Origin: Lentisphaera marina
GTDB taxonomy: Bacteria > Verrucomicrobiota > Lentisphaeria > Lentisphaerales > Lentisphaeraceae
NCBI RefSeq assembly: GCF_028745505.1
Contig: NZ_JAQZZL010000001.1
Location: 186,001-250,000, forward strand
DNA length: 64,000 nt
Direction of reading: 5' to 3'
A program made the position numbers and the translations under genes. Shown here in pieces: positions 1 to 64,000 of this stretch. Each line of letters opens with the position of its first letter. The first letter of the stretch is position 1. Under the pieces are notes generated by a model. That model had not been told where the DNA came from. It worked only from the letters and a program-made list of their open reading frames with translations, and searched no databases.

Positions 1-2104
1 TGAGAAGTTCTTCACCAACTTTTTCCGACTTTAATTTAAAGTTCACCTTTCCATTGAGGTTCATATAAAAACCGTCTAAAAACTTATTCGCTGTATAATT
101 AATGTGATTATAATTGGTCTTCACTCCACCCGAGAAATCGGCTTCACTAGCAGCGTAGATCTCCACCAAATCTTTGCTAAAGCGACGCGAAAAACTCTCC
201 AATTGTTCTTTGGGAATTTGCCCATCGGTAATCGTCACATGATCAAGACTCGGCAAGTCAAGTAAAGGCGATAAATCTTTGATTTGCGTATGCTGCAAAT
301 GCAGACTCCGCAAATTTAGCCCAGCAAATTCTTTGGCATCCATTATAGAATTATCAGCAACAAATAAATCTTTAAAATCTAGATACCTAAGTAAACTCAA
401 GCGAGTTATAGGCGAAGTCATATACTCCAGCTTTGGCCCCCACAAATCAAGCTCATAATCTTTTAAACTAACCTCCACATTTCCATTCTCTGGGTAATAA
501 TGAAAAATCAATGATGAGATGATTTTGGGAAATCCAGGATTGTTTTGAAAGCGTTCAGCATTATAAGCGATCACCAACTCCATTAAGACTGGTAGGCGTT
601 CACAAAAACTTACCATGGCCTTAAAATCTTCAAAATTAGGCTCTATCTTAGAGATATCACGACCTTTTAAATTTTTCTCGATAAAAGGCGCATAAAAAGG
701 AAGCTGATCAGCGTGTTTTTTATGAAAATTTGCAAAGCCCGCAAAATCCATAGCAATAAAATAATTCGCTACCAAAGCTTTAATTAAATAAATATCATCT
801 GGAGTCGTCTCGTAGGCCGCTTTGAGGTATTGATTAGATCTCTCTAAAGAAACCTTAGGCGTCATCAATAATTGATAATCACGATATTTTTGATTGTCCG
901 AAAAAATACGATCCACAATCTTTTTGGGCATGTATTTTATCGACTCTTCCAGACTCTGGTTTTCTTTCAAAGTCTTTTCTAAATCTTCCGCGTAACGCTC
1001 CGATTTCTCTAAAGCTAACAAAGTATTTCTTTCGCTTTCCTTAATTTCTTTAAGAAAAAATAGAAGTGAAACAATGATGATAAAAAAGGAGCTCACAAGA
1101 ATGCTACTCACATACTTATTTCGCCGCCATAAATAGCTCAGCTGAGTAATGAAGCCCGCTTCCTGAGCCATTGTTGGATAAGAATTTAAGAAGCGTTGCA
1201 CATCATTCTTCAAATCTTCCACCGAGCTATATCGATCAATTGATCGCAATGCCATTGCTTTAGCGACAACTGATTTTAGGCTCACAGGTAAATCTGATTG
1301 ATCGAGATCAGACAATACACCAGAACGACTCTCTTCTAAACGTTGATCCAGGTTTTTACCTTTCAACCTATCGGGATTCAAAATGGTGTACAACATCGCC
1401 CCAAGTGAGTATATATCTGTTCTCTCGTCTTTAGTCGTTCCTTGAAGCTGTTCGGGGGCCATATAGGCCGGCGTCCCCTTTGCTTCACCATACATAGTAC
1501 AATGATTGAGCATATCTGCTTCAAGTTCAAAACTCGAAGTCTCATCCCCTGCTTCTTTACGAGTAATAATTTTACCCAAGCCCCAATCACAGACAATCAC
1601 TTCACCAAAGGACCCCACCTGAATATTATCTGGCTTAAGATCTAGGTGAAGAACGCGCCGGGAATGCGCATAGGCAATCGCATCACATATTTTAATAAAA
1701 ATCCCGAGCAAAATATTTCTATCATCCTCTTTCTGAAGAAAAGCCTCTAGGCTAGCTCCTGTTTTCAACTCCATCGTAAAAAAAGGTTCGCGAGCTTTTG
1801 ATAAAGCTATTTGATAGATCTTGATAATATTGGGATGGTCAAGTAAAGCGGTAAGTCGCGCTTCGCGAATAAAGGCATCGCGCAACTCTACTTTTGAGGG
1901 ATCATTAAGACAGGCCTTCGCTATATAACGATGAGTACTATTACAGAATACCTTGTAGATCTTCTTCATCCCACCTGTGGCAATAAGGACTTCCTGTGAA
2001 TATTCATCAGCAGTGATCGGCAACTGATCACAGAGTGGAGAGCTTACCGTTACACCTTCCTCATAATCTTCCGATTCTTCGTATAATGATAAAAAACTAT
2101 CCAT
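1..2104 (-). CDS. Membrane Ser/Thr protein kinase, WNK-like lysine placement (C-terminus beyond window)
   Basis: The reading frame is open from an ATG at 2104 to the window edge, so at least 701 residues are visible. Kinase domain about residues 38-300: Gly-rich loop GGMKKIYK with K47, IAKA where VAIK is expected (Ala64 at the lysine position), helix-C Glu81, HLDLKPDN (D155, K157, N160), DWG (D173) and an APE motif. One TM helix lies near residues 328-348, so the kinase should be cytoplasmic with a periplasmic or extracytoplasmic C-terminal half. That half is partly helical and ends in leucine-rich-repeat-like sequence near 240-330. The ATG follows the sigma-factor stop by one base, so the two genes are almost certainly cotranscribed. 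The family is seen in PVC bacteria; the signal and substrate are unknown. Confidence 0.9.
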   Translation of the reverse strand, partial: MDSFLSLYEESEDYEEGVTVSSPLCDQLPITADEYSQEVLIATGGMKKIYKVFCNSTHRYIAKACLNDPSKVELRDAFIREARLTALLDHPNIIKIYQIALSKAREPFFTMELKTGASLEAFLQKEDDRNILLGIFIKICDAIAYAHSRRVLHLDLKPDNIQVGSFGEVIVCDWGLGKIITRKEAGDETSSFELEADMLNHCTMYGEAKGTPAYMAPEQLQGTTKDERTDIYSLGAMLYTILNPDRLKGKNLDQRLEESRSGVLSDLDQSDLPVSLKSVVAKAMALRSIDRYSSVEDLKNDVQRFLNSYPTMAQEAGFITQLSYLWRRNKYVSSILVSSFFIIIVSLLFFLKEIKESERNTLLALEKSERYAEDLEKTLKENQSLEESIKYMPKKIVDRIFSDNQKYRDYQLLMTPKVSLERSNQYLKAAYETTPDDIYLIKALVANYFIAMDFAGFANFHKKHADQLPFYAPFIEKNLKGRDISKIEPNFEDFKAMVSFCERLPVLMELVIAYNAERFQNNPGFPKIISSLIFHYYPENGNVEVSLKDYELDLWGPKLEYMTSPITRLSLLRYLDFKDLFVADNSIMDAKEFAGLNLRSLHLQHTQIKDLSPLLDLPSLDHVTITDGQIPKEQLESFSRRFSKDLVEIYAASEADFSGGVKTNYNHINYTANKFLDGFYMNLNGKVNFKLKSEKVGEELL

Positions 2105-2105
2105 C

Positions 2106-2702
2106 TTAAAACTCTAGAACCTGACGCAAATTATTCATTTCATTCAACAAACGATCTTTGACTCGATTTCGCAAGACATACACAGTGTTCACCGGGATAT
2201 CTAACTGCTCACTGATTTCCTGTGTCTTTAAGCCCTTGGAGCTCAATAAAAAAACATCTATTGCCTTGCCCGAAAAAAACTGTCTTAAGTGTTCAACCAC
2301 ATGCTTCACCATATAATTCACCCATTCATCATTGATAAGCTCATCAATGCGACTTCTTTCTTCACCTTCCTGCTCTAAATCTACAATATTCAGTTCGAGC
2401 TCACGATTTTCTCGCTTGCGATAAGCACGCATATATTCTAGAATTGCATGACGAATAACCGTACCTAACCAAGTACGAAACTTAGCACTTTCTCGCGATT
2501 CATACCCTTGAAGAGCTTTCCATATTTTTATAAGAACTTCCTGCTTCAAATCATCGTGGATCTGAGTGGGAATCGTCATCTTATGCAAAAGCATTTCAAT
2601 AAAGCCGGAATAATACTCAACAAATTCATTCCAGGCCAACTGATCATTGGGATCCTTTGCTCTTAGAAGAAGTGTTTTACGCGTATTAAACTGATCAGTC
2701 AT
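2106..2702 (-). CDS. ECF-type sigma-70 family RNA polymerase sigma factor (kinase-linked)
   Basis: A 198-residue protein. The N-terminus has the NTRxTLLxRAKDPNDxxAWxEFVxxY signature common in planctomycete/lentisphaere ECF factors. Region 2 is about residues 15-90 (LKQEVLIKIWKAL, FRTWLGTVIRHAI). Region 4 is about 130-190 with a helix-turn-helix around QEISEQLDIPVNTVYVLRNRV. It directs RNA polymerase to specific promoters. It is cotranscribed with the kinase at 1-2104, which plausibly controls it; no classical anti-sigma gene is adjacent. It is clearly paralogous to the sigma factors at 23850-24452 and 61638-62240, sharing the FFSGKA segment with the former. The target regulon cannot be read from the sequence, though the divergent multidomain gene at 2870 is an obvious candidate. 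Confidence 0.92.
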   Translation of the reverse strand: MTDQFNTRKTLLLRAKDPNDQLAWNEFVEYYSGFIEMLLHKMTIPTQIHDDLKQEVLIKIWKALQGYESRESAKFRTWLGTVIRHAILEYMRAYRKRENRELELNIVDLEQEGEERSRIDELINDEWVNYMVKHVVEHLRQFFSGKAIDVFLLSSKGLKTQEISEQLDIPVNTVYVLRNRVKDRLLNEMNNLRQVLEF

Positions 2703-2869
2703 TAAGAAGTCTCTAAATATTTCCTAGGAATAGAGTCATTATACAGCGTGAATTGCGAGCTGCGCAAAAAAAATAACATAAATTTTCTCATAACTGTAAA
2801 GAAACGTGTCTTCACCTTCACTTACATAGCTACTTATAGTTAATTTTTTGACCTAAATAAAGGAACCCC

Positions 2870-5800
2870 ATGAAAATAAAAGCAAGTAAACGCCACTTCT
2901 ACACCGCGCTATTGACACTCTGTACTGTCGCTCATGGCCAAGCCCCACATGAAATCTACGAAGCAGAAGACGCCAAAAGGGAACGAGTCACTAATGAAAA
3001 TAATCACGCAGGATTTTCAGGAACGGGCTTTGCCGCTGGTTTTTATAACAACAATAAGGGTATTCTAACTTTTAAAGTAAAAGCTCCCAAAGCCGGCAAG
3101 CAGGACATTACTCTTCGTTATTCTGCGGGTTATGGCAATGCTGAAATCATCCTCGGAGTGAATGGCGAAACCCAAGACTTATCCATCCCGGGTACCGGTA
3201 GCTGGAAAGTCTGGAGCGACATCTTCATTCCCGTCACGCTAAAGAAAGGTGAAAACACAATCACCGTCAAAATGAAGCACTCCACCACTAAATGCCTCAA
3301 CATTGACTACCTTGCCATGGGCAAACTCAAAGCGAGCGAAAACTCTTCTCAAGCTGTAAATGAATCCACCGAAAAAACTTTACGTGATGCTTTTTTCAAT
3401 CCTCGAGGTTGGGAAAACATTGCCGATGCAAAGGCTGAGGGAAGAAAACTCATCGTCACTGAAGAGGGCACTGGACTCATTATCAATGGTCGCAAGGGAA
3501 AAACCAATAATATTTCGACAAAAAAACATTACAAAGACATCGAATTTCACTTAGAATTTATGCTAGCTGAAAAATCTAATGCCGGCGTTTATTTTATGGG
3601 TCGTTACGAAATCCAAATCCTCGATTCTTACGGCAAAGAAAAATGGGGCTTTGACGTTTTGGGTGGACTCTATCAACGTTGGCCTCCAGAGCGTGGTGCT
3701 GGCGTTGCCGCGAAAGTCAACGCAGCAAAAAAGCCCGGCGAGTGGCAAACTATGGATGCTATTTTCCGTGCGCCTCGTTTCGATGAGACGGGAAGAAGAA
3801 TTTCTCAGGCTTATTTCAAAGAAGTTAAAATCAATGGTCAGCTCGTTCAAGAAAACCTGTACGCAGTTGGACCGACACGCTCTTCACAATTCAACGACGA
3901 AGCAGCCACTGGCCCCATTATGATCCAGGGCGATCACGGCCCCATTGTGATTCGTAAAATGACCGTCAAAGAAATTGATTTAGAAGATATTCAAACTAAA
4001 GAACTCAATGCAGACGAAAAAAGACCACTAGGGAAAAATGGTGACCCAATGGTTGAAATGATTGCCATGGGTAAAGATATCTTTCAAAATAAAGGTTGTA
4101 TGGAATGCCATAATACCCGCACAGATAATTCCATTGTTAAAACTGGCCCAGCTATTTATGGGATTTTCCAAAAGAAACCCGTTAGTATCAAAGTTATGGA
4201 AAGTGCTGAAAGACATCTCGTGAACTTACCCGCTGATAAAGCTTACCTCTATCAGTCACTCCGTGAACCGACAGCTCATTTGTCTCTCAATAAAAACGAT
4301 GGCGACAAACCCTACCTACCCATCATGCCTCCCTTCACACCAGAGACTCTAAAAGATAGTGAAATAGAAGCCCTTTACCATTACCTACTCACATTAAATG
4401 AAGATCAGAATGCGGGACCAAAGATCTCATGGCATAGCAAGCCCAGTGATCAGTATAATATTTGGAAAGACCGCGGCTCAGTAATAGTACAAAATCGTCC
4501 TCGTATTCAAAGAACTCATATACCAGGAACTTCTGCCCGTAGCTATTTCGTTGGTCTTCCTGGCAACCTCAACTATACTTTTGATCCACGTACCATGGGG
4601 ATTTCGATGATATGGAATGGCCCTTTTGTCACTATCAATGGAATGATGAATGGTCGTGGAAAACCAAGCCGTATTGGCGACAAGGGCATCAAATGGACAC
4701 AAGGCACCACAGATTTTTTCACTCCCTACCTAAGCAACGGTAAATTACTGGACAAATCTTGGGCTGAGCCAGCCAAAGCTGATTATCATTACGTTTATAA
4801 AACACTTCATTTCGAGGGTGATTATTTAGAAGAAGCCGCAAAAATTGATAGTAAATTCATCTCTGTCAATACAGTAAAAAACGAGATCCCAAAATTTAAT
4901 TACGAAGTTGAAGGCAACCAGCTCGAACTCATTTTTAGCGTCAATAAAAACAACTCTATTAATGCTAAATTTAATATGAATCTCAAACGTGATTTAAGTT
5001 TACACATTCCCACGAGTAATTTCACTGATTTCAAAGCTAGCCTAGGGAAAATCGAAGCTGATAAGTGGACGATTCCAGCAGGCAATCACAAAGCCATTAC
5101 ATTCACCGCCAAGCGCAAAGCCAAATTCCAGAAAGTTCACACTGCTGGTGTTAATTCAGCTCCTAATGAGAATTTAAAAGGGCAAAAAATAAAGTGGTCG
5201 AAAGCTCCCGAAAAAGAACAGCAAAAAGCTGAAATGGACCCAGCCTATACTTTGCACAATGCTGAAGCTCCTACAGATATCCATGGTCGCAAACAGCTCT
5301 TCGAGCCACTCGGAATTGAGTTCCTTAACAAAGACATTGCTTTTGTCACCACTAGGACTGCCGGTATTTGGAAAGTCGTTAATGGGGAATGGTTTCTCTT
5401 TTCTGAGGGTCACTATGATTCACTAAGCCTCGTGATTGAGTCGGAAAACTCTGTTGTCATCGGTGAAAAACCAGGCCTCACTCGACTCATCGACACTGAT
5501 GGCGATAACTGGTCAGACAAAAGAGAGAATGTCTCTGATCATTTCCGTTTTTGCGGCAATTATCACGAATACCTCCACGGCCCCATCCCCTATAAGGGAG
5601 GCTACCTCTACAACCTAAACCTAACTCACAACCTACCCTTTAACTACAAAGCTGGTGGTGCATTCATGGGGACGGGTGGCGGTCTGAAAGGCTGGATGTG
5701 TTATGTGGATAAAGACGGTAAGTTCTCCACTTTTGCAAATGGTTTCAGAAGCCCCGCGGGACTTTCATTATCACCTGACAAAGAAATCATCTACACAGAA

Positions 5801-6637
5801 AACCAAGGCGAATACGTTGGCACATCTAAAATCTTCAAAGTCGAAGAAGGTAAATTCTATGGTAATCCCACTGGTTTAGTCGATCTTCCTGGACTCACTT
5901 TCAAGAGCAAAGAAATTCAATGGGATTCCGTGAAAGATGGTCGAGAACAAGCCATAATTCTCTTGCCCCATAACAAAGTCATGAATGCTCCTGGTAATCC
6001 CACTTGGGATTTGACTAAAGGTGCCTTTGGGCCTTTTAAAGGACAAATGTTCTTAGGTGACCAAACTCAATCATGCATCTATCGAGTGGCGACAGAAACT
6101 GTCAATGGCATTGAACAAGGCGTGGTCCTCCCCTTCGCCAACAAGATGGCATCTGGTGTGATGCGCCTGACTTTCAATCCAAACGATAATAGTCTATGGG
6201 TGGGTCAAACCGGTCGTGGCTGGCGTGCTCAGGGTGGCGCAGAAAGCAGCTTACAAAAGATTAGCTTCAACGGAGAAACTCCAAACGCCATCCAAACAGT
6301 CAAAATTACCCCACAGGGTTTTGATATTCACTTTATTAAAGAACAAAATTCAGCAAACTTCGGTAACATCAATATCAGTTCCTGGTATTACATCGATTCC
6401 CCTGGTTACGGTTCACCTGAAAAAGGTGGACGCAAAGAAGCTCTAAGCTCTGTTAATTGGAGTAGCGATAAAAAGACTTGCTCAATTAAATTCGAAGACT
6501 TCAAACTCGACGAAGCATCAGATTCAGGTCATACGTCAAGAGTCTACTACCTCGACCTAACACAAACTTCCTTTGGCAAATCTGTTGGCCCCTTCCTTTC
6601 AAAAGCCTACTATACGCTCAATGCCATTCCTAAATAA
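2870..6637 (+). CDS. Secreted multidomain protein: CBM6/35-like, DUF1080, cytochrome c and beta-propeller
   Basis: A 1255-residue protein with an N-terminal signal peptide (about residues 1-24) and Shine-Dalgarno AAGGA before the ATG. Domains in order: a CBM6/35-like beta-sandwich (about 28-153, starting YEAEDA); a DUF1080/3-keto-disaccharide hydrolase-like domain (about 174-368, with GVYFMGRYEIQILDSYG); a c-type cytochrome with CMECH haem site (C410, C413, H414) and a probable Met ligand in MPPF near 486; a middle region of a kind seen in PVC haem proteins (about 520-780); and a glucose/sorbosone-dehydrogenase-like propeller (about 800-1120). The fusion couples sugar binding, oxidised-glycoside cleavage and electron transfer, probably in the periplasm. 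The substrate is unknown. It stands alone, divergent from the sigma/kinase pair. Confidence 0.85.
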   Translation: MKIKASKRHFYTALLTLCTVAHGQAPHEIYEAEDAKRERVTNENNHAGFSGTGFAAGFYNNNKGILTFKVKAPKAGKQDITLRYSAGYGNAEIILGVNGETQDLSIPGTGSWKVWSDIFIPVTLKKGENTITVKMKHSTTKCLNIDYLAMGKLKASENSSQAVNESTEKTLRDAFFNPRGWENIADAKAEGRKLIVTEEGTGLIINGRKGKTNNISTKKHYKDIEFHLEFMLAEKSNAGVYFMGRYEIQILDSYGKEKWGFDVLGGLYQRWPPERGAGVAAKVNAAKKPGEWQTMDAIFRAPRFDETGRRISQAYFKEVKINGQLVQENLYAVGPTRSSQFNDEAATGPIMIQGDHGPIVIRKMTVKEIDLEDIQTKELNADEKRPLGKNGDPMVEMIAMGKDIFQNKGCMECHNTRTDNSIVKTGPAIYGIFQKKPVSIKVMESAERHLVNLPADKAYLYQSLREPTAHLSLNKNDGDKPYLPIMPPFTPETLKDSEIEALYHYLLTLNEDQNAGPKISWHSKPSDQYNIWKDRGSVIVQNRPRIQRTHIPGTSARSYFVGLPGNLNYTFDPRTMGISMIWNGPFVTINGMMNGRGKPSRIGDKGIKWTQGTTDFFTPYLSNGKLLDKSWAEPAKADYHYVYKTLHFEGDYLEEAAKIDSKFISVNTVKNEIPKFNYEVEGNQLELIFSVNKNNSINAKFNMNLKRDLSLHIPTSNFTDFKASLGKIEADKWTIPAGNHKAITFTAKRKAKFQKVHTAGVNSAPNENLKGQKIKWSKAPEKEQQKAEMDPAYTLHNAEAPTDIHGRKQLFEPLGIEFLNKDIAFVTTRTAGIWKVVNGEWFLFSEGHYDSLSLVIESENSVVIGEKPGLTRLIDTDGDNWSDKRENVSDHFRFCGNYHEYLHGPIPYKGGYLYNLNLTHNLPFNYKAGGAFMGTGGGLKGWMCYVDKDGKFSTFANGFRSPAGLSLSPDKEIIYTENQGEYVGTSKIFKVEEGKFYGNPTGLVDLPGLTFKSKEIQWDSVKDGREQAIILLPHNKVMNAPGNPTWDLTKGAFGPFKGQMFLGDQTQSCIYRVATETVNGIEQGVVLPFANKMASGVMRLTFNPNDNSLWVGQTGRGWRAQGGAESSLQKISFNGETPNAIQTVKITPQGFDIHFIKEQNSANFGNINISSWYYIDSPGYGSPEKGGRKEALSSVNWSSDKKTCSIKFEDFKLDEASDSGHTSRVYYLDLTQTSFGKSVGPFLSKAYYTLNAIPK

Positions 6638-6658
6638 TACATTTCCTAAAATAAAAAA

Positions 6659-6677
6659 AGCCCGGCAAAGCCGGGCT
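6659..6677 (+). terminator. Hairpin downstream of the multidomain gene
   Basis: An 8-bp GC-rich stem AGCCCGGC/GCCGGGCT with an AAA loop, 21 bases after the stop codon. There is an A-run before it but no T-run after it. It may therefore work as a terminator for the opposite strand or simply as an mRNA 3' end structure. Confidence 0.6.
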
Positions 6678-6701
6678 CCAAACAAGGAAATTAAAATTTA
6701 A

Positions 6702-6725
6702 AATGCAGGTACCCCTACCTGCATT
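6702..6725. terminator. Intrinsic terminator between convergent genes
   Basis: A perfect 10-bp stem AATGCAGGTA/TACCTGCATT with a CCCC loop, followed by a T-run on the + strand. It sits in the 97-bp gap between the convergent genes ending at 6637 and 6735, so it probably serves the plus-strand gene and perhaps both. Confidence 0.75.
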
Positions 6726-6734
6726 TTTTATGAT

Positions 6735-7904
6735 TTAGAATTCGTAAACGTAAGAAACTGAGATACCAGGTCCTTCTGAGTCGTCTTCTTCTCCAACCTC
6801 TTTCATTTTCTGATAACCAACTTCAACACCTAAACCCATATCGAAGAAATAACCAAGCGACGCCTGAATAGCTCGGCCGTTATTTTCTTCATCTGATTCT
6901 TCATGATCTTGAAGATAGTCAGTGTAAGTACCACCAATACGCCAGTTATAATAGGAGAATGATGCACCCCAGTTAACTACAGTCATGTCGTATTCACTTT
7001 CTGCACCAACAGAACTAATATCAATAGTTTCATTCATGAAAGAGAAACGAGTATTTTCGTCATAGTGAAAGATATACTTACCACCAATAATAAAACGTTC
7101 TTCATCGTCACCATGTTCATCACTGTAATCAGCTTCTGCCTGCATTGCATAACCACCGAGGACAACGAATTCGTGGATGTATTCATCGCTCATAAAGTAG
7201 AGGTTATCGAGTCGGAAACCCAACGCATAAGATGAGAAATCTTCCGTATTGGCTGGACCGCCATCTTCATGATCAATATCTCCACCATCACGGTCATTAA
7301 TTAGTGATTCATTTAATGCTGTATCAGAAAAGAATGTGGACGCATCTAAGGTCAATACAGATCCATTATCAAAGTTCATCGCGTATTTCAAATTAAAGGC
7401 AATTTTCTCGAGGAGCATCTGCTCTTCTTGAACCTCATAACCATAATAACCAGGGTACTCATGTAAACCAAAGCCCACTGGAATTCTCATTTTACCAGCT
7501 TGGAGTGAGAGGTCATCTACAAGAACTAAATCAAGATATAATTGATCAATATAGAGTACGTGATCTTCAAAATATTTATCATCATGATCTTCGTCATCAT
7601 GACCGCCTCCATGTTCATGTCCATGAGAGTGATCTTCTTCCAGTTTCAAACCCGCAAAAACACCAATTCTATCTGTGAAATTAAGCATGAAATCTGCGTG
7701 AGTATGGGTCTTAGCAACTTCTTGATTATGCTCATTGAAGTCAAAGTGATTTATACTGTGGATGTGGCCTGTGAAAAATTGATCTTTACTGTGCTCACAT
7801 TGTCCCGAATGAGCCGTATGAGTATGTCCCTTACCATTTGGTGCAGCCATCGCACTAGTTGCTGCTAGAAAAGTAAAAGCTGTTAAAAAGCGTTTTGTAA
7901 ACAT
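6735..7904 (-). CDS. Outer-membrane beta-barrel porin with His/Asp-rich metal-binding loop
   Basis: A 389-residue protein with signal peptide (KRFLTAFTFLAATSAMAA) and a C-terminal YEF typical of outer-membrane barrels, plus many alternating hydrophobic strands. The mature N-terminus and an early loop (about residues 90-112) are packed with His, Asp and Glu (for example HSHGHEHGGGHDDEDHDD), a likely divalent-metal binding region. Shine-Dalgarno AAGGA precedes the ATG. Upstream lie three Fur-like palindromes, so expression is probably repressed when metal is plentiful. The combination suggests a metal-uptake porin; iron, zinc and manganese cannot be told apart from sequence alone. No Fur-family regulator or TonB receptor is adjacent. 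Confidence 0.75.
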   Translation of the reverse strand: MFTKRFLTAFTFLAATSAMAAPNGKGHTHTAHSGQCEHSKDQFFTGHIHSINHFDFNEHNQEVAKTHTHADFMLNFTDRIGVFAGLKLEEDHSHGHEHGGGHDDEDHDDKYFEDHVLYIDQLYLDLVLVDDLSLQAGKMRIPVGFGLHEYPGYYGYEVQEEQMLLEKIAFNLKYAMNFDNGSVLTLDASTFFSDTALNESLINDRDGGDIDHEDGGPANTEDFSSYALGFRLDNLYFMSDEYIHEFVVLGGYAMQAEADYSDEHGDDEERFIIGGKYIFHYDENTRFSFMNETIDISSVGAESEYDMTVVNWGASFSYYNWRIGGTYTDYLQDHEESDEENNGRAIQASLGYFFDMGLGVEVGYQKMKEVGEEDDSEGPGISVSYVYEF

Positions 7905-7926
7905 TTATGTGTTCCTTAGTTAATAA

Positions 7927-7942
7927 TGATAATGATTTATCA
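7927..7942. promoter_or_regulatory. Fur-family-like operator, proximal site
   Basis: TGATAAT-GA-TTTATCA, a 7-2-7 palindrome with one mismatch, 23 bases upstream of the porin start codon. It has the same half-sites as the two sites farther upstream. Confidence 0.6.
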
Positions 7943-7956
7943 ATATTAATTCTAAA

Positions 7957-7972
7957 TGATAATGGATTATCA
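7957..7972. promoter_or_regulatory. Fur-family-like operator, middle site
   Basis: TGATAAT-GG-ATTATCA, a perfect 7-2-7 palindrome that extends to 9 bases on each side (7955-7974). Its centre is exactly 30 bp from the proximal site. The half-site resembles Fur-family boxes. Confidence 0.7.
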
Positions 7973-7996
7973 TTCAAGGCCTGTTTCTATATTTAT

Positions 7997-8012
7997 TGAT
8001 AATTAATTATCA
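7997..8012. promoter_or_regulatory. Fur-family-like operator, distal site
   Basis: TGATAAT-TA-ATTATCA, a perfect palindrome that extends one more base pair on each side. Its centre is exactly 40 bp from the middle site. It could also touch the divergent pgk promoter region, but pgk starts 197 bases away. Confidence 0.65.
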
Positions 8013-8158
8013 AAAACTTGCTTTTTAAACTTAAAAACACCTCTCTAAAACTTTCAATACTAGATATTATCAAGATCTACACCGCTTAGGCATAGCATAA
8101 TTCACCTGCTCTTATGTCACATTTTACACCCGTCTTTGTATGCGCTTTTAAGACTTCG

Positions 8159-8167
8159 TGTTATTAT
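8159..8167 (+). promoter_or_regulatory. Possible extended -10 promoter element of pgk
   Basis: TG-T-TATTAT lies 42 bases upstream of the pgk ATG and fits an extended -10 box. No good -35 is found at the normal spacing; TTGTAT at 8136 is 20 bp away. The same TATTAT box occurs at the tRNA-Ser and tRNA-Val promoters in this window. Confidence 0.35.
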
Positions 8168-8208
8168 ATGCGCGTCTATAATTTTAAAAGAACTGGAGAA
8201 ACATAGAA

Positions 8209-9396
8209 ATGAAAAAAACTGTTGATGATGTAAACTTCGAAGGTAAAAGAACTTTTATCCGTTGTGATTTTAACGTTCCTGTAGTTGATGGTGCAATCAG
8301 TAATGATCTGCGTATTGTCTCTGCTCTTCCAACAATCAAAAAAGTACTTGCTGATGGCGGCCGCGCCGTTCTCGCTTCACACATGGGTCGTCCAAAAGGC
8401 CAACGTGATGAAAAATTCAGCCTCAAACTCGTTGCTGAGCGCCTTACAGAACTTCTCGATCAAGATGTAAAACTTTTAAATGACTGCTTTGGTTCAGATG
8501 TTGAAGCTGCAGTTAATGCTCTCGAAAACGGCCAAGTTGTGCTTCTCGAAAACGTTCGTTTCCACGCTTCTGAAACTTCAAAAGATTCTGCTGACATTGA
8601 AGCAATGGCTGCGGAATTCGCAAAATTCACCGACATCTTTGTTGGCGATGCTTTTGGTTCAGCTCACCGTGCTCACGCATCGGTAGTTGGTCTTTCTAAG
8701 CACGTAGAAGCTGTATCTGGTTACCTCATGGCGAAAGAGCTTGAGTACTTCGGTAAAGTTCTTGAATCACCCGAAAAGCCTGTTGTCGCTATTCTTGGCG
8801 GTGCTAAGGTTTCTGATAAAATCATGCTTATCGAAAATATGCTCGACAAAGTTGATAAAGTTATTGTCGGCGGTGGCATGGCTTACACTTTCCAATATGC
8901 ACAAGGTCGTGACGTTGGTAATTCACTCCTCGAAAAAGACAAAGCTGAGCTTGCTCTTTCACTCATCGAAAAAGCTAAAGCTAAAGGCGTTGAGCTAATT
9001 CTTCCGGTTGATACAGTTATTGCTGACGATTTTTCTGCCGATGCAAACACAGAAGTTGTTTCTGGCGATATCAAAGCTGGCTGGGAAGGTATTGACGTTG
9101 GTCCTGCTGCTGTTGAACAATTCTCTGCTGCTGTAGCTGATGCTAAAGTTGTAGTTTGGAATGGTCCTTTGGGTGTATTTGAAATCGAACCTTTCTCACA
9201 CGGCACACGCGGTATGGGTGAAGTTCTTGCTAAGTCATCTGCGACAACAATTATTGGTGGTGGCGATACTGCTTCAGCAGTTGTTAAATTTGACATTGCC
9301 GATCAAATGTCTCACATCTCTACTGGTGGCGGTGCATCTCTCGAGCTTCTCGAAGGTAAAGTTCTTCCAGGTGTTGATTGCTTAAACGAAAAATAA
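8209..9396 (+). CDS. pgk: Phosphoglycerate kinase
   Basis: A 395-residue protein, the usual bacterial length. It transfers phosphate from 1,3-bisphosphoglycerate to ADP in glycolysis, in the cytoplasm. The N-terminal substrate motif RCDFNVP (about residues 19-25), the HMGRPKG loop, the hinge/nucleotide motif GGAKVSDK and the C-terminal GGGDTASAV glycine loop are all present. Shine-Dalgarno GGAG is 8 bases before the ATG. It is monocistronic, with its own extended -10 candidate and a strong terminator. Codon use is more biased than in its neighbours, as expected for a highly expressed gene. No other glycolytic gene is adjacent. Confidence 0.98.
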   Translation: MKKTVDDVNFEGKRTFIRCDFNVPVVDGAISNDLRIVSALPTIKKVLADGGRAVLASHMGRPKGQRDEKFSLKLVAERLTELLDQDVKLLNDCFGSDVEAAVNALENGQVVLLENVRFHASETSKDSADIEAMAAEFAKFTDIFVGDAFGSAHRAHASVVGLSKHVEAVSGYLMAKELEYFGKVLESPEKPVVAILGGAKVSDKIMLIENMLDKVDKVIVGGGMAYTFQYAQGRDVGNSLLEKDKAELALSLIEKAKAKGVELILPVDTVIADDFSADANTEVVSGDIKAGWEGIDVGPAAVEQFSAAVADAKVVVWNGPLGVFEIEPFSHGTRGMGEVLAKSSATTIIGGGDTASAVVKFDIADQMSHISTGGGASLELLEGKVLPGVDCLNEK

Positions 9397-9413
9397 TCGT
9401 CTAAACAATCCCC

Positions 9414-9449
9414 AAAAAAGCCACTGATGCAAATCAGTGGCTTTTTTTT
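9414..9449 (+). terminator. Intrinsic terminator of pgk
   Basis: Stem GCCACTGAT/ATCAGTGGC with a GCAA tetraloop, flanked by six A's and eight T's. It is 17 bases after the pgk stop and could also serve the convergent pirin gene. Confidence 0.9.
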
Positions 9450-9466
9450 ATGACTTTAGACTATCA

Positions 9467-10162
9467 TCAAGCCATATTAAACAAGAGAATTTCCGAGTTA
9501 TTTAAAGCTGTAATATTAATTTCTTGAGCTTTCTCAAAACTCACCCCATCTCCAGATCTTAATTCATGACCACATATATTAACAGAGCCTTTAGCTACCT
9601 GTAGCCAAAGTTGGCGATTTGATTGCAGCTCATAATCCAAACTATGCTCTGCCTCCAATTCCGTGGCATAGAATTTCACGTCTTGTGCAATCCTAAATGA
9701 ATTGTTTTCTCCCAAAGGAGAGGCTATCAACTGCCATTGATTTAAGCGTCCTTCAGGTGGAAACTTTTTTTGCTCATAACGCGGCTCTAAGCCTTTTTCA
9801 TTTGGTAGGACCCAAATTTGATAGAGGTGAACTGCTTCAGACTCAGAAGCATTAAACTCACTATGACGAACACCACTACCTGCACTCATATACTGAATCT
9901 CACCATGGCTAATCACTCCACCGTGCCCCATGGAGTCTTCGTGCTTTATTTTACCTGATAAAACATAGGTCAAAATCTCCGCATCCTGATGCGGATGCAT
10001 TCCGAAGCCCTGCCCAGGTTCGACAAGATCTTCATTCAACACTCTCAAAGATCCAAAGCGCATCGCTCTTGGATTATAATATTCACCAAAAGAAAAACTA
10101 TGTTTGGCTTCTAACCAATCATGATTAACATGTCCCCGATCTTCTGCTCTATGAATTTTCAT
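9467..10162 (-). CDS. Pirin family protein (YhhW-like, bicupin)
   Basis: A 231-residue protein from the ATG at 10162, chosen because GGAG lies 7 bases upstream; an in-frame TTG at 10174 lacks such a site. The N-terminal cupin has the pirin metal-ligand motif GMHPHQDAE, a further His in GVRHSEF, and FGSLRVLNED. The C-terminal cupin is about residues 140-231. Members of the family are Fe-dependent quercetinase-like or redox-sensing proteins; the cellular role is uncertain. It is the second gene of a doxX-pirin operon (14-base gap) running divergently from a LysR regulator, a common arrangement in which the LysR protein controls the pair. Confidence 0.9.
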   Translation of the reverse strand: MKIHRAEDRGHVNHDWLEAKHSFSFGEYYNPRAMRFGSLRVLNEDLVEPGQGFGMHPHQDAEILTYVLSGKIKHEDSMGHGGVISHGEIQYMSAGSGVRHSEFNASESEAVHLYQIWVLPNEKGLEPRYEQKKFPPEGRLNQWQLIASPLGENNSFRIAQDVKFYATELEAEHSLDYELQSNRQLWLQVAKGSVNICGHELRSGDGVSFEKAQEINITALNNSEILLFNMA

Positions 10163-10176
10163 CTTATACTCCAAAA

Positions 10177-10635
10177 TTAGTTTTCTAACTTTTTGTGGAT
10201 GATATTATCTAGCGACCACTTACCCGCTCCACTGACGAGTAAACTCAGCATCATGCCAATATAGAGAAGGTGAAATTCAAAGCCCTCGCCTTCTTGATTC
10301 CCGAACCAATTCATGAAGAAACCATTTGCCCAGTGCATTTTCAAAGCACCTAACATTATAATGGTATGACTCGCCGCCACAAACCTTGTCCCTACTCCAC
10401 TCACTAACATCAAAGCTCCTAGTGATTCACCGATAATAACTAAGAATGCCACTAACCATGGAAGTCCTCCAGCTCCGGTCATAAAGTTCATGGTGCCTTC
10501 AAAGCCATGGCCTCCGAACCATCCAAATGCTTTTTGCGCACCATGAGGGAATATCACCACAGCAGCCATCACCCTAATTATAAGTGCTGCAAATTTGTCG
10601 TCAGTTTTTAAAAATTTTTCGATTAACTTTTTCAT
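10177..10635 (-). CDS. DoxX family membrane protein
   Basis: A 152-residue protein from the ATG at 10635, which has AAGGAA at good spacing; a TTG two codons earlier is less likely. Four hydrophobic segments are visible: IIRVMAAVVIFPHGAQKAF, PWLVAFLVIIGESLGALMLV, the VAASHTIIMLGAL region, and LLYIGMMLSLLVSGAGKWSLD. The HGAQK and ES-containing helices are typical of the DoxX/SURF4 fold. Such proteins are often linked to redox or oxidative-stress genes. It is first in the operon with the pirin gene and is divergent from the LysR gene. Confidence 0.9.
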   Translation of the reverse strand: MKKLIEKFLKTDDKFAALIIRVMAAVVIFPHGAQKAFGWFGGHGFEGTMNFMTGAGGLPWLVAFLVIIGESLGALMLVSGVGTRFVAASHTIIMLGALKMHWANGFFMNWFGNQEGEGFEFHLLYIGMMLSLLVSGAGKWSLDNIIHKKLEN

Positions 10636-10740
10636 TTTCAATTTCCTTATTTATTTGTTGAAACTGACTAAAGGTAACCAGGCTTTGATATAAAGTAAAT
10701 ATATGTAATATTTAGGATAAACATAAATAATTTTTATATC

Positions 10741-11616
10741 ATGACTTTAGAACAAATTCATATCCTCAAAACCGTTGTCGAAGAAGGCAGCTTCCGCGCT
10801 GCTGCCGATAAACTTTGGAAAACTCAACCAGCAGTTAGCATTGCAGTCAGTAAATTAGAGAAGGAACTTGGCATTCAACTGTTTGATCGCGGTCATCGCA
10901 GCACAAAACTCAGTGCTCAGGGCCAACGCATTTATGAATATGCTGAACAAATGCTTTACAACGTACAAGAAATCACTGATTTGAGTCAATACCTCAACAA
11001 TCAACACGAAGAAGAAATTTCAATTGCCATTGATACCATTTGCCCTCTAAGTACGCTTTTGGCACTCTTGAAGAACTTCTTTATTAGCTACCCCAAGACA
11101 CGACTAAAACTCAATTTTGAAGTTTTGGGTGGCACCATGGAGCGCCTTGAACAAGACGAAGCTCACATCGTCATTTCCAATCTTGAAAGCCCCAGTTTTT
11201 CCCTTGATAGAATTCTTCTTTGGGACATCGAAATGATTCCCGTATGCGCTCCTCAGACACTTATACTCAATAAAGATAAGTACATCTCTAAAATGGAACT
11301 TAGAAAATCTCCACAGATCATTATACCTGAGACTTCCAAAGAACGGAGTCATTCAAAAACTTTACTCCAAGGTGGGCAACGCCATTATGTTTCTGATCTC
11401 GAGATCAAAAAAGAAATGCTTCTGGCAGGCTTAGGCTGGGGAAGCATGCCTAAACACAAAATAACAAAAGAGTTAAGCGCCGGTCTTCTGATCTCATTTG
11501 AAAGCGATCAGATTCATTCTATATCTAAACCCTTTTACGCTTGCCGAAGCCAAGATAAACTCCATGGCCCAGTCAGTTCCGCATTATGGGAACAACTGCA
11601 CTATCTCAATAACTAA
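10741..11616 (+). CDS. LysR family transcriptional regulator
   Basis: A 291-residue protein. The N-terminal winged helix-turn-helix (about residues 1-60: ILKTVVEEGSFRAAADKLWKTQPAVSIAVSKLEKELG) is classical LysR, followed by a linker helix and a periplasmic-binding-protein-like effector domain (about 90-290). It is divergent from the doxX-pirin operon across a 105-bp AT-rich gap, so it very probably controls that operon and itself. The effector is unknown. No strong Shine-Dalgarno site precedes the ATG, which could mean a short leader or weak translation, as is common for regulators. It converges on ridA with only 4 bases between stops. Confidence 0.93.
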   Translation: MTLEQIHILKTVVEEGSFRAAADKLWKTQPAVSIAVSKLEKELGIQLFDRGHRSTKLSAQGQRIYEYAEQMLYNVQEITDLSQYLNNQHEEEISIAIDTICPLSTLLALLKNFFISYPKTRLKLNFEVLGGTMERLEQDEAHIVISNLESPSFSLDRILLWDIEMIPVCAPQTLILNKDKYISKMELRKSPQIIIPETSKERSHSKTLLQGGQRHYVSDLEIKKEMLLAGLGWGSMPKHKITKELSAGLLISFESDQIHSISKPFYACRSQDKLHGPVSSALWEQLHYLNN

Positions 11617-11620
11617 ATAC

Positions 11621-12001
11621 TTAACGCTTTGCGATCACCGCAATTTCCACTAAAGATTGCATCGGCAAAGATGCGACACCAACGGCAAAACGCGCTGGCT
11701 TGGGTTCTGCCGAAAAGTACTTGACATAGATTTCATTAACTTCTGAAAAGTCATCCATATTGGTCAAAAACACCTCTGCTCTTACCACATCGCTATACTT
11801 TAATTCAGCAGCATTTAAAATGGCACCAATATTTTTCATAACCTGCTCAGTTTGAGCCTCTATCCCACCTTCAACAATAGATCCTAGCTGGGGATCGAGG
11901 GGGATTTGCCCCGACACAAAAACTAAATCACCCAAATCAATGGCTTGTGAATAAGGGCCGATGGCTCCTGGAGCCTCTGATGTTTGAACTTTCTTTTTCA
12001 T
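11621..12001 (-). CDS. ridA: RidA family reactive intermediate/imine deaminase
   Basis: A 126-residue protein of standard length. It contains GPYSQAI, VFVSGQIPLDP and the C-terminal ARFAVGVASLPMQSLVEIAVIA, with the substrate-binding Arg and catalytic Glu positions of the RidA/YjgF family. It hydrolyses reactive enamine/imine intermediates such as 2-aminoacrylate, protecting PLP enzymes, in the cytoplasm as a trimer. GGAG precedes the ATG. It is the second gene after surE (11-base gap), and that pair is likely one transcript. Confidence 0.93.
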   Translation of the reverse strand: MKKKVQTSEAPGAIGPYSQAIDLGDLVFVSGQIPLDPQLGSIVEGGIEAQTEQVMKNIGAILNAAELKYSDVVRAEVFLTNMDDFSEVNEIYVKYFSAEPKPARFAVGVASLPMQSLVEIAVIAKR

Positions 12002-12012
12002 GACTTCTCCAA

Positions 12013-12789
12013 CTATAAATTAATTTTATCCTGTCCCAAAACTCGAATATCCAGTTTGGCCACACTCACATTCCCTTGGGCAATGATATTCACATCGGCA
12101 TCTGGTCGCGGATCTAAATCATGCTTTTGCAGGTTATGCCCGTAGTTCCCACCTGCTTTTTTCTCAAATAAACTTCCGTAAAAACTATGGCCTAAGTAAG
12201 CAGCCTCTAAACTCCAATCTTCAGCTAAGTCCTGTGGCATTTCTATTTGCCAAGTTACTGGTTCAGATAAAAAATCGTCGCGCTTCATGATTTTTTCTTT
12301 GATTTCAGTCATGATCGCTTTCACTTCTCTACGTATTTGCTTCTCTTCTTCTTCGTTGAAGTAACGCTCATTCGACCAACGATGATAAGTTTCTGCCGCC
12401 ATTCTTCTTGAAAGAGACAGAGCTGGAATTCCAGCGATATTCGCTTCAAGGCATGCACCTACTGTGCCAGAAGAAAGAATGTAGCTAACGCCACAGTTAT
12501 AACCTATATTAATACCACTGATCACTAAGTCTGGTTTCTCTTCACCTAGGTGATAAACACCAAAATTGACACAATCGGCGGGTTTCCCCGACACAACACA
12601 AGCCTTTACTCCTGCTATTTCAGTTTCAGTACTCTCTAAAACTTCAAAACGGCTGATGCTTTTTCCCGTCCAAGACTGCTCTTCTTTGGGGACAACAATT
12701 TGCAAATCTCCCATGCCTTTCAATTCTTCTAACAAATACTCCAAAAGTGGCGAATCTTGGCTATCGTCATTTGTTACTAATATTCTCAT
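12013..12789 (-). CDS. surE: 5'/3'-nucleotidase SurE
   Basis: A 258-residue protein if started at the ATG of MRILVTNDD at 12789. The longest frame begins 19 codons earlier at a TTG, but SurE proteins normally start directly at this strand. Metal and active-site motifs are NDD (residues 7-9), WTGKS, ISGINIGYN and SSGTVGACLEA. It removes phosphate from nucleoside monophosphates. It departs from the usual NDDG at residue 10 (Ser instead of Gly), which is tolerated in some homologues. It is upstream of ridA in the same direction. Confidence 0.88.
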   Translation of the reverse strand: MRILVTNDDSQDSPLLEYLLEELKGMGDLQIVVPKEEQSWTGKSISRFEVLESTETEIAGVKACVVSGKPADCVNFGVYHLGEEKPDLVISGINIGYNCGVSYILSSGTVGACLEANIAGIPALSLSRRMAAETYHRWSNERYFNEEEEKQIRREVKAIMTEIKEKIMKRDDFLSEPVTWQIEMPQDLAEDWSLEAAYLGHSFYGSLFEKKAGGNYGHNLQKHDLDPRPDADVNIIAQGNVSVAKLDIRVLGQDKINL

Positions 12790-12991
12790 TTTCAAACCCG
12801 TTTCATTATGCATTTTTTCAACTCTAAAATGCGCTGTTTTTTGCAAGTTTCAATTGCCCTTAATTTTCCTTACAAAATCATGGAAAACGCCTTGATTGAT
12901 AGTGATTAAAGATTATGTTCTTGCCGATTTTAATAGCTCAATTGAGCAAAATTTTAACTCATTTAAGAATATTTATTTAAAGGATTTCACT

Positions 12992-13294
12992 ATGACGAAA
13001 CGTGACCTCGTAGTTCGCATCGCCGACGAATCAAAATTGAATCAACAAGAAGTGATGAATGTTGTTCAAAAGACTCTTGACTACATCACCAACGAACTTG
13101 CTGCAGGCAGAAATGTAGAACTTCGTAACTTCGGTGTTTTTGAACTTAAAGTTAGAAAGCAGCGCATCGGTCGTAATCCTAATAAACCAGAGAACGAAGT
13201 GCCAATTCCTGAGCGCGTAGTTGTTAAGTTCAAATCTGGTAAAGTCATGAAAGAAAAAGTATCTACTATTTCTCCAGAAGATATCGAAGCTTAA
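12992..13294 (+). CDS. HU/IHF family DNA-binding protein
   Basis: A 100-residue protein starting at the ATG at 12992, chosen because AAAGGA lies 7 bases upstream and HU proteins begin MTKRDLV. An in-frame extension of 32 codons upstream has no family similarity. The DNA-binding arm GVFELKVRKQRIGRNPNKPENEVPIP is present, with NFG and the RVVVKFKSGK strand. It bends and compacts DNA as a dimer. A short acidic tail (SPEDIEA) follows. The gene has its own terminator. HU and IHF cannot be separated with confidence from this sequence. Confidence 0.93.
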   Translation: MTKRDLVVRIADESKLNQQEVMNVVQKTLDYITNELAAGRNVELRNFGVFELKVRKQRIGRNPNKPENEVPIPERVVVKFKSGKVMKEKVSTISPEDIEA

Positions 13295-13312
13295 TCCAAA
13301 GCACATGACTAT

Positions 13313-13338
13313 AAGGCCGGCTTCAGCCGGCCTTTTTT
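13313..13338 (+). terminator. Intrinsic terminator of the HU gene
   Basis: GC-rich stem AAGGCCGGCT/AGCCGGCCTT followed by T's, 18 bases after the HU stop codon. Confidence 0.9.
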
Positions 13339-13365
13339 GTATTAATTATTCAAGCGAGTAAAACT

Positions 13366-15141
13366 ATGAAAAGAACACACCAATGCGGAAATCTCCGCCC
13401 CGAAAATAAAGATCAAGAAGTCATTCTCTCTGGCTGGATTAAAAGTCGTCGCGACTTAGGCGGACTCATTTTCCTCGACCTACGCGACCGTTCCGGTTTC
13501 GTTCAAGTCAACATCGAACCAGATGCTGGCGAAGCACTCATGACGCTTGGTAACTCACTCCGTGAAGAATGGGTTATCAGTGTAAAAGGTACAGTTCGTT
13601 GCCGCCCAGAAAGTATGGTCAACAAAAAACTCCCTACTGGTGGAGTTGAAGTCGTTGTCCAAAAACTTAAGATCGAAAACAAGGCTCGTCCCATGCCTTT
13701 CAATCTCGATGATGACAAAGTCAACGAAGAAATGCGCTTGCGTTATCGCTACCTCGATTTCCGTCGCCCTGCCCTCACAGAAAAAATGGTTCTTCGTCAC
13801 CGCATCACAAAAACTATTCGCGATCACTTTGATGACCATAATTTCCTAGAAATCGAAACTCCAATTCTTTCTAAAAGTACACCCGAAGGTGCTCGAGATT
13901 ACCTCGTCCCAAGTCGTGTTCACCCAGGTCAGTTCTACGCACTTCCCCAAGCACCTCAGCAATACAAGCAGTTGCTCATGGTCGGTGGTCTCGAACGCTA
14001 CTTCCAAATTGCCCGCTGTTTCCGCGATGAAGATTTGCGCGCTGATCGCCAACCAGAGTTCACACAAGTCGACCTAGAAATGTCCTTCATTGATGAAGAA
14101 GATATTTACTCTTTACTCGAAAGTCTGATGAGCCGTATCATGAAAGAAGTTAAGGGCGTTGACATCCCGACCCCTTTCCCACGCCTCGATTATTTCGAAG
14201 CAATGACTCGCTACGGTAGCGACAAGCCCGACACACGTTTTGGCATGGAGCTCATCAACCTTGAACCCGCACTCAAAAATTCTGAGTTCAAAGTTTTTGC
14301 AGACACACTCGCAAATGGTGGTCGCATTGGCGCTATCAACGTGAAAGGTGGCAACAAATTCGCTACTAATAAAACGATCAAAGAGTGGACGGCGCACGCC
14401 CAACTCTACGGAGCTAAGGGTCTCGCCACTATTCAAGTTAAAGAAGATGGTAGCTGGAAAAGCTCGATCACTAAATTCTTAACTGAAGATGAAGTCCAAG
14501 CTATTACAGAAACGGCCAACTTAGAAGTTGATGATGTCTTGCTCATTGCTGCAGATAGCTTCACAACTTTTTGCGAAGTCCTCGGCCAACTTCGCCTGCA
14601 TATTGCTAAGCAGACAGAAATGATTCCTGAAGATCAGTGGAATTACCTTTGGGTTACCGATTTCCCTCTCCTCGTCCAAGACGAAGAAACTCAAGAATGG
14701 CACGCCATGCACCACCCCTTCACGGCTCCTCATGAAGCGGATCGCGACAAAATGCAAAGTGACCGCGGCTCCATCAGAGCTCGCGCTTACGACTTAGTCC
14801 TCAATGGCTGTGAACTTGGCGGTGGCTCAATTCGTATTCACGATACACAGCTCCAATCTGAAATGTTTGATGCTCTTGGTATCAGTGAAGAAGAAGCCCA
14901 GCACCAATTTGGCCATATTCTTGATGCTCTTGCCTTTGGCGCTCCCCCTCATGGCGGTTTAGCTCTTGGGCTTGACCGTATGGTGATGCTCCTTACTGGT
15001 GCAAGTTCACTTCGCGAAGTCATCCCCTTTCCGAAGACTGCTAAAGCATCTTGCCTCATGACTCAATCACCTTCTCCGGTGAGCGATGATCAGCTTGAAG
15101 AGCTTTCCATCAAAACGGCAGTGAAAGAAAAGAGCGAATAA
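13366..15141 (+). CDS. aspS: Aspartyl-tRNA synthetase
   Basis: A 591-residue protein, the bacterial-type length. It has an N-terminal OB-fold anticodon-binding domain (about 1-110), the class II motif 1 region, motif 2 (FRDEDLRADRQPEFTQVD), a GAD insertion domain (about 290-410) and motif 3 (GLALGLDRMVMLLTG). It charges tRNA-Asp in the cytoplasm. Whether it also charges tRNA-Asn cannot be decided; no gatCAB genes are in the window. It stands as a single gene with a strong downstream terminator. Confidence 0.98.
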   Translation: MKRTHQCGNLRPENKDQEVILSGWIKSRRDLGGLIFLDLRDRSGFVQVNIEPDAGEALMTLGNSLREEWVISVKGTVRCRPESMVNKKLPTGGVEVVVQKLKIENKARPMPFNLDDDKVNEEMRLRYRYLDFRRPALTEKMVLRHRITKTIRDHFDDHNFLEIETPILSKSTPEGARDYLVPSRVHPGQFYALPQAPQQYKQLLMVGGLERYFQIARCFRDEDLRADRQPEFTQVDLEMSFIDEEDIYSLLESLMSRIMKEVKGVDIPTPFPRLDYFEAMTRYGSDKPDTRFGMELINLEPALKNSEFKVFADTLANGGRIGAINVKGGNKFATNKTIKEWTAHAQLYGAKGLATIQVKEDGSWKSSITKFLTEDEVQAITETANLEVDDVLLIAADSFTTFCEVLGQLRLHIAKQTEMIPEDQWNYLWVTDFPLLVQDEETQEWHAMHHPFTAPHEADRDKMQSDRGSIRARAYDLVLNGCELGGGSIRIHDTQLQSEMFDALGISEEEAQHQFGHILDALAFGAPPHGGLALGLDRMVMLLTGASSLREVIPFPKTAKASCLMTQSPSPVSDDQLEELSIKTAVKEKSE

Positions 15142-15161
15142 GCCCTTCTTTCACCCATTAA

Positions 15162-15198
15162 AAAAAGGCTTTTGTGAACTTCGCAAAAGCCTTTTTAT
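15162..15198 (+). terminator. Intrinsic terminator of aspS
   Basis: Stem AAGGCTTTTG/CAAAAGCCTT with a 9-base loop followed by five T's, about 20 bases after the aspS stop. It also ends just downstream of the convergent Cys-rich gene. Confidence 0.85.
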
Positions 15199-15216
15199 TA
15201 AAAAATTTAGTCTTGT

Positions 15217-15366
15217 TTATTTAGCGGCACATGGTCCACATTCACACGATCCACCCGTACAGGCACAAACACCACCATCACTACCCGAACAAGTACATCC
15301 TGGATCACTACTCGAACAAGCCCATACAGAGCACAGAACAGCTCCAATCATTATTAATTTTTTCAT
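15217..15366 (-). CDS. Cysteine-rich small predicted lipoprotein (49 aa)
   Basis: The frame starts MKKLIMIGAVLCSVWAC, a short lipoprotein-type signal with VWAC as a plausible lipobox (Cys17). The mature part is only about 33 residues with three CxC pairs (CTC, CAC, CEC) and a GPC, rich in Gly and Ser, ending CAAK. Shine-Dalgarno AAGGAG lies upstream of the ATG. The CxC pattern recalls metallothioneins or thiol-rich surface peptides; metal binding is inference. It lies between aspS (convergent) and a 463-bp gene-poor gap. It is shorter than 60 residues, so simple gene callers may miss it. Confidence 0.65.
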   Translation of the reverse strand: MKKLIMIGAVLCSVWACSSSDPGCTCSGSDGGVCACTGGSCECGPCAAK

Positions 15367-15829
15367 ATCATACTCCTTATTTTTCATAATCTAAAACTTC
15401 GCCACACTTAATCCAAATTTATTTGCCAAGTTTACTATTAATCTAGCGATGAATTAGATTTACTTTTGAGTGCTGAAAGCACGGTATAAACAGCTTAGCT
15501 CGTGAGATCTAGGTATATGTGAAACAAAAAACACGGGTTCTGAAGGAGCGACATAGTCGCTCTAAGCCATACTTACAGCATTCATAATATGACCATATAC
15601 ATTATTACCCCAAGGCTTACACTATTGGGCTAAGATGAATCTTGCTTTCAGCTTTATAATAAACTAGTAAAAATCAAGGGCAGTATTTCCTCAAAAAATA
15701 AACTTGCTAGATTAATAGCTTAATTTCAATCAAATCCGGGGTGCCCAAATATCAATATTTGCGCAATTCGCACTTACTATCAAATTTTATTTATTGCATT
15801 AAGTTTCCCTAATTAAATTTGGAGATTTC
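15367..15829. other. Gene-poor region
   Basis: No convincing coding frame is seen. It contains a short hairpin, GAGCGAC/GTCGCTC, around 15546-15562, with no T-run after it. It probably holds the promoters of the Cys-rich gene (minus) and the MtfA-like gene (plus). Confidence 0.5.
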
Positions 15830-16642
15830 ATGGCGACCTTAATAAGTATCACAATTATAGCTCTTGCTTTAGCACTAGGAATCCCTCTTTATAAAAAGAG
15901 CAAACGCCGTAAACTCATGTCATCTCCTGTCCCCCCAGAATGGGAGATTTTTTTACATGAAGAAGTCCCATACTTGGACAAACTTACCAACAAAGACCGT
16001 ACAAAACTCTGGAGTCTCATCCACATTTTCCTAGACGAAGTAGAATTCATACCCTGCCAAGACCTCGTCATGAGTGATCGAATTCGAGTTGCGATTGCCG
16101 CGCAAGCCTGCTTACTCACACTCAACAACCCTACACAGAAACATTTTAATTCGCTCAATACGATCTACGTCTATCCCGATGCATTTAAGTCTAATGTGGA
16201 AGAGAACCAAGGTTCTTTCATTTCTAGCGAAGAATCCATTCGACTTGGTCAATCTATTCGAGGTAGCATTGTCTTGTCATGGAATAGCTGCCGCCAAGGA
16301 GCATCCAACTATCATGATGGTCAAAATGTTGTCTTCCATGAATTTGCCCACCAACTCGACCAAGAACACGGCAGCGCGGATGGAGTTCCTATTTTACAAG
16401 AAAGCTCCGCCTATTTGGACTGGGGGAAAATCATGTACAAAAAATTCTTATGGCTTAGAGAGAAGAAAAAAAGACATCAAGATACGCTCATCGATCCTTA
16501 TGGCGCTCTTAATGAAGCCGAATTTTTTGCAGTCTGTACTGAGTGTTTTTTCGAAAAGCCCAAGCAACTCAAGAAGAAGCATCCAAATATTTACCGAGTC
16601 ATGCAGAACTATTATGGTTTAGATCCAATTAGCTTAATCTAA
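15830..16642 (+). CDS. MtfA-like zinc metallopeptidase
   Basis: A 270-residue protein close in length to E. coli MtfA. The zinc motif HEFAHQLD (H170, E171, H174) is followed by an acidic segment with further potential ligands. An N-terminal TM helix (about residues 4-20) precedes a basic stretch (KKSKRRK), so it is membrane-anchored with the catalytic part likely cytoplasmic. In enterobacteria MtfA binds Mlc and affects glucose uptake; whether that role applies here is unknown. Shine-Dalgarno GGAG is 7 bases before the ATG. Confidence 0.88.
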   Translation: MATLISITIIALALALGIPLYKKSKRRKLMSSPVPPEWEIFLHEEVPYLDKLTNKDRTKLWSLIHIFLDEVEFIPCQDLVMSDRIRVAIAAQACLLTLNNPTQKHFNSLNTIYVYPDAFKSNVEENQGSFISSEESIRLGQSIRGSIVLSWNSCRQGASNYHDGQNVVFHEFAHQLDQEHGSADGVPILQESSAYLDWGKIMYKKFLWLREKKKRHQDTLIDPYGALNEAEFFAVCTECFFEKPKQLKKKHPNIYRVMQNYYGLDPISLI

Positions 16643-16725
16643 TTTTTTGTGAAATTTTGTAACTTTAGAACGAATATTCCGCTACTCAATACGTTTAGTT
16701 TAGAAAAAACCATACAGGAAATTTT

Positions 16726-18141
16726 ATGAAGTACTTCTTTCTCTTACTCGTATTCTGCCTCAATTCATATTCACAGAAGTTCCCACACCCTATTAGTCCC
16801 ATGTTTAACATGGAAGAAATTTATGATGTCTCAAGCTTAGATATAGAAGTCATCGAAGATTGGCATCATGTCGATGGCCCCACTCCAAGCCGTCAGAAAT
16901 ATATCAAAATTCGCGTTGGAGAATTTTGGCCAGGCCAAGATTATCGTGTTCCACTACGTTTAGTTGTCCCCGCAAATAAGAAAGCAAAAGGTTTTCATCT
17001 CACGGGTGGCAATAAACTCCAGATCATTTCAAAAGACCTTAAACCCCGTGGAGTCGATGAAGAACTACTAAAAGAAGGCGTCGGCTTAGCCTTCACTGTT
17101 GTGCAGGAATTCGGTTCTTGGGGACAAAGAGATTTAGGAAATGAAAGCAAACAGCGTTTTGCCAAAACTTTGAATCCCAAGCACTCTATTCAGTATTGGG
17201 CGTGGCCCGCGAGTTTAATGCGCTGTATAACCGCCGCATTTGCTGAATCGAATCATTTCGAGCAGGGAAAAGTCCTTCTTTCTGGCGGATCTAAAAATGG
17301 TGCCTCGCCCTCTGTTGCTATTATCCACGATCCAAGAATCACTGCAGTGCATGCTACCGTCTCACCCATTTGTGAATCCCCTTTGCGCCTTTGTGATGAC
17401 AACGCCTGGGATGAACTTAAAAAGCATTACGCTAAAAACGATACAAAAAGTGAACATCGTTTTTTAGGTGGAACCTATGGCCCCATCTATAATCAATCGG
17501 CGATAGATTCCGGAAATACTTGGGCGCAAGTTCAAAATACAGCCAAGTCCTTAGCTCCATATATTTTCATCTCTAAAAACTGGGAGCAACTCATGAAACG
17601 TGGCTGTGAACTCTACTTTCACCCCGGCACACATGACTTTGTCTGCTTCGACATGGTCAGCCTTGGAAAGAACTATCCGCAAATCCCAACCTATAATCGC
17701 ATTAATTCAGGACATGGAAAAAAGAATAATGGTGCCAAAGTTGAAAAACGCGACGCAAGTAAACAAGCTTTCATTCTGCAACATTTTCTAAGCCCTGGAA
17801 AGCAAATGCTCTCACCACCTCAAGTGACATATAAAATAGAGGACGGCAAAGCTCTAGTTACAGTCAGGTTTAAGACACAAGAAAAAGTAGAGTCTGGGCG
17901 TATCTATTGGATGTATGACCGAGCTCTCGAAGGAAGCTTAAGTTACATTCAGCAAAACTTCCCCGCTGAGAATTCTAAAGAAATGACGCAAAATAAAAAT
18001 ATTTTCACTGTGACCATCCCACTGGATAGCAATGCCAAACACATCGATTTCTATAGCAACCACCGCAAAGATATCAAAATCCAGCAGCAATTACTCCCGA
18101 GTCACATCTCGAGCCCATACATAAGAGTTAAACTTAAGTAG
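16726..18141 (+). CDS. Secreted PhoPQ-activated pathogenicity-related-like alpha/beta hydrolase
   Basis: A 471-residue protein with a signal peptide (residues 1-16, cleavage near SYS/QK). The central part has the nucleophile-elbow-like GGSKNGASPS, DPRI and TVSPI features and HPGTHDFVCFD, which match the PhoPQ-activated PqaA-type hydrolase family often found in planctomycetes and lentisphaeres. The C-terminal 120 residues form a beta-rich domain (VTVRFKTQEKVESGRIYW). Substrate unknown. Shine-Dalgarno AGGAA. It sits just left of the tRNA-Leu remnant that marks the island boundary. A different alpha/beta hydrolase or glucuronoyl-esterase-like assignment is possible. Confidence 0.6.
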   Translation: MKYFFLLLVFCLNSYSQKFPHPISPMFNMEEIYDVSSLDIEVIEDWHHVDGPTPSRQKYIKIRVGEFWPGQDYRVPLRLVVPANKKAKGFHLTGGNKLQIISKDLKPRGVDEELLKEGVGLAFTVVQEFGSWGQRDLGNESKQRFAKTLNPKHSIQYWAWPASLMRCITAAFAESNHFEQGKVLLSGGSKNGASPSVAIIHDPRITAVHATVSPICESPLRLCDDNAWDELKKHYAKNDTKSEHRFLGGTYGPIYNQSAIDSGNTWAQVQNTAKSLAPYIFISKNWEQLMKRGCELYFHPGTHDFVCFDMVSLGKNYPQIPTYNRINSGHGKKNNGAKVEKRDASKQAFILQHFLSPGKQMLSPPQVTYKIEDGKALVTVRFKTQEKVESGRIYWMYDRALEGSLSYIQQNFPAENSKEMTQNKNIFTVTIPLDSNAKHIDFYSNHRKDIKIQQQLLPSHISSPYIRVKLK

Positions 18142-18153
18142 TTTATTTCCCAC

Positions 18154-18188
18154 AAAAAAAGGCCGAACTTCTTTCGAAGTTCGGCCTT
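18154..18188 (-). terminator. Terminator of the displaced tRNA-Leu end
   Basis: Stem GGCCGAACTTC/GAAGTTCGGCC with loop TTTC. The A-run at 18154-18160 becomes a U-run on the minus strand, so it terminates leftward transcription, as expected downstream of a tRNA gene. It is related to, but distinct from, the hairpin at 31255-31289. Confidence 0.8.
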
Positions 18189-18253
18189 AAAGTACACGAG
18201 GTGGGAGTCGAACCCACACACCATAGGTACTGGAACCTAAATCCAGCGCGTCT
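18181..18253. repeat. 73-bp direct repeat, left copy (putative att site)
   Basis: Exactly identical to 31282-31354. It comprises the 3' arm of the terminator hairpin plus the 3' three-quarters of tRNA-Leu. The two copies are 13,101 bp apart. Confidence 0.9.
18193..18253 (-). pseudogene. Truncated tRNA-Leu (3' portion only)
   Basis: 61 bases identical to the 3' part of the intact tRNA-Leu at 31294-31374. The first 20 bases (5' acceptor strand and the start of the D-arm) are missing and replaced by unrelated sequence after the GCGCGTCT block. It cannot fold a complete acceptor stem and should be non-functional. Confidence 0.9.
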
Positions 18254-18456
18254 TTCTCCTACAATATTCATTAACTACATCAAACAATCTGTAGGGCAAT
18301 CTGATATAGTACCCTACTCTATAAAAAAACCCTTTAAACCACCATCCCGAGAAGGATACGTGTATTCGTTCTTCTCCCTGTACAAAAACAGACATTAGCA
18401 TTACGCCAAATAAAAAATTTTATGCATATATTACACCAGAATAAATTTTATATTTT

Positions 18457-20175
18457 TTACTGAATGGCTTTCACTAGGCGGACAAAGTTGATCGTCACAT
18501 CTTCACCTAAAGCAAGGATACGAAAATCAATTTTATTGTCACCACTGCCAAGTTGATTATTAAAGTTTATATTTTCAACTTTGAAAGTTGCCGTGCGAAT
18601 GAATCCCGAGTCGCTACAATCGACGAAACGTGTATGCAACTTGTCCTGTAAGTCTTTATACTCGAGTTGTATTTTGCCTTTACCACGGTCAGTGTAGGTG
18701 ATTTTTATATATACTGTTTGAGAACTAGAAAGCCAACGATTATCTACATCAAAAGAGATGGCGGGATTGCCAGAAGCTATATCTGTTTTACGTGCAGTAT
18801 AATCGTAGTAATGATCTGGGTGACGGTTTCTAGACCACGCACGCCAAAGGGTTGGTTTTTTAGGGATTTTGATTTTTTCGCTATAAATGGGCGTATGTCC
18901 TGGAGAATCACGGTTATACAACCAGCGCTCATAATGACGTGTAGCTTTGGGTTCATTTTTCTCTTTTTCATCGCCAAGGTAGCTCTTACGTAGATAACAC
19001 CAAATATCCGGTGTATCTTCCACGGTGCGACCTAGTGCAAGAGAGACATAATTCGCCATATTTAGGTTCATACTGACATTATAACGCATCACAAAATTAC
19101 GGCGCATTTGCAAAATCCTTAAACTAGCTTCATGATAACGGTGAGGCCAATGGTATGAAGGTCCAAAACGGCTCTCGTGTTTCCCTACAATGTATTCTTC
19201 ATTATCATCTCCCGAATAGCGTCCCTCAGCGATGATAGGCACACTTTCATCTACGCATAAATAACCTTCTTCATCTAGATACTGGCCAAGAGTTTCATCT
19301 TCCATACGAAGGAGGTACATCTCTGCAAAACCAGAACGCGTACCACCACCTTTTTTAGAAATAACATCAGCCCACGGCAACTCTGTAGTACCTCCAACTA
19401 ACTTGTGCTTATCATCTCCCATCATATCAAACCAAGCATCCAGTCGCTCCAGCCAGATCTTATAGTTCTCACTGGTCGGACTCGGTTCTCCATGCTCTTC
19501 ACCTAAGGACCCAGAAACTCCCTTAATAAAGACAGGTCCAATATGCTGATTTTTGAGAAGTCCTGTGTGCCCCAGGCTTCTAAGTAATTTCATATAGCGC
19601 TGATTGAATTCTGGTACATAAATTTCCGCATTTTCCAATCTGAATAAAGGCGTTGTATTTTGCCAGTTATATACCTTGGTTTTAAACCATGGATATTTAG
19701 CCATCCATTCTGGTACATTCCCTTGTTTAATTTGACCGTTTTTGAAATGTTGTTTCCATAAAGATCCGTAAATAAAGATAAGCAGAGTAGTGTTAGGATT
19801 TTTTGTTAAAGCTTTAGATATCCTTCTTTCCAAAACATCAAATCTGTACTTCCCTTCTATTGGTTCAAGCTCCCTCCAGCTTACTACAACCTCCGTTAAA
19901 TGATTTCCTTGAAAATTGAACACCTGATTCTCTTTTAAAGTCCAAATATCTGGGCGCATAAAGCCCTTCGCTGAGGGCTTGACCCACTTAGGTAGTGACC
20001 AATCCCACCCTTCGATTGTATCTTCTTCCTCACGCCACTCACTTGTAGAATTATAGCGCGTCTTCATATCATCGGCTTTCGCCGATTGTTCGCCAGCCTG
20101 CAGTCCCATCGACAAGAAAATAAAGCTGAGTATTAAGCTAAAATTACATTTGAGATATTTCATATTTTTTTTCAT
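18457..20175 (-). CDS. Secreted TIM-barrel glycoside-hydrolase-like protein
   Basis: A 572-residue protein with signal peptide (about 1-27, ending LQA). The segment VVVSWRELEPIEGKYRFDVL and the following FIYGS and ALTKNPN features match the first strands of (beta/alpha)8 glycosidases of the GH42/clan A kind. SGSLGEEHGEPS near residue 235 could hold the acid/base Glu. The last 110 residues look like a beta-sandwich carbohydrate-binding-like domain (VDNRWLSSSQTVYIKITYTD). It follows the sulfatase at 20211-21719 by 35 bases in the same operon, supporting a role on a sulfated glycan. The exact family was not recognised. Confidence 0.6.
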   Translation of the reverse strand: MKKNMKYLKCNFSLILSFIFLSMGLQAGEQSAKADDMKTRYNSTSEWREEEDTIEGWDWSLPKWVKPSAKGFMRPDIWTLKENQVFNFQGNHLTEVVVSWRELEPIEGKYRFDVLERRISKALTKNPNTTLLIFIYGSLWKQHFKNGQIKQGNVPEWMAKYPWFKTKVYNWQNTTPLFRLENAEIYVPEFNQRYMKLLRSLGHTGLLKNQHIGPVFIKGVSGSLGEEHGEPSPTSENYKIWLERLDAWFDMMGDDKHKLVGGTTELPWADVISKKGGGTRSGFAEMYLLRMEDETLGQYLDEEGYLCVDESVPIIAEGRYSGDDNEEYIVGKHESRFGPSYHWPHRYHEASLRILQMRRNFVMRYNVSMNLNMANYVSLALGRTVEDTPDIWCYLRKSYLGDEKEKNEPKATRHYERWLYNRDSPGHTPIYSEKIKIPKKPTLWRAWSRNRHPDHYYDYTARKTDIASGNPAISFDVDNRWLSSSQTVYIKITYTDRGKGKIQLEYKDLQDKLHTRFVDCSDSGFIRTATFKVENINFNNQLGSGDNKIDFRILALGEDVTINFVRLVKAIQ

Positions 20176-20210
20176 TATGTTAATAATTTCGTTAAGATTT
20201 ACTTTGATTT

Positions 20211-21719
20211 CTATTTTTCTTTTTCAGCAAAAAAACTGTCTAGGTCACGTTTATAAAATTGCTTCCTAAAATGCATTAACTTTTCTACATTAGGGTAGTC
20301 CACTCTCCAATATCTAGGGTTCTCACATGGCAAGGTATTTGGGGCATTAGTGTTCGGGATATACTGCCGCAGTTCTGATTTAATCGTTTCGCTGAATTCC
20401 TCATCAGAAATATTATTTATACCGTCTGGATCTTTCTTACGATCAAAAAGCTCCTCGGAGCCATCAAAATAGCGAATGTAATGATAATCTTCAGAAGTGA
20501 TAGCATGAGAATTCCGGCCATGAGTAGTGACCGCCGGCCTTCTGGTTTGCTCTGGGTTTTTCATCTGTGACACCAAGCTCAATCCTTCTAGTTGATGCGC
20601 AGGTTTATCTACCACACACAGTTCTACCAGCGTCGGATAAATATCCAGAAGCTCCACTGGAGAATTACTTTGATGAGCAGTATATTTCATCCGGGGATCA
20701 TACACAATCAATGGAACACGTGTTGATTGCTCATACAGGGTAACTTTACCCCAGTGACCTTTTTCCCCTAAGTGAAAACCATGATCAGAGCAAAGAACCA
20801 CCACTGTATTTTCGGCCAGGCCTGATTCATCTAGAGCTAACATCACATGACCAACTAAAGCATCTATATATGAAACACATGCCATATAAGCTCTAACCGC
20901 CTCCCTGGTTTTTTCATAGTATTTAAGCTGCTCGTGTATTTGATATTTTAGATGAATAATACCCGCCCTGGAAAGCCCTTTTATACTCTGTGTCTCAAAA
21001 TTAGGAACTTTAATTTTAGCCGGATCATACATGTCGAAATATTTACGCGGTGCAATCCAAGGTAAGTGCGGCTTCTTAAAACCGACCGCTAGAAAAAAGG
21101 GCTGTTCAGATTTTTCCTCACCTAATAATTTGAGTTTTCCAACTGCCCACTCTGCAGTTTGACCATCAAGGTCCTGAAAATCATTAGTTGCATTGGTAGA
21201 GAACCATTTGACGTACGATTTTTCAAAAATCAAATCATCTCTTACTACTTTAGATACTGGTCGGGGATAGACCTCTTTAATCGATGGATAGTATTCGTTC
21301 CAGTCACGAGCTAGAGGGCCGTTATTACCCACACTCGCTTTGCCATGGTGCAGTTTACCTCCACCATAAGTCGCATATCCATTTTTTTGGAAATGCCCGA
21401 ATAAAGTTTCAACTTTCCCTGTAGCTTGATCTTTCCACGACTGGAACCCATAGACTCCTGTACTAGATGGTCGGAGACCTGATAACAAGCTGGCTCTTGA
21501 AGGCCCGCAAATAGGGGCATTGCAATGAGCATTTAAAAAAGTCATGCCGCGATTCCCCAGCGCATCTATATTAGGAGTCTTAATACCGCTTTGAGCATTA
21601 TACGTACCCGCCCAATCACGATAATCATCGACAGCAATAAAGAGGACATTGGGCTTATCATTCGCGAAAGACGAATATGATATAAAAAAACAGGCAACGA
21701 GGAGTAATATTTTGTTCAT
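20211..21719 (-). CDS. Formylglycine-dependent sulfatase (iduronate-2-sulfatase-like)
   Basis: A 502-residue protein from the ATG at 21719. The upstream in-frame ATG at 21728 overlaps the Shine-Dalgarno AAGGAA, which is correctly placed for 21719. Signal peptide 1-19. The active-site motif CGPSR has its Cys at residue 71 to be converted to formylglycine; metal ligands include DD (31-32), and SDHGFHLGEKGHWGK provides the later metal and substrate residues. It removes sulfate esters from polysaccharides in the periplasm or outside the cell. Operon: sulfatase 21880, this gene, then the glycosidase-like gene. No maturation enzyme is in the window. Confidence 0.93.
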   Translation of the reverse strand: MNKILLLVACFFISYSSFANDKPNVLFIAVDDYRDWAGTYNAQSGIKTPNIDALGNRGMTFLNAHCNAPICGPSRASLLSGLRPSSTGVYGFQSWKDQATGKVETLFGHFQKNGYATYGGGKLHHGKASVGNNGPLARDWNEYYPSIKEVYPRPVSKVVRDDLIFEKSYVKWFSTNATNDFQDLDGQTAEWAVGKLKLLGEEKSEQPFFLAVGFKKPHLPWIAPRKYFDMYDPAKIKVPNFETQSIKGLSRAGIIHLKYQIHEQLKYYEKTREAVRAYMACVSYIDALVGHVMLALDESGLAENTVVVLCSDHGFHLGEKGHWGKVTLYEQSTRVPLIVYDPRMKYTAHQSNSPVELLDIYPTLVELCVVDKPAHQLEGLSLVSQMKNPEQTRRPAVTTHGRNSHAITSEDYHYIRYFDGSEELFDRKKDPDGINNISDEEFSETIKSELRQYIPNTNAPNTLPCENPRYWRVDYPNVEKLMHFRKQFYKRDLDSFFAEKEK

Positions 21720-21758
21720 GTTTGGCATTTCCTTGCTTATAAATAAAGTTCAAAAATA

Positions 21759-21790
21759 TAATCGAAAGGGAAAAGACCTTCTTATCACGA
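21759..21790 (-). promoter_or_regulatory. Conserved 32-bp upstream motif (copy A)
   Basis: 31 of 32 bases match the motif at 23397-23428. It lies 39 bases upstream of the sulfatase start at 21719. Read on the minus strand it begins TCGTGATAAGAAGG. It is probably a binding site or promoter region shared by the two sulfatase genes. Confidence 0.6.
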
Positions 21791-21879
21791 TAAATAATTA
21801 TTTTTAATAATTTGGGGACTTTCTCTTTATCCTCGACGGCTATTTTTCAAGGTTTTAAATTTCTCGACACCGCTCAGTT

Positions 21880-23352
21880 TTACTGGATGTTTGAAGTTAG
21901 CAGCTTGAGCAATTTAGTGATAATTGCTTCTGTTTCTGGGTTATTGGCAATGTTATTATTCTCATCAGGGTCAATTTTATGGTCGTAAAGCTCCACAGCA
22001 ACTATTTTTGGTTCTCTAATGTTTTTTTCTTTAACCCACTTAACCAAGCGGTAACGGTCGGTACGAACAGTATAGCCCATAAGTTCACCCATTTTTGTTT
22101 CACCATGACTGCGTGGGTATTGACTATATGCAGCGGCTTTTATATTTAATTCGGGTTTTTTCAATAGTGGCTTCAAAGAGACTCCATCTATATTTTTAGG
22201 TTTTGGTAAACCCGCTAAATCAGTTAGTGTGGGGTATATATCGATCAACTCAACAAGTTCACTGCATTTTACCGATTTTGTATTTACTTGCGGATATTTA
22301 ATCATCAAAACTGATTTTGTATCAATCTCGCTATTGGAGTGCTTACTCCAAGCTCCGTGCTCACCAAGCTTCCAGCCGTGATCTGACCAAATAACAACGA
22401 TAGTATTTTCTGTTAAACCCAAAGCATTTAATTCATTAAGAACTTTGCCAACCTGAGCGTCCACATAGCTGACTGAGGCACGATAGCCGTGAATAAGTTT
22501 TTGAGCTATACTACTTTCAACAGGACCCTCATTTGGAATATCGGTGTAAGCACGCAGTTCTTTCCAGTTTGAGGTAGAATAAGGGGGAGCATGTTTTGCA
22601 GGGTAATTGTTACTGGCTAAATGAATCTTTGAAGGGTCATACAAATCCCAGTATTTTTGTGGCGCCGTGAATGGCAAGTGTGGTTTACTAAAGCCAACAG
22701 CAAAGAAGAAGGGGGCTTCTTGCTGACTAAGAACACGGAGTTTTTCAACAGCTTTTTCTGCAAGCTTACCATCATTGTAAACGTTATCTGGTCCCGCTAC
22801 AGCTTCTGCAGAAGGCCCTCTTGTTGCGTTAAAGAGAGGCACACCAACTAAGCCTTTTTCTCGTGCCTCACGGCTACGCCTTCTAACAGTATCTCGGTTT
22901 TTTTTATCGGCATATTTATCCCAATGCAAGCCAAAACACTCATCCCAAGATTCTTTTTCATCAATCTTGTAATAGTGGTATACCTTTCCGTAACCAACAC
23001 TGTAATATCCATTTTGAGTAAAATATTGAGGAATCGTTAATGCATCACCAATATAATCACGCATTTTTTTTGCTTGTGCATTACCCAGGATTTTAGAACG
23101 ATGAGGTCGTATAGAAGTCATGACCGCAGCCCGTGAAGGTCCGCAAACAGCAAACTGGGTGTAGGCATTAGTGAAACTAATTGCTGACTTGGCAAATTCA
23201 TCAATATTTGGGGTTATAAGCCCCTTCTTACCATAACAGTTTAATTCCGGACGCAAATCATCAATAGAAATAAAAAGGACGTTGGGTTTATCTTTCGCTA
23301 AGGACGAATATGATATAAAAAAACTGAAGATGAGTAGTAGGATTTTGTTCAT
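21880..23352 (-). CDS. Formylglycine-dependent sulfatase (iduronate-2-sulfatase-like)
   Basis: A 490-residue protein. Signal peptide MNKILLLIFSFFISYSSLA is almost the same as that of the neighbouring sulfatase, although the catalytic domains are only distantly similar. CGPSR has its Cys at 70; DD at 31-32; WSDHGWKLGEHGAWSKHS carries later active-site residues. A C-terminal subdomain follows from about 390. It is first in the operon with the sulfatase at 20211 (151-base gap that includes a second copy of the upstream motif, so the downstream gene may also have its own promoter). Probably exported and acting on a sulfated glycan. Confidence 0.93.
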   Translation of the reverse strand: MNKILLLIFSFFISYSSLAKDKPNVLFISIDDLRPELNCYGKKGLITPNIDEFAKSAISFTNAYTQFAVCGPSRAAVMTSIRPHRSKILGNAQAKKMRDYIGDALTIPQYFTQNGYYSVGYGKVYHYYKIDEKESWDECFGLHWDKYADKKNRDTVRRRSREAREKGLVGVPLFNATRGPSAEAVAGPDNVYNDGKLAEKAVEKLRVLSQQEAPFFFAVGFSKPHLPFTAPQKYWDLYDPSKIHLASNNYPAKHAPPYSTSNWKELRAYTDIPNEGPVESSIAQKLIHGYRASVSYVDAQVGKVLNELNALGLTENTIVVIWSDHGWKLGEHGAWSKHSNSEIDTKSVLMIKYPQVNTKSVKCSELVELIDIYPTLTDLAGLPKPKNIDGVSLKPLLKKPELNIKAAAYSQYPRSHGETKMGELMGYTVRTDRYRLVKWVKEKNIREPKIVAVELYDHKIDPDENNNIANNPETEAIITKLLKLLTSNIQ

Positions 23353-23396
23353 ATGTGGTATTCTCTTTTTTATTATTTAGTTCGAAATCAATAATC

Positions 23397-23428
23397 TAAT
23401 CGAAAGGGAAAAGGCCTTCTTATCACGA
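23397..23428 (-). promoter_or_regulatory. Conserved 32-bp upstream motif (copy B)
   Basis: It matches copy A at 31 of 32 positions and lies 44 bases upstream of the sulfatase ATG at 23352. A 13-bp core, GGCCTTCTTATCA, recurs upstream of the GH27 gene (30609-30621). Confidence 0.6.
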
Positions 23429-23849
23429 AAAAAGCCTTAGAGCGTATTTCACCTAAAAAAAAACATATCCTCATTGCAGTAAATAGTGGGGTTAAGGTTT
23501 TGGTCACGATCCCTAAAGATGCGTTAGACAAAACTTCTTTAAAATAAAGGAAAAACATCCCATTAACTGAGCCCTTGAAATAAATAATGTAAGTATAATT
23601 TTTTCTTAAATCACTATATGATAAATAGTAGTTAAGTTTGAATAAAGTTTCAGTGGTCATCGATACAGCGCGTTTTAGTAAGAAAAATCAGCTATGCATT
23701 TCACCTAATTTCAATAAACTGTCAGCTTGTCACAAAACACTCTTGCTAAATTCAGTCAAGCATCAATAGGTTTCTAACCATTCATAGGGGACTAGTAAAC
23801 TAATATTGTTTATAAACGCATTGAACTTGAAGCAAATCGGGCGCAAAAA
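23429..23849. other. Intergenic region upstream of sulfatase B
   Basis: A 90-codon minus-strand frame covers part of it (23388-23660) but has no signal, no family resemblance and overlaps the conserved motif, so it is not called. Otherwise nothing is recognised. Confidence 0.4.
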
Positions 23850-24452
23850 CTACTCAAGCTCATCACGCAAATGCTTTATCTCATCTCTAAGCCGTTTTTT
23901 CACCCGGCTCTTTAAAAGGTAAACTGAACCAATTGTGAGATCTAGCTGCTCGGCAATCTCTTCATTGTCAACACCTTCAATACTCATATTAAAAGCCTGC
24001 AAGGCCTTACCACTGAAAAAAACCTTTACCTTAGCCATTGCTAAATTGGTAAGATAGAGTCTCCACTCATGCTCAGCCATTTGCTCAATCTCTGGTTGAG
24101 TTATCGAATTTAAATATGATAAAGCCTTTTCATTGGCGGCGGACTCATGCTTTTTGTCCATACTGACTTGTTTACGAATGTGTTCAACCACTGTATTACG
24201 TGTAACTGAGCCAATCCAAGTGCGAAATTTTGCTCTATTTTTATCGTATTCAAATGAAGGTAACTTTTGCCAAAGTTTTACTAAGACCTGCTGAAGAAGA
24301 TCTTCACGAGCTGATTCTGCAACCTGCATTTTTCGAATAATCACATAAATATAATTTTTATAAACATCGATAAATTCCCGCCAAGCTTGTTCATCATCTT
24401 GATTCATAGCGCGTTGAAGCAAAGTAATTCGTGTATTGTAATTTTTGGTCAT
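23850..24452 (-). CDS. ECF-type sigma-70 family RNA polymerase sigma factor
   Basis: A 200-residue protein, paralogous to the sigma factors at 2106 and 61638: the same NTRITLLQRA start, REDLLQQVLVKLWQKLPSFEY region 2, FRTWIGSVTRNTVVEHIRK, and region 4 IAEQLDLTIGSVYLLKSRVKKRL. Shine-Dalgarno GAGG is upstream. Unlike the other two, the next gene downstream is not a kinase. The related kinase (26395-28464) lies upstream on the same strand, separated by a pseudopilin gene of opposite orientation. It sits inside the tRNA-Leu island beside sulfatases, which are likely targets. Confidence 0.92.
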   Translation of the reverse strand: MTKNYNTRITLLQRAMNQDDEQAWREFIDVYKNYIYVIIRKMQVAESAREDLLQQVLVKLWQKLPSFEYDKNRAKFRTWIGSVTRNTVVEHIRKQVSMDKKHESAANEKALSYLNSITQPEIEQMAEHEWRLYLTNLAMAKVKVFFSGKALQAFNMSIEGVDNEEIAEQLDLTIGSVYLLKSRVKKRLRDEIKHLRDELE

Positions 24453-25188
24453 TTACCACTTACCTCTTTGGTCAATTTCTTGAAACAATATAGTTCTTCA
24501 TGCTTATAACTCAAAACACCAAGGCATTTCCAATAAGCACAAACGGAGATTAATTAATGCTTAGAGCACGTGGTAATAGTTAAGCAAACAAGGGGCTATT
24601 ACCCATTTTCTTTAAAGGTCGTATCAAACCACATAATAAAAAACTCACATTTTATGAAGATTAGTAATATAACCTTACTTCTCAGCATCTTTTCTATATC
24701 CTTTACTTCCGAGTTACTCAACTGAAGTTAAATTAAAGTATCTTAAATTCATTATTCCTAAATCCAATATATACTTGAGTGGAACTTACATATCCTCATT
24801 GTTTTTCACTAGTAATAAATCATTAGGATACGCAGTTATTAACCCTAAAAATAAATGGCTTATGGAAAATTTGTGAATCACACAAGCAACTTTATCTTCC
24901 AATCAAAAGCAGTACCTAAACACACAATCTGACTAGACTTTGAAAGCCTACTAGATGGCTAATCATACATCCATTTGTACGCTGACATTAATAATGGGAC
25001 AACTTACTCCCAAAACAACTTGGTCTTTACTAAAACCTTTTTAGAAAAACCTATTTAAGCGTAGAGATGATTTAAAGTCGTAGAATCAAGCTTCACTCCT
25101 TTTTTTATTTTTGTCATTATTGTGTGATAAGGTATTTGTTTGTAGCTCGATTAACTTATAAAGTTATTAACATAAGTAAGGTGAAAAA
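24453..25188. other. Long AT-rich non-coding gap
   Basis: 736 bases with no convincing gene on either strand. It lies between divergent starts (sigma factor on minus, pseudopilin on plus), so it must hold both promoters. No clear terminators or RNA genes are seen. Confidence 0.5.
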
Positions 25189-25977
25189 ATGACAAAAATC
25201 TATAAACATATTACACTTGTCGAAATTTTAATAGTCATTGGTATCATAAGTATTTTGGCCAGTTTACTTCTTCCTGCTCTAGGTGCCGCACGCAAAAAAA
25301 GTCTTGTTCAAGTTTGTGCACACAAACTCAAACAAGCCGGTTATACTATAACTATGTATCAACATGATAACCAAGGCTTCTACCCTGGAGCGGGGGCTTT
25401 TGACACAGAGGTTAGTTATGATGACCAGCTTGCAGACTATGATGGCCGCAACATGACAGAAGCACAAATAAAAAAAATCCATGGCACGGATGCTCCTTTC
25501 ATGACAAAACAATATAAATGCCCTCTGGATACTGTCCCTGCGAATGACCCCGCCTATATGCGAAGAACCTATGTAATTTCTCAAGCATTTAAATTTTCGC
25601 CCTTAGCGGTCGGCCTTGTTCAAGATAAGGATGGAAGTTTCGCTATGAAGGGCTCGCAGGTGAACGAAGCCTCGAATACAATTGTTCTCTGGGAATTCAC
25701 TTACCAATGGAACAAAGTAGGTAAAGGTGGTAATTCAGTAAAAAGCCCAGGGTCTGCTGGTGTGTTCGGGGGGGTCAGTAACCTAGACCCCGCAGCCGTT
25801 TATAATAATTTTTTCCATCACGACAAGAAAGCTGGTGGCAATTATCTCATGGGGGACACATCAGTTCGCAGTATGAGTTTCTTCTCGACTCTAAAAACTG
25901 TAAAATCTGAAAATTCAAATGACGGAGAATACCGTGGCACTATTTGGGATTCCGGCTTACCCAATCCGGCCTGGTAG
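25189..25977 (+). CDS. Prepilin-type N-terminal methylation domain protein (pseudopilin-like)
   Basis: A 262-residue protein. The start MTKIYKHITLVEILIVIGIISILASLLLPAL is a type IV prepilin/T2SS pseudopilin leader and hydrophobic spine with the conserved Glu at +5, but the residue before the predicted cleavage site is His rather than Gly. Lentisphaeres encode many proteins of this kind, often near polysaccharide-degradation genes. The C-terminal domain contains NYLMGDTSVRSMSFF, a tail motif common in this group. Shine-Dalgarno AAGG. It probably forms or caps a pseudopilus or is a surface protein; its role near the sulfatases is unknown. Confidence 0.85.
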   Translation: MTKIYKHITLVEILIVIGIISILASLLLPALGAARKKSLVQVCAHKLKQAGYTITMYQHDNQGFYPGAGAFDTEVSYDDQLADYDGRNMTEAQIKKIHGTDAPFMTKQYKCPLDTVPANDPAYMRRTYVISQAFKFSPLAVGLVQDKDGSFAMKGSQVNEASNTIVLWEFTYQWNKVGKGGNSVKSPGSAGVFGGVSNLDPAAVYNNFFHHDKKAGGNYLMGDTSVRSMSFFSTLKTVKSENSNDGEYRGTIWDSGLPNPAW

Positions 25978-26394
25978 AGCTATAATCACCTGTCCCATAT
26001 CATGTCATGGATGTCAACTATACAAAGCTACGTAAGGAAGACGAGACTCGATGAATGAAATTCTGAAAAAGGCTAAAACTAGAATTTGCGAAAAGATTGA
26101 GCTCGTCTTATTTTGCATAAGCAAAAAAAGACAAACGCGCGAAACATCACACAGAAAATTGACAACAGAATTTATTTCCAATAATTTAAAGTTATTCACA
26201 GCTACTTAACTTAGCAGATACTATATAAAATTTAAAAAAGCCAAGATATCCCATAAGATCATCATTATTAATGAACTAATGTCTCGCAAACAAAAAAGAC
26301 ATAACAATCTATGAAGTACTTATGAAGATTGGGTTTCATTCAAAACAAATTATTAGAGCTAGTTTTAAGTAAGCTAAAGAGCTGAATAGGAAAA
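25978..26394. other. Gap between convergent genes
   Basis: 417 AT-rich bases between the stops of the pseudopilin and kinase genes. A 61-codon minus-strand frame at 26014-26199 has no features of a gene. No clear terminator. Confidence 0.4.
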
Positions 26395-28464
26395 TTAATC
26401 GGTAAAGATAATGCTTATGCCCTCTATAGGATATTTTTTGAGCTCTTTAATTTGGCCCTTGTGAATGATTAATTGCTTAGGTTTTTGCTTGAATTTCTTA
26501 AGGCTCCACAGCTCATTAACTTTTGTGTGGCTGATATCCAAAATATCCAGTTTAAGCTCACTGAGTTCATGGATATTAGAAAAATCCGTATGACTAAGGT
26601 TGAGAACTTTGGGGGCTAGTGTATCCAAAATAGAGTGATTAATAAATTGATTGGTGGCCAACTGTTTGACCGTTGCTAAACCATTACTATAAGCAAGAGA
26701 CAAAGTCGGCCCTTGTTCAGATTTGGTAAAAATGAAATTAAGATCCTGGCTTTTCATGTCAGAGTTGGCAAGAAGGACGTATTCCCGTACGAGTTGACTG
26801 TGCTCTTCAGGTGTACTAACTTGTCCATGACGAATGAGTATATACATTTTCAGCCATCTTCGATGCCGCGGCAGTTCTTTAGCCAGTTGAACGGTTTGTT
26901 CAATCGTAAGAAGTTTACTATCATCAGGTTTGATTTTTTTATATTTTGTATTGAGACGGGTAATAACGAAGACGTGCGGGGCTTCGTCAGCACATTCAGC
27001 AAAAGCAAAATCAGCCTGTGTAAACTCCTGCTTAATCATGTGAACAAATGCCTTTTCGGCCCAAGCATTTACATTTTTAGGATTTTCACGGATGGCAAGA
27101 TCACACAAAGCAAGTGCCATTTCAAAATCATATTTACGACTGTTGGAAATAGCCGTACCCACAAGGAGTCGGGAAAAGTGTTCATCAACATCTTTGTAAG
27201 CAATTAGATTTTTCTTAAAGGCCGCGATTGTCTGGTCAACTTCATTCACCATAAGTTCACGATTTAACTTTTCTTTTTTATAAAGAGTAAGTGACTTTTC
27301 AGCTCGTTCTTTAGCTAAACGTTCTTGAGTAGCACGGTTTTGGAGTGCTGTAATAAATAGTAAAGTCAGTACTATCGTCGCAAAGGTAAAAGTGATAGCA
27401 CTTTGACAAAGGCGTTTATTTCTTTTATAAATAAGTTGGACTTGCTTTCCTAAATGAGCATGTTCAGCTTTAGTTGCATAGCCACGTAAATAAGCTTGAA
27501 TATCGTCTCGAAAATCAATGGCCGACTCATAGCGTTGGTCCTGCTTGAGGCTAAGAGCCTTGAGACACACCGCTTCAAGGCTCTCGGGAATGATTTTTTC
27601 AGTTGACTCTAATTTAGCTATAATTCCTTTTCGAGTTTTAAAGAGTACTTCCTGAGGTGTAGCCGCCTGAATATGGGTCTTCCCGCTTAGTATATAAAAA
27701 AGCACTGCTCCCAAAGCATAAATATCAGTTTGTTCATTTTTTTCTTGACTAAGCCCTGCTTGTTCAGGTGCCATGAACCCTGGAGTACCTTTTAGTGAGC
27801 CTGTACGTGTCATATCGTTAAGCAAATTACAATTAAGAGAGAATTGATCTAGATACAGCTCATCATCGGTATTATTAATTATCTTAGCTAAGCCCCAATC
27901 GATAAGTAGAACATCGCCAAAAGCTCCCACTTGAATATTACTGGGTTTAATATCTAAATGTAGAGTTTGACGTGAATGGGCATATGCTACTGCGTCACAA
28001 ACCTTGACCAAAACATCCAATAAATCAACGAGCTCCACACTTGGCTCTTGGCATTTATGATAAGCTATTATGAGCTTTTCTAAACTGTTCCCTCTGAGTA
28101 ACTCCATAGTAAAAAAAGGCTTATCATCTTTATCAAGTTCAATATTAAAAACAGGAATAATATTCGGATGGTGTAAATTAGCCGTAATACGAGCTTCTCT
28201 TAAGAAGCGTTCATAGGCCTCTTGATTGTCTGCAATTGGACGAGCAAGTGCTACATGGCGGTCAGCATTAAAATCAAATGCTCTGAAAATATTCTTTTCT
28301 CCACCGTGATCAAATTTTTCTAACTCTTCAAAATGGAGTCTCTCCAGTAATTTCGCTTGAATTGGAAAAAGAACCTTACTATCATAATCTTCCGCTTCGT
28401 CATCATAGAACGGAAGGAGTTTTGGATTGAGCTCACCCAACACTGTCTCTGTATGTTTTTTCAT
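26395..28464 (-). CDS. Membrane Ser/Thr protein kinase, WNK-like lysine placement, TPR/LRR C-terminus
   Basis: A complete 689-residue member of the family. Kinase domain about 46-320: Gly-rich loop GGEKNIFR with K57; VALA at 71-74 (Ala74 in place of the VAIK lysine); helix-C Glu90; HLDIKPSN (D171, K173, N176); DWG (D189); APE. A TM segment lies near 355-375, then a coiled-coil stretch (about 375-410), TPR-like helices (about 430-520: ALCDLAIRENPKNVNAWAEKA) and a leucine-rich-repeat-like end (about 600-680). It should sit in the inner membrane with the kinase in the cytoplasm. It lies in the tRNA-Leu island, 1.9 kb upstream of the sigma factor at 23850. Signal and substrate unknown. Confidence 0.92.
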   Translation of the reverse strand: MKKHTETVLGELNPKLLPFYDDEAEDYDSKVLFPIQAKLLERLHFEELEKFDHGGEKNIFRAFDFNADRHVALARPIADNQEAYERFLREARITANLHHPNIIPVFNIELDKDDKPFFTMELLRGNSLEKLIIAYHKCQEPSVELVDLLDVLVKVCDAVAYAHSRQTLHLDIKPSNIQVGAFGDVLLIDWGLAKIINNTDDELYLDQFSLNCNLLNDMTRTGSLKGTPGFMAPEQAGLSQEKNEQTDIYALGAVLFYILSGKTHIQAATPQEVLFKTRKGIIAKLESTEKIIPESLEAVCLKALSLKQDQRYESAIDFRDDIQAYLRGYATKAEHAHLGKQVQLIYKRNKRLCQSAITFTFATIVLTLLFITALQNRATQERLAKERAEKSLTLYKKEKLNRELMVNEVDQTIAAFKKNLIAYKDVDEHFSRLLVGTAISNSRKYDFEMALALCDLAIRENPKNVNAWAEKAFVHMIKQEFTQADFAFAECADEAPHVFVITRLNTKYKKIKPDDSKLLTIEQTVQLAKELPRHRRWLKMYILIRHGQVSTPEEHSQLVREYVLLANSDMKSQDLNFIFTKSEQGPTLSLAYSNGLATVKQLATNQFINHSILDTLAPKVLNLSHTDFSNIHELSELKLDILDISHTKVNELWSLKKFKQKPKQLIIHKGQIKELKKYPIEGISIIFTD

Positions 28465-28690
28465 AAGTTTTAATACCGATATTTATTACGATAATCAACC
28501 ATAAATTTTAGCATTTTTCAATAAAAAATTAAATTATGATTGGCACCTAAGCTGCAATCATAACCAAAAATTTCTTTTTTTCCATAATATCATATCTTCC
28601 ACCTCCCTAGTTAATAGATACAATATACAGCTCATACTTTCAACCATCCTCCACTCTGTTTACGCAAACTAACTCTTTGTAACAAAGTTT

Positions 28691-28736
28691 TCCCGCCCTG
28701 CCTATTGAAAATAGGATTAGTCAACCCAAGGCGGGA
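28691..28736. other. Nested hairpin downstream of the GH27 gene
   Basis: Outer stem TCCCGCC/GGCGGGA enclosing a CCTATT-GAA-AATAGG hairpin. It lies just after the GH27 stop. There is no proper U-run on the minus strand, so it may be an mRNA 3' stabiliser or a weak terminator. Confidence 0.4.
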
Positions 28737-28743
28737 GTATTAA

Positions 28744-30495
28744 CTATTGAGAATTACGCTCTTGAGATATCTTTAAAAATAATACGCCATGGCTGCTGAC
28801 AATTGAAGAAAAAGATTGGTCCAAGATACCAATATCTCTCTGTCGCCAGAGATCGCGAAGCTTACCGCTCATACCTAAATCTTCTGCAGAAAAAGTGAGT
28901 ATTTGATCCTTTTCTGAAATATTGAACAATGCAACGGCCTTATCACCGCCAGCAAGGTCCTTAGCCCAGATTTCATAACTGCCTTTCTGATTACTAATTC
29001 TATAACCTTGCTTACAAAGTGGATCCTGATTTACCGCTAGAACTTCGTCATTGGTGACAAGGTTAATGTCAAATTCATCCATACTTGTTATGTCACAGGA
29101 TAATAATAAGGGCTGAGTGAGGATACACCATAAGCTTACCTGGTGATACTGCTCAGAAGCCGTCAAGGGAGAAGGTTTGAACACTACCTCCGCGCGATTC
29201 GGCTTACCAAGTGGTCCAATCTGCAGCATGTCGAGATCTCCATAGTGACCAGGACGCGTCAAAGACAAACGCTTCTCCATTTGAAAGGGAGCGATCATCA
29301 TCTTCCAATCAGCATGAATATCACCGGTAAGGCGCCACAAATTACAATATTTGGAAACAAAAGTATCTTCAAGATCTTCATGTTTAGGAGAAAGACTTAA
29401 AATAATATCACGCTCAAGTTCGTAAAAATTATCATGCACCCGCTTTGTGATTCCTGACTCGGGAGTTTTAATTGATTTTTTTTTCGAAGGCCAATAACCT
29501 TTTAGTGCATTCTCTCCCAAATGTGGCTTTTTCTTAAGGATATGTGCAAGTTCTTTTTCATTTTTCTCCAAAGTCCATTCCTTCCAGTCATATTTCACGT
29601 AATCAATACCCCAATCGGCAAATTGTTGTGCGTCACGACCTACCAACCATACATCTCCGACTTTACAAAGGTTTTTTACAATGCCATGTGGGTATCGTCC
29701 GAAAACCTGATAGGGATTCTGGCGTTGAATTTCCGATAAATAAAACTCTGAATAATCACCTTCTTTATTTGGTGACGATCCGCCAATATAACCTGCATAG
29801 GTTGACATCCATGGTGTCGAATAAAGACCAAGCTTAAATCCTTTTTCGTTAACAAAAGCAACCAGTTGCTTCATATCACCAAATTTACCATTTGGCTGGA
29901 TGGCTTGCGTGTTTGGATCACGTTCGCCCATCCAACAATCGTCGATATTCACATATGTCCAGCCATAGTCAGCCAGCCCTTTTTCCTCCATTGAGGAAGC
30001 GATTTCCCGGATAGCCTTATCACTGACCCCCTCGGAATGTACGTACCAGCTGTTCCAACCCATGGGCGGTGTCAGACAAATAGTATCACCCACGCGCAGA
30101 ATAAACTTGCGTTTATCCTTTCCTTTGATATTGGTTGCGCTTAAGGTCAGTACCACATCTCCCTTTACTCCGGGAGCAAGACCGTTGATCCAGCCGCTTT
30201 TTTCATCAATAGTCACCCCCTCAGGTAAACCCTGAGCAGAATACTCAATAGGCTTTTCTCCAGTAGCCGACACACGAAAACGAATGGGATTACCAGGTCG
30301 CACACCAAATATAGCAGTACTAGTAATTTTTGGCTTAGGAGATGCTTTCGGCGTTAAAATCTCCTTGCCTTTAATTCGGGCATCATAAATATCTTGTTGA
30401 CTAGCATTGAGCTTGACGGAAGCTATTGCACCACCCAAAATGGTCAATTTAATTAATTGTGTATATACTGCTAGAGCACATGATTTATTTTTCAT
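28744..30495 (-). CDS. GH27 alpha-galactosidase-like glycosidase with N-terminal Ig-like domain
   Basis: A 583-residue protein. Signal peptide about 1-32. A putative Ig-like domain (about 55-137: ITSTAIFGVRPGNPIRFRV..GLPEGVTID..GWINGLAPG) precedes the GH27 barrel, which begins LTPPMGWNSW (141-150). The nucleophile is probably D303 in KYDW and the acid/base D422 in GDLDML. The C-terminus is a beta-sandwich (about 500-580). It hydrolyses terminal alpha-galactosyl or alpha-N-acetylgalactosaminyl units, in the periplasm or outside. Shine-Dalgarno AAGGA. It shares a 13-bp upstream element with the island sulfatases, suggesting common control. Confidence 0.9.
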   Translation of the reverse strand: MKNKSCALAVYTQLIKLTILGGAIASVKLNASQQDIYDARIKGKEILTPKASPKPKITSTAIFGVRPGNPIRFRVSATGEKPIEYSAQGLPEGVTIDEKSGWINGLAPGVKGDVVLTLSATNIKGKDKRKFILRVGDTICLTPPMGWNSWYVHSEGVSDKAIREIASSMEEKGLADYGWTYVNIDDCWMGERDPNTQAIQPNGKFGDMKQLVAFVNEKGFKLGLYSTPWMSTYAGYIGGSSPNKEGDYSEFYLSEIQRQNPYQVFGRYPHGIVKNLCKVGDVWLVGRDAQQFADWGIDYVKYDWKEWTLEKNEKELAHILKKKPHLGENALKGYWPSKKKSIKTPESGITKRVHDNFYELERDIILSLSPKHEDLEDTFVSKYCNLWRLTGDIHADWKMMIAPFQMEKRLSLTRPGHYGDLDMLQIGPLGKPNRAEVVFKPSPLTASEQYHQVSLWCILTQPLLLSCDITSMDEFDINLVTNDEVLAVNQDPLCKQGYRISNQKGSYEIWAKDLAGGDKAVALFNISEKDQILTFSAEDLGMSGKLRDLWRQRDIGILDQSFSSIVSSHGVLFLKISQERNSQ

Positions 30496-30608
30496 CTCAA
30501 TCCTTATGGCTAATATCTAAACTCTTAAAAGTGAATGATGATCCCAAGAAAGCCGAAAAGACTTTGTTCAGAAATCTACATTTATATCTATAATATCGTT
30601 AGTTAGTC

Positions 30609-30621
30609 GGCCTTCTTATCA
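30609..30621 (-). promoter_or_regulatory. 13-bp core of the island upstream motif (copy C)
   Basis: GGCCTTCTTATCA, identical to the core of the motif at 23397-23428, 113 bases upstream of the GH27 start. The flanking bases differ, and the distance is larger than for the sulfatases. Confidence 0.4.
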
Positions 30622-31254
30622 TAAGACAGCAATATTTATTTATAACAAATAACGCACTCTCTATAGAGAGTAACACATGCGGGCCTTTAGTGACGCGCAA
30701 CGTAAATCGAGAAAAAAGTGAAAATCAGTTTGATTTAATATCGTATTTCAAAAAATAAGTGTACCTTAGTACTAAACAACGGCACAACTCCCACTGCCAT
30801 ATCATGTATGTCTAAGTCACCGGTTGTCCATCATCGGGTCGGTAAATAAAACTTATCATATTTTTTCTGGTGAACTTGTCCTTTTTCTAAAATACTATCA
30901 AACTGCCACAATGAACTTAGGCATAAAGGTTCACTCTTATCTGTACAAAGCCCCATAACTCGATTAAAGATTCTTTCAAAAACTGCCAGTTTAGCATCGC
31001 TATTCGCTCCCACAAAAAAAGGCTTTTCAGCCTAATAAGTACTGAAAGCAAAACTACATTTATGATCGAGCATCCAACTCATCCATTGACGTGAAACTGT
31101 AATTTCTACACTTTTTCATTTAAATTCATTTTACCCAGGTACCCTTATCTCAATAAATTTCATTATAATTAGTATAACTAATACACATGGATATGAGATA
31201 ACAAAATCCGCACATCTCACTTTGACTAAAATCGCCATAGATAGCTCTGAGAAA
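30622..31254. other. Right-end non-coding part of the island
   Basis: No convincing gene. A 60-codon minus-strand frame (30831-31013) has no recognisable motif; it could be a remnant but is not called. An AGGC-rich short hairpin occurs near 31018-31032. This is where integration genes might be expected, but none is seen. Confidence 0.4.
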
Positions 31255-31281
31255 TAAAAAAGGCCGAGCTTCAAATGAAGC

Positions 31282-31289
<8 letters not shown>
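31255..31289 (-). terminator. Terminator of tRNA-Leu
   Basis: Stem AGGCCGAGCTTC/GAAGCTCGGCCT with loop AAAT and a U-run on the minus strand. The arm differs from the 18154-18188 hairpin by a compensatory A-T to G-C exchange. Confidence 0.8.
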
Positions 31290-31374
<85 letters not shown>

Positions 31375-31680
31375 GTTGCGGTCACAGAAAATGTAGTTAT
31401 CTAAGGAAAAATCCAGTTAAAAAATACATTTTTTTAGTTTTTTTTCATTCTTGCCGATTCCAGCAAGATTTTCCCTCATTTTTTGAAGTCATTTACTAAG
31501 GGAGTCAAAGACCCCATCATTGGCCTAAATCAGTAAAAAACGACCCTACACACAGTCAACCACCCTTTTTAAGCCTAAGAATCGCTACTTTTTTGTATTT
31601 ATTTCAAATTGAGTGCTTCTTGCAATTCACTTAATCAACTACCTTAGAGAAAACTTTATAATGCAATAGGAGCTCCTTTA
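31375..31680. other. Intergenic region with divergent promoters
   Basis: 306 bases between the tRNA-Leu start (minus) and the lipoprotein gene (plus). It must contain the promoters of both. No single strong box was singled out. Confidence 0.4.
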
Positions 31681-32883
31681 ATGAATCTTAAGCCTTTAAG
31701 CCTAATCGGCTCAATCCTTTTTCTTTTTTTATTTTCATGTACTAGTTCAAAACAAGAAGAACAGGCAACTGAAAGTAAATACCAAGTTTATCAAAATGGT
31801 AAAATACTAGATAAATACAAATCAGAAAGAATTGATCGTGAATGCTTAGTCTTAAAAGACGGCCGCTCTGTATTTAAAGGTGAACTCGAATACGCCAATG
31901 CACACTACAGTGATGCTGAAGTTGTCGATCTCAAGGGCCGTACTCTTATATATACAGAAAACAACGGACCTAGCGACTTTTCACAAGACATAGAAACACA
32001 AGTTGAAGAAATACCTCTTCACGAGCGTGCTAACTTCGCCCTTATTTACACAGATGATCAAGGTGCTAATACAGTCGAAACTATTGTCAAAGATGGCAGC
32101 CTTCACTACAAAAAGCCTGGCCCTAGTCCTGAAGAGCTTGCTGAACAAAAAGCGAAAGAAGAGGAAGAAGCCAAGATTGCCGCTGCGAAAAAGGAAGAAG
32201 ACGACAGAATTGCTGCGGAAGCTAAGATCGCCGCTGCAGCTGCTTTAGCTGTTGCCAATGCTCAAGCCGATGCCGATGCCAAAGCTGCTAAAGAAGCTAA
32301 GGCTGCTAAAGAGGCTAAGGCTGCTGAGGAAGCCAGATTAGCTGAAGAGACCAAAGCCGCCGAGGAAGCTAGATTAGCGGCCGAAGCCAAAGCTGCTGAA
32401 GATGCTAGATTAGCTGCCAATATGAGAAATGTTATAACTATCAAATGTAATACTAGCCTAGATAAAGAAGCAACTGTTAAAAAAGGTGAACTCACTCTTA
32501 TCTCAACTTTATTTTCTAAGAAATCAAAAGAAGACTTAGACAAAGTTGTTTCCTACAGAAAGGTAGAAAACTTCGCATCTTCAAGCGACTACACTATCGA
32601 GTACCACAACAAGCAAGCTAACAAGAAATACATCTATCACCTAGCCGTTGAGCTCAAACAAGGAGAAGAGGTATTATTCTCATCTACTGTACCAGTAACT
32701 TGTACTGAGAATGGAAAACTCGACCAAGAAGAAATCAACGTCATCTTAGGAGCTCCTGTCGTAGAGGAAGTTATCGAGACTGCTGAGACTGCTGAGACTG
32801 CTGAGACTGCTGAGACTGCTGAGACTGCTGAGACTGCTGAGACTGCTGAGACTGCTGAGACTGCTGAGACTGCTGAGAAGTAA
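31681..32883 (+). CDS. Predicted lipoprotein with Ala/Lys/Glu-rich coiled coil and tandem repeats
   Basis: A 400-residue protein. Signal with lipobox LFSC (Cys20). Residues about 30-150 form an unrecognised globular region; about 155-245 form a long TolA-like coiled coil (repeated AKAAEEARLA patterns); about 250-360 a second globular region (VITIKCNTSLDKEATVKKGELTL); and the end is a perfect ETA tandem repeat. Shine-Dalgarno AGGAG. A strong terminator follows, so it is monocistronic. Surface or periplasm-spanning structural role is inference; function unknown. Confidence 0.8.
   Translation: MNLKPLSLIGSILFLFLFSCTSSKQEEQATESKYQVYQNGKILDKYKSERIDRECLVLKDGRSVFKGELEYANAHYSDAEVVDLKGRTLIYTENNGPSDFSQDIETQVEEIPLHERANFALIYTDDQGANTVETIVKDGSLHYKKPGPSPEELAEQKAKEEEEAKIAAAKKEEDDRIAAEAKIAAAAALAVANAQADADAKAAKEAKAAKEAKAAEEARLAEETKAAEEARLAAEAKAAEDARLAANMRNVITIKCNTSLDKEATVKKGELTLISTLFSKKSKEDLDKVVSYRKVENFASSSDYTIEYHNKQANKKYIYHLAVELKQGEEVLFSSTVPVTCTENGKLDQEEINVILGAPVVEEVIETAETAETAETAETAETAETAETAETAETAETAEK
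32776..32874 (+). repeat. Eleven perfect copies of a 9-bp repeat
   Basis: GAGACTGCT repeated 11 times without change, encoding Glu-Thr-Ala, at the extreme C-terminal end of the lipoprotein gene. Copy number should vary by slippage without frameshift. Confidence 0.95.
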
Positions 32884-32905
32884 GCAACTCTCCAACTATT
32901 TCAAG

Positions 32906-32933
32906 AAAGCCTTCCAAACGGAAGGCTTTTTTT
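32906..32933 (+). terminator. Intrinsic terminator of the lipoprotein gene
   Basis: Stem AAAGCCTTCC/GGAAGGCTTT with loop AAAC and a T-run, 23 bases after the stop codon. Confidence 0.9.
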
Positions 32934-33107
32934 ATTTCATGATTAAGCAGTCGACCCTGTGAGCTCTTGCTTTCTTCTCACCGTATACCTAACAGTGTAT
33001 GTTATTTAGATTGGTATAAAGCACCTATATCGTTAACTAGGCAATTATCTTTTATTGTTAACAATCCCACAAAGCTAGATCTCTGGCACACTCTAAACTT
33101 AAAGAAT

Positions 33108-33749
33108 CTACTTAGCCTGGTAATGCTGAATAAAAGCATCCAAAATAACTTTCAGATGCTTATTAGATTTTGATTTTTCATAAAGCTTTAAAAGTGCCAT
33201 ATCATCTTCAGTAATGTCTTTTTTCTCAATGATATAAGACATCTTATTCCCGAACTTATCCTCCATTGATACTCTTATCCCCTGCTCGCAGCGAACGACG
33301 TCACTAAAAAAACTGCTACTATGATTAAATGTTTGTTTTGAAACTTTTCCCGTAGCTACCTGTACTTCAGCTTTGGGTTCTGGATCCGCATCCATAAGCT
33401 TTAAAACTTCTAAAGTCATCAACTCTAAAACACCTCCATCAACCCCTTCCAATTGAGATAATTGACTATCCAAAGCACGATGCTTCTGGATAGGCGTCAT
33501 GCGACTCGCCTGCTTCTCTTGTGCTTTTAATTTTTCAACAATCAAATCTTTTTTTTCTTGATTATTAAGAGTTCGTTTTTTGGAATCTTTTATTTCAAGT
33601 GTTTTTGGGGAAGGTGGCTCGCTATGAGCTGCTTGCTCTCCCGCCACTTCCTGAATTTCTTCAGTCTCTACAGGTTCAAATCCCCCATTGAGGAAAATCA
33701 CAAGCAGGATCACTAAGTGCAAAACAATACTGACAACAAAAGCTTTCAT
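33108..33749 (-). CDS. TonB/TolA-like single-TM protein, uncharacterised
   Basis: A 213-residue protein. An N-terminal hydrophobic anchor (VVSIVLHLVILLVIFL, about 4-20) is followed by an acidic, charged linker and helical stretches, as in TonB/TolA-type proteins. The C-terminal domain (about 125-213) is not a recognised TonB fold. It is convergent with the coiled-coil lipoprotein and next to TolB and an HAD hydrolase, so a role in a Tol-like envelope system is possible but unproven. No clear Shine-Dalgarno site. Confidence 0.55.
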   Translation of the reverse strand: MKAFVVSIVLHLVILLVIFLNGGFEPVETEEIQEVAGEQAAHSEPPSPKTLEIKDSKKRTLNNQEKKDLIVEKLKAQEKQASRMTPIQKHRALDSQLSQLEGVDGGVLELMTLEVLKLMDADPEPKAEVQVATGKVSKQTFNHSSSFFSDVVRCEQGIRVSMEDKFGNKMSYIIEKKDITEDDMALLKLYEKSKSNKHLKVILDAFIQHYQAK

Positions 33750-33860
33750 AGGAATATTTAATTGATAATTAGAAAGTTATAAAGCTAACTACTAAACCCA
33801 TTGCCAAGCTTTTTCTAGTAAATCCCTAGCTTTTCTTTCTATAGCTAAGCTCAAGTAAGT

Positions 33861-34532
33861 CTATTTAAAAGATAGGATCGGCCAATTATTCAATTCGGCC
33901 GCTGCTAAGAGTTTTGGCGCAGGATTCACCGCAAAAGGCTTACCCACAGCCTCCATAATAACAACATCTGCAGAACTATCGCCATAATAAGCTGAACTAT
34001 TCAGGCTCCCTCCATTTTCCAGAAAAAAGTCTTGCATTAATTCAACCTTCCCCTGACCTAAACAATACTTACCGCTACGCTTACCAGTGTAGATACCATC
34101 ACGCATCTCGAGGCCACTAGCAATCAAATGCTCAAAACCTAGATATTCCTTTAGAGCATAAGCAATGACTGAGTTAGTTGCCGTAATTAAACAAAGCAAC
34201 TTCCCCTCTTTCATCTGCTCACGAATCATTCGCTCCGCCTCGGGGTAAATCTTTTGCTTGACCACATCATTAAAATGTTGATGAGATAGCTCTAGCATTT
34301 GCTCTTCAGTCTTACCTTTAAACTCGGCCAACTGAAAGTCCATGAACTCATCTTGATCCAAAGTATTATTTAAGTAATCCTGATAATATTTATCCGCTAA
34401 GTCTAAAGCATTGGCAGGTGCGACACCTCGAGCATGTAAAAACTCTTTCCAAGAAACATCACAATCATTATTAATAATTGTGTGATCCATATCCCAAAAA
34501 TAAACTTGTCTTTGATGATCTTGTCTTTGCAT
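33861..34532 (-). CDS. HAD superfamily subfamily IB hydrolase (SerB-like)
   Basis: A 223-residue protein. The HAD nucleophile motif is WDMDHT (D14, D16), followed by motif II in LITATN, motif III Lys in GKVEL, and motif IV YGDSSADVVIMEAVG. This order matches the IB group of phosphatases related to phosphoserine phosphatase and PGP/histidinol phosphatases. Substrate cannot be read. Divergent from tolB; 110 bases downstream is the TonB-like gene in the same direction. Confidence 0.88.
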   Translation of the reverse strand: MQRQDHQRQVYFWDMDHTIINNDCDVSWKEFLHARGVAPANALDLADKYYQDYLNNTLDQDEFMDFQLAEFKGKTEEQMLELSHQHFNDVVKQKIYPEAERMIREQMKEGKLLCLITATNSVIAYALKEYLGFEHLIASGLEMRDGIYTGKRSGKYCLGQGKVELMQDFFLENGGSLNSSAYYGDSSADVVIMEAVGKPFAVNPAPKLLAAAELNNWPILSFK

Positions 34533-34656
34533 GTCTTTTATGTCGCCTTTTTTTCAAGCTTTAAGCTAATTTTTAGTATTTTTCCGATTGCATAGCTAAT
34601 AATATCCTTCAATCTTAGACAATGTCGGATCAAATCAACTTACAGGGTTTAAAAAA

Positions 34657-35880
34657 ATGAAAGTTTTCGTGTCAGTTCTTCTCAGTTTTTTTTCTATGCT
34701 TGCTTATGCACAGATAGATATCACAAAAAGCGCTCAGCTTACAAATCCACGTCTCTACCTCGAGACATCTTCAATTTCTCCTCAACTATCAACTGATATA
34801 AAAAGAAAGTTAATCTACTCAGATTGGTTCACGGTCAGCTCCAATAAAATGGAAAGTGAATATCAGCTTAAAATAAGTGGTTACCCAAAAGTAAAAGTTA
34901 GACTTTTTGATAAACTCAATCAAGCGGTTGATAATTGCAGCTTTGACATCAACCTACAAAAAGTCGGTAGTCAGTGGCAGGGAGCTCTCATTGTCGACCA
35001 AGTTCTCACTCGCTTTTTCAAAAGCCAAAGGTTCACCCAGCCCGCCTTAAACACTAGCCAAATTGCTTTCTGTGCTCGTGTTAATGGTAAAAAAGAAATC
35101 TACCTCTGCGACCTCGATGGCAGCAACTTAAGAAAGAAAACTAATTTCAAAAGTATTACGGCACTTCCGCGCTGGTCACCTGATAACCGCTACTTAGTCT
35201 ACACAGTCTATGGTAAAGCCTCTACAAATATTTTCCAAACTGACCTTAGCACTGATAAACACCGTATACTCTCCCATTACCGCGGCATGAATACTGGTGC
35301 TGCCTTTAGGCCAAAAGGCAATGCCATTGTCATGACCCTATCAAAAGGTAACTCTGTAGATTTATACTGGATGGACCTCAATAATATCGGCAAACTTGGG
35401 CGTCTTACAAAAACAAGTAGCTTAGAAAGTTCCCCAGTATTTTCACCCACTGGCGCTCAAATCTGCTACGTATCATCTAGCGTATCATCTGCTGGAAAAG
35501 TCAGCACTCCTCGACTCTACGTAATGAATGCCTCAAAATTAACCACTGCCCCACTCTTTAATGACCGCAGCGAACGAGTGAGCCCCGATTGGTCAAAGAC
35601 AAGTAATCTACTGGTTTACTCGAAAAAAATGGGCCGTCAGTACGTTATTGCAACATGCGACCCTAGAAATCCAAGCGGAACTGAAAAAATCGTTAGCAAA
35701 ACAGCTGGCCACTGGGAGGATCCTTCATGGGCACCTGATGGTCGCCACATTGTCTGCACTCGTGACACTGGCGGAGAAAAGCAACTTTACATTGTCGACA
35801 CACTCTATAACACAAGCAGAAAAATAAACACTACGCTTAAACATTGTAGCTCACCTTCTTGGTCTAATTTATACAAGTAA
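34657..35880 (+). CDS. tolB: TolB-like periplasmic beta-propeller protein
   Basis: A 407-residue protein with a signal peptide (1-18, SMLAYAQ). An N-terminal TolB-type domain (about 20-130) precedes WD40-like propeller blades (about 135-400: IAFCARVNGKKEIYLCDLDGSNLRKKT, PRWSPDNRYLVYTVYG, PSWAPDGRHIVCTRD). In the Tol-Pal system TolB connects the outer-membrane lipoprotein Pal with the inner-membrane complex. Its stop overlaps the start of the recombinase gene (TAATG), indicating translational coupling. No pal, tolQ or tolR is in the window. Confidence 0.85.
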   Translation: MKVFVSVLLSFFSMLAYAQIDITKSAQLTNPRLYLETSSISPQLSTDIKRKLIYSDWFTVSSNKMESEYQLKISGYPKVKVRLFDKLNQAVDNCSFDINLQKVGSQWQGALIVDQVLTRFFKSQRFTQPALNTSQIAFCARVNGKKEIYLCDLDGSNLRKKTNFKSITALPRWSPDNRYLVYTVYGKASTNIFQTDLSTDKHRILSHYRGMNTGAAFRPKGNAIVMTLSKGNSVDLYWMDLNNIGKLGRLTKTSSLESSPVFSPTGAQICYVSSSVSSAGKVSTPRLYVMNASKLTTAPLFNDRSERVSPDWSKTSNLLVYSKKMGRQYVIATCDPRNPSGTEKIVSKTAGHWEDPSWAPDGRHIVCTRDTGGEKQLYIVDTLYNTSRKINTTLKHCSSPSWSNLYK

Positions 35881-36758
35881 TGCTATCACAGTTTAAATTA
35901 TATCTTTCTCTAGAACGTGGTTTAAGCTCCAACAGTATTGATGCCTATATCAACGACTTAAACGATTTTACCGTATTCCAAGAAACCCAATTAAAAAAAA
36001 ATCTCAAAGCTATACGCAAAGATGATCTCTTAGATTATTGCGAAGACTGCAAAAGCCGTGATTTAAATGATAGTACCATCTCACGGCGTTTGGTGACTCT
36101 AAAGATTTTCTTTCGCTTTTTACATCAAGAAAAGATCATCGCCAAAGATATAAGCGAACACCTTGAAAGTGCTCGCCTATCTCGCATACTACCTGATTAC
36201 CTGAGCATCGAAGAAATTGAAAAACTCTTACAGCTTTATGATGAAAGCATTCCTTTAGAATTTCGAAATAAATTCATTATAGAGCTCCTCTACTCTTGCG
36301 GACTACGCATAAGTGAACTTTGCGGACTCCGCACAGATAGCTTCAATTACGAGAGTGGTTTCTTACGTGTAAAAGGAAAGGGCTCAAAAGAACGCTCTAT
36401 TCCTTTTGGAACTCAAGTCGTAGCAATGAGCCGTCAGTACATCAAAAGTATCCGACCCCAATTATGTAAAAAGAATAACCCCCCAGAACTCATTGTCTCG
36501 AATAATGGTCGTCCTTTAACTCGCTCTAGGGTTTGGCAATTCCTCAAAGAAGCCGCTCACAAAGCAGAGATCAGTAAAAATCTTCATCCCCACGTCTTAC
36601 GCCACTCTTTTGCCAGTCACCTACTCGCCAATAATGCCGACCTGAGAATCATCCAAGAATTGCTTGGCCATGCTGATATCGCTACAACTGAAATCTATAC
36701 ACATGTGGAAAAAACACGCCTTCAAAACATTCATCAAAAATTCTTCCCCAGAGCTTAA
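35880..36758 (+). CDS. XerC/XerD-type tyrosine recombinase
   Basis: A 292-residue protein, the standard Xer length. The N-terminal SAM-like core-binding domain is about 1-85; the catalytic domain about 105-290. Catalytic residues are R143, K167, H238, R241, H264 and Tyr273 in TEIYTHVEK. It resolves chromosome dimers at dif. It could in principle act on other att sites, and it lies only 4.5 kb from the tRNA-Leu repeat, but its operon with tolB and length argue for a housekeeping role. XerC and XerD are not distinguished. Confidence 0.92.
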   Translation: MLSQFKLYLSLERGLSSNSIDAYINDLNDFTVFQETQLKKNLKAIRKDDLLDYCEDCKSRDLNDSTISRRLVTLKIFFRFLHQEKIIAKDISEHLESARLSRILPDYLSIEEIEKLLQLYDESIPLEFRNKFIIELLYSCGLRISELCGLRTDSFNYESGFLRVKGKGSKERSIPFGTQVVAMSRQYIKSIRPQLCKKNNPPELIVSNNGRPLTRSRVWQFLKEAAHKAEISKNLHPHVLRHSFASHLLANNADLRIIQELLGHADIATTEIYTHVEKTRLQNIHQKFFPRA

Positions 36759-36760
36759 TT

Positions 36761-38071
36761 ATGAAACCTTTACTTAGCCTAATCTTACTCCTCTCAATTG
36801 TTTCTTGCGAACAAGAAGCCCCCACTGATAACTTAGCACGCTTACGCATGCCACCCAATCAACAAATCTCTATTGTTACAGAAGACCAAATGACTGGTGA
36901 AGAAAATAAAATAACTCTTAAACATACAGAAGGTGGCATCTTAGTTTACGGGATTGAAGAAGACACCGGCAGTGATGCGATCCCCTCCTACACAAATTTA
37001 GTTTCTCAGCTTATTGGAGGAAAAAACAAAAAGGCGAATAAAGGCAAACACCAATCTTTTCAACTACAAGACGGCCAATTCACCATAATGAACTGGCCAA
37101 AAGAAGAAGATTATCAAAGTAGATTACAATACATCTGGCAAAACCCCGCTCATCCAGAACTCCAGCATTTAATTAAAAATGAAAATTTGGCTCAAATCAT
37201 TAAAGACAAAAATGAACTCGATAGCTTCATTGCTCTAAATAACTGGACTCGTGCCCAATGGCAACCGGGGAGCCCTAAGATTTATCCACCATGGAATGCC
37301 AATCGCATCCTACAAATGATCCGCCAAAAACAAACTGGCGGTTTCTGTGGTCAATACACTCAAGTCCTAGCCCAAGCACTAACTGGCCTGGGGTATAATG
37401 CTCGCTACCTCTGGCTCAATGCTCACTTTTCAATGGAAGTCTATTCGAACACTCTAAATAAATGGATCATCCTCGACCCCTTTTATCAGTGTATATTCAA
37501 AAAAGGCGAGGACTACTTAAATGCTTACGAAGTCTACAAACTTCTAGAAACTCCCAGCACAGACAAAGAGATCCAAGTCATTAATAGCTTAGATCAATCC
37601 ATTATTGCTGGCGAGCAACGCCAAACTATTTTAAGTGCCTATCAACATTTCGTTATTGATTTAAAAATGAATCACCTAGAGGAAAACAAAGGTGGCACTT
37701 CCTATGTCATCAACTACTGGAAGCATTCTGCGATGCTCGCAGAAAAAAGAAATATGCAATTCGACTTTGTCTCCTTACCTCCATTACTCACTCCTTGGCC
37801 TCAGGACCTCTATGCAAAGCAAAACCAAAGCGCCTACAAAATAGTCGCACTTAATGACAAATTTATAAGCTTTGAGCTAAAGACCAACACCCCCTTCCAT
37901 CAAAACTTTGAATTCTCAACTGATGGAAAAAATTTCAAACCCATCACGGGATACAAACTTAACATCCCCATACAAAGTGGACAACACAGCCTTTTAATAC
38001 GCTCTAACAACTCAAATCAGATCAATGGCCCTAGTGCTGAATTCAAATATGAATACATAAAACAACCCTAG
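36761..38071 (+). CDS. Predicted lipoprotein with transglutaminase-like domain
   Basis: A 436-residue protein. Lipobox IVSC (Cys16). A transglutaminase-like/protease fold is indicated by a catalytic Cys in GGFCGQYTQ (about 196), His in LNAHFSMEVY (about 222) and Asp in WIILDPFY (about 236). A C-terminal beta-rich region (about 330-436) resembles a binding domain. It starts two bases after the recombinase stop, so tolB, xer and this gene probably form an operon. Role unknown: peptide or glycan-linked hydrolysis at the cell surface is plausible. Confidence 0.7.
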   Translation: MKPLLSLILLLSIVSCEQEAPTDNLARLRMPPNQQISIVTEDQMTGEENKITLKHTEGGILVYGIEEDTGSDAIPSYTNLVSQLIGGKNKKANKGKHQSFQLQDGQFTIMNWPKEEDYQSRLQYIWQNPAHPELQHLIKNENLAQIIKDKNELDSFIALNNWTRAQWQPGSPKIYPPWNANRILQMIRQKQTGGFCGQYTQVLAQALTGLGYNARYLWLNAHFSMEVYSNTLNKWIILDPFYQCIFKKGEDYLNAYEVYKLLETPSTDKEIQVINSLDQSIIAGEQRQTILSAYQHFVIDLKMNHLEENKGGTSYVINYWKHSAMLAEKRNMQFDFVSLPPLLTPWPQDLYAKQNQSAYKIVALNDKFISFELKTNTPFHQNFEFSTDGKNFKPITGYKLNIPIQSGQHSLLIRSNNSNQINGPSAEFKYEYIKQP

Positions 38072-38127
38072 GCGCTAAGCTCCAGAAGAATCTTTAAAGA
38101 AAAGCAAAAAAATAGCAAAATCTGTAC

Positions 38128-38155
38128 TTGACGTACAAAGTCTCCGCTCTATTAT
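38128..38155 (+). promoter_or_regulatory. Promoter of tRNA-Ser
   Basis: TTGACG and TATTAT separated by 16 bp, 21 bases upstream of the tRNA. Good match to a housekeeping sigma-70 promoter. Confidence 0.65.
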
Positions 38156-38176
38156 ATGCACGCACAACCAAAAAGC

Positions 38177-38266
38177 GGAGAGGTGGCTGAGTGGTTGAAA
38201 GCGCGTCCCTGCTAAGGATGTGTACTCGCAAGGGTACCGAGAGTTCGAATCTCTCTCTCTCCGCCA
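38177..38266 (+). tRNA. tRNA-Ser(GCU)
   Basis: Acceptor GGAGAGG pairs with TCTCTCC, discriminator G, CCA encoded. Anticodon loop CTGCTAA with anticodon GCT; a long variable arm (TACTCGCAAGGGTA) typical of tRNA-Ser. T-arm has GTTCGAAT. Own promoter and terminator. Confidence 0.95.
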
Positions 38267-38275
38267 CACTTTTTC

Positions 38276-38308
38276 AAAAGCCGATGAGTTTATCTCATCG
38301 GCTTTTTT
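38276..38308 (+). terminator. Intrinsic terminator of tRNA-Ser
   Basis: Stem AAAAGCCGATGAG/CTCATCGGCTTTT with loop TTTAT, followed by T's, 10 bases after the tRNA. Confidence 0.9.
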
Positions 38309-38433
38309 GATCACACACAAAACACACGGGTCATTCAGATTTAACAAAACTTTAATTTTTATATAAACCAATTATTAATAACATCTTATATATAACCATT
38401 CATGAAGTTTGATTTTTTTATTATATTGGACTA

Positions 38434-38461
38434 TTGACTTTTATTTAATATATCTTATGAT
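38434..38461 (+). promoter_or_regulatory. Promoter of the exopolysaccharide cluster
   Basis: TTGACT and TATGAT separated by 16 bp, 45 bases upstream of the small exported protein at 38507. Confidence 0.65.
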
Positions 38462-38506
38462 TCCTTAAATTGATATTTTTTTATAAAGAAACCACAAGGA
38501 AAGACT

Positions 38507-38890
38507 ATGAAAACCATTACAAAACTATCCATACTATTAATAGCAATACTCAGCTTTAATATTGAACTTAAAGCAGAAGTGACGACTTCAGATTTAACCG
38601 CTATTGAGAGCCTAAATAGCTCTTCAACTCCAGAACAGGTCGAAAGTATCTTGAAACCAATTATACAAAAAAACAAAGATAAAAAATTCATACTTGCTTA
38701 CATATACAACATGGTAGTAAACAAAATTGGCTCAGGAAATGCAGCAATTGTGGCAAGTGTAATAGCTAGCAACAGCGATTACACGGCCCCAATTATCACA
38801 TCGACTGCAGCCGCCGTATCAAATATACTTAGCAACGACCAATCGCGCCAAAAAATCGCAACTAACGACAACAGTAGCCCAGCTAAATAA
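38507..38890 (+). CDS. Small exported protein of unknown function
   Basis: A 127-residue protein with a signal peptide (SILLIAILSFNIELKAE, cleavage near 23). The mature part is helical and rich in Ser, Ala and Ile, ending in a polar tail (NDNSSPAK). No family was recognised. Shine-Dalgarno AAGGA and a strong upstream promoter. It is the first gene before the outer-membrane barrel and polysaccharide export genes (23-base gap to the barrel gene), so a part in exopolysaccharide export is suggested by context only. Confidence 0.7.
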   Translation: MKTITKLSILLIAILSFNIELKAEVTTSDLTAIESLNSSSTPEQVESILKPIIQKNKDKKFILAYIYNMVVNKIGSGNAAIVASVIASNSDYTAPIITSTAAAVSNILSNDQSRQKIATNDNSSPAK

Positions 38891-38913
38891 ACCAACTTTC
38901 GAGGGAAACCAAG

Positions 38914-40179
38914 ATGACAAAAACACTTTTTACAATTATAGGCCTGTCCTTAGCAACAAGTGCACTCGCACAGAACCAGCCTAACGCCCAAAAACGCGTA
39001 AAACTAAATGAACTGAACAAAGAATCATTCAGCCACAAAGTCGGAGAACTTTATTATAGCCCATACTTCAAAGCAAAAACTGGCTATGACACCAACTCAA
39101 ACCGTGGCTACCAAAACGAAGAAGAAGGGGCGTACACTGAAGCATCTCTTGGTGCAAAGATTCATCACCAACTTTTTTCTGGCCTAACATTAGACACTGA
39201 CTTTGAGATCGGCTACCGTGAAACATTTGGTAGTAATGACAATAGTGGCCTAATACTCGGGTCTGATTCTGGCAACGCAAAACTTGGCTTTGATTTTGAT
39301 CTCAGTGAAAAAATGACTTTAAGTCTTTATAATAACGCAAGTATCGGTGTAGACAAACTTGCTGATGTCCGTGATAATGCAAATTCACAAAGCCAACAAC
39401 TTTGGGATAATGATCTAGGATTACAGCTCCATCGCGAAATCACTGATGACACTGGCATTGCTGCTGCAGTTGGCTTGAAAACTAGACGTGACCTGAAAGA
39501 CAACTCACCCCAAGAAGAATATGACGAAACATATTTTGGCTTGACTCTGGACCATCAAGCTAGTGGACGTTTAAAGCTTTCTCCATTCTTCAACTATAAT
39601 GATCGTGAGTGGGAACAGGGTAGTAACGATGTTGAAACTATCGAACTTGGCCTTAGTACAGATTTCCTCGTTTCCGATCAAGTTAACTTAAACTTTACTG
39701 TTGCTTACTTTGAAATGGACTTCGACAACAATGTCGACAAAGGTGTTGGTACTTTTGGTGAACCTAGCGACAAAGAAGATGGCGTCAACTTTGGTTTTAC
39801 TATTTCTCACTTTGCTACAGAACAATTTCAACACACTTTCCGAGTCGAACATGAAACTCGCGCTACAACGGTTGAATATGCTAATGCCAGCGAAGAAACA
39901 CTTTTCGCTTATAACGCAGCATACCAAGCCAATGAAAAACTCAGATTCACTGGTGGTGTCACATGGTTCATGGGAGAAGACCAAGGCAATGGAAATGGTG
40001 GTGGTGAAGACTACGACATCTACCTTGTTGAGTTAGGAACTTCTTATAAATTAACCGAACGCCAAGAAGTAGGCCTGAAATATTCATATGAAGAAAAAAC
40101 TTCTGATGTCGACGTAGCAGGTATAGATGCTGAATATGATAGACACTTAATTGAGTTGAATTATACATATAATTTTTAA
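38914..40179 (+). CDS. Outer-membrane beta-barrel protein (exopolysaccharide-associated)
   Basis: A 421-residue protein with signal peptide (about 1-19, LATSALAQ). Many amphipathic strands with aromatic ends and a C-terminal YNF are typical of an outer-membrane barrel of the BBP2-like/DUF560 kind often coded beside wza and wzc. Shine-Dalgarno GAGG. It likely lines the outer-membrane exit of the polysaccharide machinery. A terminator-like hairpin separates it from the wza-like gene. Confidence 0.75.
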   Translation: MTKTLFTIIGLSLATSALAQNQPNAQKRVKLNELNKESFSHKVGELYYSPYFKAKTGYDTNSNRGYQNEEEGAYTEASLGAKIHHQLFSGLTLDTDFEIGYRETFGSNDNSGLILGSDSGNAKLGFDFDLSEKMTLSLYNNASIGVDKLADVRDNANSQSQQLWDNDLGLQLHREITDDTGIAAAVGLKTRRDLKDNSPQEEYDETYFGLTLDHQASGRLKLSPFFNYNDREWEQGSNDVETIELGLSTDFLVSDQVNLNFTVAYFEMDFDNNVDKGVGTFGEPSDKEDGVNFGFTISHFATEQFQHTFRVEHETRATTVEYANASEETLFAYNAAYQANEKLRFTGGVTWFMGEDQGNGNGGGEDYDIYLVELGTSYKLTERQEVGLKYSYEEKTSDVDVAGIDAEYDRHLIELNYTYNF

Positions 40180-40204
40180 GACAACTTAACCTTATATTCC
40201 TATA

Positions 40205-40232
40205 AAATCCCAACCTTATGGTTGGGATTTTC
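40205..40232 (+). terminator. Terminator-like hairpin between the barrel and export genes
   Basis: Stem AATCCCAACC/GGTTGGGATT with loop TTAT followed by a short T-run. It may end the first transcript or act as a partial terminator that lowers downstream expression; the wza-like gene starts 26 bases later. Confidence 0.75.
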
Positions 40233-40257
40233 TTGCTTAAGTAAATCAGGAAACCAC

Positions 40258-41115
40258 ATGCGCACTATAATTACACTCTTATTATTAATGACATCAACTA
40301 TCTCCGCAGAACAAAAAACTGCTCAACTCATAAGCTTTGGCGACCTTGTTCACGTCAGCATGAAAGAAGATCAAGAAGTCATCTACACTGGCGAAGTTAG
40401 CACCAACGGCTTTATCACCCTTCCTTACTTGGGAGCAATAAACATCTCTGAACTCAATGAAAGAGAGGCTGAGAGCAATATAAAACAAGCATTAGAAAAA
40501 GATCTTTATCAAAAAGCTACAATAAGCGTAGTTGTAGTTAAAAAAGCTGTCGGATATATATATATATACGGTGCAGTTGGAGTACCTGGAAAAGTTGAAA
40601 TTCCTTTAGAAGGCGAAATTAGTTTAGCACAGGCCATATCTGAAGTCGGAGGATTCTCAAAATGGGCCGACCCAAAGAAAGCTTACATCATTAAAAAAAA
40701 TCAGGAAAACACAGAACTCAAGCATCAATTCGTCGATTTTGAGGCTGTTTATAATAATCTTGCGAGTAAAGCTAACCTCAAGCTCCAAAAAAATGATATG
40801 ATCGTCATCCCTTCACTTGCAGATGGTGCTGTAACACCTGGGTCAATTGAAGTTATCGTAGAGGGAAAGGTAGAAACACCTGGTACTATATTATTTGAAC
40901 CAGGTGAACGCCCCACTTTAGTTCGTGCTATTATTAAAGCTGGAAACTTCAATAAGTTTGCCGATAAAAGTGATGTACGTCTTGTACGACGTTCGGCAGG
41001 CTCAACAAAAATCATCAAAGTAGATGTCAAAGAAATGCTCGAAAAAGGGCAAATTCACAAAGATATAAAACTCCAATCAGGTGATTTAATTATCATCGAC
41101 GAATCCTGGCTCTAA
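40258..41115 (+). CDS. Polysaccharide export protein, Wza-like, with SLBB domains
   Basis: A 285-residue protein from the ATG at 40258 with AGGAA; the upstream frame extension runs into the terminator hairpin. Signal peptide about 1-18 (TSTISAE), without a lipobox Cys. Poly-export domain about 25-105 (GDLVHVSMKEDQEVIYTGEVSTNGFITLP), then SLBB domains about 108-180 (YGAVGVPGKVEIPLEGEISL) and about 200-275 (VEGKVETPGTILFEPGERPTL). It forms the periplasmic/outer-membrane channel for capsule or exopolysaccharide. Directly upstream of the wzc-like gene. Confidence 0.88.
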   Translation: MRTIITLLLLMTSTISAEQKTAQLISFGDLVHVSMKEDQEVIYTGEVSTNGFITLPYLGAINISELNEREAESNIKQALEKDLYQKATISVVVVKKAVGYIYIYGAVGVPGKVEIPLEGEISLAQAISEVGGFSKWADPKKAYIIKKNQENTELKHQFVDFEAVYNNLASKANLKLQKNDMIVIPSLADGAVTPGSIEVIVEGKVETPGTILFEPGERPTLVRAIIKAGNFNKFADKSDVRLVRRSAGSTKIIKVDVKEMLEKGQIHKDIKLQSGDLIIIDESWL

Positions 41116-41130
41116 ACTATACTATTACAT

Positions 41131-43254
41131 ATGACTGAAAACCCTGAAAACACCGACCTTTCACAAGAAGTTAACTTTTTTTCCTACCTACTTATCGTCC
41201 TACGCTACTGGTGGGTAGTTGGCCCTGCAACAGCCATTGGAGCTATTGGAGCCTACTTTATAGCTCAATCTCTCCCCTCAAAGTATATTGCTACTTGCCG
41301 ATTTGAAATCATCCAAAACCGCGTCGCTCAACTAGGTGAAAATGTCGAAGACAAGGCCTATAGAGTAAAATCCCCTTTAGATCGACATGTAGTGTTGCTC
41401 AAAAGCTCTAAACTAAATAGTTTAGTTACTAAAAAAACACTTGAACAACATAATGATATTGCCAATATCAAACTCCAAAGCTTCGCAGTTAATGCATCGC
41501 CAGTTAGAGGCGCAGAACAATCTATGCTAGACATAAGTGTCGTTTCATATAAAAAAGAAGCCGCATTCGATTACATAAATACTCTTTTAAAAGACTATGC
41601 AAAAATGCGCGTGGAAGAAAACAAGCTAACTTCTGCAGCAACAAGAGAGGCATTGACTAAGGAAGCTCTAAGCATTGATGAGGAAATCGTAAAACAAAAT
41701 AAAATAATACTCGATTTCAAAACAAAAAACAACTACGTTTTTTTATCTACAAAAACAGAGTATGATAAACTATTCGTGGCAGAACTTTTTGAGAAAGCTA
41801 ACCAAAGGCAATTTGAACTTGAGCTTCTTCAGCCTAAGGTTGATAAATTACTAGAGAAAGGCAAAGATGATAACAAAAACTTCGCAGCCGTTATTGATGC
41901 ATTATTATCTAACCCAAATGCATCTTCATCTGGCTTTCTCTTAACAGATATAAGCGAATGGAAAAACCGTCAAATTGTCATGGGTAGTCTCAATGCCGAA
42001 TATGACATTCTTTTAAAAAAATTCCGTTCAGCTCACCCCACCATGAAAGAGTTGAAAAAACGTATAGATATACTTGCAACGGAACTAAGTGCCTACAGAC
42101 AAAATATCTTAGATACCATTGTTAGTCGTATGGAAACACTAAAGAGTGAAAAGGACTCCTACGTAAAACGAGCCATTGAAGTGGAAAACTCATTTGGAAA
42201 CAGTGGTTCTTTAATCAATGAGCTAGACAACATGAATGCAAAGCTCGCACAATTATTGGAACTGAAAAATACAATTAGAGCAAAACTCATAACCATGAAT
42301 GAAAACCACGATGACAAATATATCACTCGTATCATTCGTGAACCATTCGCAAACCCCGCACCCATTTTTCCCAATATACCAAAAATGACTGTCATGGGCG
42401 CCATTATCTTTAATTTAATTAGTGCCGCCATTATCATCTTCTTATTCATGGGAAAAACAAAAAAATACAACTTCTCGAAAATTATCAAAGATTATGACCT
42501 ACCCGTATTGTCGGTCATCCCTCGTTACCCAAGCAAAGAAGCAAAAAAGAATCCCTTTTTCCTTAACGATTTACCAAAAAACTCAGTATTAGCTGAATCA
42601 TTTAGGAGCTTGCGTTTGAATATCGAACAAAAATCACCTGGTAAATTAATTCTACTTACGTCTTTTGGCCCTGGAGAAGGTAAAACTTCCACATCTTTAA
42701 ATACGGCTTTATGCTGTTCATGGACAGACAAGAAAATTTTAATTATCGATGCCGATTTTAGACGCTCAACACTTCGAAAAAGTTTTCCTGGCGTTACACA
42801 TAAGGGCTTGTTGGATTATTTAAAAGACGCCAGCACTCCCCACATTGGAGATTACATTGCTAGCAATGTAAACGGTTCACTAGACTACTTACCTGCAGGA
42901 CATAGTGAAGAGTATGTGACTGAATTAATCGATGGGAAGAGAATGGAAGATCTACTAATCCAACTACGGACGATGTATGATTTAGTTATTTTTGATACTG
43001 CCCCTGCAGTTAGAGTTGTAGACACAGTCCATTTAGCTGAAAAAACGGATGCAACTGTCATACTTGCACGTATTGGCAAAACTTATCCTCATGATATTGA
43101 GACCACCATTAAACGTTTACCGAAGAATAAACTAATCGGTTTTGTTCTAAATGATTTCAAACAATCTGATGTAAAGTTTTCTGCTCATAATAAAGATAGT
43201 ACACAATCATACAACTACGGTTACAGCTACCAAAGCTACAATTCAAAATATTAA
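41131..43254 (+). CDS. Polysaccharide copolymerase/BY-type tyrosine autokinase (Wzc-like)
   Basis: A 707-residue protein. An N-terminal Wzz domain with TM near 25-50 and a second TM near 425-445 flank a long periplasmic coiled coil. The C-terminal kinase has Walker A GPGEGKTS (about 512-520), Walker A' ILIIDADFR and Walker B LVIFDTAP (about 616-623). The Tyr-rich tail contains seven tyrosines in the last 20 residues (YNYGYSYQSYNSKY), the usual autophosphorylation cluster. It controls polymer length and export together with the Wza-like channel. The ends overlap closely with the Wzy-like gene (10-base gap). Confidence 0.92.
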   Translation: MTENPENTDLSQEVNFFSYLLIVLRYWWVVGPATAIGAIGAYFIAQSLPSKYIATCRFEIIQNRVAQLGENVEDKAYRVKSPLDRHVVLLKSSKLNSLVTKKTLEQHNDIANIKLQSFAVNASPVRGAEQSMLDISVVSYKKEAAFDYINTLLKDYAKMRVEENKLTSAATREALTKEALSIDEEIVKQNKIILDFKTKNNYVFLSTKTEYDKLFVAELFEKANQRQFELELLQPKVDKLLEKGKDDNKNFAAVIDALLSNPNASSSGFLLTDISEWKNRQIVMGSLNAEYDILLKKFRSAHPTMKELKKRIDILATELSAYRQNILDTIVSRMETLKSEKDSYVKRAIEVENSFGNSGSLINELDNMNAKLAQLLELKNTIRAKLITMNENHDDKYITRIIREPFANPAPIFPNIPKMTVMGAIIFNLISAAIIIFLFMGKTKKYNFSKIIKDYDLPVLSVIPRYPSKEAKKNPFFLNDLPKNSVLAESFRSLRLNIEQKSPGKLILLTSFGPGEGKTSTSLNTALCCSWTDKKILIIDADFRRSTLRKSFPGVTHKGLLDYLKDASTPHIGDYIASNVNGSLDYLPAGHSEEYVTELIDGKRMEDLLIQLRTMYDLVIFDTAPAVRVVDTVHLAEKTDATVILARIGKTYPHDIETTIKRLPKNKLIGFVLNDFKQSDVKFSAHNKDSTQSYNYGYSYQSYNSKY

Positions 43255-43264
43255 GTAGTTACGT

Positions 43265-45094
43265 ATGCTTGCACTTATTACTTTAATTGTATGCTTAAGT
43301 CTCCTACATATCTTTGCAGGAGGCTTAAACCCTGAAGCTCTCTATGCCTCTTGCTTTATCTTAAATTTGAGTTGTTCAATCCAGCTCTATCTAAATGGCA
43401 AGAAACATATTTTGTGTAAAGTAGCAATACCAGTATTACTCTTGCTTTTAACTCTTGTCATCAGCATATTCTACATACCGTCTCTGAGTCCTTATGAGTC
43501 GTCTGAAAGACTAGAAATCATCAATGCAGTACACAATCTAATAATCGAAGGTAACAAACTTGGATTATGGGATATAACCTCCCCTAAGTTCCATAATGGA
43601 AGCGCCTATTGGGAAAGCTTTTTCCTAATCTTAAACTTCTTAATGATTCCTGCAGCAGTCTATTTATGCTCGATCATGAATCGACGTAATAAAATTCGCT
43701 TAACATACATCATGCTTTTTTGGGCTGTCGCTAATATTGGCATCAATATTATCGATAAAAAAATCATCTCCCTTGATGGTAAAATTTGGTCGATATTTGA
43801 AACCCAAGCGGGGAAAGCCTCCGGAGTTTTTGTTAATGAAAACCATTACGGTGTTTACCTTTGTTTTTTTCTTCCTTTGATTATTTCTCAAATACTCAAA
43901 CAGTTTAGTAATAAGAATATAGGTATAACAACATTATACTCTTTACTGCTCGCTTTCTTTCTTTATGGGATACTACTATCAGGATCCAGAGGTGCGATGA
44001 TTATTTGTGCTCTCTCTATACTACTAACTTTCCTAATTCACCATAATAAAGCGACACTTATCAGTTCAGGCCCACTAAAATATTTTATAATTACTGTTTC
44101 TATCATTCTTTTTGCCTTCTTTACACCAAACAACTTAAATGAAGAAATCAAAGAAAGCGGCATTCAATACGACCATAATCGGCAGCTGTTCTATTCTATA
44201 GTACCTAAATTAATTAAAGATTACCCACTAGGTACAGGGCCAGGTGGATATCGTCACACCGCACCTAGCTATCTTATTTATCCTGTAGATAGCAACACCA
44301 TGCCACATCATAGTGAAAATACATATTTTCAACTTCTGATTGAAAATGGTATTATATCTTTCATAATTATATCTGGTATAATTTTATTAGTTTTAAAACA
44401 AATATCCACCAATATACAAAATAAAACTCTATCACATAGGTTGCAAACAACATCTATAGTAGCTCTCGCTGCCTTTGCATGCCATGCTGCATATGACTAC
44501 CCCTTAGAAATCCCAGTTTACGCCTTAAGTGTTGCTATTTTTACTGGTTTTTTACTTACTCGAGGTGACCACTATCTAAAGGGGCCTAATAAGCCCTCAG
44601 AATTAAAATTTTCAAAAATAATATTTCTACTCCCATTAAGTGCTATCTTATTAATAATTATTATTTTTTCAAAGATAGGTGATAACTACAAAACTAAATC
44701 TACATTTGATTACAACTCATCCTTAAACCTAGAAGATTTGGTAAATAACCTAACATACAATCCTAGCGCATGGTATAATTGGTATTTTTTATATGATAAG
44801 CTCATCCAAGAACAGCATTACTCGCTCGCAGAGTTTTGTTTGAAGCAGGCAACAATAAATCATCCAAATCAATCTCAACTTTGGAAAGAATTAACTTTTA
44901 TACGATTCAAACACCTTGACTTCGCGGGTGCTACTCGTTCATATAGAAGATACTTCTTGCTTAACTCACAAGATCGAAGATCAAAAATTAAAGATGAAGC
45001 CTTACTATTCTTCACTGAAGATGAGTACGATTACCTACTTCATCTCGAAATGCCCATGCAAGAGCGCACACGCGAATACATTCGTAGTATCTAA
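43265..45094 (+). CDS. O-antigen ligase/polymerase family membrane protein (Wzy/WaaL-like) with C-terminal TPR-like region
   Basis: A 609-residue protein with about ten TM segments from residue 1 to 440. The Wzy/WaaL-type periplasmic loop (NENHYGVYL, LLSGSRGAMIICALSILL, GTGPGGYRHTAPSY, PHHSENTYFQLLIENG) is present. Residues about 470-600 form TPR-like helices facing the periplasm. It polymerises or ligates repeat units of the exopolysaccharide. Last gene of the cluster, 10 bases after the wzc-like gene. Ligase and polymerase cannot be told apart from sequence alone. Confidence 0.82.
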   Translation: MLALITLIVCLSLLHIFAGGLNPEALYASCFILNLSCSIQLYLNGKKHILCKVAIPVLLLLLTLVISIFYIPSLSPYESSERLEIINAVHNLIIEGNKLGLWDITSPKFHNGSAYWESFFLILNFLMIPAAVYLCSIMNRRNKIRLTYIMLFWAVANIGINIIDKKIISLDGKIWSIFETQAGKASGVFVNENHYGVYLCFFLPLIISQILKQFSNKNIGITTLYSLLLAFFLYGILLSGSRGAMIICALSILLTFLIHHNKATLISSGPLKYFIITVSIILFAFFTPNNLNEEIKESGIQYDHNRQLFYSIVPKLIKDYPLGTGPGGYRHTAPSYLIYPVDSNTMPHHSENTYFQLLIENGIISFIIISGIILLVLKQISTNIQNKTLSHRLQTTSIVALAAFACHAAYDYPLEIPVYALSVAIFTGFLLTRGDHYLKGPNKPSELKFSKIIFLLPLSAILLIIIIFSKIGDNYKTKSTFDYNSSLNLEDLVNNLTYNPSAWYNWYFLYDKLIQEQHYSLAEFCLKQATINHPNQSQLWKELTFIRFKHLDFAGATRSYRRYFLLNSQDRRSKIKDEALLFFTEDEYDYLLHLEMPMQERTREYIRSI

Positions 45095-45193
45095 GCTAGC
45101 ATTATAGATCCTTCTAGATAGCACCCTTTCATTGCAAATGTGGGCTAAGAGGATAATATTTATCTATAATTATAAATTCTCTAGGATATACCC

Positions 45194-45808
45194 ATGGCCG
45201 TAAATTACATGACCAGTATTGGCGACCCCAAACAACTAAACTCCCTTCTTAAAGACGATGTTATAGCAGGGAAATCTGAAAAACGCATTGTTTTTGCTGG
45301 TCGTTCCAATGCTGGAAAAAGCTCTTTACTCAACAGTTTAACGCGGAGCAAGATTGCTCAAATCTCACGCGAGCCCGGAAAAACACGTAAAGTTAATCTC
45401 TTTTACTGCAGTTTTCTCAAACGTGTCCTCAGTGACTTGCCTGGTTATGGTTTTGCCAAGCGCAATAAAACCGAGCGTAAACTCTGGGAAGAACTTATCA
45501 CCAGTTACTTAATTGCTGATAAAGAAAATATCGAACGCATCATCCTAGTGACTGATTGTCGCCATGGCCCTGCAGACTCAGATTTGGATGCGATGGATTT
45601 TTTCCAAGAACTCGGCTTTTCAGTGACTTTAGTTTTATCAAAATCCGATAAACTCAATCAAAAAGCTAGATCAAAGCGCAACAAAGAAATCAAAGAACTC
45701 CTACAAGATTCTAAACCAGAGAAAAAGTTTTGGATTTCGAGCCTTAAAGGAACGGGTGTCAGAGAATTAAGTAGAGATATCATTAATGACCCAACAACAA
45801 CTGATTAA
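45194..45808 (+). CDS. engB: Ribosome biogenesis GTP-binding protein EngB/YsxC
   Basis: A 204-residue protein. G1 GRSNAGKSS, G3 DLPGYGFAK, G4 KSDKL and the KWISSLKGTG-like G5 region match EngB. It assists assembly of the large ribosomal subunit in the cytoplasm. Shine-Dalgarno AGGA. Its 3' end overlaps the start of the next gene by 23 bases. Confidence 0.93.
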   Translation: MAVNYMTSIGDPKQLNSLLKDDVIAGKSEKRIVFAGRSNAGKSSLLNSLTRSKIAQISREPGKTRKVNLFYCSFLKRVLSDLPGYGFAKRNKTERKLWEELITSYLIADKENIERIILVTDCRHGPADSDLDAMDFFQELGFSVTLVLSKSDKLNQKARSKRNKEIKELLQDSKPEKKFWISSLKGTGVRELSRDIINDPTTTD

Positions 45809-48458
45809 TTTTTTAGAAGGCCACGCTAGGACTCAGAGCTTATCTACCCTGCGTAGATCCTTGTTGACTTATGTCAGCCTGCTCATTCCTTTTATCACGG
45901 TCTTCATAATCAGTGACCATTTCTTGAAATACGCCCCATTTATCCGATGGGGATTCTTCTTGAGCTTCCTCATTTACTCCCTCATATTTATTGCACAACA
46001 AATAAAGCAATCACAAGCTAAACTCAATTTATTATATGTCGCTAGAGAAATAGAAAAAGCTAAACCTGAACTAAATTCCTGCTTGAGCCATAGCTTGAGT
46101 AGTCGCCAAGATAAAATCATTGCTCATCTCGAGAATCATGATCTTCAAATACCTCCTCAGAAACATTCTCTCAGTCCACTCGGCTTTTCAATTATTGCCC
46201 TCATTGCCTACATTAGCCTTTCCCCCTACCCCAGCCAACTCAGTTTTCAAAGGCTCTTTCATCCTTGGAAAACCTTAAATACTCCTTCAAAAACTTTGAT
46301 TCAAACGATTAGTCCCGCGCCCTCAAGCGTCAGTTACCAATCCAAAGCATGGCTACTCAAAGTCAACATCAAAGGAATCACTCCTAAGCAAGGGCATGTC
46401 AAATATAGTTTTGATCCATCAATTCCCGAAAAGGAATGGCAAGAATCGCCCTTGCTTCAAGAATTGAAAAATGAATTCATCGCCGAATTCCCTGCCGTCC
46501 AAAGTCGCTTCTATATCAAAATCCTTCTGGGTGATGCCGAAAGTTCCGTTTTTCATATTGATGTAAAACTGCCCACCACTATTCAGAAAATTGATTATTT
46601 TGTTTACACACCTGAATACCTCAAGAAAAAACCCTACAAAGTTGAAGGGCCAGATATCAGTGTCCCGAAAAATTCTTTCGTTGATATAAATGTGGATTTC
46701 GATCGCAGCATTATCAATAGTCAATTAAAACTCAATGCGAGCAACCGTCCCCTCACGCTCAGAAACAAATCTGCTTTCATAAAAAAAATCGCCATAAATG
46801 ATGATGCTAGCTTCTCACTTATTAGTAAAGAATCAGATCTAGCTCCCTATGTTGAAAGTTCTCAATTTCATATTAAAGCTCTCAATGACCTTCCTCCAAA
46901 AATCACTTTCCCTAATTTCCAAAAAGAAAACTTCATCCATGAAGGTCAAGCCAACTTAGCTTTCCACATTAAAGTTGAAGACGATTGGGGGCTCAAATCC
47001 CTAGATTTGAAAATTAAAGAACGCTTCCAAAGTCAAGTAATTACTAAGAGTTATTATGACGGTTTCGATCGCCAGAAAAGTCTCAATCTTGAAAGCCAAA
47101 TCCCACTTCTTAAGCTATTTCCAGAACTTAAAGCTAAAGAAAACTATCAATTCTATTTCGAAAGTGAGGATATCAAAGGACAGAAATCTCAAAGTCCGGT
47201 TTTTACAATTCAAATCAATCAGGCTCCACCTGTAGCGAATGACAATAAATCTCAAGTTCAACCAGAGAACCAACCAGAGAACCAACCAGAGAACCAACCA
47301 CAGAACCAACCAGAGAACCAACCAGAGAACCAACCAGAGAACCAACCAGAGAACCAACCAGAGAACCAACCAGAGAACCAACCAGAGAACCAACCAGAGA
47401 ACCAACCAGAGAACCAACCAGAGAACCAACCAGAGAACCAACCAGAGAACCAACCAGAGAACCAACCACAGAACCAACCACAGAACCAACCAGAGAACCA
47501 ACCAGAGAACCAACCACAGAACCAACCAGAGAACCAACCACAGAACCAACCAGAGAACCAACCAGAGAACCAACCAGAGAACCAACCACAGAACCAACCA
47601 GAGAACCAACCAGAGAACCAACCAGAGAACCAACCAGAGAACCAACCAGAGAACCAACCAGAGAACCAACCACAGAACCAACCACAGAACCAACCACAGA
47701 ACCAACCACAGAACCAACCACAGAACCAACCACAGAACCAACCACAGAACCAACCACAGAACCAACCACAGAACCAACCACAGAACCAACCAGGGGATAA
47801 GCCTGGGGATAAGCCTGGGGATAAGCCTGGCGATAAGCCTGGGGATAAGCCTGGGGATAAGCCGGGGGATAAGCCGGGGGATAAGCCGGGGGATAAGCCG
47901 GGGGATAAGCCGGGGGATAAGCCGGGGGATAAGCCGGGGGATAAGCCGGGGGATAAGCCGGGGGATAAGCCAGGTCAGCCAGGTCAGCCTGGTCAGCCAG
48001 GTCAGCCAGGTCAGCCAGGTCAGCCAGGTCAGCCAGGTCAGCCAGGTCAGCCTGGTCAGCCAGGTCAGCCTGGTCAGCCAGGTCAAGGCGGAGAGGGTAG
48101 TATAAATCAAGGGCCCGGACAACAAGCCCAAACTGGGGAAGCTCAGGATAAAAGTGGGGAATTAACCGATAATGCTAAGAAATCAGATTCTCAGCTGCAG
48201 TCCATTGGCGACAAGGGCTTAAAGCAAAACTTAGACCCAAATCAAAATAGAACTAAGCCCAAAAACCAAGCTCAATCACCCGAAATAAACAGCCCCATCA
48301 ATAAACAAGAAATTGATATTAAAAGTAGTGAAGAAAAACTGGAAACTCGGCAACAAGAAATCGATAATGACGAACAAAGTATAAGCCCCGAAAATCAAAA
48401 AATTATCGACAACTACCGCAAGGCATTACAGAAATATCAAAAGTCACAAAAGAAATAG
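45786..48458 (+). CDS. Large membrane protein with extensive QPEN, GDKP and PGQ repeats (DUF4175-like)
   Basis: An 890-residue protein. Two N-terminal TM helices (about 30-70) and a third near 135 precede a beta-rich region (about 170-470) that resembles PVC proteins of the DUF4175 kind. From 492 to about 767 the sequence is almost entirely tandem repeats: QP(E/Q)N, then GDKP, then PGQ. The tail (about 770-890) is charged and helical. Overlaps engB by 23 bases. The repeat region should be extended, hydrophilic and extracytoplasmic, a spacer or adhesive stalk; function unknown. The start is the best in-frame ATG. Confidence 0.75.
47259..48085 (+). repeat. Tandem repeat block inside the membrane protein gene
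   Basis: Three successive arrays: CAACCAGAGAAC/CAACCACAGAAC (12 bp, 47259-47792), GGGGATAAGCCN (12 bp, to 47972) and GGTCAGCCA/T (9 bp, to 48085). Because units are multiples of three, long open frames appear in other frames and on the other strand. Confidence 0.97.
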
Positions 48459-48481
48459 CTCGTTTTTTTGATTTTTATTAC

Positions 48482-48509
48482 TTGAAAGCTTTGTCTTTTC
48501 GCTTATTAT
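48482..48509 (+). promoter_or_regulatory. Promoter of tRNA-Val
   Basis: TTGAAA and TATTAT separated by 16 bp, 14 bases upstream of the tRNA start. Confidence 0.6.
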
Positions 48510-48523
48510 CTACCCACCTAATC

Positions 48524-48597
48524 GGGCGATTAGCTCAGTTGGCTAGAGCGCTTCGTTGACATCGAAGAGGTCGCTGGTTCGAGTCCAGTATTGCCCA
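48524..48597 (+). tRNA. tRNA-Val(GAC)
   Basis: Acceptor GGGCGAT pairs with ATTGCCC, discriminator A. Anticodon stem CTTCG/CGAAG holds the loop TTGACAT with anticodon GAC. D-arm and T-arm (GGTTCGAGTCC) are normal. CCA not encoded. Confidence 0.95.
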
Positions 48598-48600
48598 CTT

Positions 48601-48632
48601 AAAGACAGTTTCGAAAGAGACTGTCTTTTTTT
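48601..48632 (+). terminator. Intrinsic terminator of tRNA-Val
   Basis: Stem AAAGACAGTTTC/GAGACTGTCTTT with a GAAA tetraloop, followed by T's, three bases after the tRNA. Confidence 0.85.
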
Positions 48633-48729
48633 GTGTTAAAATTTCACATGCTTTTTTAAAAAGTCATGTGTCAAAGCTGTTATTCATAACAATTAGCTTG
48701 TAGAATAAGCTTATTAACTACAGGAAAGC

Positions 48730-49284
48730 ATGACTGATACTGAACTCATTATAGCGGCGCAAAAAGGCGATAACTCGGCTTTTTCTCAGCTCGTAGAGCG
48801 CTACCAACGCAATGTCCGCGCCTGCTTGGCCGTGCGTCTGAACAATCGTTTTGAAGTTGACGACCTAGCTCAGGATGCCTTTTTAGTTGCCTACCGTAAA
48901 ATTAATGAGTTTGATAATTCCAAAGCCTTTGGCCCGTGGATTCGCAGTATCGCTTTCTACCTTCTCAAAAACTACTGGCGCAAACACAAGCCAGATGCCA
49001 TAGGAGGCTCCGCAGAACTGCAAATACTCATTGACGAAGAAATTGGGCTCCAGTACTCAGAAAAGAATGAATCCGACTCCTTAGTGGCTTTAAAAGCATG
49101 TACAAAAAAACTCGATGAAAGTCTGCAGAAAATTGTTAAGCTCCATTATCACGATGGCTTATCCGTTGGCGAACTCACAAAACAACTTGATATGAAGCAC
49201 TCCGCTATGACCATGAAACTGCACCGCATGCGCGATCAGTTACGTCGCTGTATCAATGAAACACGTGGAAGCTGTCAGCTATGA
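48730..49284 (+). CDS. ECF sigma factor (RpoE-like), paired with a FecR-type protein
   Basis: A 184-residue protein of a different ECF group from the kinase-linked ones. Region 2: AFSQLVERYQRNVRACL..DDLAQDAFLVAYRKINEF. Region 4: LHYHDGLSVGELTKQLDMKHSAMTMKLHRMRDQLRR. Shine-Dalgarno AGGAA. Its stop overlaps the start of the FecR-LamG gene (ATGA), which is the arrangement of sigma and anti-sigma pairs. The group is common in planctomycetes and lentisphaeres, often beside sulfatases; the adjacent degradative genes are likely targets. Confidence 0.92.
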   Translation: MTDTELIIAAQKGDNSAFSQLVERYQRNVRACLAVRLNNRFEVDDLAQDAFLVAYRKINEFDNSKAFGPWIRSIAFYLLKNYWRKHKPDAIGGSAELQILIDEEIGLQYSEKNESDSLVALKACTKKLDESLQKIVKLHYHDGLSVGELTKQLDMKHSAMTMKLHRMRDQLRRCINETRGSCQL

Positions 49285-50828
49285 ACGAAAATGAAGAAAA
49301 ACTCATCTCTGCTTACATGGCAGGCGAAGATGTCGACGAAAAATTGCTTCAAGCATGTCGCGAAAACCCCAACTTGCTCAAAGACCTAGCAGATTTTGTT
49401 GCCACCGAACGCTTACTTCAGTTTGATGCCCAAGAAGACGATCTATTTGTCAAAGAATTTGAAACAAAATTGCAACTGGAACAAGAAGACCAGTTCACGA
49501 CACAATTTGAACAAAAACTCGCAGAGAAACAGAAGTCTCGTTTTAACTTTCTCCAACTAGTTGCAGCAGCCTGCCTTATTCTCCTACCAGTATTTTATTT
49601 TTCTCAAGACAAGCAAAGTATTGAAACACCCGTAGTTGCGAGCATCGCAAAGAGTATTGGAAATCCTAGTTTAATAATGGGCAATGAACTCAATGCGGGT
49701 CCCTTTACTCTTGATAAAGGCTACGCGGAGCTAACTCTCAAAAATGGCGTGCAGCTCACTTTAGAAGCTCCGATAAAATTAGATTTTAAAAATCCTGACC
49801 TCATTCTCCTACATGAAGGCAATCTTGTCGCCAATGTCCCCAAGCAGGCCATTGGCTTCACCGTCTTAACTCCAAGTTCAGAAATCATTGATCTAGGAAC
49901 TGAATTTGCTGTGGGTGTAAGCCCATCGGGAGCTTCCGAAGTCCATGTTATGCAGGGCGAAGTCAAAGCACGCTCGCTTAAAAATAATCAATTCGTCAAT
50001 CTCTTCAAAGATGATGCACGCGCCTTTGATGCTCAGCAACAAATGTCTATTATTGAGAGTAACCCCATGCGCTTCCGCAGATCACTCCCCGGAGAATCTC
50101 CTGAAGATCCCGATTTTCTTCACTGGTCCTTTGACGACCAAGCAAATATTACTACCGCTTCTGGCAAAGGTTTTGATACCAGTCAATTCTCGGGTGAACT
50201 CAAAACCCTTAATCAAGGCCAAGGACCCATATATGAAAATGGTCAATTTGGCAAAGCCCTCTTCTTTAATGGTAAAGACGCCTATGTGGAAACAGCCTTC
50301 AAGGGTATTGGCGGAACCGAGCCAAGAACGGTAGCTTTTTGGGCAAAAATCCCAGAAGATTTCACCATCGACAATGGCTACGGCATGATCAGCTGGGGTT
50401 TACATAGACCAGGTAAGGCCTGGCAAATATCCCCCAACCCACTAAAACGTGAAGGTCCTTTAGGCCGTCTTCGCATTGGCACAATGCAAGCCACTGTGGT
50501 TGGTCAAACAGACTTGAGAGACCGTCGCTGGCATCATATTGCTATAGTCATGTATGGTGGAAGTGAAGTCGATACCTCAACTCACATCTTACTCTACATT
50601 GATGGCAAGCTGGAAAACACTTCACATAAAGCCGTACAAAGAATCGACACTATACTAGATCACAAACAATCTCGCCCGCTCATCTTTGGTCGCAACATGG
50701 CTTTCGATTACGATAACAAGCAGATTCGTCAAAAATTCTTCCGCGGTTGGCTCGATGAAATTTTTATTTTCGACGCCGCTCTCGATCAAGAGCAAATTCA
50801 GAACCTTATGAATTCGAATTCATTATAA
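49281..50828 (+). CDS. FecR domain and LamG (concanavalin-like) domain protein, probable anti-sigma sensor
   Basis: A 515-residue protein. An N-terminal cytoplasmic part (about 1-85) likely binds the sigma factor, followed by one TM helix (about 95-112: LVAAACLILLPVFYFS), a FecR-like beta-helix (about 130-235, ending HVMQGEVKARSL) and a LamG/concanavalin-like domain (about 270-510: WSFDDQANITTASGKGFD, AYVETAFKGIGG, RRWHHIAIVMYGG, GWLDEIFIFDAALDQEQI). The LamG part would recognise a carbohydrate outside and pass the signal inwards. Overlaps the sigma gene by four bases. Confidence 0.88.
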   Translation: MNENEEKLISAYMAGEDVDEKLLQACRENPNLLKDLADFVATERLLQFDAQEDDLFVKEFETKLQLEQEDQFTTQFEQKLAEKQKSRFNFLQLVAAACLILLPVFYFSQDKQSIETPVVASIAKSIGNPSLIMGNELNAGPFTLDKGYAELTLKNGVQLTLEAPIKLDFKNPDLILLHEGNLVANVPKQAIGFTVLTPSSEIIDLGTEFAVGVSPSGASEVHVMQGEVKARSLKNNQFVNLFKDDARAFDAQQQMSIIESNPMRFRRSLPGESPEDPDFLHWSFDDQANITTASGKGFDTSQFSGELKTLNQGQGPIYENGQFGKALFFNGKDAYVETAFKGIGGTEPRTVAFWAKIPEDFTIDNGYGMISWGLHRPGKAWQISPNPLKREGPLGRLRIGTMQATVVGQTDLRDRRWHHIAIVMYGGSEVDTSTHILLYIDGKLENTSHKAVQRIDTILDHKQSRPLIFGRNMAFDYDNKQIRQKFFRGWLDEIFIFDAALDQEQIQNLMNSNSL

Positions 50829-50830
50829 TA

Positions 50831-50885
50831 AGTGAGTTCTACTACAGGAAAATTAATTTTCTGAAAACACCAAACCGAACTCACT
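50831..50885. other. Inverted repeat between the FecR-LamG gene and the next gene
   Basis: Arms AGTGAGTTC and GAACTCACT are 37 bases apart and enclose a second palindrome, GAAAATTAATTTTC. It could be a terminator-like structure or an operator; it has no T-run. Confidence 0.45.
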
Positions 50886-51016
50886 CAAATCAACGATTCG
50901 GCCATTCATCAATATGAACTAAATCGGCATTTTTTATAACAAAAATGTCAGAACATATGTGTCATCTCCTCTACTGCCTACAATTACTGGCAAAGAATAA
51001 AATAACGGAGAAATAC

Positions 51017-53377
51017 ATGATCAAAAATTTCATTAAAACATTTGCGCTCATCGCAAGTTTAAGCTTGGGGTTACAAGCACAAGATAACGCTCCCCAAAAT
51101 ATTGCCGGTGTCTACCCCTCCCTAACGATGTATAATAATGAAGGTGAATGTGGAACGGGTGCCCTCGTACCCTGGGGCGACTATTTGTGGGCCATTACCT
51201 ACGCACCTCACAAACAAAGTGGCTCTTCTGACAAACTTTATCAAATCACTCCAGGCCTTAAGCAAATTATTCGCTCTGAGAGCGTTGGTGGTACTCCAGC
51301 TAACCGCATGATTCACATGGAATCTCAACAGCTCAATATTGGCCCCTACTTTATAAAAATGGATGGCACTGTCAGAACTCTCGATCCTAAAAAAATGCCT
51401 GGCCGTCACACGGCGACGGCACGTCACCTAACAGATCCTGAGAACAAAGTCTACATCGCCACTATGGAGGAAGGTCTCTACTCCGTAGATGTTAATACCC
51501 TGGAATTTACTGAGCATATCAAAGATGGTAATAGGCAAAAAGCGGTTGGCAATGGCGTTAAATCAAAACTACCTGGTTACCATGGTAAAGGGCTTTACTC
51601 GGGCCAAGGCTTTCTCATCTACGCAAATAATGGTGAACATGGTCGCGCTGCGATGACTCGCCCCGACACTTCTTCAGGTGCACTCGCTTCTTGGCAGGGA
51701 GAAGGAGACTGGAAACTGATTCGTCGCAATCAATTCACCGAAGTCACTGGGCCAGGAGGCATCTATGGCAATGCCAAAGAAAGCGATCCAATTTGGGCCA
51801 TGGGTTGGGATTATCGCTCACTCATTCTCATGCTTCTACAAGATAAAAAGTGGCATACTTACCGCTTGCCCAAAGCCAGTCATTCCTATGATGGCGCACA
51901 CGGATGGAATACCGAATGGCCTCGTATCCGCGACATTGAAGAAAAAGACCTCCTTGCCACCATGCATGGCACTTTTTGGAAATTTCCAAAGACTTTCTCT
52001 CGTGAAAATTCTGCGGGCATTACGCCACGCTCTAACTACCTCAAAGTTATTGGCGACTTTTCCATGTGGAACGATAAACTCGTTCTCGGCTGTGATGACT
52101 CCGCGCAAAAAGAATTCCTCAATCATCGTCCCTTTAAATCAACCAAGGGCGCACCCGTTCAATCTAATTCCAATCTCTGGTTTATTGATCCTGCACTACT
52201 AGATCAACTTGGCCCTGTCATTGGACGTGGTTCTGTTTGGCTTCGTGATGATGTGAAGGCTGACCAAGTCAGCGACCCCTACCTCTTCTCGGGTTATGAC
52301 TATCGTAATATGGTGATAAATCACAATTCAAATAAGCCAGTTAACTTCACAATTGAAGTAGATCTAAAAGGTAATAATCAGTGGACACAACTAGAGAAAT
52401 TCTCTGTAGAGAAGTCACTCATCCATCAGTTCCCCTCGACACAGAAAGGAGCTTGGATTCGTATTAAGACTGATCGCGATGCCAAGGCGGTCTCCGTTCA
52501 CTTTAATTACTCAAACAAAGATTCGCGACCTACGCAAAATGATGCCATCTTTACGCCCATCGCAAAAATTGGTGAATCAGTTCAAACAAAAGGCCTTATT
52601 CGCAGTAATCGCAAAGTTCTCAGTCTCAAAAATGACCAAGGCTACTTTGCGGTGAACGCAAACTTAGAAATGAATTCAAGTGCAGATCAAGCAGCACTAT
52701 TCAAAGGTTCTGAGCAACCCAAAAATATCATCAAAGTCGACGAAGCTTCAGCCTTAATAATAGAAGATGGTAAACGCTACCGCATCCCCAAAAATGATGC
52801 TTATAAAAACATCGAAGGCCGCATCTGCCGCGAAGTTGCCACTGAGCGCGACCTCTTTAACTTCCACGGAACTTTTTATGAACTCCCTGCTCGCAATGCT
52901 CAGGGCTTTGCCAAAATCCGTCCGATTGCGACTCATAACTTAGCTATCGATGACTATGCATCTCATTTCGGCCTCATGTTCATGACTGGCCTTTCTGACC
53001 GCAGTAATGATCGTGTGCTTAAAAATGACCAAGCTGCAGTTTGGGCTGGTGTCATTGATGAACTCTGGAAGCTTGGCAAGCCTCGTGGTTTTGGGGGTCC
53101 CTGGAAAGCTACTCAAGTGAAAGCGGGTGTTCCATCCGATCCCTACCTGATGACTGCTTACGATCAAAAGTCCGTTGAGCTCAGTTCCGACAAAGACTCT
53201 ACCATAACGCTTGAAGTCGACATCGATGGTACTGGACTTTGGGTTGGCTACAAAAGTTTCGAAGTCAAAGCCGGCCAAAGTACTTCTTACACTTTCCCTG
53301 AAGGCTTCTCCGCCTACTGGGTACGCGCTACTAGCAGCATAGACAGTAAAGCCAGCGCTTTGTTCACTTATGAGTAG
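51017..53377 (+). CDS. Large secreted protein, beta-propeller-like, function not recognised
   Basis: A 786-residue protein from the ATG at 51017, chosen because GGAG is 7 bases upstream and a signal peptide follows (FALIASLSLGLQAQ). Repeated strands such as YLWAITYAPHKQSGSSDKLYQITPG, NKVYIATMEEGLYSVD and SNLWFIDPALLDQLG suggest a beta-propeller; the segments DPYLFSGYDYRNMVINHNSN and DPYLMTAYDQKSVELSSDKD are internally repeated, each followed by TIEVDxxGxxxW. It follows the ECF/FecR pair and precedes sulfatases, so it may be a carbohydrate-binding or degradation protein. No known family identified. Confidence 0.7.
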   Translation: MIKNFIKTFALIASLSLGLQAQDNAPQNIAGVYPSLTMYNNEGECGTGALVPWGDYLWAITYAPHKQSGSSDKLYQITPGLKQIIRSESVGGTPANRMIHMESQQLNIGPYFIKMDGTVRTLDPKKMPGRHTATARHLTDPENKVYIATMEEGLYSVDVNTLEFTEHIKDGNRQKAVGNGVKSKLPGYHGKGLYSGQGFLIYANNGEHGRAAMTRPDTSSGALASWQGEGDWKLIRRNQFTEVTGPGGIYGNAKESDPIWAMGWDYRSLILMLLQDKKWHTYRLPKASHSYDGAHGWNTEWPRIRDIEEKDLLATMHGTFWKFPKTFSRENSAGITPRSNYLKVIGDFSMWNDKLVLGCDDSAQKEFLNHRPFKSTKGAPVQSNSNLWFIDPALLDQLGPVIGRGSVWLRDDVKADQVSDPYLFSGYDYRNMVINHNSNKPVNFTIEVDLKGNNQWTQLEKFSVEKSLIHQFPSTQKGAWIRIKTDRDAKAVSVHFNYSNKDSRPTQNDAIFTPIAKIGESVQTKGLIRSNRKVLSLKNDQGYFAVNANLEMNSSADQAALFKGSEQPKNIIKVDEASALIIEDGKRYRIPKNDAYKNIEGRICREVATERDLFNFHGTFYELPARNAQGFAKIRPIATHNLAIDDYASHFGLMFMTGLSDRSNDRVLKNDQAAVWAGVIDELWKLGKPRGFGGPWKATQVKAGVPSDPYLMTAYDQKSVELSSDKDSTITLEVDIDGTGLWVGYKSFEVKAGQSTSYTFPEGFSAYWVRATSSIDSKASALFTYE

Positions 53378-53433
53378 ATTAAGTCTAGGGAAATGTAAAG
53401 AGTGGAAACTTAAGCTTATTTCTAAATTTTTTA

Positions 53434-53600
53434 GTCTGGCCCCGAGGGCTCCTCGGCCACCGGAGGTATTTATTATCTCGGGCTCCGCCCCACACCCCGC
53501 TTAAGGTACTGCCGTACGGGCCAAAAGTTTTCATCAGCCTGTGTGGCAACACCCCTTAAGAATCCCTACGCTAGTCGCTACACTCCTTCGCTTACTCTTT
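53434..53600. repeat. GC-rich structured intergenic element
   Basis: Composition is clearly richer in G and C than its surroundings. It contains short hairpins CCGAGG-GCT-CCTCGG and GTAC-TGCC-GTAC and phrases such as CTCGGGCTCCGCCCCACACC. No frame is convincing. It looks like a dispersed intergenic repeat or miniature element, but only one copy is in the window. Confidence 0.5.
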
Positions 53601-53616
53601 AAAAAAGATCTAAAAT

Positions 53617-55002
53617 ATGAAAAAAATTATTATCTTCTTATTCTTATCAGCACAGCTCCTCTGCGCCACTGACAAGCCCAATATCATCCTTATTGTAGTG
53701 GATGATCTGGGTTATGCCGATATGTCTCATACCAATACTGTAAACGATGTATCGACACCTAATATCGATGCTCTGGCTGAATCTGGCTTTAGTTTTTCAA
53801 ATGCCTATGCCACTGCGCCGATCTGCAATGCCTCGCGAATTGCTATCATGACTGGCGCTTACCAACAGCGTCAGGGTCAGTATTGGTATGGCGGCCAAGG
53901 TTTACATAATCCTCGTTTCACAACAATTGCCGAGACTCTAAAAGAAAAAGGCTACGCGACCGGACTCGTGGGAAAGTTCCATCATGGAAAAACCGATCAT
54001 ATTGATGGTCGAGGCGTTCCATTGAATCACGGCTTTGACTTTTTTTATGGCTTCAGCGGCGGCACCAAGCATTACCTCCATCACAAAGATAGCTACCAAG
54101 ACCGGAATCTCCATGAGGGGCCCATGTATGTGCAGAGAGAGAAAAAGAACGTGGAAGGTTTTACTACTGAGCTCTTTGGTGAGCAGGCCCGTTCATTCAT
54201 CAACAAAAATAAGGATAAGCCCTTTTACCTGCACCTCTCCTTCAATGCCGTCCATAACTTCACTCATCAATTACCAGAGAGTTATATAAAAGACAAAGGC
54301 CTCAAGGGCTTTGCCGATAATGAGAGCAAGAAAACCTATTGGCAATGGCGTCAAAAAATCGGCTATCCGGCTCACCCCGAGGGACGAGATTACTACCTTG
54401 GCCAACTCTATTTTCTCGATCGTGAAATTGGCTTAGTTTTGAAAGAGCTCGACAAGCTAAAACTCACAGATAACACCGCCATTTTCTTCATCAGTGATAA
54501 TGGTGGATCTTTGGTTACCTATGCCAATAACGGTAAATTAAATGGCGGTAAGTACACCTTATTTGAAGGCGGAAACCGAGTACCCTTCATCATAAAGTAC
54601 CCGAAAATAAACAACACGAAAAAAGTCCTTGATTCACTTACGAGTACCATGGACATATATCCCACTATTTGTTCTTTAGTGAACGCTAAAACACCCCCTC
54701 ATCTCGATGGTATAAATCTATTGCCCATCCTATCTAATGAAGTGAAGTTCAAAAACCGAAGTTTATTCTGGGACACCAAACTTCAGCAAGCCATGCGGAA
54801 AGGAAAGTGGAAGTATCTCAAAACCAACAAAACACCCAACAAGAGATTACAAATAACAGAAACCCCGCGAGGAGAATTCCTATATGACCTCGAGCTTGAC
54901 CCAGGAGAGAAAAATAACCTCATCTCAAAGTACCCCGAAGTCGCCCTCGAGCTCAAAAAACACCTAGAAAATTGGCGAAATGAAATAAAAACAGATAAAT
55001 AA
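53617..55002 (+). CDS. Formylglycine-dependent sulfatase
   Basis: A 461-residue protein. Signal peptide about 1-18. Active-site motif CNASR with Cys70, the less common Ala variant of C-x-P/A-S-R; metal ligands DD (29-30); later FISDNGGSLVTYANNGKLNGGK. The C-terminus is the usual small subdomain with RKGKWKYLKTN. It removes sulfate esters from a polysaccharide outside the cytoplasm. Only a weak Shine-Dalgarno. It is followed 82 bases later by an SGNH esterase gene in the same direction. Confidence 0.93.
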   Translation: MKKIIIFLFLSAQLLCATDKPNIILIVVDDLGYADMSHTNTVNDVSTPNIDALAESGFSFSNAYATAPICNASRIAIMTGAYQQRQGQYWYGGQGLHNPRFTTIAETLKEKGYATGLVGKFHHGKTDHIDGRGVPLNHGFDFFYGFSGGTKHYLHHKDSYQDRNLHEGPMYVQREKKNVEGFTTELFGEQARSFINKNKDKPFYLHLSFNAVHNFTHQLPESYIKDKGLKGFADNESKKTYWQWRQKIGYPAHPEGRDYYLGQLYFLDREIGLVLKELDKLKLTDNTAIFFISDNGGSLVTYANNGKLNGGKYTLFEGGNRVPFIIKYPKINNTKKVLDSLTSTMDIYPTICSLVNAKTPPHLDGINLLPILSNEVKFKNRSLFWDTKLQQAMRKGKWKYLKTNKTPNKRLQITETPRGEFLYDLELDPGEKNNLISKYPEVALELKKHLENWRNEIKTDK

Positions 55003-55084
55003 ACCTACCAAACAAGTCTTCATTATATAGGCCATAAGACCACCCAAATCGTTTCATAACCACATCCAAGGAATTGACCTTAAC

Positions 55085-55807
55085 ATGATAAAATATAAGC
55101 TTAATAAAATAAAATTATCCTACACTTTATTATTAGTATGTTCATTGACTTTTCTTCATTGCACAAGTTTCGCTGCTGACTCAGTAAAGCCAATACATAA
55201 TAACACTCCTACATCAATACTTTGCCTAGGAGATTCCATTACCGAAGGGGGTGCTACATTCAAAGTTTATCGTCACCCACTTTACAAGAAACTGATTAAA
55301 TCAGGCTATAATGTAAAATTCATTGGACCGAAAAGTTCTGTTGAAGATGGCATTCGACTTGGCCACGCTGGCTATGGTGGCAAAAATGCTGAACAGATCA
55401 ATGCTAAATTCAAGGGTATCTACAAACAATATCCTGCCGATATTATCCTTATCCATTCAGCTCATAATTATACTCAAGAACAAAAACCCATAAAGACGGT
55501 TATTGCAAGTTTAAAATCAATCATCGCTAGCGCAAAAGAAGTTAATCCTGAGGTGATTATATTAATAGCTAGAGCGATTCCTAGTGGTAAACTCCCTAAA
55601 TATGCCTATCTACCCAAACTTAACCAAGAAATAACTTTACTTGGTAAAAGTATGAAATCAACAAGAATAATTATTGTAGATCAAGACAAAGGCTTTAACT
55701 GGAAGACTGACACTATAAAAGACAATGTTCACCCTAATGCCTTCGGAGCGGAAAAAATGGCGGAAAAATGGTTTGAAAGCTTACAGACTGTATTAGTGCA
55801 GCAATAA
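55085..55807 (+). CDS. Secreted SGNH/GDSL hydrolase, likely carbohydrate esterase
   Basis: A 240-residue protein with signal peptide (about 1-30). Block I GDSITEGG supplies the nucleophile Ser, block II includes GYGG, block III IHSAHN supplies Asn, and block V DNVHPNAFG supplies Asp and His. Such enzymes remove acetyl or other acyl groups from glycans. Shine-Dalgarno AAGGA. The preceding gene is a sulfatase, so the pair may deacylate and desulfate the same substrate. Confidence 0.85.
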   Translation: MIKYKLNKIKLSYTLLLVCSLTFLHCTSFAADSVKPIHNNTPTSILCLGDSITEGGATFKVYRHPLYKKLIKSGYNVKFIGPKSSVEDGIRLGHAGYGGKNAEQINAKFKGIYKQYPADIILIHSAHNYTQEQKPIKTVIASLKSIIASAKEVNPEVIILIARAIPSGKLPKYAYLPKLNQEITLLGKSMKSTRIIIVDQDKGFNWKTDTIKDNVHPNAFGAEKMAEKWFESLQTVLVQQ

Positions 55808-55813
55808 GTATAT

Positions 55814-55843
55814 AATATGTACCATCAAATGATGGTGCATATT
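55814..55843. terminator. Hairpin between convergent genes
   Basis: Stem AATATG-ACCATC/GATGGT-CATATT with one internal mismatch and loop AAAT, between the SGNH gene stop (55807) and the convergent sulfatase stop (55855). It lacks a strong T-run. Confidence 0.45.
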
Positions 55844-55854
55844 AATTCATAAAT

Positions 55855-57255
55855 TTATTGAGTTTTAGTCCAAACTGGGCGAGCGTTTGCGGTGATTTCT
55901 GCATCGAGTTCTTGCATGCGTGACTTGAGTTTTGCTACAAGTTCAGTTTGCTGCTCCGCAAGATTATTTTTCTCTGACATATCACTTTCTAAATCAAAAA
56001 GGAATAAAGCTTCTGCTTGGCTTTTTTTCTTGTTTTTAGATTTCTTAGCTTTTTTCACTAAGAGTTTCCATTTACCTTGACGCAGACCTTCAAGATCACC
56101 ACTTCTTGAGTAATAAATAAATTCATTTCTCGCACTCTTCTCTGACTTTCCTGTAATAAGTGCGGATTGATCAATGCCATCGATTTTATTCTTTCCTGGC
56201 AGAGTGGAAGAACTCAAGGCTGCAAATGATGGGAGTAAATCAATTGTCGTCATAAGCTCGTTTGTTTCTGTTCCCGCAGGAATTAAACCTGGAGCCCACA
56301 TGACACAAGGAACGCGTTGACCGCCCTCAAATGTCGTACCTTTACCATCTCTTAACTCACCTGCAGAACCACCGTGATGCTTAAAAGGAAGCCATGGACC
56401 ATTATCACTTGTGTAGATGACAATCGTATTTTTATCTAAAGCAAGCTCTTTTAACTTAGCAGTTATGCGACCTACTTGATCATCCATGTGTTCAATCACG
56501 TTGATGTAAGCACGCTTTGGGTCCGGATCACGAATTTCATCGGGAACATAGAGGGGAATATGCGGCATAGAATGTGGGAGGTAAACAAAGAAAGAATTAT
56601 CCTTATTCTTTTCAATAAAACTTATAGCTTTATCTGTGTAACGGCGAGTCACTGTACGTTGATCAACAGGAAGCTCAACAATCTTGTCACCTTCCATCAA
56701 AGGCGTTTTCCATTTTGTCAGAGTCGACTCAGGATCATTCCAAAGAATATCCATACCATCTGCGCCGCCCTTTGGTTTATTTTTATTATCCGGGTGATTC
56801 ATATCATTGGAATAAGGAATGCCATAATACTCATCAAAACCATTACTGATAGGCAGAGTTTCGGGGTGGTGGCCCAAATGCCATTTACCATAACAGGCCG
56901 TTGCATAACCAAGTGATTTAAAGTGATCTGCAATCGTGTATTCTGCTGGATTAAGTCCCGTTTTTGAACCAGGAAACAAGACTCCCTTGTGAAGCCCCAC
57001 ACGCTTTGGATAACTTCCCGTCAAAAGCGCTGAACGAGATGGCGTACAAACTGGCGATGCCACCATAAAACTTGTGAACTTACGTCCCTCTTGAGCCATT
57101 TGGTCGATATGGGGAGTCTTAATTGTCTCGGAGCCAAAACAGCTTAAGTCACCGTAGCCTTGGTCATCGGCAAAAATTAAAATCACATTGGGTTTTGCTG
57201 CCCAAGCATTTAGAGCAAAGAAGAAAAGAAATAAACTGTATATCGTTTGATGCAT
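55855..57255 (-). CDS. Formylglycine-dependent sulfatase (arylsulfatase A-like)
   Basis: A 466-residue protein with signal peptide (about 1-19, LNAWAA). Motif CTPSR has Cys70; metal ligands DD (30-31); YGKWHLGHH, SDNGPW and DGKGTTFEGGQRVP are typical of the common arylsulfatase subfamily. A Lys-rich loop (VKKAKKSKNKKKSQ) near 410 is unusual. Shine-Dalgarno GAGG. It runs convergently with the SGNH gene and in the same direction as, and 107 bases downstream of, the next sulfatase. Confidence 0.94.
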   Translation of the reverse strand: MHQTIYSLFLFFFALNAWAAKPNVILIFADDQGYGDLSCFGSETIKTPHIDQMAQEGRKFTSFMVASPVCTPSRSALLTGSYPKRVGLHKGVLFPGSKTGLNPAEYTIADHFKSLGYATACYGKWHLGHHPETLPISNGFDEYYGIPYSNDMNHPDNKNKPKGGADGMDILWNDPESTLTKWKTPLMEGDKIVELPVDQRTVTRRYTDKAISFIEKNKDNSFFVYLPHSMPHIPLYVPDEIRDPDPKRAYINVIEHMDDQVGRITAKLKELALDKNTIVIYTSDNGPWLPFKHHGGSAGELRDGKGTTFEGGQRVPCVMWAPGLIPAGTETNELMTTIDLLPSFAALSSSTLPGKNKIDGIDQSALITGKSEKSARNEFIYYSRSGDLEGLRQGKWKLLVKKAKKSKNKKKSQAEALFLFDLESDMSEKNNLAEQQTELVAKLKSRMQELDAEITANARPVWTKTQ

Positions 57256-57362
57256 TATTGGCCTCGTGGTTAATTTGTCTGATTTAAATACACCATAACA
57301 TCAAGCAAATTACATCAAAGCAATTTTTAACATTAATTTTAGCTAAATTATGATCTTTATAG

Positions 57363-58853
57363 CTATTTCTTAGTTCGTCGGTTTGCTTCAGGGTTTCCCG
57401 CATCACCATCATGAGCTATCATGATTGGAAATTGATCATTCCACCACTTGCTATAGGCTTTCTTCATTTCTGCAACTAATTCGGGGTACTGAGAACTCAA
57501 ATCATTCTTATTAGCGGGGTCATTTTTTACATCAAAAAGCTGCCAGTCTTTAGAAACGCCCCAGTGAAATTGAGCATTCTTTGTCGTGTAGGTCGCATGC
57601 TGAAACCCTTTTTTAACATTTCGTAAAGTTGTACATTGGCTTGGGTATTTTTTACAAGTTTTGTCTTCACAGCCCTCACTATGAACTAAAAGGAAATTGC
57701 CTTTGCGCACTCCGCACATGGCGAACTTGTGAGCCTCAGCAGTTCCACTTGGCCAACGTCCGACATTTTGGTAAAGTAAGCGATTATCATGAGCCCATTC
57801 GCCTTTTTGTAAAAGCGGCAAGAGGCTAAAGCCTTCAAGTTCCTTCTTAGTTTCCTCAGGAATTGCGACATCCGCAATTTCACATAAAGTCGGAAGTACA
57901 TCCAAATGAGCAGTTAAATTATTCACTGTTTGGGGCTTCCACTTCGCTGGCCAACGCCAAAAAGAAAAGGCTCTTGTACCACCTTCCCAAATAGTGCATT
58001 TCGGTCCACGCATACCTGCGTTATAAACATCGAGGCCCACCGTCACACCATTATCATTCATAAAAATAACAATCGTATCCTCGTACATTTTTTGTTCTTT
58101 TAGAAAAGTATCTAAGCGTCCAAGATTGTCATCAATATTCTCGATCATTGCCAAATAGGCTGCATGACTTTCATTCAATCCTTTAGCTTTGTATTTCTCC
58201 AACAAGTCGGCGGGTGCACCGAGAGGCGTATGAGGTGAATACGTGCATAAGTACAGAAAAAAAGGCTGATCTTTACTCTCAGTAATAAAAGTCATAGCTT
58301 CATCAAAAAAAGCATCTTCACGAAAGCCCTTGCTTTGAAAACGCTTACCATTGCGAATCATCTCCACATCAAAATGATTATGTGGTCCTTTTGCGTTCTT
58401 CGCATACCAATCAAAACCTCGGTGTTGAGGGACATAACCTGTACCACCGCCAAGGTGCCACTTACCAATAAAACCAGTCTTATAACCAGCCGTTTTGAGT
58501 AAGTAGGGTAAAGTTACGGCATCTTTATGCAAGTGCTCACGTGGCTGAATCGTATGAGTCACACCATTCTTAAACTCATGCATCCCCGTCAATAAAGCTG
58601 CGCGAGTTGGTGAACAAGATGGACTCACATAAAAGCGATCGAAGCGCACGCTTTCTGCATGCATCTTATCCATACTCGGCGTATCCAGATACGGGTGCCC
58701 ATGCACAGCTATATCGCCATAACCCTGATCATCTGTTAGAATGAAAATGATATTGGGTTTTTTATCGCTATCCTTGATGCCTTCTTGCCCAAAAACTGAC
58801 AATGAAAATAACAACATTAACAGTGCTGTTTTAAAAAAATTGCTTGTATTCAT
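57363..58853 (-). CDS. Formylglycine-dependent sulfatase
   Basis: A 496-residue protein from the ATG at 58853, chosen because a signal peptide (ALLMLLFSLSVFGQ) follows directly; the longest frame starts 29 codons earlier but would put a polar extension before it. Motif CSPTR has Cys80; metal ligands DD (41-42); WHLGGGTGYVPQHRG and MNDNGVTVGLDVYNAGMRG provide later residues. The C-terminal part contains several Cys (GCEDKTCKKYPSQC), which may form disulfides. It is upstream of the sulfatase at 55855 and downstream of the haem-binding dehydrogenase. Confidence 0.92.
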   Translation of the reverse strand: MNTSNFFKTALLMLLFSLSVFGQEGIKDSDKKPNIIFILTDDQGYGDIAVHGHPYLDTPSMDKMHAESVRFDRFYVSPSCSPTRAALLTGMHEFKNGVTHTIQPREHLHKDAVTLPYLLKTAGYKTGFIGKWHLGGGTGYVPQHRGFDWYAKNAKGPHNHFDVEMIRNGKRFQSKGFREDAFFDEAMTFITESKDQPFFLYLCTYSPHTPLGAPADLLEKYKAKGLNESHAAYLAMIENIDDNLGRLDTFLKEQKMYEDTIVIFMNDNGVTVGLDVYNAGMRGPKCTIWEGGTRAFSFWRWPAKWKPQTVNNLTAHLDVLPTLCEIADVAIPEETKKELEGFSLLPLLQKGEWAHDNRLLYQNVGRWPSGTAEAHKFAMCGVRKGNFLLVHSEGCEDKTCKKYPSQCTTLRNVKKGFQHATYTTKNAQFHWGVSKDWQLFDVKNDPANKNDLSSQYPELVAEMKKAYSKWWNDQFPIMIAHDGDAGNPEANRRTKK

Positions 58854-59128
58854 CATTAAAAAAATCTCTTTCTTATTCATTTGTTCCGAGCTTAATTTTA
58901 AACTCAGCTTTAGATGCCAAATATCTTCTTGACCTAACATAATTTATTGTAGATATATAAAACACATTTAGTCCATAGCTGTTACGGTTTCAAAATCAAA
59001 AATAAGGTAAAAACATATTGATTGCTTTAAAAAATGATCTTGGTAAACCTTCTTTCTTGTATAGATTAGTATGAGCTCGATTTTGTTGCTAGGTATATCT
59101 CAGCCTACAAATATAAGCAACAATTTCT

Positions 59129-61300
59129 TCACTTTTTATTCAATTCCTCAATCGTCCAAGGCGCCTTGCGCTTACGATACTTTTTGCGAACCAGTCTTAC
59201 GTCGTTCTCTGTAAGCATCCTTGCTGAATTGCCCCAGGAATTGCGAATATAGGTCAAAACTTCTCCCAAATACTTATTATCGTTATTCTTTAGAGCCTCC
59301 ATGGCCCCAGGATAAGTTTTGCCGTCAATTGGCCCCGTTAATCCATGTAAAGCAATTCGGATAAGTTTATCTGGGGCACCGATAACTCGTTTTGAGCCCT
59401 TCAAAGGCGCTGCCAACATCATATCTGTACCCGCCATTTGTACCCCTTCACCATTTTGTCCGTGACAGGCAAAACACAAAGATTTATAATGCTTCTCTCC
59501 CGCTTGCATGGTTCTCTCAAAAATTGGCCCTTTGCCTTTGAGTGCATCGACAAATTGCTGATGCTTACGCTTTGCTTCATCATCCTTGGATTTTTGCGCT
59601 ATATGCAATTTAAGCACTGAGTTTTGAGCGTGCTTCTTTTCAAAATCACGTAAAAACTTCTCTCTAAGTTCTTTGGGACCATAAGTAATCATACTCCAAT
59701 AAGCTTGCTGCAATACTTCCGGTCTCGTTTCATCTTTTAAGATCGTTTCATAAGCCGCTAAGGTACCACGATCAGAATTGCTGAGAAAGGGGTCTGATGC
59801 CTGTAGACCATGAACTACTAAACGCGTATCTGAATCATTTCTCAAAAACTTCAAGCTAAATCCTGGGCCGATAGCACCGAGTCCATCCAGAGTCCAGAGG
59901 ATCTCGATTTGTTCTTGAGTATTTTTTGAGCGATTGAATGCCGCGCGTAAATTTCCGTATAGTTCTTTTTCATTTCTTAAAACGATCAATTTTCGCACTG
60001 TTGTTCTTATCGATCCATTTTCATGTCCTAAATAAGGAATTAATTCTTTCGTTGCCATCTCGAGAAATTTTGGATGAGTAAAAGTTTTCTTATGCCCTTT
60101 GGGAACCAAACGATAAATGCGCCCCATGCCTTTATTTTTAGCAAGTCCATATTCATCTATCACCTTGCGTAGGTAAGAACCTTTTGCGGTCCAATTCCCC
60201 TCTTGTATAATACCGCGATACATATCCACAATATAGAGTGCTCCATCTGGCCCAGTCTTAAGGTTGACTGGACGAAAGTTGGCGTCGGTCGAACGGATAA
60301 ACTCACTTTTAGGGTAAGGATTATTGAGTTGACGGTAGCCCTGTGATTTATCTATTTTTGCCATTCTCACTAAACGGCCAACAGGCTCACAGATAAGGTA
60401 ATTACCATAAAACTCTGGCATCAACTCACCTCTATAAACACCATGGCCACAAGCGGCTGTCATGTGATTGAGTGTATTGTCCTTACGTATACGAGCTAGT
60501 CCCCCTTGTGAATCAGGAATATTGTCGATCGGCCAAACTTCATTAAAGCCTTTTTCTAACTCCTCTGGAAATTCAGATCGCGTGTACTTTGTAGGACTTT
60601 GAAAAAACTGAAAGCTTTCTTCGCGCCCAGAATGACCCGTGGCAAAATGGCCATCATCATCACAAGCGAGCCCCCATTGAGTACTCACACTACCACGCTC
60701 ATCACTTACAACTTTCCCATCGACAATTTTGAAGCGTTTCGTTCCCTTGGTGACATAAATCCAGTTATCTAAATTCCATATCAAGCCACTAGCCTGATGC
60801 TCTAAGTTACCTTGTTTGGGGCCACCTTTATACCAAAGCTTTTTTTCATCTGCTTTACCATCATTATTTGTATCGCGATACGCATAAATATCTAGCGTAT
60901 TCGTCTCACAAATAAGGATTCGATCATCGAGGGGAAGAATCATTCTAGGCAGTAGCAAGCCATCAACAAAGACCGATGATTGATCCATTTTGCCATCACC
61001 ATCTATATCGCTCAATTTCATCACACGACTGGTACGTTCAAACTGTCCCGTGGCATCGGCATCCTGCATATACGTACTCATCTCAATCACATAGAGATTG
61101 CCATTGGCATCCCATACACAATCCACCGGTTCTTTAATCATCGGTTCTGAAGCCACAACTTGTAGTTCATAGCCCTTCGGCACCTGGATTTTCTTCAGAC
61201 TTTCTTCGGGTGATAAAGCTTTTACTAAAGCGTATTTATCCGCGGCAGTCCCGTACAGGGACAAAAGAACTAATATGTAAAATATGCGCATAGCGATCAT
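59129..61300 (-). CDS. PVC-type membrane-bound dehydrogenase/haem-binding protein
   Basis: A 723-residue protein with signal peptide (about 4-20, starting MRIFYILVLLSLYGTAA; an ATG at 61291 is an alternative start). A propeller of the PVC 'membrane-bound dehydrogenase' type covers about 35-400 (VDCVWDANGNLYVIEMSTYMQD, DGKMDQSSVFVDGL), helical HEAT-like repeats follow (about 410-590), and a c-type haem domain has CFACH (C609, C612, H613). It is probably a periplasmic sugar oxidoreductase or electron carrier. Divergent from the third sigma/kinase module. Confidence 0.85.
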   Translation of the reverse strand: MIAMRIFYILVLLSLYGTAADKYALVKALSPEESLKKIQVPKGYELQVVASEPMIKEPVDCVWDANGNLYVIEMSTYMQDADATGQFERTSRVMKLSDIDGDGKMDQSSVFVDGLLLPRMILPLDDRILICETNTLDIYAYRDTNNDGKADEKKLWYKGGPKQGNLEHQASGLIWNLDNWIYVTKGTKRFKIVDGKVVSDERGSVSTQWGLACDDDGHFATGHSGREESFQFFQSPTKYTRSEFPEELEKGFNEVWPIDNIPDSQGGLARIRKDNTLNHMTAACGHGVYRGELMPEFYGNYLICEPVGRLVRMAKIDKSQGYRQLNNPYPKSEFIRSTDANFRPVNLKTGPDGALYIVDMYRGIIQEGNWTAKGSYLRKVIDEYGLAKNKGMGRIYRLVPKGHKKTFTHPKFLEMATKELIPYLGHENGSIRTTVRKLIVLRNEKELYGNLRAAFNRSKNTQEQIEILWTLDGLGAIGPGFSLKFLRNDSDTRLVVHGLQASDPFLSNSDRGTLAAYETILKDETRPEVLQQAYWSMITYGPKELREKFLRDFEKKHAQNSVLKLHIAQKSKDDEAKRKHQQFVDALKGKGPIFERTMQAGEKHYKSLCFACHGQNGEGVQMAGTDMMLAAPLKGSKRVIGAPDKLIRIALHGLTGPIDGKTYPGAMEALKNNDNKYLGEVLTYIRNSWGNSARMLTENDVRLVRKKYRKRKAPWTIEELNKK

Positions 61301-61427
61301 CCAAATAATTGATTTGAGTTCTGTGAATCTGAGAAAGTTAAGGTCTTGTTCATGATGGGCCTTTGAAATTTTATTGAGTTAATAATGGTTTTATATCAAT
61401 ACTAAACACAGAATAATTTATTTAGTT

Positions 61428-61462
61428 ACTGTATAAAGAATATTTTTAACTGTAAAAAGAAT
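61428..61462. promoter_or_regulatory. Paired 14-bp direct repeats upstream of the third sigma factor
   Basis: ACTGTATAAAGAAT (61428) and ACTGTAAAAAGAAT (61449) differ at one base and begin 21 bp apart, two helical turns. They lie in the 337-bp gap between divergent genes and next to an inverted TTCTCTA/TAGAGAA. A tandem activator or operator site is plausible. Confidence 0.45.
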
Positions 61463-61637
61463 TCTCTATTTTATTTAAAAGACTAGAGAAACAGCATATC
61501 TTTTTTGATCAGTCTCAACGCTGAATCCGAGCGCTAGCTTTAAGAAAAATTAGAACAAAACTTGTAAGCGACCTAATGACACTTAAACTTTTACCTCACA
61601 GCCTAATACTAAGCAATACATGTAACCTTGAGTTTTT

Positions 61638-62240
61638 ATGGAAAAAAAATACAACACACGTCAAACACTTTTGTCAAAAATTGTGCAGGCTGATGATGAT
61701 CATTCATGGGAAGAATTTGTCCAATATTACCAAGGCTATATCTATGCCGTCATTCGCAATCTCGGTGTTAAGCAAGAACTGATTGAGGATTTACTGCAAG
61801 ATGTCTTACTCAAAATCTGGAAATCTTTACCCAATTATGAATACCGCAAAGGCGAATGCACTTTTCGAACGTGGTTATGCCTTGTAATTAAAAGTATTGT
61901 TTATAATTATTTCCGTAAAAAATCGACCCGAAATGATGCTAAAAATACGGATTACGACGCTACGCTTCACAGTCTTGATGCCATTACTGAGCCGGAAATA
62001 AATATCATTGCCGAAAAAGAATGGAAAATTTACGTCTCTAATCTGGCTTGGAATAATGTGAAAGACGAATTCCCACAACGCTGTAGAGAAATTTTTGAAG
62101 CCTCCATTCATGAAGCAAATAATGAAATCTTAGCCAAACGCTTTGATATAACTGAAAGCTCCGTTCGCGTTTATAAGTCTCGAGTCAAAAAAGTCTTGCT
62201 CCGAGAAATGTCACGCTTAAACCACGACCTAGGAGCTTAG
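61638..62240 (+). CDS. ECF-type sigma-70 family RNA polymerase sigma factor (kinase-linked)
   Basis: A 200-residue paralogue of the sigma factors at 2106 and 23850: NTRQTLLSKIVQADDDHSWEEFVQYY at the N-terminus, IEDLLQDVLLKIWKSLPNYEY in region 2, TFRTWLCLVIKSIVYNYFRKK, and EILAKRFDITESSVRVYKSRVKKVLL in region 4. The stop precedes the kinase start by 10 bases, so the two are cotranscribed. Likely targets are the nearby sulfatase and dehydrogenase genes, by context. Confidence 0.92.
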   Translation: MEKKYNTRQTLLSKIVQADDDHSWEEFVQYYQGYIYAVIRNLGVKQELIEDLLQDVLLKIWKSLPNYEYRKGECTFRTWLCLVIKSIVYNYFRKKSTRNDAKNTDYDATLHSLDAITEPEINIIAEKEWKIYVSNLAWNNVKDEFPQRCREIFEASIHEANNEILAKRFDITESSVRVYKSRVKKVLLREMSRLNHDLGA

Positions 62241-62250
62241 TCGTCCAAAC

Positions 62251-64000
62251 ATGAGTCAAGGTAATGAGTATTTCGATGAAAAATTAGCTGATTTCTTTGA
62301 TGAGCTCGATGACCTCGATAACTTACCGATCCTCGATACTATTGCCTCCATCACCGAGCGTTATTGTGACTTCAAATATCTTGATGAGGGTGGAATCAAA
62401 ATCATCCATAGTTGCCGTGATTTAAAAACTGGTCGTGAAATAGCCATGGCCAGTTTAAAGGAATCTGCCAAAGACCCTGAAAAAGAATTGTTTTTAAAAG
62501 AAGCTCGCCTAACGGCAGCTTTGCAACATCCAAATATCATCCCATTACATGATTTAGGACTCAAGGGCGAGCAGCCCTGGTTCACAATGAAACTGGTTTC
62601 TGGAGCATCTTTAGAACAAGTTTTAAAAAACCTAAAAAACGGTAAATCTCAGCAACTCGACAATCTCAGTGAACGCTTAGATCTTTTCTTAAAAGTCTGT
62701 GATGCCATTGCTTACGCACATTCTAGGGGTGTCCTTCACCTCGATATTAAGCCCGATAATATACAAATTAGCGATTATGGCGATGTCTTAGTCTGTGATT
62801 GGGGACTCGCCAAAGTTATGGCCTCAGTTTGTGACGAAGAACTTCTAGAATGTTACACCTTTAATCCCAAGGATATTGATTTAACTATTGATGGCCTTGT
62901 TAAAGGAACTCCAGGCTATATGGCTCCCGAACAAACCCGTTTGATAAAAGCTAAAAAAGGTATTCATACCGACATCTTTTCTTTGGGCTGTGTGCTCTAC
63001 AAGATCTTGACTTTAGAAAAGCCCTTCAAGGGTGCCGACTTAATGTCGGTGATGAATAATACCGTCAATGGTAAATTTCCTAAACCCAGCGAGATCAATC
63101 CCAATGTTCCTTTATCCCTCGAAGCCGTTTGCTTAAAGGCTCTCTCCACTGATCCACAAGATCGCTATGCGAAGGTCATTGACTTACAGAAAGAAATTTC
63201 AGATTACCGCCAAGGCTTTGCGACCAACGCAGAAAATGCCACATTATTGACTTTAACACGCCTTTGGTATAAACGGCACCGTACGCTCAGTATTGCCTCG
63301 ATAATTATCACTATCATCAGCCTTTGCACCGCCTTTTTTGCCTTCAACAACCTTAAACTCGAAAAACTTAATGCCCAACAAACTTCCGTAAGATTAAAAC
63401 TCGAAGCGGACAAACTGCAGTTGGAAAATGAATTTCATAAAAAATTTAATAAGGGTGCCGCTCCACGTTTTCTGCGAAGAGCTCAAATTGCTTTCGACAC
63501 CTATAATTTTGACGACGCCGTAAACTTTTGTGATAGTGCAGTAGAACTCGACCCGAGTTTAAGCGATGCCTGGGCTTTAAAAGGCCTGCTTCACATCATT
63601 CACGAAGAATTCGGTGCAGCGGTATATGCCTTAAATAAAAGCCAGCAAAAAAACACTTTAAATCAACTAGCTAATGATTTTTTCCAAATAAAAAAAGACG
63701 ATCAACAAGCGCTCTCCCTCGAGCATTTTGTGGACTTATTTCATCGATCGACAAATTCTGGTCTAATGAACTTAAGTGGAGCTTTAATTCATAACAAAGC
63801 CTATAGCAAGGTCCCCCTCAAGGAACGTATTGAATTTTGTAAAGCCATCATTCCAGTTCACAACGAAAAAAGTTTACGCAGACATCGCGGTAATAAAAAT
63901 TTGAACTTCTCCTATGATCCAAAACTTAAAAAACTTGACCTCTCGAATAATCCTTGGGTGCAAGCTGCTTTAATTGTACAAAATTTCCCCGCTCATGTTG
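62251..64000 (+). CDS. Membrane Ser/Thr protein kinase, WNK-like lysine placement (3' end beyond window)
   Basis: At least 583 residues are visible from the ATG at 62251. Kinase domain about 41-310: Gly-rich loop GGIKIIHS with K50; IAMA with Ala67 at the VAIK lysine position; helix-C Glu84; HLDIKPDN (D165, K167, N170); DWG (D183); APE in MAPEQ. TM near 345-366, then a coiled coil and TPR-like helices (NFDDAVNFCDSAVELDPSLSDAWALKGLL), and leucine-rich-like sequence starting near 560 (LKKLDLSNNPWV). Ten bases after the sigma factor stop. Same architecture as the other two kinases. Signal and substrate unknown. Confidence 0.9.
   Translation, partial: MSQGNEYFDEKLADFFDELDDLDNLPILDTIASITERYCDFKYLDEGGIKIIHSCRDLKTGREIAMASLKESAKDPEKELFLKEARLTAALQHPNIIPLHDLGLKGEQPWFTMKLVSGASLEQVLKNLKNGKSQQLDNLSERLDLFLKVCDAIAYAHSRGVLHLDIKPDNIQISDYGDVLVCDWGLAKVMASVCDEELLECYTFNPKDIDLTIDGLVKGTPGYMAPEQTRLIKAKKGIHTDIFSLGCVLYKILTLEKPFKGADLMSVMNNTVNGKFPKPSEINPNVPLSLEAVCLKALSTDPQDRYAKVIDLQKEISDYRQGFATNAENATLLTLTRLWYKRHRTLSIASIIITIISLCTAFFAFNNLKLEKLNAQQTSVRLKLEADKLQLENEFHKKFNKGAAPRFLRRAQIAFDTYNFDDAVNFCDSAVELDPSLSDAWALKGLLHIIHEEFGAAVYALNKSQQKNTLNQLANDFFQIKKDDQQALSLEHFVDLFHRSTNSGLMNLSGALIHNKAYSKVPLKERIEFCKAIIPVHNEKSLRRHRGNKNLNFSYDPKLKKLDLSNNPWVQAALIVQNFPAHV

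Follow-up and report, generated by a model that had tools for sequence, protein, structure and literature searches.

The WNK kinases were listed in a 2007 survey as the sole functional ePK family without K72, and the same survey described CAK-chloro as a parallel case, with Arg at position 55, Met at position 72, and E91 lost to Phe (PMC1821047; PKA numbering of positions). In POMK (SGK196), the lysine has migrated to strand beta-2 (PMC10211241). Those passages of a 2025 bacterial pseudokinase family review that are retrieved by keyword cite WNK for comparison and mention no bacterial group of this kind (PMC12599244). A planctomycete kinome study regarded a kinase as functional only if the K, D, and D sites were present, a criterion that would discard lysine-shifted kinases (PMC11032199). 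As for kinases acting on ECF sigma factors, a related precedent is the phosphorylation of EcfK by PknS (PMC13147305), and in the ECF43 partners of PknS and PknT it is the charge-depleted sigma-2.2 motif that is phosphorylated (PMC13147305, PMC8103513).

Here, we describe a family of bacterial kinases with a relocated lysine that is probably new to the literature. The analysis started from a window of 64,000 nucleotides of the Lentisphaera marina genome, in which three kinases are assigned to Pkinase (PF00069) by Pfam with 101–120 bits at a cut-off of 31.7. The focal gene (26395..28464, minus strand) is an ORF of 689 aa, with the kinase domain at approximately residues 50–329. Its Gly-rich loop reads GGEK, with Lys57 (codon at 28294..28296) at the position of PKA G55, and its VAIK motif reads VALA, with Ala74 (28243..28245) aligned to PKA K72. 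Further codons on the same minus strand are those of the helix-C Glu90 (28195..28197; PKA E91), the catalytic Asp171 within HLDIKPSN (27952..27954), where the HRD Arg is replaced by Leu, Gln178 (27931..27933), aligned to PKA L173 at the adenine-floor position, and Asp189 (27898..27900) of the DWG motif that corresponds to DFG. A large ORF at 28744–30495, alpha-galactosidase-like (GH27-type) by inspection, adjoins this gene. The second kinase (1..2104, minus strand; K47 codon 1964–1966, A64 codon 1913–1915) and the third one (62251..64000, plus strand; K50 codon 62398–62400, A67 codon 62449–62451) are incomplete, each extending past the window edge, left and right, respectively. The replacement of the VAIK lysine by Ala together with a lysine in the loop had been claimed for all three in the original prediction, and both the residue numbers and the WNK-like spacing are reproduced: the two positions are 17 residues apart in each window kinase, as are K8 and C25 (query numbering) of WNK1, a sequence fully identical to PDB 5w7t.

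The relocation is real and extends across the family. There are 98 Pkinase matches in the 5.3 Mb of the host genome (3 contigs), and after alignment of the domains from the surrounding regions, 87 kinases are readable at both positions 55 and 72. Lys55 is found in 54 of them, with Ala (52) or Val (2) at position 72 and in no case with Lys72. The other 33 have G, A, or S at position 55, and 32 of these retain Lys72; the exception, C1:1086111, reads ...GAMKI, with the lysine one column off, so that its "neither" state looks like an alignment shift. Together with loci from a scan of other genomes, described below, and 24 further shifted loci from relatives, the final set contained 93 shifted kinases and 111 others. 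Among these 204 non-redundant sequences, 93 have Lys55 only, 110 have Lys72 only, none has both, and one has neither (Fisher, 1e-58); the VAIK position of shifted kinases is occupied by Ala (91) or Val (2) and never by lysine.

The family spreads over several classes, a breadth that the original prediction had missed. A scan of named prokaryote genomes with search patterns derived from the shifted family covered at least 80 loci among the matches listed; the 16 shifted kinases among them all belong to Lentisphaerota, Kiritimatiellota (Pontiella type), or Verrucomicrobiota, and the loci from Planctomycetota, Myxococcota, Acidobacteriota, Chloroflexota, and others are canonical wherever both positions are readable. 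In the genome pattern search, the host's family and the Pontiella-type family alone exceed the background of about one match per genome.

Structure prediction, proposed earlier as a check, was run on the focal kinase domain. In the AlphaFold2 model (mean pLDDT 89, pTM 0.88), Lys57 (domain residue 20) is predicted to begin strand beta-2 and Ala74 (domain residue 37) to lie inside beta-3. The best PDB fold matches are to PknB of M. tuberculosis, the closest solved fold, with approximately 25% identity and a canonical lysine. The full-length model (pLDDT 79) consists of the kinase, a long helix through the transmembrane segment, TPR-like pairs at about 426–566, and an LRR-like end. From hydrophobicity and the model, the transmembrane segment is placed C-terminal to the kinase domain at approximately 27346..27417 (minus strand). 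A transmembrane helix is present in 93/93 shifted kinases, the hydrophobic segment beginning 20–26 residues past the kinase domain; this universal feature is absent from the original prediction. A short subfamily of about 370–420 aa from Lentisphaeria genomes (L243, L246, L250, L251, L138, L147) has the kinase and the transmembrane helix only.

The proposed tie to ECF sigma factors stands as a family trait. In the host genome, an ECF sigma gene is located within 300 bp of 43/54 shifted kinases versus 3/33 canonical ones (Fisher, 6e-11), and for 28 shifted kinases it is directly upstream on the same strand. No sigma gene occurs within 300 bp of the other 11 shifted kinases, nor near L243, L246, L250, and similar loci of several Lentisphaeria genomes in the regions read. 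Pfam assigns ECF sigma factors directly upstream of the second (2106..2702, minus strand) and third (61638..62240, plus strand) window kinases. For the focal kinase, adjacency does not hold: the nearest Pfam-assigned ECF sigma gene (23850..24452, minus strand; 200 aa) is downstream at a distance of about 1.9 kb, with an opposite-strand pilin-like ORF (25189..25977, plus strand; type II pseudopilin-like N-terminus) in between.

The gene neighborhood contains a further signal that the original prediction did not mention. The median distance to a sulfatase gene, measured with the best 150 sulfatase candidates of the host genome, is 6.6 kb for shifted kinases, 33 kb for canonical ones, and 18 kb for random positions (circular-shift p 0.0005), and pilin-like genes are enriched around shifted kinases as well (p 0.001). 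A sulfatase identified by Pfam (21880..23352, minus strand) adjoins the focal sigma gene and may belong to its target locus. At least 150 sulfatase genes were scored in the host genome, several of them inside the window.

Apart from the lysine, the catalytic residues are kept almost throughout, as had been claimed for the window kinases. Among the 93 shifted kinases, retained residues are G52 (92), E91 (93), D166 (92), K168 (92), N171 (93), D184 (92), the APE Glu (92), and D220 (93). A single sequence, C2:1355928, explains the losses of G52, HxD, and DxG; this kinase, whose HxD and DxG motifs are degraded (C2:1355928-1357790), adjoins C2:1361992-1363839 and is likely a decaying duplicate. Two changes that had escaped the original prediction accompany the lysine shift. 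The HRD Arg is replaced by Leu (HLD) in 87/93 shifted kinases, and Leu also occurs in 13 canonical ones. PKA L173 packs beneath adenine; this position is M, L, V, or I in 51/52 canonical DWG kinases, and the great majority of shifted ones have a polar residue there (Q 42, R 15, N 13, H 7, plus other residues), a substitution that may alter nucleotide binding. HLD with a canonical lysine was observed at C3:91618-92913, which has an ECF-like gene next to it, and at L141:4857-6041, and one shifted kinase from a related genome, L281, has DFG in place of DWG.

Among described systems, WNK (WNK1 K233/C250) shares several features with the family: a lysine at the G55 position replaces the VAIK lysine, and the helix-C Glu and catalytic Asp are kept. 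It differs from WNK in forming a separate clade and in having Ala rather than Cys at beta-3, HLD rather than HRD, and DWG rather than DLG, as well as in its polar adenine floor, transmembrane helix, and ECF linkage; a WNK-type chloride pocket is not expected. Indeed, the speculation about a WNK-type salt- or chloride-sensing role finds no support, since Trp occupies the position equivalent to WNK1 L369 in 93/93 shifted kinases, as it does in their canonical DWG sisters; the WNK1 mutant L369F is chloride-insensitive (PMC13397483). CAK-chloro likewise has a positive charge shifted from position 72 to 55, but this is Arg in a CAK-type kinase-like family that has lost E91, not Lys in a PknB-type one. 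POMK shares the beta-2 lysine, but is a eukaryotic sugar kinase with altered HRD and DFG. In the pairs PknS-EcfK and PknT-EcfP, a Hanks-type kinase gene adjoins an ECF sigma gene, as here; however, in described ECF43 partners the acidic motif of sigma-2.2 is typically replaced by non-charged residues, whereas in the aligned shift-linked ECFs an acidic residue occupies alignment position 47 in 50/50 cases and position 44 in 34/50. An ECF43-type phospho-switch is not supported for them on these grounds.

That the pattern is an artifact of chance or alignment is refuted by the mutually exclusive 93/110/0 distribution and by a blind test, in which a DNA pattern for the C-lobe motif HLDxKPxN(I/V)Q alone was searched against 289 genomes of the phylum: it matched 24 genomes, and all 30 loci that were read proved to be K55/A72, while control patterns gave 0 matches in the same genomes. 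We thus give this explanation practically no credence. Trees built without the diagnostic columns place the shifted kinases as one clade inside canonical bacterial DWG kinases (SH-aLRT 91; 91/74; 74/71 in three trees). In the 74/71 tree, the immediate sisters are the canonical kinases L252, L255, and L256 of the same class, which already have HLD and DWG and differ in the VAIK lysine, the loop glycine, and a hydrophobic adenine floor; this suggests that HLD predates the lysine move. One quick tree placed these three inside the shifted clade, which would need three changes. A single origin is therefore likely, with moderate support, and, given common descent, it is fair to speak of one event that has been preserved, with no exception, over more than 90 duplication and speciation events. 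The question of convergence with WNK versus shared ancestry had been left open. An ancient ancestry shared with eukaryotic WNK through horizontal transfer would account for the identical lysine position and the 17-residue spacing, but it is exceedingly improbable: WNK1 groups with PKA, OSR1, and STK24 (100/96; the sequences of these three are presumed correct), a joint clade of WNK1 with the shifted bacterial kinases is rejected (lnL lower by 36.7, p-AU 0.009), and PknB, whose sequence was taken from the similarity search, is the nearest solved relative, and the immediate sisters of the shifted kinases are canonical HLD kinases. Hence, the two relocations apparently evolved apart.

Whether these proteins are enzymes is a separate matter. 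The domain could belong to pseudokinase receptors that bind nucleotide or sigma without phosphoryl transfer, serving as membrane-tethered anti-sigma factors or scaffolds, in which the loop lysine merely stabilizes nucleotide binding. The missing VAIK lysine, the loss of the HRD Arg, and the polar floor, odd in an ATP-binding kinase, all fit this explanation; the retained acidic sigma-2.2 residues would make phosphorylation of the ECF43 kind unneeded, and pipelines demanding the K, D, and D sites would label the shifted kinases non-functional (PMC11032199). However, the catalytic Asp with its Lys and Asn, the metal Asp, the helix-C Glu, and the APE Glu are kept in 92–93 of 93 sequences from several classes, which is unexpected without catalysis, the sole loser of motifs being the apparent decaying duplicate. 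We regard inactivity as unlikely. The retained helix-C Glu, in contrast to CAK-chloro, speaks for active kinases, and the activity deemed plausible in the original prediction is, judging from the conserved residues, likely. It is quite improbable that active enzymes handle the nucleotide differently, with another base preference, ATP pose, or transferred group, the floor and the lysine having changed together. The mostly polar L173 position and the Cys at position 183 in 54/93 shifted kinases point in this direction, but the pocket residues A70, M120, V/I57, and G52 are unchanged and the HxD and DxG spacing is canonical. A related idea, in which loop lysine, polar floor, and HLD arose as one concerted remodeling of the clade's nucleotide site, so that control of sigma factors relies on a nucleotide pose, base, or reaction outside the standard, seems rather unlikely to us.

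We favor, as probable, active Hanks-type Ser/Thr receptor kinases that acquired a WNK-style lysine in one ancestral event and control ECF sigma factors. In that event, the ATP-phosphate-binding lysine would have left beta-3, where the VAIK position is now Ala, and taken the place of the third glycine in the Gly-rich loop, where beta-2 begins; there it would pair with the retained helix-C Glu and place the ATP phosphates, much as in the independently evolved WNK1; we infer this contact, as well as the role of sigma as the substrate. The kinase domain would lie in the cytoplasm, ahead of a single transmembrane helix, after which there is usually a TPR/LRR-like domain, probably the extracytoplasmic sensor. 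The neighboring ECF sigma factor, the usual partner, is probably controlled through phosphorylation by the kinase and would switch local gene sets, e.g., sulfatase loci.

The VAIK lysine is a standard marker for calling kinases active or dead, and lysine-requiring pipelines overlook entire receptor kinomes, here 54 of the 87 alignable kinases of the host genome. Beside WNK, the group of the human blood-pressure kinases, the family represents a second, apparently independent, and bacterial origin of the relocation, with close canonical sisters and with paralogues that number in the dozens in a genome. It thus offers a natural experiment on active-site rewiring and a second test case for rebuilding the kinase catalytic core, and it points to a kinase-sigma signaling layer in Lentisphaera-type bacteria.
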